Shown here piece after piece: positions 1 to 49,433 of a stretch of DNA of 49,433 nucleotides. Origin of the DNA: Fibrobacter sp. (GTDB lineage Bacteria; Fibrobacterota; Fibrobacteria; Fibrobacterales; Fibrobacteraceae); the NCBI GenBank assembly GCA_024399065.1, contig JAKSIB010000026.1, forward strand, positions 1 to 49,433, in the 5' to 3' direction. The notes beneath the pieces are model-generated. The model did no database searches. It was not told where the DNA came from and was given only the letters and a program-made list of their open reading frames with translations. Position 1 is the first letter of the stretch. The number at the start of each line of letters is the position of its first letter. The position numbers and the translations under genes were made by a program.

Positions 1-82
1 AAGTGGTTTTACCGTGGTCAACGTGACCGATGGTGCCGATGTTGCAGTGCGGCTTGCTTCTGTCAAAATGTTCTTTTGCCAT
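1..82 (-). CDS. tuf: Elongation factor Tu, N-terminal fragment
   Basis: The reverse strand reads [20 protein letters not shown] followed by VDHGKTT, the start of EF-Tu with its first GTP-binding (P-loop) motif. EF-Tu carries aminoacyl-tRNA to the ribosomal A site in the cytoplasm. Only 27 codons lie inside the window; the gene continues past position 1. The start ATG is at 82-80 with GGAG a few bases upstream. It is last in a tRNA-Thr, tRNA-Tyr, tRNA-Thr, tuf transcription unit, an arrangement known from tufB operons. Confidence 0.97.
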
Positions 83-104
83 GATTCTATCTCCATTTAG
101 TGAG

Positions 105-176
<72 letters not shown>

Positions 177-216
177 ATATTCCTCATAACGAGCTCTCAT
201 GTCGTCATGAGGTTAG

Positions 217-299
217 TGGGTAGGAGTGGTTTCGAACCACTGTAGGCGTGAGCCAACGGATTTACAGTCCGTCCCCTTTAACCACTCGGGCACCTACCC
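217..299 (-). tRNA. tRNA-Tyr (anticodon GTA)
   Basis: Class II tRNA with a long variable arm. Acceptor GGGTAGG pairs perfectly with CCTACCC, and the anticodon stem ACGGA/TCCGT surrounds loop CTGTAAA, giving anticodon GTA (tyrosine). T-arm GTGGTTCGAACCAC is present. Discriminator base is A and CCA is not encoded. Second-last gene of the tRNA-tuf unit. Confidence 0.95.
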
Positions 300-308
300 A
301 TTATGTCA

Positions 309-381
309 AGCCAAAGATAGGAATCGAACCTACGACCGGCTGATTACAAATCAGCTGCTCTACCAGCTGAGCTACTTTGGC
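309..381 (-). tRNA. tRNA-Thr (anticodon TGT)
   Basis: Acceptor GCCAAAG pairs with CTTTGGC; the anticodon stem GCTGA/TCAGC encloses TTTGTAA, so the anticodon is TGT (threonine, ACA and wobble codons). CCA is not encoded. This is the first gene of the tRNA-tuf transcript; its 5' end is about 40 bp downstream of the promoter at 423-451. Confidence 0.95.
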
Positions 382-422
382 AAGTAACCCTAACATTCGC
401 GAAGAACATTAGAGTGTGCCAA

Positions 423-451
423 ATTTAATAAGAAGTACGATATCTTGTCAA
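423..451 (-). promoter_or_regulatory. Promoter of the tRNA-tuf operon
   Basis: On the minus strand a perfect -35 box TTGACA (451-446) is followed after 17 bp by TTAAAT (428-423, four of six matches to TATAAT). A transcript would begin near 415, just before tRNA-Thr(TGT). Position and strength fit a stable-RNA promoter. The rest of 382-638 is AT-rich and shows no gene. Confidence 0.7.
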
Positions 452-638
452 CGGATTTCCGCGTATTTTTCAAAAAAAATCAAATTTTTTCAATATTTAT
501 GTATACACGATAGGTTAAACAGTGTTGATAGATTGTGAATAGATGTTTTTTCGCCTACAACGGAGCAAAAGTTCATACACAACAACCAGTTACGCACACT
601 TATGTATATTAGGCAAGTATTCAATCCAAGGAGTTACC

Positions 639-1199
639 ATGCGCAAGGATCTCGGAAAGAAAGCTCTACTCTACCCCCAGCCCGTTTTGATCATCGGGAC
701 CTACAACGAAGACAAGACCCCTAATGCCATGGTGGCCGCCTGGGGATGCGTCAACGATTTCGACAAGGTGACCATCTGCATCGACAAGACCCACAAGACC
801 ATGGACAACATCAAGGCAAACAAGTGCCTGACCGTCAGCATGGCCACCGCCGCAAACATCAAGCAGCTGGACTATCTGGGTATCACCTCGGGCCACAAGG
901 TGGCGGACAAATTTGCAAAGTCCGGACTTTCCGCCGTCAAGAGCAAGAAGGTCAAGGCCCCCATCATCAAGGAGCTTCCCCTGACCTTGGAATGCAAGGT
1001 CTTGAGCTACGACGAAGAAACCGAACTGCTCTACACCCAGGTGGTGGGCGTCTCCGCCGACGAATCCATCCTGAATGCAAAAGGCAAGGTGGACATCAAG
1101 AAACTTTGCCCCCTGTGCTACGATCCCGAAGGTCACGGCTATTACGCCCTAGGCGAAAAAATCGGCAACGCCTTTAAGGACGGAAAGAGCATTAAATAG
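639..1199 (+). CDS. Flavin reductase-like domain protein
   Basis: A 186-residue cytoplasmic protein of the FMN-binding split-barrel flavin reductase (DIM6/NTAB-like) family. The N-terminal pattern with LLYPQPVLIIGTYNEDKTPN, then AMVAAWG, is typical of these enzymes, which bind FMN and often act as NAD(P)H:flavin oxidoreductases or flavoredoxins. Two cysteines occur near the C-terminus (KKLCPLCYDPEG), as in anaerobe flavoredoxin-like members. The ATG at 639 is chosen because AAGGAG lies 6 bases upstream and homology begins there, although the frame is open upstream. Substrate cannot be told from sequence. Confidence 0.85.
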   Translation: MRKDLGKKALLYPQPVLIIGTYNEDKTPNAMVAAWGCVNDFDKVTICIDKTHKTMDNIKANKCLTVSMATAANIKQLDYLGITSGHKVADKFAKSGLSAVKSKKVKAPIIKELPLTLECKVLSYDEETELLYTQVVGVSADESILNAKGKVDIKKLCPLCYDPEGHGYYALGEKIGNAFKDGKSIK

Positions 1200-1210
1200 T
1201 TTTGTTTGTC

Positions 1211-1837
1211 ATGATTAGAATACGTTCTGCAAAAGTTGAAGACGCCGCAGCGCTACAAGCAATCTACAAACCCTATGTAGAAGGCACCGCCATTACGTTT
1301 GAATACGACGCGCCCTCTGTGGAGGAATTTGCAGAGCGAATCCGCGGGACGCTGGAAAAGCACCCCTACCTGGTTCTGGAACGAACCGAAGACAACGCAG
1401 GGAACGCCGGGGCTGTCGCGAGTTCGGAATGCACCGCGGACGAAAACTGCGTAGGTTCGGAGTGCATTGCGGACGAAAATGGCGCAGATGCTGCAGAAAT
1501 TCTCGGGTACTGTTACGCCGGCGTTTTCAAGGCCAGAGCCGCCTACAGCCGCAGCGTAGAAACTTCCATCTACATCAAGATGGGCGAACACGGGAAAGGC
1601 TACGGCCGTGCCCTGTACAGCGAACTGGATCGCGAACTAAAATCTCGCGGGATTCTAAACGCCTACGCCTGCATCGCTTCGCCAAAACCTGGCAGCACCC
1701 ACCTGGACAACAGCAGCCAGAAATTCCACGAACACATGGGCTACACGCTAGTCGGTACCTTCCACGATTGCGCCTACAAATTCGGGCAATGGTACAACAT
1801 GATCTGGATGGAAAAAATGCTGGGGGAACACCGCTAA
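1211..1837 (+). CDS. GNAT family N-acetyltransferase (PAT/MnaT-like)
   Basis: About 208 residues. The start MIRIRSAKVEDAAALQAIYK, the EYDAPSVEEFAERI segment and the acetyl-CoA loop region (GEHGKGYGRALYSEL) match phosphinothricin/methionine-sulfone acetyltransferase-like GNAT enzymes. The C-terminal FHEHMGYTLVGTFHDCAYKF and WYNMIWMEK are typical of the family. Between the beta strands LVLERTE and EILGYCYAG, where relatives have a short turn, there is an extra segment of about 30 residues built on two 11-residue repeats (SSECTADENCV, GSECIADENGA). An alternative TTG start lies 9 bases upstream. No clear Shine-Dalgarno is visible. The 3' end is 3 bases from the convergent HAD gene. Confidence 0.88.
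   Translation: MIRIRSAKVEDAAALQAIYKPYVEGTAITFEYDAPSVEEFAERIRGTLEKHPYLVLERTEDNAGNAGAVASSECTADENCVGSECIADENGADAAEILGYCYAGVFKARAAYSRSVETSIYIKMGEHGKGYGRALYSELDRELKSRGILNAYACIASPKPGSTHLDNSSQKFHEHMGYTLVGTFHDCAYKFGQWYNMIWMEKMLGEHR
1422..1487 (+). repeat. In-frame 33-bp tandem repeat inside the GNAT gene
   Basis: Two imperfect copies of a 33-bp unit (1422-1454, 1455-1487), both beginning GTTCGGA and containing GCGGACGAAAA, keep the frame and produce the two 11-residue Cys/Asp/Glu-rich repeats in the acetyltransferase. Confidence 0.8.
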
Positions 1838-1840
1838 TTT

Positions 1841-2539
1841 CTAGAAGCATTCTTCCATAACTTCTGGCAGTTCGCTAAAGTTACGGAGAACGGCGGCAGG
1901 TTTGTTGGCTGTGCCGAAACCGTAAGCCGCGTGGATAAAGGGAATGCCCGCAAAATTTGCAGCAGTTTCATCGCCGAGAGTGTCGCCTACATAAACTGCA
2001 TTTGGCACGAAGTTCGCGTCGGCGACAGTTGCATCGCAATAATCGGTAGCGGCTCCGTTACAATCGGCACCGGCGCACAAGCCGTTTCGTTCACAGATGG
2101 CCTTGATGTTTTCGCCCTTGCTTTTGCCAGTGCGTCCGGACATTTCAAAATCCTTGAAGTACTTCTGCAAATCGCAGGATTCCAGGAACGCCTCGATGTA
2201 CCCGCAAGGACAATTGCTGACAATGAACAATTCGTATTTTGCGAAAAGCAGTTCAAGTGTTGCGCGGTCCAAAAACAGCGGCGCACCGTGTTCTTTCAGG
2301 TAGTCGCAATGGGCCACGGCACACTGATTCATAATGTCTTCGCGGCGTGACTTTTCCATGTCCGGGAAATAAATTGCGCTGATTTCCTGAAGGTTCTTCC
2401 CCATCACATTTCGCAGGTCATCTTCAGAAATCACCTTGCCCGTATTGTTCTTCTGGAACACCTGATTCCATATCAGCGTCAAGGGAGCAACAGTATCCCA
2501 GAGGGTTCCATCAAGATCAAAAATTACAGCTTTAGGCAT
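1841..2539 (-). CDS. HAD superfamily phosphatase (phosphoglycolate phosphatase-like)
   Basis: Contains the HAD motifs in order: DLDGTLWD near the N-terminus (nucleophile and acid/base Asp), IVSNC (motif II), a conserved Lys in GRTGKSKGENI, and VGDTLGDE (motif IV). The helical cap lies between motifs I and II. About 232 residues, roughly the family size. A 25-30-residue Cys/Ala/Asp-rich stretch (starting NGLCAGADCNG) sits just before motif IV, where homologues have a short linker. ATG 2539 is preferred; GTG 2545 is an alternative. The substrate is unknown: small phosphorylated metabolites are usual for this group. Confidence 0.88.
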   Translation of the reverse strand: MPKAVIFDLDGTLWDTVAPLTLIWNQVFQKNNTGKVISEDDLRNVMGKNLQEISAIYFPDMEKSRREDIMNQCAVAHCDYLKEHGAPLFLDRATLELLFAKYELFIVSNCPCGYIEAFLESCDLQKYFKDFEMSGRTGKSKGENIKAICERNGLCAGADCNGAATDYCDATVADANFVPNAVYVGDTLGDETAANFAGIPFIHAAYGFGTANKPAAVLRNFSELPEVMEECF

Positions 2540-2553
2540 GGACACAAATTTAA

Positions 2554-3633
2554 TTATTGCTGCTGCCCCATGGCGTTAAAGTCTTTTTCGTTCTTGAAAT
2601 ATTTTGGGGTTTCGCCGGGGCGCTTGGCACTGCGTTTGCCGACGTAATCACCAGCACGATTGTCGCTACGATTTCCGTCGCGATTATTGGAAAGCGCAGG
2701 CTTAATAGCCGACGAGCCGTCCTCCGGCGACACCACGTCTCCGCCAGATGCGCCAGGCTTCGCGTTCGCCACGGGAATGGAATCCGTGGAAACTACAAAG
2801 TTATCATAGCGCACGAACACGTCGTTAGCGGGAGCCCAGCTATCGTCGCTTCCGCCATGGAATGTAGAGAGGTAGAACATGTCAATTTTCTGGTCCTGGA
2901 AATCACGCAACCGCAAAGTATCCAAGTCCAGGGAAAGTTCACCGTCGAACCAACTTTGCACAACGCCATTCTTGTCGCCCGAACCTTCCGTAGTTACAGA
3001 ATTCATGACCACGCGGGTCACCACATGATGCCACTGCCCCGGCACAAAATGTTTTTGCTCCGCAGTCTCGCCCAGGTTCCATTTGGCGTCATCACCGTAA
3101 GTACTGCCCTGGTCCACAAAGTAGAGGTATTGCACCACGGCACCATCCGTACGCCACATGATGCGAGCGCTCCAGCCGTCGCCTACAGAGGGGCGATTTC
3201 CGCCAGTGTAGCATTTGCCGCCGCAAAGCCCAGGCAACTTGCCGCCTTTCACAAATTCAAAACCAGGCTCGAACTGAATATCGTACGCCACCCACATTTC
3301 TTCTGCAGAAACATCGAGCGGCTGCTTCACCTGCCCGGCGCAGGCGGGGCGCTCACCCTCGTCATTGGGCCCTACGCAACCCTTGGGGTACTTCAGCTGC
3401 AGAACCATTCCGTGCTCTTCATCGTCCTGCACAATCTTTGCATTCTGACCACCGTTCTGTTCCATGGCATACCAGCTGGAAACTCCCGCCTTTTTAGGGA
3501 AGTCCTCCTGGGCCATCTTATCGGTGTACTGGCCCGCAGCACGATTTTCAAAATCCGCAGAAAACACCACATCGGCAAAAGACACCGAAGTGCAAGCCAA
3601 AGCCATTGCGAAAATTCCACGAGCTAAGTTCAT
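2554..3633 (-). CDS. Secreted polysaccharide lyase family 14-like protein
   Basis: A signal peptide (MNLARGIFAMALACTSVSFA) is followed by a beta-sandwich-type domain. The signature GFEFVKGGKLPGLCGGKCYT, then SARIMWRTDG and VVQYLYFVDQ, resembles PL14-type lyases and related fungal/bacterial polysaccharide lyases (alginate or glucuronan lyases). The last 70 or so residues are a basic, Asn/Arg/Lys-rich tail that looks disordered. The chosen ATG has GAGG 8 bases upstream (TTG 3645 is the extended alternative). Cleavage of uronic-acid polysaccharide is inferred from the motif; the substrate is not known. It is followed after 14 bases by the HAD gene in the same direction. Confidence 0.72.
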   Translation of the reverse strand: MNLARGIFAMALACTSVSFADVVFSADFENRAAGQYTDKMAQEDFPKKAGVSSWYAMEQNGGQNAKIVQDDEEHGMVLQLKYPKGCVGPNDEGERPACAGQVKQPLDVSAEEMWVAYDIQFEPGFEFVKGGKLPGLCGGKCYTGGNRPSVGDGWSARIMWRTDGAVVQYLYFVDQGSTYGDDAKWNLGETAEQKHFVPGQWHHVVTRVVMNSVTTEGSGDKNGVVQSWFDGELSLDLDTLRLRDFQDQKIDMFYLSTFHGGSDDSWAPANDVFVRYDNFVVSTDSIPVANAKPGASGGDVVSPEDGSSAIKPALSNNRDGNRSDNRAGDYVGKRSAKRPGETPKYFKNEKDFNAMGQQQ

Positions 3634-3720
3634 AACGGGCCTCAAAAAGAAATGCAGACTCTATTGAAAATACATTCTTTTAGGGAGATATGAATACATA
3701 TTGCGCCCTTATGAATAGAC

Positions 3721-3746
3721 AAAAAGCCTCCCTCAAGGGGAGGCTT
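3721..3746 (-). terminator. Rho-independent terminator after the lipoprotein gene
   Basis: Stem AAGCCTCCC (3724-3732) / GGGAGGCTT (3738-3746) with a 5-base loop. On the minus strand it is followed by five T. It separates the gene at 3768-4415 from the PL14-like gene. Confidence 0.85.
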
Positions 3747-3767
3747 CTTTAACGAACAATCGTAAGC

Positions 3768-4415
3768 TTAGCGAAGACCTTTCTTCTTGTAGTAGTACAG
3801 TTTCAGCTGGCCTATGGTCTGATCTTCTGTGGATTCCACCTTGATGTCGGTTGCAAAGAACGGATAGATTTCATTGTCGCTATCCTTTGCGATGTACCAA
3901 GTTCCATCGGTTGCACCGAATATAGAGCTGCTGATTTCCGTATCTTCGTTGATTTCGAACATGCTCTTGCATACGGGAGTTTCTTCCGGCAGGGTGCCGG
4001 TCTTCAGGCCGGTGCTTAAGTCGGCTTCGTAGACAGAAAGAAGCATGCTCCTTTCAAACATGACGGTATCGACATCAACGCGAAGCTCCAGGTGCTTGGG
4101 AATTTCGCCACCAGTCTTGAGGCTAATGGACTGCTGCGTATCGGAGTTGATATCATTGGTCAGGATTGCAGAATCCAGCACCATTTCAATGCAGCGTGAA
4201 GAGGAAGACGCAACGACGGAAGAGGACGACTTGGCAGAAGAGGAAGATCCCGGTTCAGTTGATTCGTCAGCATCATCTTTTTGGTCATCGTCCTTTTGGA
4301 TATCTTCGGAAATTTCATCGTCACTGGTACCAGAAGAACTATCGTCACCACAGGCGATAAGACCGAAGCCTGCCGCAAAAATGGCGGACCCTAGGAGAAT
4401 TTTTTTGAAGTTCAT
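3768..4415 (-). CDS. Lipoprotein with serine-rich linker, unknown function
   Basis: Starts with a lipoprotein signal (MNFKKILLGSAIFAAGFG then lipobox LIAC at about residue 22), so the mature protein should be lipid-anchored. Residues about 23-75 are a low-complexity acidic and serine-rich linker (DDQKDDADES, then three SSSS runs), the kind of linker common in Fibrobacter envelope proteins. The remaining 140 residues form a globular domain with no family I recognise. It has its own terminator downstream and is divergent from the xylanase gene, from which it is separated by 251 bp. Confidence 0.8.
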   Translation of the reverse strand: MNFKKILLGSAIFAAGFGLIACGDDSSSGTSDDEISEDIQKDDDQKDDADESTEPGSSSSAKSSSSVVASSSSRCIEMVLDSAILTNDINSDTQQSISLKTGGEIPKHLELRVDVDTVMFERSMLLSVYEADLSTGLKTGTLPEETPVCKSMFEINEDTEISSSIFGATDGTWYIAKDSDNEIYPFFATDIKVESTEDQTIGQLKLYYYKKKGLR

Positions 4416-4555
4416 ATAGTATTCCTTTTTATGTACACAATTGTTTACACAACTGCACTCCCTAGAAATATTCTAAAAAATGTCGAATTGACCACGGCCA
4501 TATTTGAAATAAGTAAAAAAACGCATTGTACTAGTTTCTTTTAAGCAATCCCACC

Positions 4556-4576
4556 TTATGGATATTTTATCCATAA
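4556..4576. promoter_or_regulatory. Perfect 9-bp palindrome upstream of the xylanase gene
   Basis: TTATGGATA, a three-base spacer, then TATCCATAA: a perfect inverted repeat in the divergent region between the lipoprotein and xylanase genes, about 90 bp before the xylanase start. Size and symmetry suit a dimeric regulator site; no regulator can be assigned. Confidence 0.45.
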
Positions 4577-4594
4577 AACGTATTTTGCCTCCTA

Positions 4595-4658
4595 TATAAA
4601 TTATTCCAACTGGAAATAGTTTTAGCCATGGTGTTATGGAAATTATTCCATATTGAGG
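4595..4658 (+). promoter_or_regulatory. Xylanase promoter/leader with TTCCA-type inverted repeats
   Basis: TATAAA at 4595-4600 could be a -10 box, though no good -35 is visible. Just downstream are two small inverted repeats with the same arms: TTCCA/TGGAA at 4604-4615 and TGGAA/TTCCA at 4637-4650. The second lies immediately before the GAGG ribosome-binding site at 4655-4658, so it could act in the RNA or as a repressor site. Function is inferred only from placement. Confidence 0.35.
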
Positions 4659-4666
4659 ATGGTTAT

Positions 4667-6535
4667 ATGAAAAAGTCTCTTTCCAGTTTTGCTTCTGGCC
4701 TTGCTCTGGCTGCAGCTTGTTCTGTACCGGTCTTTGCAGGTCCCGGCCTTGCCGATGGTGCCGCAAAGTTCGTAGGCAACATTACTCAGTCTAACACAGC
4801 CCCTGGCCCCAACGATGAATATACCAAGCTGTGGAACCAAGCCACGGCCGAAAACGGCTGTAAGTGGGGTTCCATCGAAGGTACCCGCGGCAGGTTCAAC
4901 TGGGCAGGCTGCGACGCCGCCTACAACTGGGCCAAGAACAATGGCGGCCACTTCAAGTTCCACGCCCTCCTTTGGGGCGGTCAGTACCCCGGCTGGCTCG
5001 AAAGCCTGAGTGTCGATGAAACCAAGAAGGCTATTACCACCTGGTTCGACGCTGTCAAGGAACACTATCCTGATATCGAAATGATCGACGTGGCTAACGA
5101 AGCAATTCGTACCGGCAATGGGCAGTATCATTCCGGTTACACCAGAACCAAGATTATCCCTGCACTGGGGGGCGATAACAACGGCGATTACCAGTTCTTG
5201 ACTACCGCATTCAAGATGGCACGTGAACGCTGGCCCAAGGCAATCCTTATTTATAACGACTATAACACCATCCAGTGGCATGTGGACCAGGGTATCAACC
5301 TGATCAACACTATCCGCAAGAATGGCGCTCCGGTCGACGCCTACGGCCTCCAGGCACACGACCTGATGAGCACCGGCGGTGGCTACAACGGCACCGGTGG
5401 CGGCGGCAACTGCCTGAACTACAATACCTTCGTTTCTACCATGCAGAAGATCCACAAGGAAACCAACAACTTCCCGGTGATCATCTCCGAATACGACGTC
5501 CCGTCTACCGACGATGGCATTCAGAAACAGTGCGTCAGCGAACAGGTCAAGTACTGGATGGAAGACCCCTATGTGGCCGGCATTACCTTCTGGGGTTACA
5601 TCTATGGCCGTACCTGGCTGGACTGTAACGGTACCGCCAGCGGCTGCTCCGGCTTGATCAGGAACGGTCAGGACCGCCCGGCAATGACCTGGCTCAAGGA
5701 ATATCTGGCAAATAACAAGGGCGTGAACACCACCGGTCTTCCTACCGGCGAAACCAGGGAACCGGAACCGCAGACTCCGTTCAAGGGCACAATCGCCATT
5801 CCGGGCAAGATCGAAGCTGAAAACTTCGACGTTCCGGGTATCGGCTCTGGAAACGATTCTTACAGCGTTGGAAGTTCCGGCCACGGCAACTCCGACTACC
5901 GTAAGGACGAAGCCCCTAACCTCTACAAGGGTGCCACTGGTGTTGTCATCGGCTACAATAGCGAAGGCAACTGGTACGAATACACTGTAGACGTGAAGGC
6001 AACCGGCACCTACACCATGTATGCCGCAGTCGCTTCTGCAAATAACACCTCCGGCTTCAAGCTCTCCATTGACGGCGAAGACATTACCAAGTCTATCTCT
6101 GTTCCCCAGGCAGCTTCTGGCGAGGAAAACTATAGCGACTACAACAAGGTCAGCGCCGATGTGAACCTTACCCAAGGCAAGCACATTCTTCGCCTCACCG
6201 TAACAGGATCCTGGTTCGACATTGACTACATGACCTTCGTTGCCAAGGGCGAAACAGATCCGGAACCCATCGCAAAGTCTTCCAGCTCCGCCGAACAGCC
6301 GGCAAGCAGCGATGACAAGGCATCTATCGGCCCGAGCCTCGAATTCGAATACGCAACCCGTCAGGACTTCGACATCTTCGACATGCAGGGCGCTTTCATG
6401 GGCCGCATCGGAGCATACAGCTTCGGCCAGGCAATCTCCTTCATCAAGGATAGCGACGTCAAGTTTGCAAAGGGCGTTTACTATCTCCGTTGCAAGAGCA
6501 CCAAGCAGATGATGACTTTCAGCCTCACCGAATAA
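4667..6535 (+). CDS. Secreted GH10 endo-xylanase with CBM6 and C-terminal sorting-type domain
   Basis: 622 residues. Signal peptide about 1-24, ending VFAGP. GH10 catalytic domain about 30-360: acid/base Glu145 in DVANEA, nucleophile Glu275 in IISEYDV, plus YNDYNT, YGLQAHD and FWGY motifs. A CBM6 follows at about 378-525 (IEAENFD start, GNWYEYTVDV, FDIDYMTF end), then a Ser-rich linker and a terminal domain (about 570-622, FDIFDMQGAFMGR to GVYYLRC) resembling the C-terminal secretion/attachment domains of gliding and Fibrobacter proteins. It should hydrolyse internal beta-1,4 bonds of xylan outside the cell. ATG 4667 is set by GAGG at 4655 and the signal peptide. Monocistronic, with its own terminator. 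Confidence 0.96.
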   Translation: MKKSLSSFASGLALAAACSVPVFAGPGLADGAAKFVGNITQSNTAPGPNDEYTKLWNQATAENGCKWGSIEGTRGRFNWAGCDAAYNWAKNNGGHFKFHALLWGGQYPGWLESLSVDETKKAITTWFDAVKEHYPDIEMIDVANEAIRTGNGQYHSGYTRTKIIPALGGDNNGDYQFLTTAFKMARERWPKAILIYNDYNTIQWHVDQGINLINTIRKNGAPVDAYGLQAHDLMSTGGGYNGTGGGGNCLNYNTFVSTMQKIHKETNNFPVIISEYDVPSTDDGIQKQCVSEQVKYWMEDPYVAGITFWGYIYGRTWLDCNGTASGCSGLIRNGQDRPAMTWLKEYLANNKGVNTTGLPTGETREPEPQTPFKGTIAIPGKIEAENFDVPGIGSGNDSYSVGSSGHGNSDYRKDEAPNLYKGATGVVIGYNSEGNWYEYTVDVKATGTYTMYAAVASANNTSGFKLSIDGEDITKSISVPQAASGEENYSDYNKVSADVNLTQGKHILRLTVTGSWFDIDYMTFVAKGETDPEPIAKSSSSAEQPASSDDKASIGPSLEFEYATRQDFDIFDMQGAFMGRIGAYSFGQAISFIKDSDVKFAKGVYYLRCKSTKQMMTFSLTE

Positions 6536-6563
6536 TACGAAATTAAAACACACCCAAAACTAG

Positions 6564-6594
6564 GCTCCCGGACTTTTCTCCGGGGGCTTTTTTT
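6564..6594 (+). terminator. Rho-independent terminator of the xylanase gene
   Basis: Stem GCTCCCGGA (6564-6572) / TCCGGGGGC (6579-6587) with a 6-base loop, followed by seven T. Confidence 0.92.
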
Positions 6595-6650
6595 GTCAGC
6601 TAATCATTTCCTTGAATAAACTTTGTTCTAGAACGAACTAATTTTTATTC

Positions 6651-7937
6651 ATGCCTAAACGTACTGGTGTAGCGGACTTGCCTTTGCATACGGGGACTGT
6701 TCCCCGTTGGCTTGCGGACCGTATGCGTGACTTGGGCAGGCTCATTGCCGAATCCATCGTGGAGAATTACGGCAAGAGGGAATTCCTGGTGCGTTTAAGC
6801 GACCCGCTGTGGTTTCAGTCCTTCGGGGCGGTCATGGGCATGGACTGGCATTCCTCGGGAATTACCACCAGCGTGATGTACGCCCTGAAGCGTGGGCTGA
6901 ACCCGATTGCAAGGGACCTTGGGATTTATGTGTGCGGCGGACGCGGAAAATTCTCACGGGAGACGCCAAACGAATTGCTGCAGATTGCGGACAAGACCGG
7001 CGTGGACGGGTATTACCTGAAGCGCACCAGTTGCCTTTGCGCCAAGGTGGACAACACTGCCGTTCAGGACGGTTTCCAGCTTTACCAGCATAATTTTATC
7101 GTGACGGATGAGGGCGACTGGGCGGTGGTTCAGCAGGGCATGAACACGGATGCCAGGGCAGCACGACGTTACCACTGGTGTTCCTCCAGCTTGCGGTCTT
7201 TTGTGGAAGAGCCCCACGCCGGCGTGGTGGGCGAAAACCGCGGGCAGATTCTGAACTTGACTCATCAGGATGCAGGCGTGACACGCAGTTCCATTCTGGA
7301 GTTGACTCACGAAAATCCCGACAGGATGATGCGTGAGATACAGCAGATTGTGGCTCCCAATTCTTCTGTCATTGTTTCGCCCCAAATGGATCTGTTCGCA
7401 CCGCCGGAGAGTGCACAGCCCCTTATTATAAATCCATCGCGCGACCCTATCGTCGCAAATTCATCCCGCGACTGCATTATGCCCAGCCGTCACGAAGTCC
7501 GTGCCGAAGACGTCGACTTGAAGCGCCTCGGTGGAGTTCTTGCCACCGCCTACGAATCGGACCCCAAGGATTTCGAAAGCCTTTTGCTTACGCCGGGACT
7601 TGGCCCCCGCACGTTGCAGTCATTGACACTTGTAAGCGAAGTGATTAACGGAATGCCGTCCCGTTTTAGGGACCCCGCCCGCTATTCCTTCGCCCACGGC
7701 GGAAAGGACGGCCACCCCTTCCCTGTTCCCACCCGCGTTTACGACGAATCCATCCGCGTTTTAAAAGGCGCCATCGAGCACGCCAAAATCGGCGACCGCG
7801 AAAAGATGGATTGCCTCAACCGCCTTCACGCAACGCAACTTGCCATTGAAAAAGACTGCGAACCTCTCGCCGACTTCGACAAAACTATAGAACACGAAAA
7901 ATCCCACTCGCAAGAGTGGGGCGGAAGAACGGTTTAA
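6651..7937 (+). CDS. DUF763 domain protein
   Basis: 428 residues. The N-terminus (KRTGVADLPLHTGTVPRWLA) and the region through GRGKFSRETPNELL match the DUF763 family, found mainly in archaea and thermophilic or anaerobic bacteria, with no established function. Cysteines and histidines are scattered (CLCAK, YHWCSSS) but no catalytic signature is evident. Residues about 300-400 contain a helical LLLTPGLGPRTLQSL motif resembling a helix-hairpin-helix DNA-binding element, as DUF763 proteins often show. No signal peptide, so cytoplasmic. Neighbours are fibre-degradation genes, but nothing links it to them functionally. Confidence 0.85.
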   Translation: MPKRTGVADLPLHTGTVPRWLADRMRDLGRLIAESIVENYGKREFLVRLSDPLWFQSFGAVMGMDWHSSGITTSVMYALKRGLNPIARDLGIYVCGGRGKFSRETPNELLQIADKTGVDGYYLKRTSCLCAKVDNTAVQDGFQLYQHNFIVTDEGDWAVVQQGMNTDARAARRYHWCSSSLRSFVEEPHAGVVGENRGQILNLTHQDAGVTRSSILELTHENPDRMMREIQQIVAPNSSVIVSPQMDLFAPPESAQPLIINPSRDPIVANSSRDCIMPSRHEVRAEDVDLKRLGGVLATAYESDPKDFESLLLTPGLGPRTLQSLTLVSEVINGMPSRFRDPARYSFAHGGKDGHPFPVPTRVYDESIRVLKGAIEHAKIGDREKMDCLNRLHATQLAIEKDCEPLADFDKTIEHEKSHSQEWGGRTV

Positions 7938-7942
7938 TGGAG

Positions 7943-7963
7943 ATCCCGGGTCTAGCCCGGGAT
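7943..7963. repeat. CCCGGG hairpin, candidate dispersed repeat/terminator
   Basis: ATCCCGGG, loop TCTAG, CCCGGGAT: a perfect 8-bp stem between the convergent DUF763 and FISUMP genes, followed by GACATTAAAA. A related but weaker form (CCGGAATCAAGTCCGGGATGA) sits at 20702-20722 and 25730-25750, so this looks like one member of a small dispersed hairpin family that may also end transcription. Confidence 0.55.
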
Positions 7964-7975
7964 GACATTAAAAAG

Positions 7976-8554
7976 CTATTCGTCCTTCACGCAGCGGACA
8001 GAAAGCCCGAAATCTTTTGCATAAGGATAGACGGAAACGTCCTTGCGGCCAGCCATCATGTGAATGCCGATGGATTTTTTGCTGGGCGCGGCTGTTGCAC
8101 TCCACAAATAAGCATACAGCGTCTGGCGATCGAAGCGGCCACGGTAATCACGGAAACCCGACGGTATTCCATTAAAACCATATTCATCGGTGCCGTTGCC
8201 GTAATGGTTCCACCCTTCAGCAGATTTCAATTTGACGGCGGCAGAATCGCGGCCACCCACCTCAACAAAAAGCTGATCGAACTCCTCAGCAGTAGGCAAG
8301 TGCCAGCCGGCGGGGCAAACATCCTTCGCCACATCCCAAGTATAAAAACGACCGTACTTGCGACAGTCGTAATTGAAACGTGTATAGCAAAAACTTTCTT
8401 CCGCGGCAAAACTCAGGTTTTCTGCCATCCAAACCTGGGAGCCAATTTTTACCGTCTTGTATTCCTGATTATCGCGAGGATCCTTGAGAATCTCAGAAGC
8501 AAGGGACTCCCCCACATAGAATAGGAATACAGCTATTTGAAAAAATTTTCTCAT
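7976..8554 (-). CDS. Secreted FISUMP domain protein
   Basis: 192 residues with a signal peptide (MRKFFQIAVFLFYVGESLAS). The body carries the Fibrobacter succinogenes major paralogous domain: DPRDNQEYKTVKIGSQVWMA with ENLSF, RFYTW, CPAGWHLPTAEEF, NGIPSGFRDYRG, LWSAT and the ending SVRCVKD. This domain is strongly expanded in Fibrobacter and in some Bacteroidota and is thought to be surface-exposed; its function is not established. The start at 8554 gives a clean signal peptide; the frame is open 16 codons further upstream. It is divergent from the GH8 gene across a 418-bp intergenic region. Confidence 0.88.
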   Translation of the reverse strand: MRKFFQIAVFLFYVGESLASEILKDPRDNQEYKTVKIGSQVWMAENLSFAAEESFCYTRFNYDCRKYGRFYTWDVAKDVCPAGWHLPTAEEFDQLFVEVGGRDSAAVKLKSAEGWNHYGNGTDEYGFNGIPSGFRDYRGRFDRQTLYAYLWSATAAPSKKSIGIHMMAGRKDVSVYPYAKDFGLSVRCVKDE

Positions 8555-8615
8555 TACCCTAAAATTATAGAATAAAAGAACTGTCTCGGAGATAATTCTC
8601 AATTTTAGGGCTATT

Positions 8616-8656
8616 TTACGGGAAAAACTGCTTTTTTAGATACCCGATTCCCGTAA
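8616..8656. promoter_or_regulatory. TTACGGGAA inverted-repeat pair, site 1
   Basis: TTACGGGAA (8616-8624) and its complement TTCCCGTAA (8648-8656), offset 32 bp. The 418-bp gap 8555-8972 holds no gene; its recognisable content is this pair and an equivalent pair exactly 200 bp downstream. The conserved arms and non-conserved spacers suit paired protein-binding half-sites, but the role is inference. Confidence 0.55.
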
Positions 8657-8812
8657 TTTATTAGGTTGTTTGTAATAGGTTTGTGGTTAGGGCTAATTTT
8701 TTCATGGCAACACGCCCCAAAAGGGAGCCAAAACAACGAAAATGCCAGTAAAAAACGGCCGATCAGAGCTGTTTTCCATTTCCAACACGACTTTCACGAT
8801 AATTTGTTTGTA

Positions 8813-8859
8813 AAATTACGGGAAAAACGACACAAGTTGCAGCTCTTTTCCCGTAATTT
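8813..8859. promoter_or_regulatory. TTACGGGAA inverted-repeat pair, site 2
   Basis: AAATTACGGGAAAA (8813-8826) and TTTTCCCGTAATTT (8846-8859) are a perfect 14-bp inverted repeat. The core arms at 8816-8824 and 8848-8856 have the same 32-bp offset as site 1 and lie exactly 200 bp from it. The RNA could also form a hairpin with a 19-base loop. It ends about 113 bp before the GH8 start. Confidence 0.6.
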
Positions 8860-8972
8860 GGCCACTTTTTTTAAAAAGATCCCCCGGGGACACGATAAAT
8901 TCAAACAGCTGCAACAGTTTATTTTGTTTTAAACTTTTTCGCCGATTTTCACTTTGTTTCAAAGCTATTTTT

Positions 8973-10190
8973 ATGCCCATGAGAAACATATTCCAGGAAA
9001 TCGGAAAGACCCCGGCCGAAATCGAGGCAAAACTGAACAAGGCCTACGCCCACTTCTTTGAAGGCGACGTAGAAAACGAACGCATCTGCTTTGACAAGGG
9101 CGAGGACGAAGCCTACATCGTAGATATTGGCCACAGCGACATTCGTTCCGAGGGCATGAGCTACGGCATGACCATTGCCGCCCTGCTGAAAAAGCGTGAC
9201 CTTTTCGACAAGCTCTGGAATTTTGCCCAACGCCACATGAAGAACACCTCGGGCCCCCTTGCAGGTTATTACTCCTGGCAGGTTTCCATGAAGGACTTTA
9301 CCATGATGGACCCGGGCCCGGCTCCCGACGGCGAGGAATATTTTGCAGCCGCCCTGCTTTATGCCGCCAAGGTTTTCAACTGCGAAAAGTACAAGCAGGA
9401 GGCCATCCAGCTGATTAACGACATGGCCCACAAGCCTTGCGAAGGCGATGTGCACACCATGATGGATGTGGACGTTGGCCTGGTGCGATTCTCCCCCATG
9501 GACGGCAACGACTTTACCGACCCCAGCTACAACACCATCGCGTTCTATCGCATGTACGGCGAAGCCACCGGCGACGAGATCTGGAAGCGCATTGCGGAGA
9601 ACAGCTTCAACTACTTGCAAAAGGCGGTACACCCTGTGACAGGTATTGCCGCCGACTACAGCGAATACGATGGAACGCCCAAGGCAACCCCCTGGTACCC
9701 CACCAGCGACTGCTTCTGCGGTGACGCCTGGCGCGTGGCCTGGAATCTGGGGCTTGACGCAGCAAACATCGGCGACGCACTGGAACGCGCCAGCAAGAAC
9801 GGCGGCAATAATAGCGACAAGGCCGACGAAAACGGCGACAAGAATGACGATAAGAATGCCGATAAGAATCTCGCGGCCCTCGCCCACGTTCGCGACTGGG
9901 AAATTGCCTCCATCAGAAAGCTTTTGAATTTCTTGAACGAGCGCCGCCCCTACCTTGCCGACATGCGTATCGACGGAAGCGCCTTCCCCAACGAGCCGCG
10001 CCCTGCAACCGGCGGCCTCATTGCCATGAACGGCGCAGCAACTGTGGCATTGCCTGCTGGCGACCCGCTGATCAAGCCCTTCGCCGAAGACCTGTGGAAC
10101 ATGGAAATGCCAAGCGGCACATGGCGCTATTACGACGGCACCCTCTATATGCTGGGACTGCTCGCCTGCTCCGGCAAGTTCAACGTCTAG
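8973..10190 (+). CDS. GH8 reducing-end xylose-releasing exo-oligoxylanase-like enzyme
   Basis: 405 residues without a signal peptide, so cytoplasmic. The GH8 signature SEGMSYGM carries the general acid Glu60. PAPDGEEYF supplies the conserved Asp119, and GDAWRVAWNLGLD has Asp251 where Rex enzymes have the general base. Overall similarity is to reducing-end xylose-releasing exo-oligoxylanases, which trim imported xylo-oligosaccharides, complementing the secreted xylanase at 4667. Between GLDAANI and the next conserved helix there is an insert of about 30 residues (9790-9872) rich in Asn, Asp and Lys, including three 12-bp repeats coding D-K-N-x. ATG 8979 is an alternative start; no clear Shine-Dalgarno is seen. 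Confidence 0.9.
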   Translation: MPMRNIFQEIGKTPAEIEAKLNKAYAHFFEGDVENERICFDKGEDEAYIVDIGHSDIRSEGMSYGMTIAALLKKRDLFDKLWNFAQRHMKNTSGPLAGYYSWQVSMKDFTMMDPGPAPDGEEYFAAALLYAAKVFNCEKYKQEAIQLINDMAHKPCEGDVHTMMDVDVGLVRFSPMDGNDFTDPSYNTIAFYRMYGEATGDEIWKRIAENSFNYLQKAVHPVTGIAADYSEYDGTPKATPWYPTSDCFCGDAWRVAWNLGLDAANIGDALERASKNGGNNSDKADENGDKNDDKNADKNLAALAHVRDWEIASIRKLLNFLNERRPYLADMRIDGSAFPNEPRPATGGLIAMNGAATVALPAGDPLIKPFAEDLWNMEMPSGTWRYYDGTLYMLGLLACSGKFNV

Positions 10191-10229
10191 GCATCACACA
10201 GACGCACAAATTTCTTCATTAACCATAAG

Positions 10230-10257
10230 TGTCGCGGCTTCTTGCCGCGGCATTTTT
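10230..10257 (+). terminator. Terminator of the GH8 gene
   Basis: Stem TGTCGCGGC (10230-10238) / GCCGCGGCA (10244-10252), loop TTCTT, followed by TTTTT. It lies between the convergent GH8 and regulator genes. Confidence 0.88.
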
Positions 10258-10260
10258 CAT

Positions 10261-11592
10261 TTACACTGGATTTTTCTCGACCACGCGACCAAGGGGTGCT
10301 TGCATAAAGCGCCTCTGTTCCGCGTAAATCGTGGGTGCCAGAATATGGTAAAGAGCTTCCTTCACCATGGTCCCCACGTTGAAAGCAAAGGAATCGAAAA
10401 CGTATCGGTAACTGTCGATGGTGTCGTCGAAACCCACCACATAGGGTACCGGCTTTCCCTTGGATTTAAAGCAATCAATCACAGTTGTAGCCACCCAGTC
10501 GTTGGCGCACACGAACTGGTTCAAGGTGGCTCCTTCCAGCAAACGCTCCACCATCTGGGTAATAAATTCCTGGCTATCCTGCCCCACCTTTTCCGTGTGA
10601 TTCTTCAAGTCAAAAGGTGACGCAAAACGGTCATCTACAAGAGGCTCTACCTTTACGCCGGCCTCTAGCAGGCCCTGCAAACGGGCCTTGGACCAAAAGC
10701 TCCAATGGTAGGGAGAAATGTAATGGACCGAATCCACGCCTTTCTTTTTAAGATGCTGGCCAACAATGAACCCAGCCTCCTTACCGAAGGCCACATTGTA
10801 AAAAGCCCACTTTTTCTTGTTGCGCACACTGAGAGGCACCACGTCGGGGGCGTACTCCCACCACACCGAAATGGGGCTCTGGAAATGGGCAAAGTGAACG
10901 AATAGTTTTTGAGGATCATCCACCAGCCATGTAGAAAGGAATGCGCCCAAGCAGTGGTTATCATTCTTTACCACATAGGCAGAGCCGTCGGGATTAAAAA
11001 TCTGGTTGCTCTTTTCGTGGTAGCCCAAAAAATGCACTACCAGGTTTTGCTCTGCGGCAATGCGGGCTACCGTCCTGAAAACGTCGGATTCGCGTTCCGA
11101 TTCAATGCGCATTCTGCCACGTTCGTCTGAACGGTGCAAGAACAAAATGTAGTTGGAAGAATCGATGGAACGTTCTTCGCTAAAGAAAACCTTGCGGCCA
11201 TTGCGAACAAGAATTCCCTGCTCCACTTTCTGGTTCAAGAACTTCTTTACCAGGTAAGGCGAAACGCGATAACGGATGGCCAAGTCGCCAGAGGAAGGCA
11301 ACTGCTCAAAGGCATTGAGGTAACCGCTTTCCAGATCCTTCTGGAACTGCTTTTCGATTCCGGTGTAAACATCTTCAACAGGGCCCACGGAAACCTTGGG
11401 CGCACTGCCCCAGAAACAGCCCTTGCCCTGAATCAGCATGATGGTGCCTTCGGAAGCAAGCTCCTTGTAAACCTTGTGGATGGTCGTTACCGAAAGCTTT
11501 AGCTGCTGAGCCATCTTGCGGACCGAGGGCATTTTGTCGCCGTCCTTGAAACCTGCGGCCTTGATAGATTTCTTTACTTCGTTGATCAGCAC
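10261..11592 (-). CDS. Transcriptional regulator: two GntR winged helices plus LacI-type sensor domain
   Basis: 443 residues. Residues 1-60 are a GntR winged helix (GDKMPSVRKMAQQLKLS, TIHKVYKELASEG, QGKG). Residues about 77-138 form a second GntR-like winged helix (IEKQFQKDLESGYLN, QLPSSGDLAIRYRVSPYLVK, FLNQKVEQGILVRNGR). From about 148 onward comes a LacI/GalR-type periplasmic-binding fold (NYILFLHRSDERG, YISPYHWSFWSKARLQGLLE, VCANDWVATTVIDCF, VVGFDDT) that would bind a sugar-like effector. GTG start with GAGG upstream. It faces the GH8 gene tail to tail, which suggests, without proof, control of xylan use. Single-winged-helix GntR/LacI hybrids such as AraR are known; the doubled DNA-binding domain is unusual. 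Confidence 0.87.
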   Translation of the reverse strand: MLINEVKKSIKAAGFKDGDKMPSVRKMAQQLKLSVTTIHKVYKELASEGTIMLIQGKGCFWGSAPKVSVGPVEDVYTGIEKQFQKDLESGYLNAFEQLPSSGDLAIRYRVSPYLVKKFLNQKVEQGILVRNGRKVFFSEERSIDSSNYILFLHRSDERGRMRIESERESDVFRTVARIAAEQNLVVHFLGYHEKSNQIFNPDGSAYVVKNDNHCLGAFLSTWLVDDPQKLFVHFAHFQSPISVWWEYAPDVVPLSVRNKKKWAFYNVAFGKEAGFIVGQHLKKKGVDSVHYISPYHWSFWSKARLQGLLEAGVKVEPLVDDRFASPFDLKNHTEKVGQDSQEFITQMVERLLEGATLNQFVCANDWVATTVIDCFKSKGKPVPYVVGFDDTIDSYRYVFDSFAFNVGTMVKEALYHILAPTIYAEQRRFMQAPLGRVVEKNPV

Positions 11593-11687
11593 TTACCTTA
11601 CCTCGTTACGCCCGAAATCTAGTTTATTTAAGCTACGGAAATATACCACCGTTTATTCTTATTTCTTTTTTGAAGAGACTAGCCGAC

Positions 11688-11716
11688 TTGACACAGTCTG
11701 CCTTTGTAGTTACATT
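11688..11716 (+). promoter_or_regulatory. Sigma-70-type promoter of the thioesterase gene
   Basis: TTGACA at 11688-11693, 17-bp spacer, TACATT at 11711-11716. About 45 bp further is AAAGGA at 11754-11759 and the ATG at 11766. It is divergent from the regulator gene starting at 11592. Confidence 0.75.
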
Positions 11717-11765
11717 TTGTGCAGTAAAAAGCATCGTGGCGGCCTAGCTGGCCAAAGGATAATCC

Positions 11766-12179
11766 ATGGAAACTTGTAGCTACGAATACACTGCACGAAT
11801 CGAAGTGCGTTACGCCGAAACCGACCAGATGGGCATTGTCCATCATTCTGTTTATGCCGTATGGTTTGAACAGGCCCGCACCGAGTTTTTCCGCACTGCT
11901 GGAGCAAGCTACGCCGACATGGAAGCCGAGGGTTTCGCCTGCCCCGTCTTGGAACTGGGCGTGCAATACAAGGCCCCCACCCACTACGGTGAATTCGTGG
12001 ATATCAAGACCACCCTGGTCAAGGAAGACAAGCTCCGTTACCGCTTCAAGTACGAGCTTTCTGTAGATGGCAAACTTTGCACCGTGGGCACCACCTTGCA
12101 CTGCTTTACCAAGGCCGGGCGCCCCACCAGGGAACTGCCTGCAAAGATTGCCGTGTTCTTCCCCACCGATGCAAAGTAG
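11766..12179 (+). CDS. Acyl-CoA thioesterase, 4HBT hotdog family (YbgC/FadM-like)
   Basis: 137 residues. RYAETDQMGIVHHSVYAVWF followed by EQAR is the diagnostic 4-hydroxybenzoyl-CoA thioesterase motif, with the catalytic Asp at residue 20. The rest (LELGVQYKAPTHYGEFV, TTLHCFTKAGRP) completes one hotdog fold, usually assembled as a tetramer. It should hydrolyse acyl-CoA thioesters in the cytoplasm; the chain length is unknown. Start supported by AAAGGA 7 bases upstream. Confidence 0.92.
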   Translation: METCSYEYTARIEVRYAETDQMGIVHHSVYAVWFEQARTEFFRTAGASYADMEAEGFACPVLELGVQYKAPTHYGEFVDIKTTLVKEDKLRYRFKYELSVDGKLCTVGTTLHCFTKAGRPTRELPAKIAVFFPTDAK

Positions 12180-12292
12180 TTCACCAAATACTCACTAAAA
12201 TTTGAACTGCCCAAACGCCACAGTTCTAAAAAAACAGTGAATCCAAATTGTCGCAACCTCTCGTAATTCGTAACTCATAATTCGTAATTGTC

Positions 12293-13591
12293 ATGGATCA
12301 GCCCTTAGCAGAACGTTTACGCCCCCAGAACCTGGATGAGTTTCTTGGACAGAACAAGATTCTCGGTGCCCAGAGTCTGCTGCGCAAAAGCCTCGAGAAC
12401 GACACCGTGCCCAGCATGATTTTCTGGGGCCCTCCGGGCTGCGGCAAGACTAGTCTCGCCCACGTCATTAAGCAAAAGACCCGCAAGGCATTTGTGGCGT
12501 TGTCCGCGGTTTCCAGCGGCGTCAAGGAAGTGAAGGAAGTTCTGGCAGACGCCCGCAAGATGAAGGCCATGTTCCAGGACACGATTCTCTTCATCGACGA
12601 AATTCACCGCTTTAACAAGGGCCAGCAGGACGCATTGCTGGGCGCCGTGGAAGACGGCACCGTAACGCTTATCGGCGCCACTACGGAAAACCCCGGGTTT
12701 GAAGTAAACGGGGCTTTGCTTAGCCGCTGCCAGCTGATTCTGTTTGCGCCACTTTCCAAGGAAGACTTGCGCACTCTGATTTTTAGCGCCTTGAAGGAAC
12801 ATCCCCGCGGCCTCCAGCTGAAAGATGTTGAAGTGGAAGACGCTGTTGTCGACAAGCTGATCGCACAGTCCGAAGGAGACGCACGATTCCTGCTGAATCA
12901 GCTGGAATGGATCGGCGGAAACCTGGGCGGAAGAAAGGTCATTGACGAAAAGCTTCTGGAAGAATTCCAGTACAAGAAGCCCCTGCGTTACGACAAGAGC
13001 GGCGAAGAACATTACAACCTGATTTCTGCACTACACAAGTCCATCCGCGGTTCCGACCCGGACGCCGCCGTGTACTGGCTGCACCGTATGCTTCAAGGCG
13101 GCGAGGACCCGCGTTACCTATTGCGTCGAATGATTCGTATGAGCATGGAAGACGTTGGCCTTGCAGATCCTAACGCCCTGCTGCTAGCAACAAGCGCCCG
13201 AGAGGCATACGACTTCCTGGGAAATCCCGAAGGCCTTATCGCCTTGGACCAGCTTGCAGTCTACCTGGCTCTGGCTCCCAAGAGCAACAGCCTTGAAGTT
13301 GCAGGCATGACCGCAGACGAAGTCATCCGCCAGACAGGCACGCTCCCCGTGCCCCGCGCCTTCCGCAACTCCGTCACCCGCGTAGGTAAGCAGCTTGGCT
13401 ACGGCAACGGCTATCAGTACGATCACGACTCCCCCGGTGGCTACTCCGCCCAGGAACATCTGCCCAAGCAGCTGGAAGGCATGCGCTTTTACCAGCCCAA
13501 GCAAATCGGCAAGGAAAAACTTTTCGCTGAACGCCTGGAACAGCTCAAGGCCATCCGCGACGAAAAGCTTGGCAAGAAAGAAGAATCCTAA
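12293..13591 (+). CDS. rarA: Replication-associated recombination protein A (AAA+ ATPase)
   Basis: 432 residues. LAERLRPQNLDEFLGQ start, Walker A GPPGCGKTS at about residue 46, Walker B ILFIDEIHRFNKGQQDALL, sensor 1 GATTENPGF, and the RarA-specific tetramerisation region (LISALHKSIRGSDPDAAVYW). It acts at stalled replication forks as a clamp-loader-related ATPase. The 3' end (from 13445) is duplicated 2295 bp downstream at 15740-15913. The present C-terminus ends EKLGKKEES. The stop codon overlaps by three bases the stop of the convergent gene at 13588. Confidence 0.96.
   Translation: MDQPLAERLRPQNLDEFLGQNKILGAQSLLRKSLENDTVPSMIFWGPPGCGKTSLAHVIKQKTRKAFVALSAVSSGVKEVKEVLADARKMKAMFQDTILFIDEIHRFNKGQQDALLGAVEDGTVTLIGATTENPGFEVNGALLSRCQLILFAPLSKEDLRTLIFSALKEHPRGLQLKDVEVEDAVVDKLIAQSEGDARFLLNQLEWIGGNLGGRKVIDEKLLEEFQYKKPLRYDKSGEEHYNLISALHKSIRGSDPDAAVYWLHRMLQGGEDPRYLLRRMIRMSMEDVGLADPNALLLATSAREAYDFLGNPEGLIALDQLAVYLALAPKSNSLEVAGMTADEVIRQTGTLPVPRAFRNSVTRVGKQLGYGNGYQYDHDSPGGYSAQEHLPKQLEGMRFYQPKQIGKEKLFAERLEQLKAIRDEKLGKKEES
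13445..13591 (+). repeat. Direct repeat copy 1: 3' end of rarA
   Basis: The last 49 codons of rarA (SAQEHLPKQLEGMRFYQPKQ onward). They align without gaps for about 140 bp with 15740-15880, at about 90% identity by eye, with most differences at third codon positions. Together the copies bracket the three-gene operon 13588-15664. Confidence 0.9.
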
Positions 13592-14082
13592 TCCGCCGCC
13601 GGCTGGTCCCAAGGGAAGGGAACAAGAGCGTTTTCAGACGGACCTACCGGAATCGTCATATTCGCCGGAAGTTTACCGATATCATCAGGCATCGCGGCCA
13701 TAATAATGGTTACTGGTAGCACGACAACTCCGGCTGCCATAAAGAGGAACACCCCGAACGGAGAGCTGACCATTCCGGACATGTCCTTCAACAATTTAAA
13801 GCCTCCGTTTATGGTCCTCAGCGAATGGTTATCACTGTGCCCGCGTTTACTATTCTCTCTAGCCACAAGCAGGTGACCATATACAACGTCACCTTTGCGG
13901 GCTTCCAGAACCATCTCGTCGCCGGAGGAACTTTTAATCAAGCAACTCTGCGTGGACTCGCAAACGCGCTCGCCATTGCGGTAAAATTCGTAATCCTGAC
14001 TATCGGAAACCGTTACCCACGAGGTACTAGAGCATCCAACCAGAAGAATCGTCAGCAGTATTGCAATCATCTTCTTCTTCAT
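13588..14082 (-). CDS. Small lipoprotein, unknown function
   Basis: About 164 residues. Lipoprotein signal MKKKMIAILLTILLVGCSST, then a beta-rich segment (YEFYRNGERVCESTQSC) reminiscent of PEGA-type surface domains, and a hydrophobic segment FGVFLFMAAGVVVLPVTIIM at about 110-135 that may be membrane-embedded. It is last in a three-gene operon and its ATG overlaps the upstream stop as TGATG. The frame also allows ATG 14091. Its stop overlaps the rarA stop. No family recognised. Confidence 0.72.
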   Translation of the reverse strand: MKKKMIAILLTILLVGCSSTSWVTVSDSQDYEFYRNGERVCESTQSCLIKSSSGDEMVLEARKGDVVYGHLLVARENSKRGHSDNHSLRTINGGFKLLKDMSGMVSSPFGVFLFMAAGVVVLPVTIIMAAMPDDIGKLPANMTIPVGPSENALVPFPWDQPAAD

Positions 14083-14906
14083 CACCACCATACCTGAGCA
14101 CTAACGTTCCACCCGTGGGCACGGCAAAGTTTACCGTCACGAGCATTTTCAAAATCAATGTAGTTGTACAAATAGCGCACATCCAGGGCATAAATAACCC
14201 TAGCCGCAGCGGGCTTGTAGAAAGCCCCCATTCTCAATAAGAACGCCAATCCCCCATCTGAGATTTCGTACTTATCAGAATTGTAATATACCATGGAAAA
14301 ACCGATTCCAGGTCCCACATAGGGGAACAGGGAGTGGCCTCCAAGCACGTAAGCGCCAGACAGGAAAGTGCCAATGTTCCCAAAGTCCCGGGAGTCCAAG
14401 CCTACATCAAACGCCCAGGCAAAATCCCAGGAGATAAGGAAATCCTTGTACAAGTAGTTCGCCGATAAATCTACGGTCGGAGAAATGTCAACTTCCGGGG
14501 ACAATAGTCCCGTGGCTCCAAGGCCAAGACCCCACCGAAGCCCGTTCCACTGGCCAAATTTCAGGGACACAACATCCACAATAGGATTCAAGTCATCAGG
14601 CGTATAGGCCATGTGCTTGTATGTCCAAACCGTTGCCTTGTCGCTAGAATTCAGCAGCGAGTACACCACCAGAATCCCATCATCCTGACGTAGCATTTTT
14701 ATTTGCAATAGAAAATCGCTGGCGTAGGCAGACTCCGCCACAGACACGTCACCGTTTGTTCTGAGTACGCTTTCGGTCCGGCGCACCACCTTTTCTGCGT
14801 AATCCTTATGGACACCATCCAGTTCCACCGCGGTGTCAACGAACACTTTGGGCCTAGCCCAAAGAGCAGTGCAAAGTACCAGCAGAATAAATAAAACGCG
14901 ATACAA
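14082..14906 (-). CDS. Outer-membrane beta-barrel-like protein with TTG start
   Basis: About 274 residues. A perfect AGGAGG is placed 6 bases before TTG 14906, which is therefore preferred to the longer open frame. A signal peptide (YRVLFILLVLCTALWA) is followed by a soluble N-terminal part (VFVDTAVELDGVHKDYAEKV) and then alternating aromatic/glycine strands (GLGLGATGLLSPEVDISP, FPYVGPGIGFSMVYYN), ending in VSAQVWW. Such a C-terminal aromatic ending is typical of outer-membrane barrels. Function unknown; co-transcribed with the flanking lipoproteins. Confidence 0.7.
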   Translation of the reverse strand: MYRVLFILLVLCTALWARPKVFVDTAVELDGVHKDYAEKVVRRTESVLRTNGDVSVAESAYASDFLLQIKMLRQDDGILVVYSLLNSSDKATVWTYKHMAYTPDDLNPIVDVVSLKFGQWNGLRWGLGLGATGLLSPEVDISPTVDLSANYLYKDFLISWDFAWAFDVGLDSRDFGNIGTFLSGAYVLGGHSLFPYVGPGIGFSMVYYNSDKYEISDGGLAFLLRMGAFYKPAAARVIYALDVRYLYNYIDFENARDGKLCRAHGWNVSAQVWW

Positions 14907-14923
14907 GGCGGTCCTCCTAAACC

Positions 14924-15664
14924 CTAGTCTTTCAAGCAACGAAGGCTAGCTCCACCGGATTTGGCTTCAAACATCGAAGTAACTGAGTCTACGTCTGTAA
15001 AAACTTGTGTATAAGAAGCATTAATCCCATACTCCGCTACAGACCACATAGAAACAACCTCTTCCAAGAGCATGTATGAACCATTTATGTAGCGATATCC
15101 AGAAGGAATCGCGTTAAACCCAATTGCATCCATTCCATTTGCATTCTCAGTCCACCCACTAGTTGACTTGAGCTTGGATCCTGCGACTTTTACACCGCCC
15201 ACCTTCTTGAACAGGGCACCAAACTCAGACTGCGTAGGTACATGCCAGCCTTCAGGGCATATTCCTCGATGAGGTTTATTGGGTTTACATTTCTTGCCCA
15301 AACCACAAGCTACAACACCATTGGCTTCCGATACAAGGCCAGCACTATCCATGGCAGCAGACCAAGTGTATAAGCGACCATGAGCGTCACAATTGCTTTT
15401 CATCCCTTCGTAACACCAGCTAGTAGAATCAGAAATAAATGCAGGTGTAGAATAACTTATACCCGTGTAAGCATAGTTCAGGTTTTCGGCCATCCAAGTT
15501 TGATTGCCAATCGTAACAGTCTTATAAGTCTGTCCGTCTCGGCTATCCGTCATGGTGCCCAAGGTGAACTCAATCTCACCATCCGACACTTCCGAAGGTG
15601 AATCATCGGAGCAGGCCACAAAAACAAAACTCAAAGCCGTAATCAAAAGTAAAACGTATTTCAT
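14924..15664 (-). CDS. FISUMP domain lipoprotein
   Basis: 246 residues. Lipoprotein signal with lipobox FVAC near residue 18 (MKYVLLLITALSFVFVACSD), then the Fibrobacter major paralogous domain: DSRDGQTYKTVTIGNQTWMA, ENLNYA, RLYTWSAAMDS, CPEGWHVPTQSEF, NAIPSGYR, SLRCLKD. It is the first gene of the operon; its stop lies 17 bp before the TTG start of the barrel gene. Paralogue of the protein at 7976-8554. Confidence 0.88.
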   Translation of the reverse strand: MKYVLLLITALSFVFVACSDDSPSEVSDGEIEFTLGTMTDSRDGQTYKTVTIGNQTWMAENLNYAYTGISYSTPAFISDSTSWCYEGMKSNCDAHGRLYTWSAAMDSAGLVSEANGVVACGLGKKCKPNKPHRGICPEGWHVPTQSEFGALFKKVGGVKVAGSKLKSTSGWTENANGMDAIGFNAIPSGYRYINGSYMLLEEVVSMWSVAEYGINASYTQVFTDVDSVTSMFEAKSGGASLRCLKD

Positions 15665-15739
15665 AATATATCAAACCATTTTTTATAATAACATAGAAAA
15701 ACTAAAAAATGGACTTGTTGATTTTTTAATAGAGGGTTT

Positions 15740-15913
15740 TCCGCCCAGGAGCATTTGCCCAAGCAGCTGGAGGGCATGCGCTTCTACCAGCCCAAGCAGA
15801 TCAGCAAGAAAAAACTTTTCGCTGAACGCCTGGAACAGCTCAAAGCAATCCGCAACGAAAAGCTGGGCCGAAAAGCAGAAACTGCAGAAGAAAAGAAAGA
15901 CTCATCGCTTTAA
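15740..15913 (+). pseudogene. rarA: Remnant of a second rarA 3' end
   Basis: 58 in-frame codons, including the stop, starting SAQEHLPKQLEGMRFYQPKQ. They align with the last 49 codons of intact rarA and then diverge into a longer ending (GRKAETAEEKKDSSL). There is no start codon or promoter, and the upstream sequence (15665-15739) is AT-rich and unrelated to rarA, so it is a displaced gene tail. Its stop overlaps that of the convergent gene at 15910 exactly as rarA overlaps the gene at 13588. Confidence 0.88.
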
Positions 15914-16431
15914 AATTCAGCAACTACGCCAAGTCCTCCTGGAAATACGATCCTGTCGCGGTCAAGAGACCCCTTGTTTATGTCGAAATTCGTATAGTAA
16001 CTGCCGTTCCCGGCGAAAAATTGAAATCCCAGTTCAAAGTACGCACCAAAGTGCTTGGCAAACATGTGCTGATATCCAAATCCAAAAACAAGACGCCAAT
16101 AATTGATCTCTTTGGATGATTCTTCCAAATACGAATCCTTGCTATTCACATTGTGGATGATAAAACCTTCAAACTCGCCATGAATCCACTCGGATGAATG
16201 AAAAGCATACGGACCAGTAAGCCCCATAAAACGATAGGCAATACCGATCCCTCCCATAAAGTCATAATCAGAGTCATACCCCATTAAATGAACGTTGCTA
16301 GAAAGATGTTCATCCTTCATTGTATACTCAACGCTTGTCATTCCATGGTATGGACCAAAACCCAAGCTTACGCCGAATTGTGCATAACACATCCCAGCAA
16401 GCATGCACAGTAGTGCTTGAAACTTTTTCAT
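15910..16431 (-). CDS. Outer-membrane beta-barrel-like protein
   Basis: About 173 residues. Signal peptide MKKFQALLCMLAGMCYAQFG. The body is a small barrel pattern of aromatic/glycine strands (VSLGFGPYHG, GGIGIAYRFMG, FGFGYQHM, GAYFELGFQFFAG) ending in VVAEF with a terminal Phe, as in Gram-negative outer-membrane proteins. Start supported by GGAGG 6 bases before ATG 16431. Last gene of a three-gene operon. Function unknown. Confidence 0.75.
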   Translation of the reverse strand: MKKFQALLCMLAGMCYAQFGVSLGFGPYHGMTSVEYTMKDEHLSSNVHLMGYDSDYDFMGGIGIAYRFMGLTGPYAFHSSEWIHGEFEGFIIHNVNSKDSYLEESSKEINYWRLVFGFGYQHMFAKHFGAYFELGFQFFAGNGSYYTNFDINKGSLDRDRIVFPGGLGVVAEF

Positions 16432-16445
16432 GTTTCCCTCCTTTT

Positions 16446-16751
16446 TCACCAACGCTTCACTGGAGGGACAATGTCACATAAGGCAGGTGAACCCCCAGGT
16501 TTAAAAAAAATAGCTGATGCTACGCAAATTCCAAGACGAACTAAATAATTTGATTGTTGTTGCGTGTTCGTTAAAGAAATGGAACTATCGAGAACAAAAT
16601 CCTTTATAGCGACATTGAAACTAAAATCCACAACAATAGAATCCTGTTTATCAACATATTTTTTTAACGAATCTATTACTAATTGTGCTTGGCAATATCC
16701 CTGCAACAGAAGCAACAAAGAAAAAAACAGTATCATTCGAAAACTTATCAT
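16446..16751 (-). CDS. Small exported protein, unknown function
   Basis: 101 residues with a strong signal peptide (MISFRMILFFSLLLLLQGYC then QAQ). The mature part contains a second hydrophobic stretch (LGICVASAIFF). No family recognised. It ends 14 bp before the downstream barrel gene and begins 23 bp after the upstream lipoprotein gene, so it is co-transcribed. It may be an accessory protein of the neighbouring barrel. Confidence 0.6.
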   Translation of the reverse strand: MISFRMILFFSLLLLLQGYCQAQLVIDSLKKYVDKQDSIVVDFSFNVAIKDFVLDSSISLTNTQQQSNYLVRLGICVASAIFFKPGGSPALCDIVPPVKRW

Positions 16752-16774
16752 AGATAAACGGCTTCCATCAAAAA

Positions 16775-17893
16775 TTAGCGATAAGAAAGTGGGTACTTTG
16801 AAAGAATTGCATCACGAATATTTTGGGGCAAATTTTTGCTTGTTTTCGCTCTGAATTCTAAATCCTTATGCCTTACATAATGCATTCCGACAACACCATA
16901 ATCAGTAGCCCTTCTAAAATTAGGGTCCTTCTCGTTTCCCGTAAGCTGCGTATTCGCCTGAGGATTAAAACCCGTCAAATCTTCGTTCGGATTAGGAACA
17001 CTTCCTGTTGGAATTGAGAACTCCATAAAAGGCGTTATCTTACATCTAACCGTAATATCTTCCGTATCACAGCATGTATCTAAATCCGTATCATGAGTGG
17101 TTTTTGCACATGAGAAATTTCCGTATCCATCAAAACCACAACCACTAAAACAGTAGGATCTTATTCCATTTCGATCAGGATCAAACGCAGCCCAGCGCCA
17201 CACCTTTCCTTCAATTGGGCCTCTCCAAACAAGCTGACGCTTTTTGAAATACGTCTCGGAGCCTGCGGTTGAAATGACTTTGTAATCTGATATGAAAGAT
17301 TCCGCAATCATTCGATACGGATAAATCTCCACCGTTATCTTTGAATCATATGTAGCGGTTTCAACAACTTCCTTTTTTAAGGCTTTGAGCTGCTTAAGAT
17401 AGGGATCTTCTTCTGCGGAATCATCACAACCATCACAGGACAAACCTATATAGTCACATTTTTCAAACAATATTCTATCTGACAAAAGCGTATCGCCATT
17501 TACAAGCACAATAAATCCATAGTCCTCATTCATGGCAAGCCAAGATGTGGGACACACATAATCAAGAGGACGTTCAATAGAATGACTATAATCGGCATCC
17601 TCTGCAATACGTTTTGCGTACGAAGCTTCTAACTTTAAGAATTCATCAAGAGAATCTAGTACCAACCCTTTTTTATCAACATCTTTTTTTAAGGTTGCTT
17701 CTTGAAAAAATCGAATTCTATTCCCTTTTTCGTCAAATTCAAAATATGGAAGTATTGAATCCCCCAAGTTTTCCTTATAGAAATGTTCAGAAAAGGAATT
17801 GTTTAGTGAGCCATCTCGAGCTTCATCACCTCCAAGATTTGAATTGTCACAAGCCCACAGTAAAATCGCAATAAGACAAGGTAATTTCTTCAT
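16775..17893 (-). CDS. Cysteine-rich lipoprotein, unknown function
   Basis: About 372 residues. Signal MKKLPCLIAILLWACDNSNL with lipobox LWAC, and a good GGGAGG before ATG 17893. The mature protein has many cysteines (CDYIGLSCDGCDD, YCFSGCGFDGYGNFSC, DTCCDTED), which suggests disulfides or a metal site in the periplasm or at the surface. No family recognised. First gene of the operon with 16446 and 15910. Base composition is visibly more AT-rich than the rarA or lon regions. Confidence 0.7.
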   Translation of the reverse strand: MKKLPCLIAILLWACDNSNLGGDEARDGSLNNSFSEHFYKENLGDSILPYFEFDEKGNRIRFFQEATLKKDVDKKGLVLDSLDEFLKLEASYAKRIAEDADYSHSIERPLDYVCPTSWLAMNEDYGFIVLVNGDTLLSDRILFEKCDYIGLSCDGCDDSAEEDPYLKQLKALKKEVVETATYDSKITVEIYPYRMIAESFISDYKVISTAGSETYFKKRQLVWRGPIEGKVWRWAAFDPDRNGIRSYCFSGCGFDGYGNFSCAKTTHDTDLDTCCDTEDITVRCKITPFMEFSIPTGSVPNPNEDLTGFNPQANTQLTGNEKDPNFRRATDYGVVGMHYVRHKDLEFRAKTSKNLPQNIRDAILSKYPLSYR

Positions 17894-18024
17894 CGTATCC
17901 TCCCTTATACTGAAAAATAATAAATCTAACACAAAATGAGGTAGAGGAACTCTCATTGTATAAAAAGTAACGGGAATAAAATTTCTAGGTCCTTCATCCC
18001 TACGGATTCAGAACAACACACCGA

Positions 18025-19107
18025 CTAGAACTGTTCCAGGATCTTTATTCGTTCTGGTGTATCCGGGTGGGTACAGAAGATCAGGTTCACCTTGGACACC
18101 AAGCCCTTCAGGAGGCCGTTATCGTCTTCCTCGTCGGGGTGGATGATGTACAGCTGGGCCACGTCATTACGCTTGACGCTTGAAAGGCCCGGATCCTCGG
18201 AAACTTTGCGCAGGGCGCTTGCCAATGCCAGCGGGTCACCACAAAGTTCAGCGGCACCGGCATCGGCCACGTATTCGCGCTTACGGGAAATTGCCAAACG
18301 GTTGACGTAGCTAAAGAAGTAGGCCACCGTAGAAATCACAAGACCAACCAAAGCCACAACCATAACGATAAGGATGGCGCCACCTTCGTTCTTGCCACGA
18401 CTGCGGCGAGGACGACTGCGGAGCATGCCCTTGATTAGCTGCCAGAATATGGACTGTACCAGGGAAATAAGGCCCACGAACACGATGCACACCACCATGA
18501 GGCGGGTATCGCGATTCTTGATGTGGGTCAGTTCATGGCCCACCACGGCGGCCAACTCATCGTCATTTAATTTGTCTATAATACCCGTAGTCAACGTGAT
18601 AGTAAACGACTTGACGTTGATGCCGCTGGCGAAAGCGTTCATGCCCGGATCGTCAACGATGTTGATCTGGGGCATTTCGATGCCGCCGGCAATGCAGAGG
18701 TTTTCCACGATGTTGTAGACGCGGACATTCTCTTTACGTTCCAGGGGCTTTGCGTGAGTCACATGGCGCAAAAGGGAAACGTTGCAGGAGTACGCGAAGA
18801 AGAACCAGATACCCACAATGGCAATGGTCGCAGGCAGAGCCTTCAAGAAACAGTACCACACAATGGGCCAATGGGCGCCGTAGCCTTTGCCGGTCAGCAT
18901 CGCCGTATCACGGCAAACTGCCTCGAACGAGGTTCCCACCGTCGCAAGGAAGGAGTCGCCGAAAAATTCGCAGAACACTCCGAAGTAGTCCAGCACAAAA
19001 ATGAACAACCAGACCATGGCGAGAATGATGATCGGGTACATACACAACAGGATTACAGTGTTCCTGTTGTTACGCCAGATCTGGGTCTGCATTCCAACGT
19101 ATTTCAT
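18025..19107 (-). CDS. htpX: M48 family membrane zinc metallopeptidase (HtpX-like)
   Basis: 360 residues. Transmembrane segments at about 17-40 and 90-110, and a pair near 200-275. The zinc motif HELTH is at 191-195, with the third ligand Glu in the ISRKREYVADAGAAEL helix. Inner-membrane protease that degrades damaged membrane proteins. Lies 83 bp downstream of lemA on the same strand, a common pairing. Confidence 0.93.
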   Translation of the reverse strand: MKYVGMQTQIWRNNRNTVILLCMYPIIILAMVWLFIFVLDYFGVFCEFFGDSFLATVGTSFEAVCRDTAMLTGKGYGAHWPIVWYCFLKALPATIAIVGIWFFFAYSCNVSLLRHVTHAKPLERKENVRVYNIVENLCIAGGIEMPQINIVDDPGMNAFASGINVKSFTITLTTGIIDKLNDDELAAVVGHELTHIKNRDTRLMVVCIVFVGLISLVQSIFWQLIKGMLRSRPRRSRGKNEGGAILIVMVVALVGLVISTVAYFFSYVNRLAISRKREYVADAGAAELCGDPLALASALRKVSEDPGLSSVKRNDVAQLYIIHPDEEDDNGLLKGLVSKVNLIFCTHPDTPERIKILEQF

Positions 19108-19190
19108 GATACAGTTGTTAGTGGCTAGTGGTTAGTAGACAGGGATTCGGGAACGTTCTGCCCCCGATACCCCTAATCACAGCTTACTTT

Positions 19191-19748
19191 TTAGAACTTG
19201 ACTTCGGGAGCCTTGTTCAAGGATTCACGGCTTTCAGTAGCTTCGTACATGGCAGCGCGCTTGAAGTTGAACATGCCAGCAATGATGTTGTTGGGGAAAA
19301 TTTCGCAAGCGTTGTTGAATTCCTTGGTAGCGGAGTTGAAGAAGCGGCGAGCTGCAGCCAGCTTGTTTTCGATGTCAGAAAGTTCAGTCTGAAGCTGGAG
19401 GAAGTTGGTATTGGCCTTCAGTTCCGGGTAGGCTTCCAGGGAAACGCGGAGACCGGCAAGAGCGCTGGACATAGCCTTGTCCGCTGCAACCTTTTCATCC
19501 ACGGTCTGGGCACCCATACCGGCGGCGCGGGCAGCGGTAATCTTTTCCAGGGTTTCCTTTTCGTGGGTGGCGTAACCCTTCACGGTGGAAACCAGCTGGG
19601 GCACCAAATCAAAGCGCTGCTTCAGCTGAACATCAATGTTTGCAAATGCGTTTTCGCGGTTATTGCGGAGCTTCACCAGTTTGTTGTAGGTGGTGATCAG
19701 CAAGAGGACGATGATGACGGCGACAGCAATGATAATTCCAGCGACCAT
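19191..19748 (-). CDS. lemA: LemA family protein
   Basis: 185 residues. One N-terminal membrane helix (MVAGIIIAVAVIIVLLLITT) followed by the LemA helical body (YNKLVKLRNNRENAFANIDV, QLKQRFDLVPQLV, EKITAARAA, LQTELSDIENKLAAARRFFN). LemA proteins are membrane-anchored helical-bundle proteins of uncertain function that often accompany M48 proteases, as here with htpX. Confidence 0.93.
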   Translation of the reverse strand: MVAGIIIAVAVIIVLLLITTYNKLVKLRNNRENAFANIDVQLKQRFDLVPQLVSTVKGYATHEKETLEKITAARAAGMGAQTVDEKVAADKAMSSALAGLRVSLEAYPELKANTNFLQLQTELSDIENKLAAARRFFNSATKEFNNACEIFPNNIIAGMFNFKRAAMYEATESRESLNKAPEVKF

Positions 19749-19825
19749 AAGATTCTCCTTGTAATTGTTCTTACTTTGTAAATGTACAATAAAAAAACAA
19801 AAAAAATGACAGATTCCTCAAGACT

Positions 19826-20511
19826 TTACCCCAATTCGTCCCGCAGGAACTTTTCCAGCGTATCCTTCTGGGGAAGAGCCAGCATGTAGGTGGAAACAAA
19901 CAGTTTGTTATCCATTCCCGCCAGGGCATACTCCACCATCTTTTTGCCCTTCTTCGTGCAGAGAAGAATACCCACAGGCGGATTATCCCCCTCGTTCATT
20001 TCGTTTTCCTTATAGTAGGAGACATAGGCATTCAACTGTCCCAAATCTCCGTGGTTAAAGGAAAAAAGGGTCTTCGACGGTCATGATTTCGCGTATGTGC
20101 GAAAAGGAAAGATTCTCAATAATTCGTTTAGCCGGCGTTTCGAATTCGTCCAACAGCGTTGGACTAATTCCGCTAGCCAAATAACCCTTGATTTTAGGGT
20201 AAATTTGATAAAAACGACGACAATTTTTAAACAGAGTCTCGTTCATCCCTCTTGTATTCAACCGAGCTTCAATATTTTTTCAGCAACTTTTCGCCATACT
20301 TCGCACGATCAAGACCTTTCTGCTCGTACTCAACAATGTAATAGCCGATCAGGTAATTTCTGATGGTGGCAAGTTTGTTTACCGCCTTCACCGAAGCGGA
20401 GTAGGCACTCTTGTGAATCTGCTCCAGAGAACTGGCCAGACCTTCGAAAGTCTGGGGATTGGAATTCTGCCAACCATTAGGCAACTGGAAGTCTTGAATT
20501 TGACTGGACAT
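19826..20511 (-). pseudogene. Broken DUF1016 (YhcG-like PDDEXK nuclease) gene
   Basis: Three consecutive fragments of one DUF1016 protein. 20511-20269 encodes the N-terminal helical domain (starting MSSQIQDFQLPNGWQNS). 20261-20055 continues with LNTRGMNETLFKN to HIREIMTVEDPF. 20044-19826 encodes the C-terminal end (GQLNAYVSYYKENEMNEGDN to LEKFLRDELG). Stops and frame changes separate them, and the central part with the nuclease catalytic core is missing between TVEDPF and GQLNAYV. About 220 codons remain of a usual 340-370. Intact relatives are linked with restriction or recombination loci. Promoter and leader are preserved. Confidence 0.85.
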
Positions 20512-20567
20512 AGTATCTCCTTTGGAAAGAAAAAAGACATCTGTTTTTCAGATGCCTTGGAGATACT
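20512..20567 (-). promoter_or_regulatory. Leader with terminator-like hairpin inside an SD/anti-SD stem
   Basis: Read on the minus strand: AGTATCTCC (20567-20559), then hairpin CATCTG-AAAAA-CAGATG (20554-20538) followed by TC and six T, then GGAGATACT (20520-20512) directly before the ATG at 20511. The outer arms are a perfect 9-bp complement, so the Shine-Dalgarno sequence can be sequestered; the inner hairpin with its T-run looks like an intrinsic terminator. An identical leader is at 25540-25595. Confidence 0.65.
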
Positions 20568-20586
20568 TTTTCGAACCTCGGGCGGA

Positions 20587-20614
20587 ATTATAGCTTATAC
20601 ATAAATACTGGCAA
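20587..20614 (-). promoter_or_regulatory. Promoter of the DUF1016 gene, copy 1
   Basis: Minus strand TTGCCA (20614-20609), 16-bp spacer, perfect TATAAT (20592-20587), about 75 bp before the ATG. The same promoter is in copy 2 at 25615-25642. Confidence 0.7.
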
Positions 20615-20732
20615 GGGTCAAATTGTAATTTGTTTGTAAAAGGAGATCCTCCCCATACGGGAACCATGCGCACTAAGGAACAAGTTCCTAAGTGCTGTCC
20701 GCCGGAATCAAGTCCGGGATGATATGCTGGGT

Positions 20733-22703
20733 TTAAAGGAATTCGGCGGTGAATACGCTGCCGTCTTCAGGAGTAACTAGGCGGGGATTTTCCTTGACGC
20801 CGTCAGACCACTGCTTAAATATTCCCGTGGTTGCCTCAGCCTTCAAGAGCATGCTGTTTCCGCCAAAGAACGTACCTGTGTAATTGACTCGGGACAATTT
20901 CATTCCATCGATGGTTACGTAGCCGCCGCCATTGGCACCTACAGAAACCGTGATATCGTCACCAAAGCCAAATTCCTTACGGTAGTCTGCACGAAGGGCA
21001 GCGTTTCTACCCTTGCTATAGTACAAAATCATATCACCACGGGCATCAAATTCTCCACACATACCTGGATAAAAGCCGCAATAATCCCTACGGAACTTCT
21101 TCATGTCTCTTTCAATTTCGGAACCCGGAATTTGAGCATTTACCGCACTCAGAGATTTCTCCAATCTTTCTTCGGTCAAATATTCGTTAAGCATCACAGC
21201 GCCGTGGTTAGCAAACATTCTTCTGAAGTCGGGATTTTCCATCAGCTTTACATAAATATTTGCAAAGTATCCCGGGCCAGTTCGGCCTTCACCACGGTCA
21301 TTGCGCATCCATTTAAACATGTTGCCGCCATTCATCTTAAAATCGGAGCTAACCCACTGCCACTCTAGACTCTGGTCTGTATCAAAAAGCATGAACTTGA
21401 ATGGCTGACCAGGAGAGCGCCAGGCGCGCATATTGTTACTGGGCCAGTCCGCATTCTTCAAGTAGAACTGGGCTGCGAGATAGTCGGCATAGTTGCCTAC
21501 ATCCATCATGGTCTGAACCTTGGCGTAAGCCTCGTTGTTCTCGCCGGAAAAATCATTTGATGCCACAAAAGCCAAAAGTTCCGCATAGTAGTGGCCATCG
21601 CCAGCACTTGGCGTCACAACATCTTTTTTCTGCTTCACCATTTCTACGGTGTTATTGTCGATTCCGTAATTCGTTTCAACAAAGTGTTCGTTCAGTCTTT
21701 CGCGAAGGTCGTGAATGCCGTAGTATTCACCATTGTAGAATACCACCACCTGACGGTTACGCTGATAATCTACGGAGGATCCTTCTACGATTGCAGTCAT
21801 TGCCGGGTCACCCACAAGGTCGCCTACGTAGCGGTTTCCGCTATTGCGCAAGTTAAAGCCCCTGAACTTGTTCACTTCCGGGCGGACCGTGAACAAGTTG
21901 TACTTCAGCTTCTTTTCGTTATACTGCTTCTTGATCTTGATTGCCACGGGCTTCTTGGGATAAGTACGGCTGTAGTTTCCCATCAGAGAAATACCGGCGT
22001 CGACTTCCCAGGCCTTGCCGCTGCTGCGGCTACCATTTTCAAAAAATTCCACATGAACAGGATCTTCGGTTTCATCCATCAGGCCGGGGCATCCGTAGGG
22101 ATCATCACCTTCGCATCGTGACGTGTTCACATAGACTCTTCTAAAGAAGGAAGGGTCCACACTGATGGCCACCACCGGCATGGAAACGGTTTCACCAACA
22201 AAATAAGTCTGAGTGGACTTTCTTAGTTCATATCCGCCCTTGGCTTCGACACAGCGAACTACCGTATTCTTGGTAATTGTCAAAGGCCAATCCAAGACTT
22301 CCTCATAGTCCATAGGATCCCCACCGTCGAGAGTGCAGTAAATCTGCCCGCCCTTTACAGGCGCCGGTTCAGGAATGGTAAAAGATTCAGCATAGAAGCC
22401 CGCAGGCGGCAACAGCTTCGGAGACAGGTCTACCTCATCTTCGTCTTCATCCCCTTCATCCTTGTCTTTATCACCAGAAGGTTCTTCCACGTTCTTGATC
22501 ATTTGTTCCAAGAACCAGGAGTAAAGAGAATCTGTTCCAAACAGACTGTCAGGAATCACAAGGCTATCCAGGTCGAAGGTAAAGTCTCCAAATTCACTTT
22601 TGACTTCAACAACTTTTGAATCTTCACCACTACAACCGCACAGTCCAAAGGCGCACAAGGAGCTTGCTATCAAGAATGCAAAAAGACTTTTTTTGAATTT
22701 CAT
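20733..22703 (-). CDS. CotH kinase family lipoprotein
   Basis: 656 residues. Lipobox GLCGC at about residue 23, an acidic low-complexity stretch (GDKDKDEGDEDEDE) near 75-90, and a chitobiase C-terminal-like domain at about 94-170 (GGQIYCTLDGGDP, VVRCVEAKGG). A CotH protein-kinase-like domain spans about 200-520 (GISLMGNYSRTYPKKP, NLRNSGNRYVGDL, VVFYNGEYYGIHDLRERLNE, NADWPSNNMRAW, FMLFDTDQS), then a beta C-terminal domain. CotH proteins are secreted atypical kinases; anaerobic gut bacteria have many, sometimes linked to plant-fibre degradation or surface structure. Substrate unknown. Confidence 0.87.
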   Translation of the reverse strand: MKFKKSLFAFLIASSLCAFGLCGCSGEDSKVVEVKSEFGDFTFDLDSLVIPDSLFGTDSLYSWFLEQMIKNVEEPSGDKDKDEGDEDEDEVDLSPKLLPPAGFYAESFTIPEPAPVKGGQIYCTLDGGDPMDYEEVLDWPLTITKNTVVRCVEAKGGYELRKSTQTYFVGETVSMPVVAISVDPSFFRRVYVNTSRCEGDDPYGCPGLMDETEDPVHVEFFENGSRSSGKAWEVDAGISLMGNYSRTYPKKPVAIKIKKQYNEKKLKYNLFTVRPEVNKFRGFNLRNSGNRYVGDLVGDPAMTAIVEGSSVDYQRNRQVVVFYNGEYYGIHDLRERLNEHFVETNYGIDNNTVEMVKQKKDVVTPSAGDGHYYAELLAFVASNDFSGENNEAYAKVQTMMDVGNYADYLAAQFYLKNADWPSNNMRAWRSPGQPFKFMLFDTDQSLEWQWVSSDFKMNGGNMFKWMRNDRGEGRTGPGYFANIYVKLMENPDFRRMFANHGAVMLNEYLTEERLEKSLSAVNAQIPGSEIERDMKKFRRDYCGFYPGMCGEFDARGDMILYYSKGRNAALRADYRKEFGFGDDITVSVGANGGGYVTIDGMKLSRVNYTGTFFGGNSMLLKAEATTGIFKQWSDGVKENPRLVTPEDGSVFTAEFL

Positions 22704-22797
22704 AATTTAAAATATCGCCTAGTTATGTAAAATTTAGTTTAAACAAAACTGCTGTTCAAAATAAAAAAACACCTATGTGATATTCACTAAACAATAA

Positions 22798-22819
22798 ACC
22801 CCGGCACAATGGCCGGGGT
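22798..22819 (-). terminator. Terminator after the lipoprotein gene 22847-23638
   Basis: Stem ACCCCGGC (22798-22805) / GCCGGGGT (22812-22819). On the minus strand it is followed by a short T-rich tract (TTATTGTTT). It separates the protease-lipoprotein pair from the cotH gene. Confidence 0.75.
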
Positions 22820-22846
22820 CCAAACAACATCTGTTAAAGGAGAAGA

Positions 22847-23638
22847 CTAAAGCAATTCTTCCTTAATCCAGTATCCATATGCATATATGGCCGGACCATC
22901 CTTAACATTGCAATTCCATGCTTGACTTTTGTAAAGTTTTCTCTGAATCGAAGCCTCGGCTAGATTCTCACCAGAACAATTTTCAATCAACGCTCCCATT
23001 CGTATATAGTTATTCGAGGACATACACATATCTCCGGTTCTTGCAACACCGACCAATAGAATAGAATCCTTTTGAACGGACTGCACAACTTTTCCTGAAG
23101 GTTGGTTTGTATCTCCAATAATCATCAGGTAATAATCACATGTCTCGCTAGATTGATGTTTTTCAATCCGTTCCTTGATTCCAGGAAAGAAAATATCTAG
23201 ACTATCCTTATCCAGTTTACGAACACCTTCGACCAAATATTCTTCAGGAACATTCGCCGGAGAATAGCCAGTTCCATTGTAAGCCAACACCGACGAATCA
23301 AAAGACAATTCCTGTGGATTATCAGTAAACTGCCTAGCATATTCCTCCAAGGAACCGCTAACCTTAGGAATCCACACGTTTGAAGATCCGTATTCATTGT
23401 CTTTAACAAAACTAGATGAAGACAAAGTATCAACTGTAGAACCTTCCCGACTATCAGACGAGGGCGGCGTATTGTATTCTCCATTCGATTCAACATTTTC
23501 AGACTGTCCACCATTTTCCTTGTTCTGAACCGACGCCAAGTTTCCTGGATTATCTTCAACAGTCACACTTTCTCCAGATCCGGAATCACAGCCTACAAGG
23601 GCTAATAACGTAGCAATGAATATAAACTTGAATTTCAT
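22847..23638 (-). CDS. Lipoprotein downstream of the subtilase, unknown function
   Basis: 263 residues. Lipoprotein signal MKFKFIFIATLLALVGCDSG, then an Asn/Ser/Gly-rich spacer to about residue 85, then a domain with several cysteines (ETCDYYLMIIGDTNQPSG, ENCSGENLAEA, AWNCNVKDGP). No family recognised. It begins 14 bp after the subtilase gene stop, so the two are probably one operon. It may be a substrate, inhibitor or surface partner of the protease; this is inferred from pairing only. Confidence 0.7.
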   Translation of the reverse strand: MKFKFIFIATLLALVGCDSGSGESVTVEDNPGNLASVQNKENGGQSENVESNGEYNTPPSSDSREGSTVDTLSSSSFVKDNEYGSSNVWIPKVSGSLEEYARQFTDNPQELSFDSSVLAYNGTGYSPANVPEEYLVEGVRKLDKDSLDIFFPGIKERIEKHQSSETCDYYLMIIGDTNQPSGKVVQSVQKDSILLVGVARTGDMCMSSNNYIRMGALIENCSGENLAEASIQRKLYKSQAWNCNVKDGPAIYAYGYWIKEELL

Positions 23639-23652
23639 GTGTACGCTCCTTA

Positions 23653-25332
23653 TTATTGATTATGCCAGAAGTTATATCCCAAAACAACATCACCCATTCC
23701 AGAATTGGAGTATCGTTTAATTTTAACAATCAGATCACTTGATGACGTCGTGAAAAAATCAACAACTTCAAACGGATTTGACGAGCTCTCAGAACGAGCA
23801 ATTAATTCACCATCTTGATAGACAAAAAGATCCAAATCTTGTGAAATCATCCTATGGGCATAAACATATGTAGCCGGGGTCAACCATGCAATAGCTATTC
23901 TATAGTGATGATTTGCGACAATATTACTTTCAATCTTCGTTATCATCCCACCATCATCAAAGCAACAGCCATTTGGACCATTCCAATAAGCAGAACGATT
24001 ATTCCAAGCTAAATCGCTATAAGCAGGAACACCTTTTGCAACATTAGCATAATTGTCCCGATCATGGTCAGCGTCTCCTATAGCAAGAGAATTGGCCGTC
24101 AGCAAAAGAGCCTTTACAACCTCAGGATGTCTTTTGTAGAAAACATGATCTTGTAGTAAATCAGCAACCATCCCAGCCATGTATGGAGTTGACGCACTAG
24201 TGCCATCAAAAAAACCGTTATAACTTACAGAGCCGTTTTCCCACACATAATGCGCATTCGGGAAAAAGAAATCCGTAAAATTAGCAACTTCAGGTTTCTG
24301 ATTCCTTATATCTGAATTTCTCCAAGCAGAATAAGAAGCATAATTTCTCGTCATAGGATCAACTGCACCCACAGTAATCGCATTAACTGCAAGCCCGGGA
24401 CTTTTCACCCAAAAATCATCATCCTCATCTTCAAAATTCTTATTTCCTGCACAAACAAAATTGATAACTCTATTATTGTAAATATAGTCATCCATATCAA
24501 CATCAGCTTGGCAATAATCACCCCCAGCACAAACCGTCCAAGAATGCGATCCAACATCTATTTGAGGATCCATAGTATTTGGGTTAGGATAAGCATCCTC
24601 ATCGTAACCATAAATCATTGCTTGAGGGGCTGTTTCTTGAAGAATTCTAGCAACACCTGTCGGATGCCCCTTATAACCACGATAACACGGCGTCATCGCA
24701 GAATAATGGTCCGTATCTAAGTCAGATGTTTCAGGACATCCCGTTTCATTAAAATACACACCAACACCATTGCCTTTATGGTTATTGGTAAACGCATGAG
24801 TATTAATTTGAGAAAGGGTAAAAATACTCGAATAGGTCATTGACGGTTTCGGTTCTTTATATTCCCCAACTAGAACAGGAGTCGGTCCACTTAAAAGTTC
24901 TCGAATTTCTTTCGCCGTAAGGTAATCGACATAGCTAGGCTTATAGAACTTTTCGTTTTCCTTTTTCGTTCGAGACACATAAGCATCTTTTGACAGAAGC
25001 TGATTATTCAACCAATATCGAGGAAACAACACATCGTTTTCATAACGACCATAGGAAGCTGAGTCCATTGATTCTCTAAAAGAGAGATCACTCACAATGA
25101 CCTTCATTCTGTTTTCTATCGGAAAAACAGCTGTTTTCAATTGATCCCGCTGTCTTCCCATAACATCTCGTTCAACGCTTGCAGTTCTATACTGAGTCTT
25201 TTGATTCAAGAATTCTTCAACAGCCCTCGTCACATGGCTTTGAGGAACATATTGCGGCAATACATCAACCTTTCCTTCCTCAGACCAAACGCTTGTTATA
25301 ACAAAAAATGTGAATGCAAAATACTTTTTCAT
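23653..25332 (-). CDS. Secreted S8 (subtilisin-like) peptidase with Glu in place of the catalytic Asp
   Basis: 559 residues. Signal peptide about 1-17. A long N-terminal region to about 185 may be a propeptide. Peptidase domain: GNGVGVYFNETG puts Glu196 where S8 enzymes have the Asp of DTG/DSG. GHPTGVARI gives His223, FVCAGN gives the oxyanion Asn297, and DGTSASTPYMAGM gives the nucleophile Ser379. The C-terminal 100 residues form a beta domain (YRIAIAWLTPATYVY, DLDLFVYQDGELI, VVDFF) like the P/jelly-roll domains that follow many bacterial S8 peptidases. The base composition is AT-rich compared with the flanking housekeeping genes. First gene of a two-gene unit. Confidence 0.85.
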   Translation of the reverse strand: MKKYFAFTFFVITSVWSEEGKVDVLPQYVPQSHVTRAVEEFLNQKTQYRTASVERDVMGRQRDQLKTAVFPIENRMKVIVSDLSFRESMDSASYGRYENDVLFPRYWLNNQLLSKDAYVSRTKKENEKFYKPSYVDYLTAKEIRELLSGPTPVLVGEYKEPKPSMTYSSIFTLSQINTHAFTNNHKGNGVGVYFNETGCPETSDLDTDHYSAMTPCYRGYKGHPTGVARILQETAPQAMIYGYDEDAYPNPNTMDPQIDVGSHSWTVCAGGDYCQADVDMDDYIYNNRVINFVCAGNKNFEDEDDDFWVKSPGLAVNAITVGAVDPMTRNYASYSAWRNSDIRNQKPEVANFTDFFFPNAHYVWENGSVSYNGFFDGTSASTPYMAGMVADLLQDHVFYKRHPEVVKALLLTANSLAIGDADHDRDNYANVAKGVPAYSDLAWNNRSAYWNGPNGCCFDDGGMITKIESNIVANHHYRIAIAWLTPATYVYAHRMISQDLDLFVYQDGELIARSESSSNPFEVVDFFTTSSSDLIVKIKRYSNSGMGDVVLGYNFWHNQ

Positions 25333-25380
25333 ATAAAAATCGGCTTTTTTCCAATATATAATTTTTAATTAAGCCAGTCA

Positions 25381-25539
25381 TTATAAATTCAGGTCTAAAA
25401 TACCTCGCTTACGAATAGTCCAATTTTCAAATTGGTGCGACGACGTCGCACTAATTACGTTTGCCAAACCTTCAAAAGTCTGGGGGTTGGAATTTTGCCA
25501 ATCGTTGGGCAACTTGAAATCTTGAATTTGACTGGACAT
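25381..25539 (-). pseudogene. Truncated DUF1016 5' end fused to unrelated codons
   Basis: Starts at the same ATG and leader as the DUF1016 gene and shares its first 26 codons (two amino-acid differences: Q to K, G to D). It then switches after EGLA to an unrelated 26-codon sequence beginning NVISATSSHQFENWTIRKRG and stops. The switch point is the edge of the direct repeat. HQFENW is reminiscent of Mrr-type restriction endonuclease domains, but the piece is too short to assign. Confidence 0.6.
25420..25451. other. Two abutting perfect palindromes at the repeat edge
   Basis: CCAATTT-TC-AAATTGG (25420-25435) shares its last base with GTGCGACG-A-CGTCGCAC (25435-25451). They lie 10 bp from the outer edge of direct repeat copy 2 (25461), inside the fused reading frame, at the junction where the accessory DNA meets the DUF1016 head. 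Confidence 0.6.
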
Positions 25540-25750
25540 AGTATCTCCTTTGGAAAGAAAAAAGACATCTGTTTTTCAGATGCCTTGGAGATACTTTTTC
25601 GAACCTCGGGCGGAATTATAGCTTATACATAAATACTGGCAAGGGTCAAATTGTAATTTGTTTGTAAAAGGAGATCCTCCCCATACGGGAACCATGCGCA
25701 CTAAGGAACAAGTTCCTAAGTGCTGTCCGCCGGAATCAAGTCCGGGATGA
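25461..25750 (-). repeat. Direct repeat copy 2: DUF1016 promoter, leader and 5' codons
   Basis: Same 290-bp unit as 20433-20722, offset 5028 bp, in the same orientation. Includes promoter 25615-25642, the SD/anti-SD arms 25540-25548 and 25587-25595, and the hairpin 25566-25582. It ends 10 bp before the yggS stop, as copy 1 ends 11 bp before the cotH stop. Confidence 0.92.
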
Positions 25751-25759
25751 CACATTGTG

Positions 25760-26566
25760 TTAAACGGGATCGTTTACGGGCTTGCTGTAGTCGCGTTCGC
25801 CGAAGAGGGCGGTGCCTACGCGGATCATGGTAGAACCTTCTTCGATGGCCACTTCCAAGTCGCCGGTCATGCCCATGGAAAGCTGGTCGAAGTTTGCGAA
25901 TACGCCGCCCCTGGCCAAGTACTTCTGCTGAAGATTGCGGAGGAAGGCAAAGCATTCGCGGGAATCTTCTGCAACACCGGTGTTCTTGCCGATGGTCATG
26001 AGGCCGCGGAATTTCAAGTGCTGGAATTTTTCGCTCTTGCCGTCGGGACCACAAGGGCCAGCGACTTTTTCAAGTTCTGCCAGGAATGCGTCGGCGTTTG
26101 CAACATCCAAACCGCTCTTGGTTTCTTCTTCGCCGGCGTTCACCTGAAAAAGAATTTCCAAAGTCTTGCCATTGGCCGCAACCTTTTCGCCTGGCAGTGC
26201 TGCGCAGACCTTTTCCAGTTTTTCAACGGCTTCCATGCTTGCAATGGAATGAATGCAGTCGGCGACGATGGCGGCCTTCTTCAATTTGTTGCTCTGCACA
26301 GGTCCTATGACATGGCACTGCACCGGGGAGCCATCGAGAGCCACGCGACGTTCGCTGAACTTGGATTCCGCTTCCTGCACGCGGTTCTCGCCAAAGACTT
26401 TTGCACCCAGGGCAATTGCGTTTTCCACTGCTTCCGCCGAGTGGAACTTACTGACCCAAACCAAAAGCACCGATTCACGGGAACGGCCCGCCTGAGCGCA
26501 AGCGGCAGAGATTCTCGTTTCCAATTTGGCCAGCTGGCCACGCATTTCTTCAAGAGTAAATTCCAT
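25760..26566 (-). CDS. yggS: YggS family pyridoxal-phosphate homeostasis protein
   Basis: 268 residues from the ATG at 26566. Type III-fold PLP-binding protein: LLVWVSKFHSAEAV contains the PLP lysine (Lys40), followed by FGENRVQEAESKF, HVIGPVQSNK, IHSIASMEAVEKL, FRGLMTIG, LSMGMTGDLEVAIEEGSTMI and RVGTALFGERD. These proteins buffer PLP and have no known catalysis. Internal insertion in NTGVAEDSRECFAFLRN is normal. The frame is open eight codons upstream, but homology starts at MEFTLEE. Confidence 0.94.
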   Translation of the reverse strand: MEFTLEEMRGQLAKLETRISAACAQAGRSRESVLLVWVSKFHSAEAVENAIALGAKVFGENRVQEAESKFSERRVALDGSPVQCHVIGPVQSNKLKKAAIVADCIHSIASMEAVEKLEKVCAALPGEKVAANGKTLEILFQVNAGEEETKSGLDVANADAFLAELEKVAGPCGPDGKSEKFQHLKFRGLMTIGKNTGVAEDSRECFAFLRNLQQKYLARGGVFANFDQLSMGMTGDLEVAIEEGSTMIRVGTALFGERDYSKPVNDPV

Positions 26567-26652
26567 GTTCCGAAATATAGAAAAACCCATAAGCCCAAGT
26601 TTTTATGGAACCGACTTTTAATATATTGCAGTACGGAAAGGCGAGGAGAACT

Positions 26653-27279
26653 TTGAAGAAATTACTACTGGTCATATTTGCGGTTCTATTCTTTTGCGGG
26701 GGTGCGCTTCCCGCAGTGGAAGACTATCTGGATGAAATCGCAAACAGCAAGGAAGTCCTGACCTTTTTCAACAAGAAGGATTCTCCCGAAAAACTGAAGA
26801 AGTTCATCACCTCGGTTAATCAGAAACTGAGCGCCGCCGATGTGGATCGCTTTTCCAATTATATCCTGACTTATTCAAAGCAGTACGATGTGGACTATAA
26901 ATTGGTGGCCGCCGTCATTGCCCAGGAAAGCAAATTCAAGGTCAACGCCAAAAGCCGCGTCGGTGCGTTAGGGCTGATGCAGGTGATGCCCACCACCGGG
27001 AAAAACGTGGCCCAGAAACTGAAACTCCAAAGCTTCAACCTGATGGATGCGAAGGACAATATCCAGATCGGCGTCAAGTTCATCTCCATGCTGCACAAGG
27101 AATACAGTGGCGATATCAACTTAATGCTGGCCCATTACAACGGCGGATACAAGCAGGCGGAACTGTACAAGACTTTCAGGTACTTCGAACTTTTACGTCT
27201 TGTGTTTATGAAATACGAAACCTTTGACTACGTGAAAAAAGTCAAGGCCAACTACCGAAAGATTAATCGGGAACTTTAG
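26653..27279 (+). CDS. Lytic transglycosylase, SLT domain, TTG start
   Basis: 208 residues. The start is TTG at 26653, because AGGAG sits at 26644-26648 and translation from there gives a signal peptide (MKKLLLVIFAVLFFCGGALP). SLT domain about 75-190: VAAVIAQESKFKVNAKS with catalytic Glu92, GALGLMQVMPTTG, NIQIGVKFISML and LAHYNGG. It should cleave peptidoglycan glycan strands in the periplasm with formation of 1,6-anhydroMurNAc. It is divergent from yggS and convergent with lon. Confidence 0.92.
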   Translation: MKKLLLVIFAVLFFCGGALPAVEDYLDEIANSKEVLTFFNKKDSPEKLKKFITSVNQKLSAADVDRFSNYILTYSKQYDVDYKLVAAVIAQESKFKVNAKSRVGALGLMQVMPTTGKNVAQKLKLQSFNLMDAKDNIQIGVKFISMLHKEYSGDINLMLAHYNGGYKQAELYKTFRYFELLRLVFMKYETFDYVKKVKANYRKINREL

Positions 27280-27301
27280 CCGTCTCGAAATCTAATCCCG
27301 A

Positions 27302-27331
27302 AATTTAAACGTTGCGAATTTAAACGTTGCG
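27302..27331. repeat. 15-bp tandem repeat, two units
   Basis: AATTTAAACGTTGCG occurs twice in direct succession (27302-27316, 27317-27331), each containing the palindrome AACGTT, in the gap between the transglycosylase and lon. Confidence 0.75.
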
Positions 27332-27343
27332 AAATTTCTGTAC

Positions 27344-27375
27344 AAAAAAAGACCCGCAGATTTGTTCCGCGGGTC
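27344..27375. terminator. Bidirectional terminator between transglycosylase and lon
   Basis: Stem GACCCGC (27351-27357) / GCGGGTC (27369-27375). An A-run (27344-27350) gives a T-run for the minus-strand lon transcript, and a T-rich stretch follows on the plus strand. Confidence 0.85.
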
Positions 27376-27384
27376 CTTTAATTT

Positions 27385-29796
27385 TTACTTCTTGCCAGAT
27401 TTTTTCTTCGCGGCCGTCTTGCCGGCAGGCTTTTCGCTCGCGGCTTTCTTTTCGTCAACCTTCGCAGATTTTGCACCGGGCTTCACAAAGAGAATCTTGA
27501 TGATTTCGTCGATGTGCTTGTGGGTGTAAATCTTCAGGCCCTTCTTTGCAGGAGCGGGAAGTTCGTTCACATCCTTCTGGTTCTGGGCAGGCAGGCGCAA
27601 GGTCTTCACACCAGCCTGGAGAGCAGCCAAAGCCTTCTCGTTCAAGCCGCCGATTGCAAGGCAGGCGCCAGTGAGGCTCACTTCACCAGTGAACGCGATG
27701 TCCGGCGGAATGGGCTGCTTGGTGAATGCAGAGAGCAAGCACAAAGTGAGGGCGATACCGGCGGAGGGGCCGTCCTTGGGAACAGCGCCTTCGGGCACGT
27801 GAATGTGAATGTCGGTCTTTCCGAACTTTTCAGCGTCGATGCCGAAATCTTCCAAGCGTTCACGCACCAAGGAGAGAGCGATCTGGGCGGATTCCTTCAT
27901 CACGTCGCCCAGCTTACCGGTGAGCAAGAGATTGCCCTTGCCCGCCATGAGGGAACATTCAATAGGCAGGATTTCGCCGCCAACGCTTGTCCAGGCAAGG
28001 CCAGTCACAACGCCCGGACGACCCGGTTCCGGCAACTGGCTTTCCAGGAATCGCGGAGCACCCAGGTATTCCTGCAAGGTCTTTTCATTCAGTTCCTTAG
28101 TAAACTTCTTGCCCATCACCATGTCCTTGGCGCGGTGACGCACAACGTTTTCCAGCATGCGTTCCAGTTCACGGACGCCAGCTTCGCGGGTCCAGTCGCG
28201 GATCACCTTGCGGACAATTTCATCGGGGAACTGGATGTCTTCACCCAGCTTCACGCCGGTACGTTCGCAAATGCGGGGCACCAGGTAGTTGGATGCAATC
28301 TTTTCCTTTTCGTGGGGATAGTAACCCGGAAGGCGCACGATTTCCAAACGGTCGTGCAAAGCTTCGGGAATCTGGTTCTCGTTGTTTGCAGTAGCGATGA
28401 ACAGCACGCGGGAAAGATCCAGGCCCACTTCCATGAAGTGGTCGGTAAAGTCGTGATTCTGTTCCGGGTCCAAGACTTCCAGCATAGCGCTGGCGGGATC
28501 GCCGCGGAAGTCGCTAGCCATCTTGTCAATTTCATCCAGAAGAATAATGGGGTTCATGCACTTGGCACGCTTGAGGGCATGAATGAAACGGCCCGGCATG
28601 GCGCCAATGTAAGTGCGGCGATGACCACGGATTTCAGCTTCGTCACGGACACCACCCAAAGTGATGCGAACGAAACTACGCTGCATTGCCTTGGCGATGG
28701 ATTCCACCAAGGTAGTCTTACCGACGCCCGGAGGACCCACCAGGCAGAGGATCGGTGCGCGGCGTTCTGTACCGGTAAGCTTCAGAACGGCAACGTATTC
28801 CATGATGCGATCCTTCACCTTGTCCAAGCCGAAATGCTTGGAGTCCAGTTCGGACTTCACCTTCTTCATGTTCAAAACGGTTTCGGTATATTCACCGTAG
28901 GGCAGCGTGAGGAACCAATCCAGATAGTTGCGGCTCACGGCGTATTCCGGAGAAGTGGGCTGCATCAGACGCATGCGGCCGATTTCTTCTTCAAGCTTTT
29001 CCTGGATGGCGGGGGCGAACTTCTTCTCCTTGATTTTCTTCAGGAGCTGATCCGGTTCGGACTGACCGTTTTCGCCATCAAGTTCATCTTGCAGCTGACG
29101 GATCTGTTCGGAAATGAACCATTCCTTCTGCTGCTGGGCCATCTTCTGACGAACGTTCTGCTGAACCTTCACCATCACATTGTCGTTGCTTGCGGCCACC
29201 TGCATCACTTCCAGGAGACGGTCTGCCAAAGCTTCGATGTTGCCAATTTCCAAAAGGCGCTGACGTTCATCCAAAGAAACCTGGAGGAACGGGATCATTC
29301 CATAGAAAGCATTGAGGTGGCTATCCATGGTGAACAATGCATCCACCATGCCTTCGGCAATATTCCTGTGCATGGAATATTCCCTGAACTGGTTCAATAC
29401 GGCTTCGAACTTTTCGCTCTTGTCCTTCAGGGTGATTGCCGGAACCTTGGGAGTAACGGTGACCTTGAAGAAACCTTCGTTGGAGACGATGGAACGGAGG
29501 TCCACCACCACGTCGCCTTCCAGCACAACCTTCACGCAACCATTGGGGAACGGAGTCACATTGCTAATGCGAGCCAACACACCCACGGAATACAAATCCA
29601 GCATGGGGTTGTCGATGAGTTCCTGTTCAATATTCTTCTGGGCAGCGAGAATAATCTCGTTGTCGTGAGCTTCGGCGTATTCCAAAGCCTTAAGGGAAAT
29701 GTCTCTACCAACAAGAATGCGGCGAGTTGTCAAAGGGAAAACAATGGCGTCCCTCAGCGGGAGCAACGGAAAGCTTTTCGAAAAGTCAATAGCCAA
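27385..29796 (-). CDS. lon: ATP-dependent protease Lon
   Basis: 803 residues. N-terminal LAN domain (FPLLPLRDAIVFP), coiled-coil and helical region (MAQQQKEWFISEQIRQLQDE), and AAA+ module with Walker A GPPGVGKTT, Walker B IILLDEIDKM and sensor FIATANN. The protease domain has catalytic Ser in PKDGPSAGIAL and Lys in IGGLNEKALAAL. It degrades misfolded and regulatory proteins in the cytoplasm. The last 35 residues are an unusual Lys/Ala-rich basic tail (KSAKVDEKKAASEKPAGKTA onward). It follows the clpX terminator, so it has its own transcript. Confidence 0.98.
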   Translation of the reverse strand: MAIDFSKSFPLLPLRDAIVFPLTTRRILVGRDISLKALEYAEAHDNEIILAAQKNIEQELIDNPMLDLYSVGVLARISNVTPFPNGCVKVVLEGDVVVDLRSIVSNEGFFKVTVTPKVPAITLKDKSEKFEAVLNQFREYSMHRNIAEGMVDALFTMDSHLNAFYGMIPFLQVSLDERQRLLEIGNIEALADRLLEVMQVAASNDNVMVKVQQNVRQKMAQQQKEWFISEQIRQLQDELDGENGQSEPDQLLKKIKEKKFAPAIQEKLEEEIGRMRLMQPTSPEYAVSRNYLDWFLTLPYGEYTETVLNMKKVKSELDSKHFGLDKVKDRIMEYVAVLKLTGTERRAPILCLVGPPGVGKTTLVESIAKAMQRSFVRITLGGVRDEAEIRGHRRTYIGAMPGRFIHALKRAKCMNPIILLDEIDKMASDFRGDPASAMLEVLDPEQNHDFTDHFMEVGLDLSRVLFIATANNENQIPEALHDRLEIVRLPGYYPHEKEKIASNYLVPRICERTGVKLGEDIQFPDEIVRKVIRDWTREAGVRELERMLENVVRHRAKDMVMGKKFTKELNEKTLQEYLGAPRFLESQLPEPGRPGVVTGLAWTSVGGEILPIECSLMAGKGNLLLTGKLGDVMKESAQIALSLVRERLEDFGIDAEKFGKTDIHIHVPEGAVPKDGPSAGIALTLCLLSAFTKQPIPPDIAFTGEVSLTGACLAIGGLNEKALAALQAGVKTLRLPAQNQKDVNELPAPAKKGLKIYTHKHIDEIIKILFVKPGAKSAKVDEKKAASEKPAGKTAAKKKSGKK

Positions 29797-29830
29797 AATT
29801 TTTCTCCAATATTTTTACGACCCAAAAATA

Positions 29831-29866
29831 CAAAAAAGGATGACGCCTTACCTAGGCTAATCATCC
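29831..29866 (-). terminator. Terminator of the tig-clpP-clpX operon
   Basis: Minus-strand hairpin GGATGA...TCATCC with an inner GCC/GGC stem, followed by six T, located between the clpX stop and the lon start. Confidence 0.8.
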
Positions 29867-29920
29867 CTTTGGCGCTTGCAAAGTCCGCTTCAGCACGGGG
29901 CCGATTTGCGGACACACAAA

Positions 29921-31198
29921 CTAGGAAGCTTTCTTACGAGATTTCTTGGGCGTCTCGGAAGAAGGATTCAATGCCTTCTTGACCATGTCGGCAGTAAGAA
30001 GCAACTTCTTGTTTTCAGTGCCGGGCATTTCAAACATGTAGCGCTGCAGAGCCTTTTCCATGACGGAACGGAGGCCGCGGGCACCAGTTTTGCGGACCAT
30101 GGTTTCGCGGACGATTTCCTTGAGGGCATCATCCTCGAATTCCAACTCGATACCGTCCATTGCGAACAAACTCTTGTACTGCTTTACCAAGGCGTTCTTG
30201 GGTTTGGTCAAGATGTTGAGCAATGCGGATTCGTCAAGTTCTTCGAGAGCCACAGCCACAGGCAAACGGCCGACGATTTCGGGAATCAAACCGAACTGAA
30301 TCAAGTCATCAGGTTCGATTACCTTGAAGAGTTCACTCAGGGAGTTTTCTTCTGCGCTACGAATTTCGGCACCAAAGCCCATGCCGCCCTTGTTGATGCG
30401 GCGGGAAATAATCTTGTCCAAAGTTTCGAAGGCGCCACCGCAAATGAAAAGGATGTTGCGGGTATTCACCTGAACCAGTGGCTGTTCCGGATGCTTACGG
30501 CCACCCTTCGGGGGCACGGCAGCAACGGTACCTTCCAAAAGCTTCAGCAAGCCCTGCTGAACACCTTCGCCACTGACGTCGCGGGTGATGGAAGGATTGG
30601 CGGTCTTACGGGCGATCTTGTCGATTTCATCGATGAAGATGATGCCACGTTCGGCCTTGGCCACATCATAGTCGGCAGCCTGCAAAAGGCGCACGATGAT
30701 GCTGTCCACGTCTTCACCAACGTAGCCTGCTTCCGTAAGGACGGTAGCATCGGCAATGGAGAACGGAACATCAAGGAAGCGGGCCATGGTCTGAGCCAGC
30801 AAAGTCTTACCGGATCCGGTAGGGCCCACCAACAGCAAGTTGGACTTTTCCACTTCCACGTCGTTCTTGTCGGTATGAGTTTGTTTGTAACGCAGACGCT
30901 TGTAGTGATTGTAGACGGCAACAGAAAGTGCCATCTTGGCCTGGTCCTGGCCGATTACGAATTCGTCCAGGTGGGCCTTGATTTCAGAAGGGCACGGGAG
31001 CGGCTTGGAAGCAACTTCTGCTGCAGCCGCAGCCTGTTGAGAACGGGAACGGTCTTCTTCAATGATGCGGTGGCACATGGACACACAATCACTACAGATG
31101 TGGACCCCAGCACCAGTAATCATCTTTTCGACTTGCTCAGCCGGTTTACCGCAGAAACTGCAAGTAACCGTCGGGTGGTTCTTCCCGTTACGATACAT
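29921..31198 (-). CDS. clpX: ClpX, ATP-dependent unfoldase subunit of ClpXP
   Basis: 425 residues. N-terminal C4 zinc finger ([24 protein letters not shown]), then the AAA+ domain: Walker [29 protein letters not shown], Walker [14 protein letters not shown], sensor [11 protein letters not shown] and [13 protein letters not shown]. It recognises and unfolds tagged substrates and feeds them to ClpP. The start ATG overlaps the clpP stop (TAATG), so translation is probably coupled. Confidence 0.98.
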
Positions 31199-31788
31199 TA
31201 GATACCCTCTTTACGCGGCACGAAGATTTCGTCAATGACGCCAAATGCCTTGGCTTCTTCAGGACTCATGTAAAAATCACGGTCGGTCTTTTCACGGACT
31301 TCTTCGATTGCCTTGCCAGTATGCTTGGCGACGATTTCTGCCAGGGTGTCCTTAGTGCGGACAATTTCCTTTGCAGTAATCTGGATGTCGGTAGACTGAC
31401 CGGTAGCGGCGCCGGACGGCTGGTGCAACATGATGCGGGAATGCGGGAGAGCGTAGCGCTTGCCCTTGGTTCCAGCAGCCAGCAACACAGCAGCCATCGA
31501 TGCACAACTACCAATACAGATTGTAGCGATGTTCGGACGAACATGCTGCATGGTATCATAAATGGCCAAACCTGCCGACACGTATCCACCAGGGCTGTTG
31601 ATGTACAGCGTAATATCCTTTTCCGGGTTCTCGTATTCAAGGAAAATCAACTGGGCCATAACATTGTTGGCCACTTCATCGTTAATGGGAGTTCCCAAGA
31701 AGATGATGCGTTCCTTAAGGAGACGGGAATAGATATCGTAGGCGCGTTCACCGCGACCGGTGGTCTCAATGACGGTAGGGATGATCAT
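31198..31788 (-). CDS. clpP: ClpP, serine protease subunit of ClpXP
   Basis: 196 residues. Catalytic Ser is in [16 protein letters not shown], His in [13 protein letters not shown], Asp in the [13 protein letters not shown] region. [17 protein letters not shown] and [12 protein letters not shown] are typical. It forms the tetradecameric proteolytic chamber. The usual GQAAS before the active Ser reads GSCAS here, a mild variant. Lies 14 bp downstream of tig. Confidence 0.98.
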
Positions 31789-31802
31789 TATGAGTGTACC
31801 TC

Positions 31803-33062
31803 TTACTTTGTTTCTTCAGCAGCAGGGCGGATACCGACGATGAAGTCTGCAGCCAACTGGATGCGGAGTTCGTCACGGAGGCTGTTGATACGGCCGGACT
31901 GACGGAAATGAGCCTTCAGGGATTCGAAGTCAACGTGGTATGCGTTGGCGAGATCCTGCAAGCGAGCATCAACGGTAGCCTGGGTCGGCTTGATCTTTTC
32001 AGCGGTTGCGACGAAGTCGAGAATGCGATGCTTCTTGATTTCCTTGATTGCTTCCGGAGCGAGAGCCTTAATCTGTTCTTCAGTGGGTTCGACCATGTCC
32101 TTTTCGCTCTGAGCGTTGCGGTTCATGGACCAACGGATGAGGTCGTAGATACGAGCCTGCGGGACTTCGAACGGGTTAGCTTCGATAATCTTGTCGATAG
32201 CTTCGTTCACAGCCTTGTTCTTGACGAGTTCCTTCTTCTGGTTTGCGAGGCTGTCAGCGAGGTTCTGCTTCAATTCTTCAACAGACTTGACACCAACCTG
32301 TTCGAGGAAAGTTTCGTCCATGGTGGGCGGAACAATAGCGCGGACGTCGGTGATTTCAACCTTGAACTGAGCAGTCTTACCACGATAGCGTTCGTCCTTG
32401 TGGTCTTCCGGATACTGGAAGTTGATTTCCTTGGTTTCGCCAGCGGATGCACCGTTGAGGCCAGCATCGAATCCCGGGGAAGCGGATTCACCGAGGAGAG
32501 AGCGGAATTCACGGTTTTCCGGAAGGTCCTGCTTTTCGCCGTCGATGATGACTTCGATGTAGTTACCGACAACAACGTCGCCCTTTGCAGCAGCGCGGTC
32601 AACGTGTTCGTCCTTGCTCCACATCTGCATGAGACGGTTGTATTCGTCTTCGACTTCAGAATCGTTGATTGCAGCATCCGGAACGGTAACGCCAGTGTCA
32701 GCATAGCCCTTGATGTCGATGACCGGATCCATTTCGACTTCCACCTTAAGTGCGATGTCGGAAGCCTTGTCGTCCTTGAAATCAACAACCTTCATGGGGC
32801 CGACCGGAATGATGTTAGCCTTCTTGAGTTCTTCGGTAACGATCTTGTTAACGATTTCGTCGACAGCTTCGTGACGAATGGATTCGCCGAACTGCTTCAG
32901 GATCATAGCCTTGGGAACCTGGCCCTGACGGAAACCCTTAAGGGTGACCTGCTTCTTGTACTGAGAGAGCTTCTTTTCGAAAGGAGCGGTCAAATCAGCC
33001 TGCGGAATAGTGATTTCGAGAGTGCGAACGGTTGCACTGGTTTCTTTGATTTCAACGGTCAT
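31803..33062 (-). CDS. tig: Trigger factor, ribosome-associated chaperone
   Basis: 419 residues. The N-terminal ribosome-binding domain contains the signature [13 protein letters not shown]. The middle FKBP-type PPIase region is [18 protein letters not shown], then [19 protein letters not shown]. The C-terminal helical chaperone arms follow. It binds nascent chains at the tunnel exit near L23. First protein gene of the tig-clpP-clpX operon; tRNA-Leu lies 49 bp upstream on the same strand and may be co-transcribed. Confidence 0.96.
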
Positions 33063-33111
33063 TATGGACTCCGAGGATCGATTTATAATCGAATGTTAGA
33101 TGTTAAATGCA

Positions 33112-33191
33112 TGCGAGGGGTGGGAGTCGAACCCACACACCGAGGTACCAGATCCTAAGTCTGGCGCGTCTGCCAATTCCGCCACTCTCGC
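33112..33191 (-). tRNA. tRNA-Leu (anticodon TAG)
   Basis: Class II tRNA with an extended variable arm. Acceptor GCGAGAG pairs with CCCTCGC except for one A:C mismatch at the sixth pair. The anticodon stem CCAGA/TCTGG encloses CTTAGGA, giving anticodon TAG (leucine, CUA). T-arm GTGGGTTCGACTCCCAC is intact. Located just upstream of tig. Confidence 0.93.
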
Positions 33192-33227
33192 GATTTTGCA
33201 CCCAAAGATACAAAAAACAAAAGACAC

Positions 33228-34490
33228 ATGTTGCATAATCATCTATTTTATGTCCCGTTGCAAGCGTTAAAGAATATCAAGATCGGCGTTTTCATTTCCT
33301 TGGTGAACATTCTCATCCAGGGCGTTTCCGTCCTCGTCCAGAATATTATCGCTAGCAACCTAGGAATTGTCAAATTCGGATTCTTCGGAATTCTGCAAAG
33401 TGACTACACCATATTCTGCGCCTTGGCGGATTTCGGCATGGCCACCCTGATTCTTGCTTTCTTCGGCAAGAGGGCAACCCAGGGCAGGCTATTTACCAAC
33501 GTCCTGCAACTACGCCTCTCCATGACAGCTGTCGCAGCGCTTGCCATGGTCCTGTTCGCCTGCATAGTCCGCCGGGACAGCCCCATGTTCTACGGAGAAC
33601 TGGTTCTCGCCCTGGGGCTTCTATTCCAGCACGCATTCTTCGACTGGTATTTCATCTGCGGAAACTTCTGGAAGAAACTGCTCATTTCAAAGGTCCTGCA
33701 CACCATTTCCTATACCACGGTCATGGGAATAGCCCTCTGGTATTTCAAGCTTGATTCCATCCCGGCCATCGCTGGTGCCATGGTCCTTGCGGCAATTCCC
33801 GCATTCGGCTTCGGTGTCGGACAGGCATTCAACACCAAGGTATTCCACATCGGCAGGCACACAAAGCAATTCTTTAAACTCATGTTCAAGTCCGCGGGGC
33901 CCTACGCCATTGCAAGCCTAGCCAGCTTCGCATACCTTCCCGTCGGCCTGTACACCATCGCAAGTTTCGCCAACGAGACTTTCCTCGGCGCCTACAATTT
34001 TGCACACAAACTAATAATGCTTGCATCCGGGCTCATGGTCCACTTCATTTCCTCGAGCCTCATCTCACTGCATCAAACCGACAGCAAGATCCTCCATCTT
34101 CGCGACCAGATTACATTCACGGCATTCATCGCCGTGGCTTGTTCACCCTTCTGGCTCTTCCCGGAATACACACTCAAGATTATCTTCTTCGCAGCCCCCT
34201 GGACCGACGACGTTCTCCAGACAAGCTGCTTCTGCCTGCGAATTCTTTCCCTTTCCTTGATACTCCAGGCAACCCGCATGGGAATGATCTCTACCATGCT
34301 GAAGGAAAAGCGCACCTGGCTCTACGGAATCATGATTTCACTGGGCGGCCTTTTCAATATCGTCGTCTGCCTTGTAGGCGGCAACTTCCTTGATAGCCGT
34401 TATATTCCGGTATTAACTCTTACCGGAGACTTACTGCTGAGCTTGCAGCTGGCCGTCTACTTTTTCAAGAACAGGCGCATCCGCTGGTAA
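33228..34490 (+). CDS. Wzx-type polysaccharide flippase (MOP superfamily)
   Basis: 420 residues with about 12 hydrophobic segments starting with IGVFISLVNILIQGVSVLVQ. The pattern NIIASNLGIVKFGFFGILQS followed by ADFGM resembles Wzx/RfbX membrane proteins that flip lipid-linked sugar repeats across the inner membrane. The last 60 bp overlap the convergent polymerase gene. No good Shine-Dalgarno is visible before ATG 33228. Specificity cannot be inferred. Confidence 0.82.
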   Translation: MLHNHLFYVPLQALKNIKIGVFISLVNILIQGVSVLVQNIIASNLGIVKFGFFGILQSDYTIFCALADFGMATLILAFFGKRATQGRLFTNVLQLRLSMTAVAALAMVLFACIVRRDSPMFYGELVLALGLLFQHAFFDWYFICGNFWKKLLISKVLHTISYTTVMGIALWYFKLDSIPAIAGAMVLAAIPAFGFGVGQAFNTKVFHIGRHTKQFFKLMFKSAGPYAIASLASFAYLPVGLYTIASFANETFLGAYNFAHKLIMLASGLMVHFISSSLISLHQTDSKILHLRDQITFTAFIAVACSPFWLFPEYTLKIIFFAAPWTDDVLQTSCFCLRILSLSLILQATRMGMISTMLKEKRTWLYGIMISLGGLFNIVVCLVGGNFLDSRYIPVLTLTGDLLLSLQLAVYFFKNRRIRW

Positions 34491-35780
34491 TTCACTTGCC
34501 ACGGCAGGCTTTCGTTTCCAGCCCCCGCAAATCGTGGTTGCTGCGAAGATATAGAATCCCCAGATGCAATAGAGGCCCTGCTTGTAGCCAGCCGTAAAGA
34601 ACCACCATCCCACAAAGTAAATGAAGAAGGTGTATAGGGCAATCTGTCGTGGCGTGTAAGGTCCGCAAAGCCTCAGGTGCAACAAGGTCAGGGCTATGCC
34701 GCAGAAGAACGGGAACAGGAAACAACCCACCAGGTACAAGTCCTTGTAGACTTCCCACAAGTAGTTCACCGTATTGAAACCGCCCACCTTCTGGATTCGG
34801 TCATTAAAAGCGTTGTCCCACCTTAGGCTATTCTTGAAGCTTCCGCTGACCCGGAAGAACTCAAATACACCGCTAAAAAAATCAATACCGTAAGTATGGG
34901 GATGGATTTCCCTGTCGTTCGGCGAGTTCAATGCATAGTCCAGGTTCCAGTAGTTGTTGGCCACGTACATGTAGGGCAGCTTCATCACCACATCCATAGC
35001 CTTGCCCTTCACATCGCTGCCGCCGTACTGGGCTCGCACACTACTGATTCCCACAAAACCGCCAATGGCAAGAATCAACACGAAGCTTATAACGAAAGGC
35101 GAAATCCTCTTGAACAAATAGTTGGACATGATTATCAGGAAACCCACATTGAAGAACAACGAGGTTCTGTTAGGGTAAGCCAGCAGATTCATCAAGATGG
35201 TAAAAAACACCATGAACTTTGAAAGCCTGCAAACAAAGACATTGCTGTTGAACTTCTTAAAGGCGGCAATACCGAAAAGCATGACCGCCAAGGGCCCGCT
35301 ACTCAGGAGTACAGCGAAGTAGCCGTAATCCACATCCTTCGACATCCAATCCGACGGGTGGTCCGCAAAGATAATCAAGGTGCCGACCTTCATGACGACG
35401 CCGGCCACACCAACCATGAAAAGAAGGAAGGAAACTAACGAAAATACAAGATGCACGTTCCAGTTGTATTCCTTTTGCGGAACCGGCTCGGCCAGGGTAC
35501 AACAGAGTCTCTTGGTCCTTGCATACTGGGTAACCAGAAAACATCCCGAGCAAAAAGAAAGCAAGCCCAGGATCCACACCATCCAGGTCTTCGCATGGAA
35601 ATCCGTCATTGCCGGATCAATGCGCAAAAAGGCAATTCCCAAGGTGAGGAACTGAGTAAAGCAATAGATGGAAATAGGGCTGAAAAAATCCCTCTTGAGC
35701 CATACCACCCGAATCAGGCAGTACATCGCGACAATAGCGCAAACTGTAGTTTCCGGATATAGCATTATCCAGGAAAACAT
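34431..35780 (-). CDS. O-antigen/capsule polymerase-like membrane protein (Wzy-type)
   Basis: 449 residues with 10-12 transmembrane segments and a large periplasmic loop (RAQYGGSDVKGKAMDVVMKL to FFSGVFEFFR), the usual topology of repeat-unit polymerases. Sequence conservation is low, as expected for this family; the call rests on topology and on Wzz- and Wza-like genes immediately upstream. The 3' end overlaps the flippase gene by 60 bp, and the C-terminal 20 residues encoded there look non-essential. It starts 3 bp after the Wzz-like gene. Confidence 0.75.
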   Translation of the reverse strand: MFSWIMLYPETTVCAIVAMYCLIRVVWLKRDFFSPISIYCFTQFLTLGIAFLRIDPAMTDFHAKTWMVWILGLLSFCSGCFLVTQYARTKRLCCTLAEPVPQKEYNWNVHLVFSLVSFLLFMVGVAGVVMKVGTLIIFADHPSDWMSKDVDYGYFAVLLSSGPLAVMLFGIAAFKKFNSNVFVCRLSKFMVFFTILMNLLAYPNRTSLFFNVGFLIIMSNYLFKRISPFVISFVLILAIGGFVGISSVRAQYGGSDVKGKAMDVVMKLPYMYVANNYWNLDYALNSPNDREIHPHTYGIDFFSGVFEFFRVSGSFKNSLRWDNAFNDRIQKVGGFNTVNYLWEVYKDLYLVGCFLFPFFCGIALTLLHLRLCGPYTPRQIALYTFFIYFVGWWFFTAGYKQGLYCIWGFYIFAATTICGGWKRKPAVASELPADAPVLEKVDGQLQAQQ

Positions 35781-35783
35781 AGG

Positions 35784-36989
35784 CTACCCTTTCTTCTTGG
35801 AGAAATGGCCCTTGAATTTAATCCACTGCACACCCACCTCGGAACCGCGGGCAACTTCTTCATCCAGGAAACCGAGGATGTTGCAAATGATGGTTGCCAA
35901 AATGAAGGAAACCATGCATGTGAACATCAAGGTCACGCCACGGAGCGGGAAAACCTTCTTGTCGTTTTCCCAAGGCGGTTCAAGAACATGGAGGTTGGTA
36001 AGCATCTTGGCTTCTTCCATGCGCATTTGTTCGCTCTGCTGACGAAGCAATTTGTACATCGCTTCCTGAACGCGAATCTCGCTTTCACGACGCACATATT
36101 CGGCGCCAAGTTCCGGAGACTTCTTCAAGGAGACGATACCCACATTCTTGTGCTTTCCATTTACAGCACCGTTCAAGGCAGCATTCACGCCCTGGTAGCG
36201 CTTGTTCAATTCTTCATAGCGTTTGCTGTTCTCTCCACGGTCTGCCTTTTCAAAAGCCATTTCCATGGCGATTTCTTCACGTCTGGATTGCAGGGTGGTC
36301 AAGTACTTGAGAGTAGATTCCAGCTGAACTTCCGGATCGTAGAAGTTGTTTTCCTCCTGGAACTTCACAAAGGAAGCCATCAAGGAATCCAGGGTGTGGA
36401 GGCAGGAGTCCAGGCGGGAATCCAGGTAGAGTCGGGACTGTCGAGCCTGGGCGGTCTTGAAGGCATTGAAGGCGGAATCGGCCTTTTCCAAGATAAAGGC
36501 GACCATCTTGGCGGCCAGCTTGTAGTCTTCATCTTCCACCGTAATGGAGAACATGTCCTCCTTGTTGGTTTCCATACCGAAGTTCTTACGGAACATCTTC
36601 AGCAAGTCGGCATGGAACTTTCCGTCGAACTCGTAATGCTCGGCAAGATTGAAGGTTTCGATGACCTGGTTATGAAGTTCCCAGGAATTCATGATGGTCC
36701 ATACGGCATTGGCGTCGTCGTCGGCAGAACCCAAACCCAGGAGAGAAGAAACACCCCCCGAGGCGCCACCAAGCATGGAACTCAAGCCGCTAAGGGACGG
36801 CTGGGACGATGCCGGCGGAGTCACCACCGCAGTGGCGGCATACACAGGCTTTAATACCCACATCACCAGCACAAAGGCGACTAGCGTGGGCAAGATCAAA
36901 ATAAGAAGCCACAGCTTGAAACGCTTCAAGCTGTTGTTCATCAGATGAAGAATGATCTCAATAAATCCGGCAGATTCCTGCTTTTCCAT
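35784..36989 (-). CDS. Chain-length determinant protein (Wzz/PCP type)
   Basis: About 401 residues from ATG 36989. First membrane helix near 25-45 (LWLLILILPTLVAFVLVMWV), then the family signature proline/alanine region (KPVYAATAVVTPP), a Ser/Gly-rich loop (SLSGLSSMLGGASGGVSSLL), a long coiled coil, and a second membrane helix near the C-terminus (GVTLMFTCMVSFILATIICN). No tyrosine-kinase domain. Controls length of the exported polysaccharide at the inner membrane. It begins 4 bp after the Wza-like gene. Confidence 0.88.
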   Translation of the reverse strand: MEKQESAGFIEIILHLMNNSLKRFKLWLLILILPTLVAFVLVMWVLKPVYAATAVVTPPASSQPSLSGLSSMLGGASGGVSSLLGLGSADDDANAVWTIMNSWELHNQVIETFNLAEHYEFDGKFHADLLKMFRKNFGMETNKEDMFSITVEDEDYKLAAKMVAFILEKADSAFNAFKTAQARQSRLYLDSRLDSCLHTLDSLMASFVKFQEENNFYDPEVQLESTLKYLTTLQSRREEIAMEMAFEKADRGENSKRYEELNKRYQGVNAALNGAVNGKHKNVGIVSLKKSPELGAEYVRRESEIRVQEAMYKLLRQQSEQMRMEEAKMLTNLHVLEPPWENDKKVFPLRGVTLMFTCMVSFILATIICNILGFLDEEVARGSEVGVQWIKFKGHFSKKKG

Positions 36990-36993
36990 AGAG

Positions 36994-38160
36994 CTACTTA
37001 AAGTTAACGTAAACGATGAGGGCAGACGAAACAATCGTCAAAAGGGAGGCCAGGAACAACGTGACATCCTTAAAGGATTCGTAATGACTCCTGGGAATTT
37101 CAATGTAGTCACCGGGCAGGATCTGGTCCTGGGTAACATTCAAGGACAATGCATCCGGGGATTCGCCACGCCAAACCTTGATCTGATTCCAAGTACCAGT
37201 CATGGGGTTGATACCTGCGGCGGCGGCGTAATCCAAGGCGTGCCAAGTCGGATCGTAGGGGTAACGGCCAATGGCATTCACTGCACCACCGACATACACC
37301 AGCATTTCCTGCACAGAGAACTCAACTTCGGTATTGGGAAGAACAGTGGTTTCCTTCATCTCGGAAAGAGTAATCCAGCGGGGCGACTTGCCTGGTTCAC
37401 GAACACAGGCGGCCTTGTAGCCAAAGCTATGAAGTCTTGAACCACCGGCAAGTTCGTAGTATTCCTGCAAAGTACGGCCTTCCTTGTAGGCGACGCTTGT
37501 CTTAAAGCCAGGGAAAATCATGGAGATGTTATCGCCCAGTCCTACATAGGGCACATAGATCTTGTCGCCCTGCTGCAACATGATGTCGTCTTCAAAATTA
37601 CCGTTTGCAGACATGGCGCTATAGTTCACATGGATTGTATCCTTGCCACGAATGACCTGGATGTCTTCTGTGTTAGCACGAGCAACCGTGCCACCCATCT
37701 GACGCACAAAGTAACTGAGTCTCGTCTGGGCATCGACCATGTGTTGACCAATCTGTCCCACGGCACCCATTGCATTCACACGGAATTTCTTGAGGGCAGC
37801 CAGCTGGACGAAACACTGTTCTCGCTTATAGCGCTTGGAGGCAAGTTCAAGAATCAGTTCCCTTGCTTCTGCAAGAGTCTTGCCGCCAACATTCACCATG
37901 CCACATTCCTCAATGGCCACAGAACCATCGGGGTACACCTGAACGGTCAGGTAATTCTGTTCAAGCATGATATCAAGAAAATCACCCGGGCCCAGCACAT
38001 AACTGGAGTCCACAGGCTCTTCCGCATACGTGGGAGTCATGGTCACGTTGCTGCGGTTTGCCAGCCCAGGGGTCTTCGTATTGGCCAGAGAGCCAAACGG
38101 AGAGTCTTCGGCAAGAACCAAGGAACACAGCACCAAAAGTACAGTTATAAAACGTCGCAT
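36994..38160 (-). CDS. Polysaccharide export protein (Wza-like, SLBB)
   Basis: About 388 residues. Signal peptide MRRFITVLLVLCSLVLAED. Poly_export signature SSYVLGPGDFLDIMLEQNYL followed by VYPDGSVAIEECGMVNVGGK, then SLBB-type repeats (VNAMGAVGQIGQHMVD, VYVGGAVNAIGRYPYD). The C-terminus is hydrophobic (FLASLLTIVSSALIVYVNFK), which could span the outer membrane like the C-terminal helix of Wza or anchor in the inner membrane. No lipobox cysteine is evident, unlike Wza. First gene of the wza-wzz-wzy unit. Confidence 0.86.
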   Translation of the reverse strand: MRRFITVLLVLCSLVLAEDSPFGSLANTKTPGLANRSNVTMTPTYAEEPVDSSYVLGPGDFLDIMLEQNYLTVQVYPDGSVAIEECGMVNVGGKTLAEARELILELASKRYKREQCFVQLAALKKFRVNAMGAVGQIGQHMVDAQTRLSYFVRQMGGTVARANTEDIQVIRGKDTIHVNYSAMSANGNFEDDIMLQQGDKIYVPYVGLGDNISMIFPGFKTSVAYKEGRTLQEYYELAGGSRLHSFGYKAACVREPGKSPRWITLSEMKETTVLPNTEVEFSVQEMLVYVGGAVNAIGRYPYDPTWHALDYAAAAGINPMTGTWNQIKVWRGESPDALSLNVTQDQILPGDYIEIPRSHYESFKDVTLFLASLLTIVSSALIVYVNFK

Positions 38161-38324
38161 CAAAAACCATCTATACAAAAACTTGTTTTATAAAAATACA
38201 AAAAAATGATTTGGAAAATCACGTAACTGCAATAAATTCAACGAATTACGGACTTTTGAGATTAATCGCACAAACGCGGAAAAATCAATCGGGGGTGCGC
38301 AGGATGATAATCATTTCCACGGTC

Positions 38325-38388
38325 TTTGCTTTTCTCGTAACAAAAAAAGCCCGGCCTTTGCTTTTTCTCGTAACAAAAAAGCCCGGCC
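38325..38388. repeat. 32-bp tandem duplication at the ribosomal operon terminator
   Basis: Two near-identical 32-bp units (38325-38356, 38357-38388) containing TTCTCGTAACAAAAAA and GCCCGGCC. The inner unit forms half of the terminator stem at 38375-38400, and the outer one repeats that half. The rest of 38161-38448 shows no gene. Confidence 0.8.
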
Positions 38389-38400
38389 TTTCGACCGAGC
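38375..38400 (-). terminator. Terminator of the ribosomal protein supercluster
   Basis: Minus-strand stem GCTCGGTC / GGCCGGGC with loop GAAA, followed by six T, about 50 bp after the rplQ stop. Confidence 0.88.
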
Positions 38401-38448
38401 TTTTTAAAGCTTTCGCCTTGAGGTGCGCTATCGCTAGCGCCCATCAGA

Positions 38449-38913
38449 TTAGTTCTTGCTTTCGCCTTCGACCATGTCGACAGCTTCCGGCTTTGCAGCG
38501 TCAGCAGTCTTCTTGGTCTTCACAACGATTTCGTCTTCGACGAGACCGATGAGAGCCATTTCGGCAGCGTCACCAGCGCGGTTCGGGCCGAGCTTCAGGA
38601 TACGGGTATAACCACCGTTACGAGAAGCATAGCGAGGACCGATAGTGTTGAACAAATCCTGGAGAACCTTCGGGTCCATCACGAAGCGAGCTGCTTCACG
38701 ACGTGCAGAAAGGTCACCCTTCTTTGCATAAGTAATCATGCGATCCACATAGCCGCGAACGAGCTTGGCCTTGTGGAGAGTGGTGCGCACATAACGGTTG
38801 CCCTGTTCGGCTTCCATGCCCTTACCGATGATGGAAGTGGCAAGAGCGCGGAGGATGGCACGCTTGTGCTGGGCGTTAACGCCGAGTTTCTTGTTTTTTA
38901 CACCGTGTCTCAT
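38449..38913 (-). CDS. rplQ: 50S ribosomal protein L17
   Basis: 154 residues; MRHGVKNKKLGVNAQHKRAI start and the conserved RNGGYTRILKLGPNRAGDAA motif. The last 30 residues (KTKKTADAAKPEAVDMVEGE onward) are an acidic/alanine-rich extension beyond the roughly 120-residue core. Last gene of the supercluster, 3 bp after rpoA, followed by the terminator. Confidence 0.97.
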   Translation of the reverse strand: MRHGVKNKKLGVNAQHKRAILRALATSIIGKGMEAEQGNRYVRTTLHKAKLVRGYVDRMITYAKKGDLSARREAARFVMDPKVLQDLFNTIGPRYASRNGGYTRILKLGPNRAGDAAEMALIGLVEDEIVVKTKKTADAAKPEAVDMVEGESKN

Positions 38914-38916
38914 TGT

Positions 38917-39891
38917 TTAATCCTTCAAGTAGTCATCGACGTCCATGCCAAAGCTGAGGCCCATGGAGGTCAATACTTCGTTAAGTTCAACCAAGGACTT
39001 GCGACCGAAGTTCTTGTATTTGAGCATATCGCCTTCCTTGTTACGCACAAGTTCGCCAACGGTATGGATGTTTGCCATACGGAGGCAGTTGCTGGAGCGA
39101 ACAGAGAGTTCCAGGTCGTCCACACGGGTGCGGAGGAGCTGGGCGATGCGCTGACGTTCTTCATCCATTTCAAGTTCTTCAGGAGATTCGAGATCGCCTT
39201 CGAAGTTGATGAAGATTTCCAGATGGTCCATGAGGAGCTTTGCAGCGTATGCAAGAGCGTCTTCAGGATCGATGGAACCGTCAGTAGTAATCTCAAGTTC
39301 CAAACGGTTGTAGTCCGTCTTTTGGCCAACGCGGGTATCGCTGATGTGCATAGCGACTTTCTGCACCGGGTTGAAGTTTGCGTCCATAGCAATGACTCCA
39401 ATCGGAGCGTCCTTGTCCTTCAATTCGTCAGCAGTGACATAGCCACGGCCGCTGGAAATCTTGACTTCCAGAGACAAAGATGCGTTTCCGTTCAGAGTTG
39501 CAATATGAACGTCCGGTGTCAGAATTGCGACATTCGGATTTTCCATGAAGTCCTTAGCAGTGACTTCGCCGTCGCCGGACATGTCCAGGCGGAGGGTTTC
39601 GTCATGGTCGGACAGGAGCTTTACGCGGATGCTCTTAAGATTCAGGATAATGTCGGTGACATCTTCCTTGACACCCGGAACAGTAGAAAATTCCTTGTCA
39701 ACGCCTTCAATTTTCACGGAGACAATAGCTGCGCCCTGCAGAGAGGAGAGGAGCGAGCGACGGAGTGCGTTACCGAGGGTGATACCCCAGCCACGTTCCA
39801 AGGCTTCTACGACAAACTTTGCGTAGCGGCCGTCTTCGCCGGTCTCAACTTTCTGGAAGCTGCGCGGCATCTGAAGTGATTTCCACATCAT
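38917..39891 (-). CDS. rpoA: RNA polymerase alpha subunit
   Basis: 324 residues. N-terminal dimerisation domain (FVVEALERGWGITLGNALRR followed by SLLSSLQGAAI) and C-terminal DNA/activator-binding domain (VDDLELSVRSSNCLRMANIH, LKYKNFGRKSLVELNEVL), joined by a linker near 230-245. The immediate upstream gene is rpsK; the usual rpsD between them is missing. Confidence 0.98.
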   Translation of the reverse strand: MMWKSLQMPRSFQKVETGEDGRYAKFVVEALERGWGITLGNALRRSLLSSLQGAAIVSVKIEGVDKEFSTVPGVKEDVTDIILNLKSIRVKLLSDHDETLRLDMSGDGEVTAKDFMENPNVAILTPDVHIATLNGNASLSLEVKISSGRGYVTADELKDKDAPIGVIAMDANFNPVQKVAMHISDTRVGQKTDYNRLELEITTDGSIDPEDALAYAAKLLMDHLEIFINFEGDLESPEELEMDEERQRIAQLLRTRVDDLELSVRSSNCLRMANIHTVGELVRNKEGDMLKYKNFGRKSLVELNEVLTSMGLSFGMDVDDYLKD

Positions 39892-39909
39892 TGGCGATAC
39901 CTCTTTTAA

Positions 39910-40344
39910 TTAGACTCTTCTCTTCTTTTTAGGACGGCAACCATTGTGCGGAACGCCCGTCACGTCTCGAATAGAGAGAACTTCGAGGCCCGCATTCTTG
40001 ATAGCACGGACAGCGGATTCACGACCACCACCTGCACCCTTGACGCGGACATCCACCTTGCGCATACCGAGGTCGAAAGCCTTGTGAGCAGCGACTTCTG
40101 CAGCGAGCTGGGCAGCAAACGGAGTGCTCTTACGAGAGCCCTTGAAACCGGAGTTACCGGGAGAGCCCCAAGCTACAACGTTACCGCGAGCATCGGTGAT
40201 AGAAACGATTGTGTTATTGAAGGAAGCGAAAACGCAGGCAATGCCCTGAACGTCAATACGCTTCTTGCCCTTCTTGACCTTGACTTCTTCAGCAGCCGGA
40301 GCTTCGACAGCGGCAGCAGTTTCATTAATTACTTCTTCAGCCAC
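39910..40344 (-). CDS. rpsK: 30S ribosomal protein S11
   Basis: 144 residues. The core ([48 protein letters not shown] end) is highly conserved. The first 27 residues ([20 protein letters not shown], then VKVKKGK) are an acidic Ala/Glu extension replacing the usual short basic N-terminus. Starts 11 bp after rpsM. Confidence 0.97.
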
Positions 40345-40355
40345 GATAAGACTCC

Positions 40356-40724
40356 TTACTTCTTCTTGTTAGCCACAGTTTTCTTCGGGCCCTTACGAGT
40401 ACGGGCATTGGTGCGGGAACGCTGACCGCGGACCGGGAGGCCCTTGCGGTGACGCAAACCACGATAGCAGCCAATATCCTGCAAACGCTTAATGTTCAAG
40501 GTAACTTCTGCGCGAAGCTGACCTTCCACAGAGTATTCATCTTCGAGGAGATGACGGATCTTACCCTGTTCTTCTTCAGTCAGGTCGTCACACTTCTTGT
40601 TCTTGTCAATGCCCAACTGAGCACAGACCTTATTAGCGGTGAACAGACCGACACCATAGATAGCCGTCAGACCGTATTCAACAGTCTTGTTTCTCGGCAA
40701 ATCGACACCAGCGATACGTGCCAT
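40356..40724 (-). CDS. rpsM: 30S ribosomal protein S13
   Basis: 122 residues; [20 protein letters not shown] start, helix-two-turn-helix region, and the C-terminal [20 protein letters not shown] with basic tail that contacts tRNA and the S19 partner. Follows rpmJ by 9 bp. Confidence 0.97.
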
Positions 40725-40733
40725 ACGATCTCC

Positions 40734-40850
40734 TTATCCCTGCTTCTGCTTGTGACGGGGGTTCTTCGAACAGATGATGCGCAATACACCCTTACGACGG
40801 ATGATCTTGCAGTTTTCACATCTGGGTTTGATGGAGGCTTTGATTTTCAT
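40734..40850 (-). CDS. rpmJ: 50S ribosomal protein L36
   Basis: 38 residues beginning [20 protein letters not shown] and ending in [13 protein letters not shown]. It keeps the zinc ligands Cys, Cys, Cys, His (C-type L36). Start ATG 40850-40848; located between infA and rpsM, the standard position. Confidence 0.96.
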
Positions 40851-40877
40851 AGGTTTGACCTTCTTTGAAAATACCTA

Positions 40878-41096
40878 TTACTTGTAACGGTATGTGATTC
40901 TTCCACGATTGAGGTCGTAGGGAGAAATCTCAACCAACACTTTGTCGTCCGGCAAAATTCTAATGAAATGCCGACGCATCTTTCCTGAAACATGGGCCAG
41001 AATTTCGTGACCATTTCCGAGTTGAACGCGGAAGAAAGCGTTGGGGAGAGCCTCCAACACAACACCTTCTACTTGAATTCCTTCTTCTTTAGCCAC
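40878..41096 (-). CDS. infA: Translation initiation factor IF-1
   Basis: 72 residues: [20 protein letters not shown], ending GRITYRYK; a single S1-type OB fold that occupies the A site during initiation. The start codon is GTG at 41096, and its first base overlaps the secY stop as TAGTG. Confidence 0.97.
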
Positions 41097-42457
41097 TAGG
41101 ATGCCATCCTGCCGCGAATGCGGCCACGTTTCAAGAAACCTTCATAATTCTTGGTATGCAATTGAGCTTCGAGCTGACGAAGTGTATCAAGTGCAACACC
41201 AACCACGATCAAGACCGAGGTGCCCCCAATATAGAAACTCATATTGAGTGCGTCTTTCAAATACCAGGGACCAACGCTAATAAAAGCGAGATAAAGGGCA
41301 CCGGGCAGAGAAATTCTGGTCAAAACATGGTCAATGTATTCTGCTGTCTGCTTACCTGGGCGGACTCCCGGGATAAAAGCTCCAGATCTCTTCAGGTTTT
41401 CTGCAATATCATTCGGGTTGTACTGAATTGCAGTGTAGAAGAACGTGAAGAAAATGATCAAGAGAGCATCTATCACACTATAGGTCACATGACCGGGGAT
41501 AAATGCAGCAGCAAAAGCCTGCATAGCGGACACGTTCGGGAACCAAGATGCAATCATTGCTGGAATGAACATGATGCAGCTGGCGAAAATTACAGGGATC
41601 ACGTTAGCGGTATTCACCTTGAAGGGCAAATAGCTAGACTGACCACCTACAACCTTACTTCCGACGGTTCTACGAGGACTTTGGAGCGGAATGCGACGGT
41701 TCGCCTGCTCAACAAAAACGATAAAGCCAACAATCAGGACCACCATTGCCAGTATGAATACTTCAATGGCGAGGGGCTGAATGCCTTCTCTAAACATTTC
41801 TGTTTCGGCAAGGACGGCCCTTGGGAGACCGCCGACGATACCGGCGAAGATGATAAGAGAAATACCATTACCCACACCGTGCGAAGTAATCTGTTCGCCA
41901 AGGTACATCACGAAGACCGTACCAGCAGTGAAGGTCAGGGTAGCCAAAAGGCGGAAACCAAGGACACCGGCGCCAGTAGAGAAGTCGTCGACGAGGACGG
42001 AGACATTCGCACCAGTAGCCGTGGTTACCTTTAATGTGGAAAGCCAAACGGAAATACCCCATCCCTGCAAGAGGCAAAGAACCACTGTAAAGTAACGGGT
42101 ATATTGGTTCAACTTAGCACGTCCTTCCTGGCCTTCCTTCTGCAAAGTCTGGATGGCAGGAATAACGGATCCCATCAACTGGATAATAATGCTTGCGCTA
42201 ATGTAGGGCATGATACCCAAGGCAAACACGGTAGCCTTAGCAAAGGCACCACCAGTGAAGGAGTCGTACAAGCCGAACAAATTATTCGAGTTACGGAAGA
42301 ATTCAGCAAGGATTGCAGAATTCACACCGGGGATGGTGATGTGAGCGCCAATACGATAAACGATCAAAAGACCAAGCGTAAAAAGCAACTTCTTACGCAG
42401 GTCTTCAATCTTGAAGGCATTGACAAACGCATCAATAGCTTTCTTGAGAGCTTCCAT
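41096..42457 (-). CDS. secY: Preprotein translocase subunit SecY
   Basis: 453 residues with ten transmembrane segments; [20 protein letters not shown] start, [15 protein letters not shown], the plug and pore region, and the ribosome-facing loop [20 protein letters not shown]. Forms the protein-conducting channel in the inner membrane. Start overlaps the rplO stop (TAATG). adk and map, which often follow secY, are absent. Confidence 0.98.
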
Positions 42458-42894
42458 TAGATGATCTCGACTTTGCCGCCAGCAGCTTCGATGAGGCTCT
42501 TAGCCTTTTCGCTGATAGCGTTAACCTTGACATTGATAGCCTTATCGACAGCACCGAATGCGAGAACCTTGATGGGTTCTTCAACATTGCGAACCATGCC
42601 GAGGTCGAACATGACCTTAGCGTCGAATTCGGTTGCGCTTGCAGAAGCGAGCTTCTTCAAGTTAACGATCTGGTATTCGAGACCAGCGTGCTTGAAGCCG
42701 CGCTTCGGAATGCGGCGGTGAATCGGCATCTGGCCGCCTTCGAAAGCGACACGACCGGCCTTAGCACTCTTACGAGCGCCAGCACCCTTCTGACCACGGC
42801 CAGCAGTGGTGCCCCAACCGGAACCCGGACCACGACCGATACGCTTGCGCTTAACGACCTTAGCCTTGCCAGGATTGAGTGTATTGAGTTCCAT
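42457..42894 (-). CDS. rplO: 50S ribosomal protein L15
   Basis: 145 residues starting MELNTLNPGKAKVVKRKRIG with the Gly-rich RGPGSGWGTTAGRGQKGAGA loop, and GGQMPIHRRIPKRGF. The start is chosen from homology; the frame is open further upstream through rpmD. It begins 1 bp after the rpmD stop. Confidence 0.97.
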   Translation of the reverse strand: MELNTLNPGKAKVVKRKRIGRGPGSGWGTTAGRGQKGAGARKSAKAGRVAFEGGQMPIHRRIPKRGFKHAGLEYQIVNLKKLASASATEFDAKVMFDLGMVRNVEEPIKVLAFGAVDKAINVKVNAISEKAKSLIEAAGGKVEII

Positions 42895-42895
42895 C

Positions 42896-43075
42896 TTAGA
42901 TCTCCTCGACCTTGACCATGTCAGCCACGGCATTGATCATGCCCTGGATGGAGGGGGTCAGATTGTGTTCAACAGATTGTCCGATCTTGCGGAGGCCGAG
43001 TGCAGCAACGTTTGCACGGTGCATCGGGAGACGACGGACAGTACCCTTGATCAAAGTAATACGAACTTTCTTCAT
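42896..43075 (-). CDS. rpmD: 50S ribosomal protein L30
   Basis: 59 residues: MKKVRITLIKGTVRRLPMHR, then ANVAALGLRKIGQSV and a conserved C-terminal MINAVADMVKVEEI. Short L30 of the bacterial type. Lies between rpsE and rplO, as usual. Confidence 0.95.
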   Translation of the reverse strand: MKKVRITLIKGTVRRLPMHRANVAALGLRKIGQSVEHNLTPSIQGMINAVADMVKVEEI

Positions 43076-43086
43076 TGTATTACCCC

Positions 43087-43569
43087 TTAGGCGTTAGCAC
43101 CGCGCAGTGCAGCGCAGTCCTGTTTGTTCTTCTGAGCCAAGAGACCTTCGACGCAAGCGCGTACGACAGTGCTCGGGTTGGAAGAACCGTGAATCTTAGT
43201 GAGGATGTTGCGCACACCAGCGAGTTCGAGAACTGCACGTGCAGCAGCACCAGCGATAACACCGGTACCCGGAGCAGCCGGCATCAAAAGGATGCGAGTT
43301 GCACCGCTCTTGACTTCGATGTCGTGCGGGATGGTGCCGTCCAGGAGCTGGACTTCAACGATGTTGCGCTGAGCGGCTTCGGTACCCTTACGGATAGCTT
43401 CGGAAACTTCCTTAGCCTTACCGAGACCAACACCAATCTTGCCGTTCTTGTTGCCAACGACAACGAGAGCGGAGAAAGACATACGACGACCGCCCTTAAC
43501 GGTCTTGGCGCAACGGTTGATGTGTACAACCTTGTCTTCAAATTCAGAAACTTGAGCTTCGCGTTCCAA
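43087..43569 (-). CDS. rpsE: 30S ribosomal protein S5
   Basis: 160 residues. The dsRNA-binding-like N-domain contains [20 protein letters not shown] and [17 protein letters not shown]. The C-domain has [36 protein letters not shown]. Involved in decoding accuracy near the mRNA entry. Starts 13 bp after rplR. Confidence 0.97.
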
Positions 43570-43582
43570 AGTGTACCTCGTA

Positions 43583-43954
43583 TTAGAACTTCAAGCCGCC
43601 TTCACGAGCACCTTCTGCAAGGGCCTGAACGCGACCATGATAGATGTAACCGCCGCGGTCGAAGACCACGGATTCAATGCCCTTGGACTTTGCGACTTCA
43701 GCAATCAAGAGACCGAGCTGCTTGCTCTGTTCGGACTTGGTCATTTCGCCATACTTAGCCTGGAATTCCTTGGAAGTAGTGGTGAGCTGAACAAGAGACT
43801 TGTTGTTGACGTCGTCGATGATCTGGGCAACCATGTGAGACAGAGAACGGCGAACAGCCAAACGAGGGCTTTCTGCAGTTCCGACAACAGACTTGCGTAC
43901 GCGTTCATGGCGTGCGATTCTGGACTGGATTCTTTTTTTAGCAATTGCAGTCAT
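43583..43954 (-). CDS. rplR: 50S ribosomal protein L18
   Basis: 123 residues; [39 protein letters not shown] and the C-terminal [20 protein letters not shown] followed by AREGGLKF. Binds 5S rRNA with L5. Starts 9 bp after rplF. Confidence 0.97.
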
Positions 43955-43963
43955 AATTTACCC

Positions 43964-44503
43964 TTATTTACCTGTCTTCTTACCCTGCTTGCGACGGACA
44001 ATTTCGCCTTCGTACTTAATGCCCTTGCCCTTATACGGTTCAGGACGACGGTACTTGCGAATTTCTGCTGCAGCCTGGCCAACCTTCTGCTTATCGATGC
44101 CGGAGATGGAGATCTTCAGCGGATCAACAGCCTTCAGTTCAACGCCTTCCGGTGCCTTGTAGATAACCGGATGAGAGAAACCGAGAACGAGGTTGAGGTC
44201 CTTGCCCTTCTGTTCAACACGGTAGCCAACGCCAACGATTTCGAGAGTCTTCTGGAAACCCTTGGTCACGCCTTCGACCATGTTAGCAACGAGAGCACGG
44301 GTGGTGCCATGAATTGCACGAGAGAACTTCTGGTCATCCGGACGAGTGAAGGAGAGCTTGTCGCCATCGAGATTGATCTTGATCAATTCGTGAACGTCGA
44401 CTTCGAGCTTGCCCTTCGGGCCTTCGACCTTGATGTTCTGACCATTGACGGCGATTTTAACGCCAGCCGGGATGTTGATAATAGCTTTACCGATACGGGA
44501 CAT
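43964..44503 (-). CDS. rplF: 50S ribosomal protein L6
   Basis: 179 residues: MSRIGKAIINIPAGVKIAVN, two L6 repeats, VGVGYRVEQKGKDLNLVLGF and the C-terminal signature PEPYKGKGIKYEGEIVRRKQ. ATG 44503 is the start (a TTG 9 bases upstream is not needed). It begins 2 bp after rpsH. Confidence 0.97.
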   Translation of the reverse strand: MSRIGKAIINIPAGVKIAVNGQNIKVEGPKGKLEVDVHELIKINLDGDKLSFTRPDDQKFSRAIHGTTRALVANMVEGVTKGFQKTLEIVGVGYRVEQKGKDLNLVLGFSHPVIYKAPEGVELKAVDPLKISISGIDKQKVGQAAAEIRKYRRPEPYKGKGIKYEGEIVRRKQGKKTGK

Positions 44504-44505
44504 CT

Positions 44506-44901
44506 TTACCAAACCTTTGCGATGACTTCACCGCCCACATTTTCCTTGCGAGCTTCGTGGTCAGTCATGACGCCTTTAGAGGTGGAGATGATAGCATAAC
44601 CGAGGCCATTGCGAACACGCGGGAGCTTAGCTGCGTCAACATAGTGACGAAGACCCGGCGTAGAAACGCGCTGAATGCCCTGGATAGCGGATTCACCGTT
44701 AGTGTAGCGGAGGAGGACCTTGAGGATGCCCTGCTTACCGTCTTCAACTACGACGAACTTCTTAATGAAACCTTTTTCCTGCAACACGCGAGCGATTTCA
44801 CGCTTCAGGTTGCTGGCAGGAATGTCCACCACGGGGAGCTTTGCCGTAGAGGCATTGCGGATACGGGTGAGCATATCGGCGATAGGATCTGTCATTGCCA
44901 T
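44506..44901 (-). CDS. rpsH: 30S ribosomal protein S8
   Basis: 131 residues: [20 protein letters not shown] and the C-terminal [36 protein letters not shown] 44901 is preferred because AAGGAG is about 9 bases upstream; the second ATG at 44895 is also possible, and the open frame extends upstream through rpsN without homology. Confidence 0.96.
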
Positions 44902-44914
44902 GAGTATACTCTCC

Positions 44915-45100
44915 TTACCAAGACGACTTAGTGATACCGGGGATTTCGCCGGCGAGTGCCATTTCGCGGAAGCAAATACGGCAAAGGCCAAAGCGGCGCA
45001 TAAAGGCGTGCGGCCTACCGCAACGCTTGCAACGGTTGTACCCACGAACGGTATACTTCGGAGTACGCTTGCATTTTTCAATCATTCTTGTGCTTGCCAT
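44915..45100 (-). CDS. rpsN: 30S ribosomal protein S14, zinc-binding type
   Basis: 61 residues. Four cysteines in [23 protein letters not shown] form the zinc ribbon of type Z S14; ends [13 protein letters not shown]. Short zinc form rather than the 101-residue zinc-free form. Located between rplE and rpsH. Confidence 0.97.
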
Positions 45101-45109
45101 GGTATTACC

Positions 45110-45649
45110 TTACTTGCGGAAGGGGAGTCCAAGTTCTTCGAGCAGTGCACGGCCTTCTTCGTCGGTCTTTGCAGAGGTAACGAAGGAGATGTCCATACCG
45201 AAAGTACGAGAGATCTTGTCGATGTCGATTTCGACGAAGATGGTCTGTTCCTTAATGCCCAGGGTGAAGTTACCCATGCCATCAAAGCCACGACGTGCGA
45301 GACCACGGAAGTCACGGACACGCGGGAGGTTGATGTTGATAAAGCGATAGAGGAAGTCCCACATGTTGTCACCATGGAGAGTTACCTTAGCACCGATACC
45401 GATACCTTCACGGAGGTGGAAGTTAGCGATAGCCTTCTTAGCGTTGGTAACTACAGCCTTCTGACCAGTGATAGCGGTCAGGGTATCAGCAGCTTCGTCA
45501 AGAATCTTGCGGTTCTGAGCAGCTGCGCCAACACCCATGTTGACGACGATCTTCTGGAGACGGGGAATTTCCATCACGTTCTTGTATGCAAACTTCTGCT
45601 GCAAGGCCGGGACGACTTTTTCGAGATAGAATTGCTTCATCTGGTTCAT
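45110..45649 (-). CDS. rplE: 50S ribosomal protein L5
   Basis: 179 residues; [60 protein letters not shown] and [13 protein letters not shown]. Binds 5S rRNA and contacts P-site tRNA. Starts 2 bp after rplX. Confidence 0.97.
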
Positions 45650-45651
45650 AG

Positions 45652-45951
45652 TTATACCGCCTTACCGGTTTTGACACTCACGCGGACAGCCTTCTTACCG
45701 GCTTCACGAACGATGCGAGTGCGAACAGGAGTGTTGCCTTCGAGGAGCATCACGTTGGAAATGTCGATCGGCAATTCCTTTTCAATGATGCCACCAGTCT
45801 GGTTGGTCTGGCTCGGCTTTTCGTGACGCTTGCAAACGTTGACGCCGCTAACGGTCACCTTGCCGCCCTTGACACTGATCACGGTGCCGGTCTTGCCCTT
45901 GTTGGCACCGGAAATCACCTTGACGTTATCATTTTTCTTAATGTTAGCCAT
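45652..45951 (-). CDS. rplX: 50S ribosomal protein L24
   Basis: 99 residues with a KOW motif near the N-terminus ([20 protein letters not shown]) and [20 protein letters not shown]. An assembly-initiating large-subunit protein near the tunnel exit. Start overlaps the rplN stop (TAATG). Confidence 0.97.
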
Positions 45952-46319
45952 TAGAGAACCTCAGGTGCGAGGGAGATGATCTTCATGTACTTCTTGTCGC
46001 GGAGCTCACGAGCCACCGGTCCAAAAATACGGGTTCCACGCGGTTCACCTTCCTTATTGATGAGAACCACTGCATTGTCGGAGAAACGGATAAGCGTTCC
46101 ATCCGGACGTGCGATTTCCTTACGGGTGCGGACGACTACTGCGTCTGCCACGGAACCCTTCTTCACCTTGCTCTGGGGGATAGCGTCTTTAACGGCTACC
46201 TTGATGACATCACCGATGCTTGCATAGCGACGGTTTGTGCCACCCAAAACACGGATGCAGGCGACTTCCTTGGCACCACTGTTATCGGCCACGACGAGTC
46301 TGGTTTCTTCTTGAATCAT
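45951..46319 (-). CDS. rplN: 50S ribosomal protein L14
   Basis: 122 residues: [37 protein letters not shown] and [28 protein letters not shown]. Five-stranded barrel at the subunit interface. 21 bp after rpsQ. Confidence 0.97.
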
Positions 46320-46340
46320 ATTCGCCTTACTCCAAAAAGA

Positions 46341-46595
46341 TTATTTCTTCTTTTCCACAATGCGAACCAGGCGCCAGCGCTTAGTTGCAGAGAGGGGACG
46401 AGTTTCCATGATTTCTACCAGGTCACCTTCTTCGGCTTCATTGTTTTCGTCATGAGCCTTGAGCTTCTTAGTAGTAGTCATGATTTTGTTGTACATCGGG
46501 TGACGCTTGCGGTTTTCAACCACAACCGTGATGGTCTTATCCATCTTGTCAGAAGAGACAACGCCCTGCTTAACCTTACGAAGGTTTCTATCCAT
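46341..46595 (-). CDS. rpsQ: 30S ribosomal protein S17
   Basis: 84 residues: [40 protein letters not shown], then [22 protein letters not shown]-fold protein binding 16S rRNA near its 5' domain. Follows rpmC by 18 bp. Confidence 0.97.
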
Positions 46596-46613
46596 TTCCT
46601 GCTCCTGCCTGGC

Positions 46614-46805
46614 TTAAGCCTTGGCCTTTTCGGTGAGGATGGTCTTGATTCGAGCGATATCCTTGCGGGTAAGCTGAATCAAAGAGGGTTTTTCCAAGTT
46701 ACCGAGCTTAGCAGCCATGCGGTAATTGAACAGATCGAGATTCAACTGGGCCAGCTTTTCCTTGAGCTGGTCAACGCCCAGTTCCTTTAATTCACGTGCC
46801 TTCAT
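46614..46805 (-). CDS. rpmC: 50S ribosomal protein L29
   Basis: 63 residues, [40 protein letters not shown] and IARIKTILTEKAKA; a two-helix hairpin by the tunnel exit next to L23. Start ATG 46805 overlaps the rplP stop (TAATG). Confidence 0.97.
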   Translation of the reverse strand: MKARELKELGVDQLKEKLAQLNLDLFNYRMAAKLGNLEKPSLIQLTRKDIARIKTILTEKAKA

Positions 46806-47218
46806 TAGATCTCCGATTCTTCGATGATTTTGCACTTGAGGGGGAGCTTCTGAGCTGCCACGTGGAGAGCTTCCAGTGCCAGTTCGCGTTCTACACCACC
46901 CATTTCGAAAATGATGCGACCCGGGAGGATTACGGCTGCCCAGAATTCGACAGCGCCCTTACCCTTACCCATACGAGCTTCTGCAGGATGGCGAGTAATC
47001 GGCTTGTCGGGGAAGACGCGGATCCAAACGCGGCCACCGCGCTTGATCTTACGAGTCATGGCGATACGAGCAGCTTCAATCTGACGAGCAGTGAGCCAGC
47101 ACTTTTCGAGAGCCTGAATGCCGAATTCGCCGAAGGCGATGGAGTTGCCGCGAGAGGCGACGCCCTTCATGCGGCCTTTCATCTGCTTACGATGTAATGT
47201 TCTTTTAGGACTCAGCAT
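46805..47218 (-). CDS. rplP: 50S ribosomal protein L16
   Basis: 137 residues; [45 protein letters not shown]-type [19 protein letters not shown] and [10 protein letters not shown]. Contributes to the A-site of the large subunit. Begins 3 bp after rpsC. Confidence 0.97.
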
Positions 47219-47221
47219 ATA

Positions 47222-47881
47222 TTACTTCTCTCTCTTGTTATCGGACATGACGTCCTTACCAATCTTTTCACCGTGCATGATCCACACCTTGATACCGATA
47301 GCACCGTAAACGGTCTTAGCGATAGAAGTTGCGTAATCAATGTCTGCACGAAGAGTGTGCAGAGGCACGCGGCCTTCAGCATACTTTTCAACGCGGGCAA
47401 TTTCGGCACCACCGAGGCGACCGCCGCACTGCACCTTGATACCTTCCACACCCATACGCATAGCGGACTGGATGGCGCGCTTCATAGCACGACGGAAGGA
47501 AATGCGCTTTTCGAGCTGGCGAGCGATGTTTTCAGCAACGAGCTTAGCATCGGCTTCGGGACGCTTGATTTCCTGGACGTTAATATAGATTTCTTTTCCG
47601 GTGAGGAACTGGAGTTCGCCCTTCAGCTTCTCCAATTCTTCGCCCTTTCGACCGATAACGATACCCGGGCGAGCGGTAAAGAGGTTAACATTCACCTTCT
47701 TGACGGTACGTTCGATGCCAACCTTGGAAAGGGAAGCATGTTCGAAGCGCTTCATCAAGTAGCGACGGAGCACGATGTCTTCATAAAGAAGATCGGCAAA
47801 CTTGTCTTCGGCATACCACTTGGATTCCCAGCCGCGGATAACGCCAAGACGAAGACCATTCGGATGAGTTTTCTGACCCAT
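47222..47881 (-). CDS. rpsC: 30S ribosomal protein S3
   Basis: 219 residues; [22 protein letters not shown] domain with [20 protein letters not shown], and the C-domain [20 protein letters not shown] and [17 protein letters not shown]. Part of the mRNA entry tunnel helicase. 5 bp after rplV. Confidence 0.97.
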
Positions 47882-47886
47882 TGTAA

Positions 47887-48234
47887 TTACTCCTTGTTGG
47901 CCACAACGACTGTGATGTGAGAGAGCGGCTTTTCGATACGGAAAGCACGACCCTGGGAACGCGGATGGATGCGCTTCATGATGGTTGCACCGTCAGCAGT
48001 GATGGTCTTGATGACCAGTTCTTCTGCGGCAACCGGAGCGGCAGACTTCTGCTTGAAGTTAGCAACAGCGGACTTCAAAGCATTTTCTACCAGGGGAGCG
48101 CCCTTGGTCTGCGTGTGGAGGATGGAAAGCATTGCGAATGCTTCTGCAACGGACTTGCCGCGAACCAGGTCGACAACGCGACGCAGCTTGCGAACACCGT
48201 AGCGAACGTTTTTCACTTTAGCGACAGCTTGCAT
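47887..48234 (-). CDS. rplV: 50S ribosomal protein L22
   Basis: 115 residues; [40 protein letters not shown], and the extended hairpin loop [20 protein letters not shown] that reaches the exit tunnel. Start overlaps the rpsS stop (TAATG). Confidence 0.97.
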
Positions 48235-48515
48235 TATTTCTTGCCTCCAGCAGCTTCAGTCTTACGGTGGCCCTTGAATGTACGGGTCATAGAGAATTCA
48301 CCGAGCTTGTGACCGACCATGTTTTCGGTAACATAAACCGGGATGAACTGCTTGCCGTTATAGACGGAGAAAGTGAGACCGACCATATCGGGAATGATGG
48401 TAGAACGACGAGACCAGGTCTTGATGGCCTGCTTCTTGTCGGAACCAGCCATTGCCTGAGCTTTGACGAGAACGTGGGAATCCACGAACGCACCTTTCTT
48501 AAGGGATCTGGACAT
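48234..48515 (-). CDS. rpsS: 30S ribosomal protein S19
   Basis: 93 residues; [40 protein letters not shown] and [20 protein letters not shown]. Head protein paired with S13. 3 bp after rplB. Confidence 0.97.
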
Positions 48516-48518
48516 GAA

Positions 48519-49349
48519 TTAGGCCCTCTTCTGACGACGACGTACGATGAAACGATCGGTACGCTTATTGTTACGAGTTTTAGCACCCTTAGAGTTCTTA
48601 CCCCAAGGAGAGCAGGGATGACGACCACCAGAGGTACGACCTTCACCACCACCAAGGGGGTGATCGACCGGGTTCATAACGACACCACGGACGGCCGGAC
48701 GCTTACCGAGCCAACGAGAACGGCCAGCGGAACCAGAGGATTCATTCATGTGATCGATATTGGAAACCTGACCAACGGTAGCGAGGCAGTCTTCAGAGAT
48801 GTAGCGAACTTCGCCACTCGGGAGACGAACCTGGCAGAGCTTGCCGTCCTTAGCAACCAGTTCTGCACCGGCACCAGCGGAACGAGCAATCTGAGCACCC
48901 TTGCCCGGCTTCATTTCGATGTTGTGGATAATGGTGTTCAGCGGGATTTCGCGAATCGGCAATGCGTTACCGACGCGGAATTCTGCGCCTTCACCAGAGT
49001 TCAGGACATCGCCGACCTTGATGCCAGCCGGAGCGATGATGTAAGCACGCTTACCGTTTTCGAACTTAACGAGAGCGATACGTGCGGTACGGTTCGGATC
49101 GTATTCGATTGTTTCGACAGTGCAGGAGATACCAGCGGACTGACGCTTGAAATCGATGAGACGATACAACTTCTTGTGACCACCACCGCGACGGCGGGAG
49201 GTGATTTCACCGGCGTTGTTACGGCCAGAGCTACGCTTGATGCCCTGGGTAAGAGCCTTGAACGGCTTATCAGCAGTGATTTCCTTGCGGTCACCAATCT
49301 GCTTGTAACGAAGCGTCGGGGTAAGCGGGCGATAAGACTTCAGACCCAT
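48519..49349 (-). CDS. rplB: 50S ribosomal protein L2
   Basis: 276 residues. Contains [40 protein letters not shown] and the peptidyl-transferase-proximal [18 protein letters not shown], where the first His of the usual DHPHGGGEG is kept and the second is Leu. Ends [13 protein letters not shown]. It is the most upstream complete gene of the cluster in the window, 2 bp after rplW. Confidence 0.97.
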
Positions 49350-49351
49350 GA

Positions 49352-49433
49352 TTATACTCCTTCGAACTCAGCGATGGACTGACCGGCCTTCAAAGTGATG
49401 TAGGCCTTCTTCCAGTTGGACTTCTTGCCAGCA
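49352..49433 (-). CDS. rplW: 50S ribosomal protein L23, C-terminal fragment
   Basis: The last 26 codons and stop: [26 protein letters not shown], the L23 C-terminal beta strand. The gene starts beyond the window edge. Order rplW-rplB-rpsS continues the S10 operon. L23 is the docking site for trigger factor, SRP and SecY at the tunnel exit. Confidence 0.92.

Follow-up and report, generated by a model that had tools for sequence, protein, structure and literature searches.

The yggS-lemA locus and its direct repeats

The stretch of DNA analysed here (the window; 49,433 nucleotides from a Fibrobacter sp. genome) contains a series of minus-strand features in the order yggS, R1, subtilase, lipoprotein, cotH, R2, DUF1016, lemA and M48 peptidase, where R1 and R2 are the two copies of a repeat, R. 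The features of this interval are:

25760..26590, minus strand: yggS, core gene, left border of the variable interval
25463..25750, minus strand: R1, the yggS-side repeat copy with a G011-like head allele; comprises the dispersed hairpin element, the promoter, the leader and codons 1-26 of DUF1016
25425..25452, minus strand: further remnant of DUF1016 belonging to R1 (nt 343-370, codons ~115-123), containing the palindrome GTGCGACG-N-CGTCGCAC
23653..25332, minus strand: cassette gene 1, subtilase-family protease (PF00082), 559 aa, GC 39%
22847..23638, minus strand: cassette gene 2, putative lipoprotein without Pfam family, 263 aa, GC 40%
20733..22703, minus strand: cassette gene 3, CotH-family protein (PF08757, E 2e-32)
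20435..20722, minus strand: R2, the cotH-side repeat copy; head allele G024-like
20638..20722 in R2 and 25666-25750 in R1, minus strand: dispersed element of ~85 bp, CCGG arm and GCACTTAGGAACTTGTTCCTTAGTGC hairpin
20512..20570, minus strand: R2 leader; predicted fold with a 9-bp stem over the ribosome-binding site and, nested inside this stem, a hairpin resembling an intrinsic terminator
19826..20511, minus strand: DUF1016/YhcG pseudogene 3' of R2, frameshifted and lacking nt 445-839 of the G024 gene (deletion point about 20063/20064)
19191..19748, minus strand: lemA (PF04011), core gene, right border of the variable interval

R1 and R2 are direct copies of 288 bp with 96.9% identity and a spacing of 5028 bp, which confirms the two direct copies and the distance given in a preliminary description of this DNA. 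That description also placed an end of each copy about 10 bp from the stop codon of the preceding gene, and the repeat indeed starts ~10 bp past the stop codon of yggS (R1) or cotH (R2). On the minus strand, each copy comprises a hairpin element (CCGG/GCACTTAGGAAC), a promoter-like TTGCCA-16-TATAAT pair, a structured leader and the first 25-26 codons of DUF1016. The contents of the proposed unit of hairpin, promoter, leader and 26-codon head are therefore present, but R1 does not stop at codon 26, as a further DUF1016 fragment is retained. The full 288-bp unit occurs only twice in the whole 3.8-Mb genome, and R is thus not an ordinary dispersed repeat. A unit scattered hundreds of times, or doubled in all strains, would have spoken against a tie to the cassette; instead, the full unit is present twice in the window genome, once in G024 and never twice in the other genomes searched. 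Its promoter-leader part (unit positions 94-236) is also found in a few further places, where it precedes another DUF1016 gene and an AlbA_2-type gene.

The three genes named earlier as lying between the copies were recovered, cotH and the subtilase by a Pfam scan and the lipoprotein as a putative assignment. The same scan detected no recombinase, transposase or integrase family in the three cassette genes. The GC content of the subtilase and lipoprotein genes is 0.39-0.40 versus 0.54 for yggS and 0.50 for the window, and this low value agrees with an import of the two genes. Within the genus, the best relative reaches 46% for the subtilase, 33% for the lipoprotein and 69% for cotH, the last being encoded in the same genome. 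A search with the subtilase found no relative in the genome contigs searched, and neither these contigs nor the genus relatives yielded a donor molecule or a strain with an identical cassette.

The yggS-lemA interval in related genomes

The yggS-lemA intervals of relatives were computed with LemA as the right marker. In six other genomes of the genus, lemA directly follows yggS at a distance of about 100-150 bp. G041 contains yggS, one R without the 85-bp element, an intact DUF1016 gene of 358 aa and lemA, and it has no cassette. In G024, yggS is followed by one R, an intact DUF1016 gene and two other genes, again with no cassette between yggS and DUF1016. Both genomes provide the cassette-free yggS interval with one repeat copy that had been predicted as an empty site. 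A single R match at this locus is also present in G070, and the one copy in G011 is split by an insertion. There, a 3'-truncated DUF1016 gene precedes a lipoprotein gene, and the lipoprotein gene of G070 is 82% identical to it.

The interval carries yet other cargo in further genomes, namely ArsR-like/P-type ATPase cargo in G009, an AAA/DUF4143 gene with an rve-domain fragment in G052, a Fib_succ_major gene in G044 and a List_Bact_rpt protein gene in G024; the cargo of G009, G052 and G044 is unrelated to the window cassette. Judged by these gene contents, the yggS-lemA interval is an insertion hotspot.

A cargo bordered on either side by DUF1016 sequence was found in two cases, the window and G070. 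In G070, yggS is followed by a 63-bp internal DUF1016 fragment, the lipoprotein gene, R and an intact DUF1016 gene. Reading of the fragment revealed DUF1016 nt 303-362 fused to the last bases of the gene and its stop codon. This composition suggests that the different cargo of G070 was probably flanked on either side by a longer DUF1016 copy in the past. An alternative explanation of the fragment, as a junction at the palindrome, was rejected because the sequence reads as a decayed longer DUF1016 copy.

Relics of a longer DUF1016 duplication

Past codon 26, R1 shows a 265-bp deletion that is followed by DUF1016 nt 343-370, and the relic ends just beyond the palindrome GTGCGACG-N-CGTCGCAC. To judge by the sequence, two TTTGGC motifs were joined in this deletion, an event at microhomology. 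As R1 keeps nt 343-370 and the DUF1016 gene on the R2 side is dead as well, the duplication once covered at least about 600 bp, with subsequent decay of both copies. Read in this way, R is the deletion-trimmed relic of a longer DUF1016 duplicate rather than a bounded module. The discrete, mobile 290-bp promoter-leader-head unit of the preliminary description was consequently abandoned, because R1 carries a later DUF1016 piece beyond its deletion.

In the other searched genomes that have it, the palindrome GTGCGACG-N-CGTCGCAC occurs once and nowhere outside this DUF1016 gene or its fragments; the exception is G070 with two occurrences, where a DUF1016 fragment is duplicated. A role of the palindrome GTGCGACGNCGTCGCAC as a dispersed insertion hotspot was considered and rejected, since elsewhere it is located only inside this DUF1016 gene or its fragments. 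For a palindrome within the DUF1016 coding region, the dyad symmetry is kept and the sequence differs between copies, as seen by comparing window positions ~20140-20165 with L037:8894-8910 (GTGCGACGCCGTCGCAC versus GTCCAACGCTGTTGGAC). A literature search, which left most subscription papers outside its reach, found no publication on DUF1016 in Fibrobacter.

Head alleles and the pattern of identity

R1 and R2 are identical over their first 231 bp, and all nine mismatches are located in the last 57 bp, from DUF1016 codon 7 onwards. Such clustering has a probability of 4.7e-7 under uniform placement of the mismatches, a calculation that disregards a possible difference between coding and non-coding rates. 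The allele argument comprises these nine sites in all: R2 is identical to G024 at nine of nine, and R1 is identical to G011 at eight of nine. R2 and G024 differ in the non-coding part, indicating that the upstream part is not immutable. Heads that match two lineages, combined with one common upstream sequence, point to recombination with imported DNA of another strain and, presumably, to conversion between the two copies. Nevertheless, conversion following an unrelated insertion would produce the same identity pattern, and a similar appearance would be expected if two DUF1016 copies had been acquired separately and the cassette added between them.

Parallel loci in the same genome

The arrangement at R had been likened to that of rarA in the same window, where a gene tail is duplicated instead of a head:

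13445..13573, plus strand: rarA tail copy 1, joined to the gene; its C-terminal end is new and not ancestral
15740..15868, plus strand: rarA tail copy 2; behind it lies the ancestral sequence that also follows rarA in G041

The likeness holds. Both tail copies comprise 129 bp and are 91% identical, and among 41 genomes two copies are present only in the window genome; the 35 others with a significant match show no second copy. With the new end in copy 1 and the ancestral flank behind copy 2, the inserted DNA brought a replacement rarA tail. In this region (window 13445-15868), the replaced end is followed by an insert that encodes a Fib_succ_major protein and a beta-barrel protein, and the ancestral tail is left behind at 15740-15868.

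Repeats were also surveyed in stretches of the genome that amount to 836 kb or 22% of its length. In addition to rarA and R in the window, the survey returned a thrS-tail array on contig C4, which is the other clear case, and a more diverged leader pair on contig C3; the remaining repeats look like paralogous gene families. The array on C4 (45600-68945; L171, L172) includes the full thrS gene (66834-68945) and four partial copies, located at 62834-63529 (94%), 53164-54707 (97%), 46256-46544 (99.7%) and 45971-46156 (79%). Genes for lipoproteins, a subtilase, a beta-barrel protein and a Fib_succ_major protein lie between or beside these fragments, and a scan of ten proteins of the array detected no recombinase family. 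Extra thrS fragments are also present in G009, and six genomes (G003, G004, G005, G008, G010, G014) have one match each. On C3 (78267-84116; L039), the leader copies are 85% identical over 163 bp, are 5.7 kb apart and surround an AlbA_2-type gene and an LlaJI-type restriction gene. This pair adjoins DUF1016 genes in a defence-like island.

The preliminary description had proposed a cassette mechanism that is general in this genome. This proposal is only partly supported: the process recurs, with a few candidate loci in the 836 kb surveyed, but these do not amount to a genome-wide pattern.

A model for cassette entry and its alternatives

We consider it probable that the cassette entered by homologous recombination in a resident promoter-DUF1016 locus, in a single-crossover (Campbell-type) event that left the target duplicated on both sides. 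Incoming DNA would exchange by homology with the resident R-DUF1016 locus, and the other end of the insert would be closed either because the DNA was circular or by joining with little homology, which places the target on both sides. The imported DNA would stem from a related strain and have been circular, or linear with homology lacking at one end, and the upstream parts may have been homogenised by the crossover or by a later conversion tract. The joining of the cotH-side end may have involved the dispersed CCGG element: the sequence preceding R2 (AACCCAGCATA) corresponds to what flanks such elements in G024 and not to the flank on the yggS side of R1. Apart from the dispersed element, the cotH/R2 junction shows no extended homology, and at least one end is thus not explained by long homology. 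We infer the crossover itself solely from the allele mosaic. Empty sites, two different head alleles, duplications of a gene head here and of tails at rarA and thrS, and a cassette that lacks a recombinase all follow from the single-crossover model. A ComEC-family gene, the only competence-related gene found, is a weak, predicted sign of DNA uptake. Once in place, the cassette could be read from the R1 promoter, and recombination between R1 and R2 could excise it, so that the same repeats may permit its loss.

It is rather unlikely that the locus grew piecemeal, with two DUF1016 genes acquired or tandemly duplicated first and the cassette inserted between them later by an unrelated event. The varying interval cargo of G009, G052, G044 and G024 and the different head alleles of R1 and R2 are compatible with such an accretion, but it needs more steps, no genome was seen with two adjacent DUF1016 copies and no cargo at this locus, and the change from one copy to two is repeated at rarA. 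An assembly artefact, in which a short-read assembler joined two strains or loci via the 231-bp identical repeat, appears improbable. The genome is a draft of 3.8 Mb in 118 contigs, the identical tract is as long as a read, and the different head alleles could stem from such a misjoin. However, the independent relic of the same layout in G070 speaks against a pure artefact, the lower identity of the rarA duplicate makes a misjoin harder there, and the contamination estimate is 1.91%.

DUF1016 itself (YhcG, a PD-(D/E)XK nuclease) might drive the process by cleaving related DNA, stimulating recombination at its own locus, and thereby spreading and dragging cassettes along. DUF1016 fragments border different cargo in two genomes (the window and G070), and restriction-modification systems have been reported to insert with long target duplications (PMC3031569). 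This role is nonetheless very improbable, because both window copies of DUF1016 are dead and the same pattern occurs at rarA and thrS, where the inserts examined contain no DUF1016. Least credible of all is mobility by a site-specific recombinase or transposase, as in an integron cassette, an integrase island or a composite transposon. Hairpins within the unit and dispersed elements at its outer end are reminiscent of such systems, but the cassette genes include no recombinase family, and the six matches to the integron integrase model TIGR02249 in the genome are all below the curated cut-off. Moreover, the repeats are alleles of resident genes, a head at this locus and tails at rarA and thrS. 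Unlike an integron attC site, R is a 288-bp gene head, and in contrast to the ends of a composite transposon, its copies contain no transposase gene but only promoter, leader and DUF1016 codons.

Relation to known systems

The proposed single-crossover entry has precedents. Restriction-modification genes are the cases from which insertion with long target duplication was described (Nobusato, Uchiyama, Ohashi and Kobayashi 2000, Gene 259:99, as cited by PMC3031569 and PMC3154945). As portrayed in these citing papers, the process shares with the window case an insert that is absent in relatives (here G041 and G024), long direct repeats of the target, an insert free of recombinases and a target present once at the empty site; the repeat in the window measures 288 bp and was formerly longer. 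It differs from the cases first described in its cargo, which consists of CotH, subtilase and lipoprotein instead of restriction-modification genes, and in its target, the 5' end of a nuclease gene. A restriction-modification cargo is probably a trait of these first cases and not of the mechanism. The window case fits insertion with long target duplication, since the testable structural features are all present, with a different cargo and a presumed recombination step.

In Escherichia coli, single crossing-over left partial lacZ duplications of 109-950 bp in most clones examined (PMC3240628). The partial target duplications of 129 and 288 bp in the window are in this range and resemble the products of single-crossover or homology-facilitated illegitimate recombination, although laboratory plasmid substrates were used there and only the end product is seen here. 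Transformation-driven merodiploidy in Streptococcus pneumoniae arises by alternative pairing, in which a dispersed repeat and a unique homologous stretch allow one donor fragment to pair at two places and generate duplications (PMC3784515); with about 100-900 kb, these are far larger than those of the window. Insertion of the cassette probably occurred by ordinary homologous recombination with duplication of the target site, which is a known kind of event.

With its empty sites, allele mosaics and partly decayed relics, the locus provides a case in which surface-protein genes may be inserted or exchanged without transposases or integrases. As suggested by thrS and rarA, partial copies of housekeeping genes beside genes for lipoproteins, CotH proteins or proteases in Fibrobacter may be footprints of insertion. 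A broader conjecture, which we regard as unlikely, is that the ends of resident genes (the DUF1016 head, the rarA tail and the thrS tail) serve as recurrent landing or exchange handles for envelope-protein cassettes of Fibrobacter. This would occur by plain homologous recombination with no dedicated recombinase, and a selfish DUF1016 nuclease and the common leader would aid the process at some loci.

The dispersed element and the leader

The outer (leftmost) ~85 bp of the unit represent a separate dispersed element of the genus. Few related copies are present in the window genome and more in G024, where most of the 18 matches counted for the unit correspond to this part. The element with its GCACTTAGGAACTTGTTCCTTAGTGC hairpin, which is also found in L031, is seemingly split into a shorter CCGG element.

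The leader fold has a z-score of -3.87 and places a terminator-like hairpin with a U-run inside the stem over the Shine-Dalgarno sequence. An Rfam search with the leader returned no match. The nested fold is predicted for several divergent copies, and some paired changes are seen in the inner hairpin. Copies of the leader are located at window positions 20512-20570 (minus strand), at L039:4268-4410 and L039:9957-10095, and in L129 and L132, where they precede DUF1016 genes and one AlbA_2 gene.
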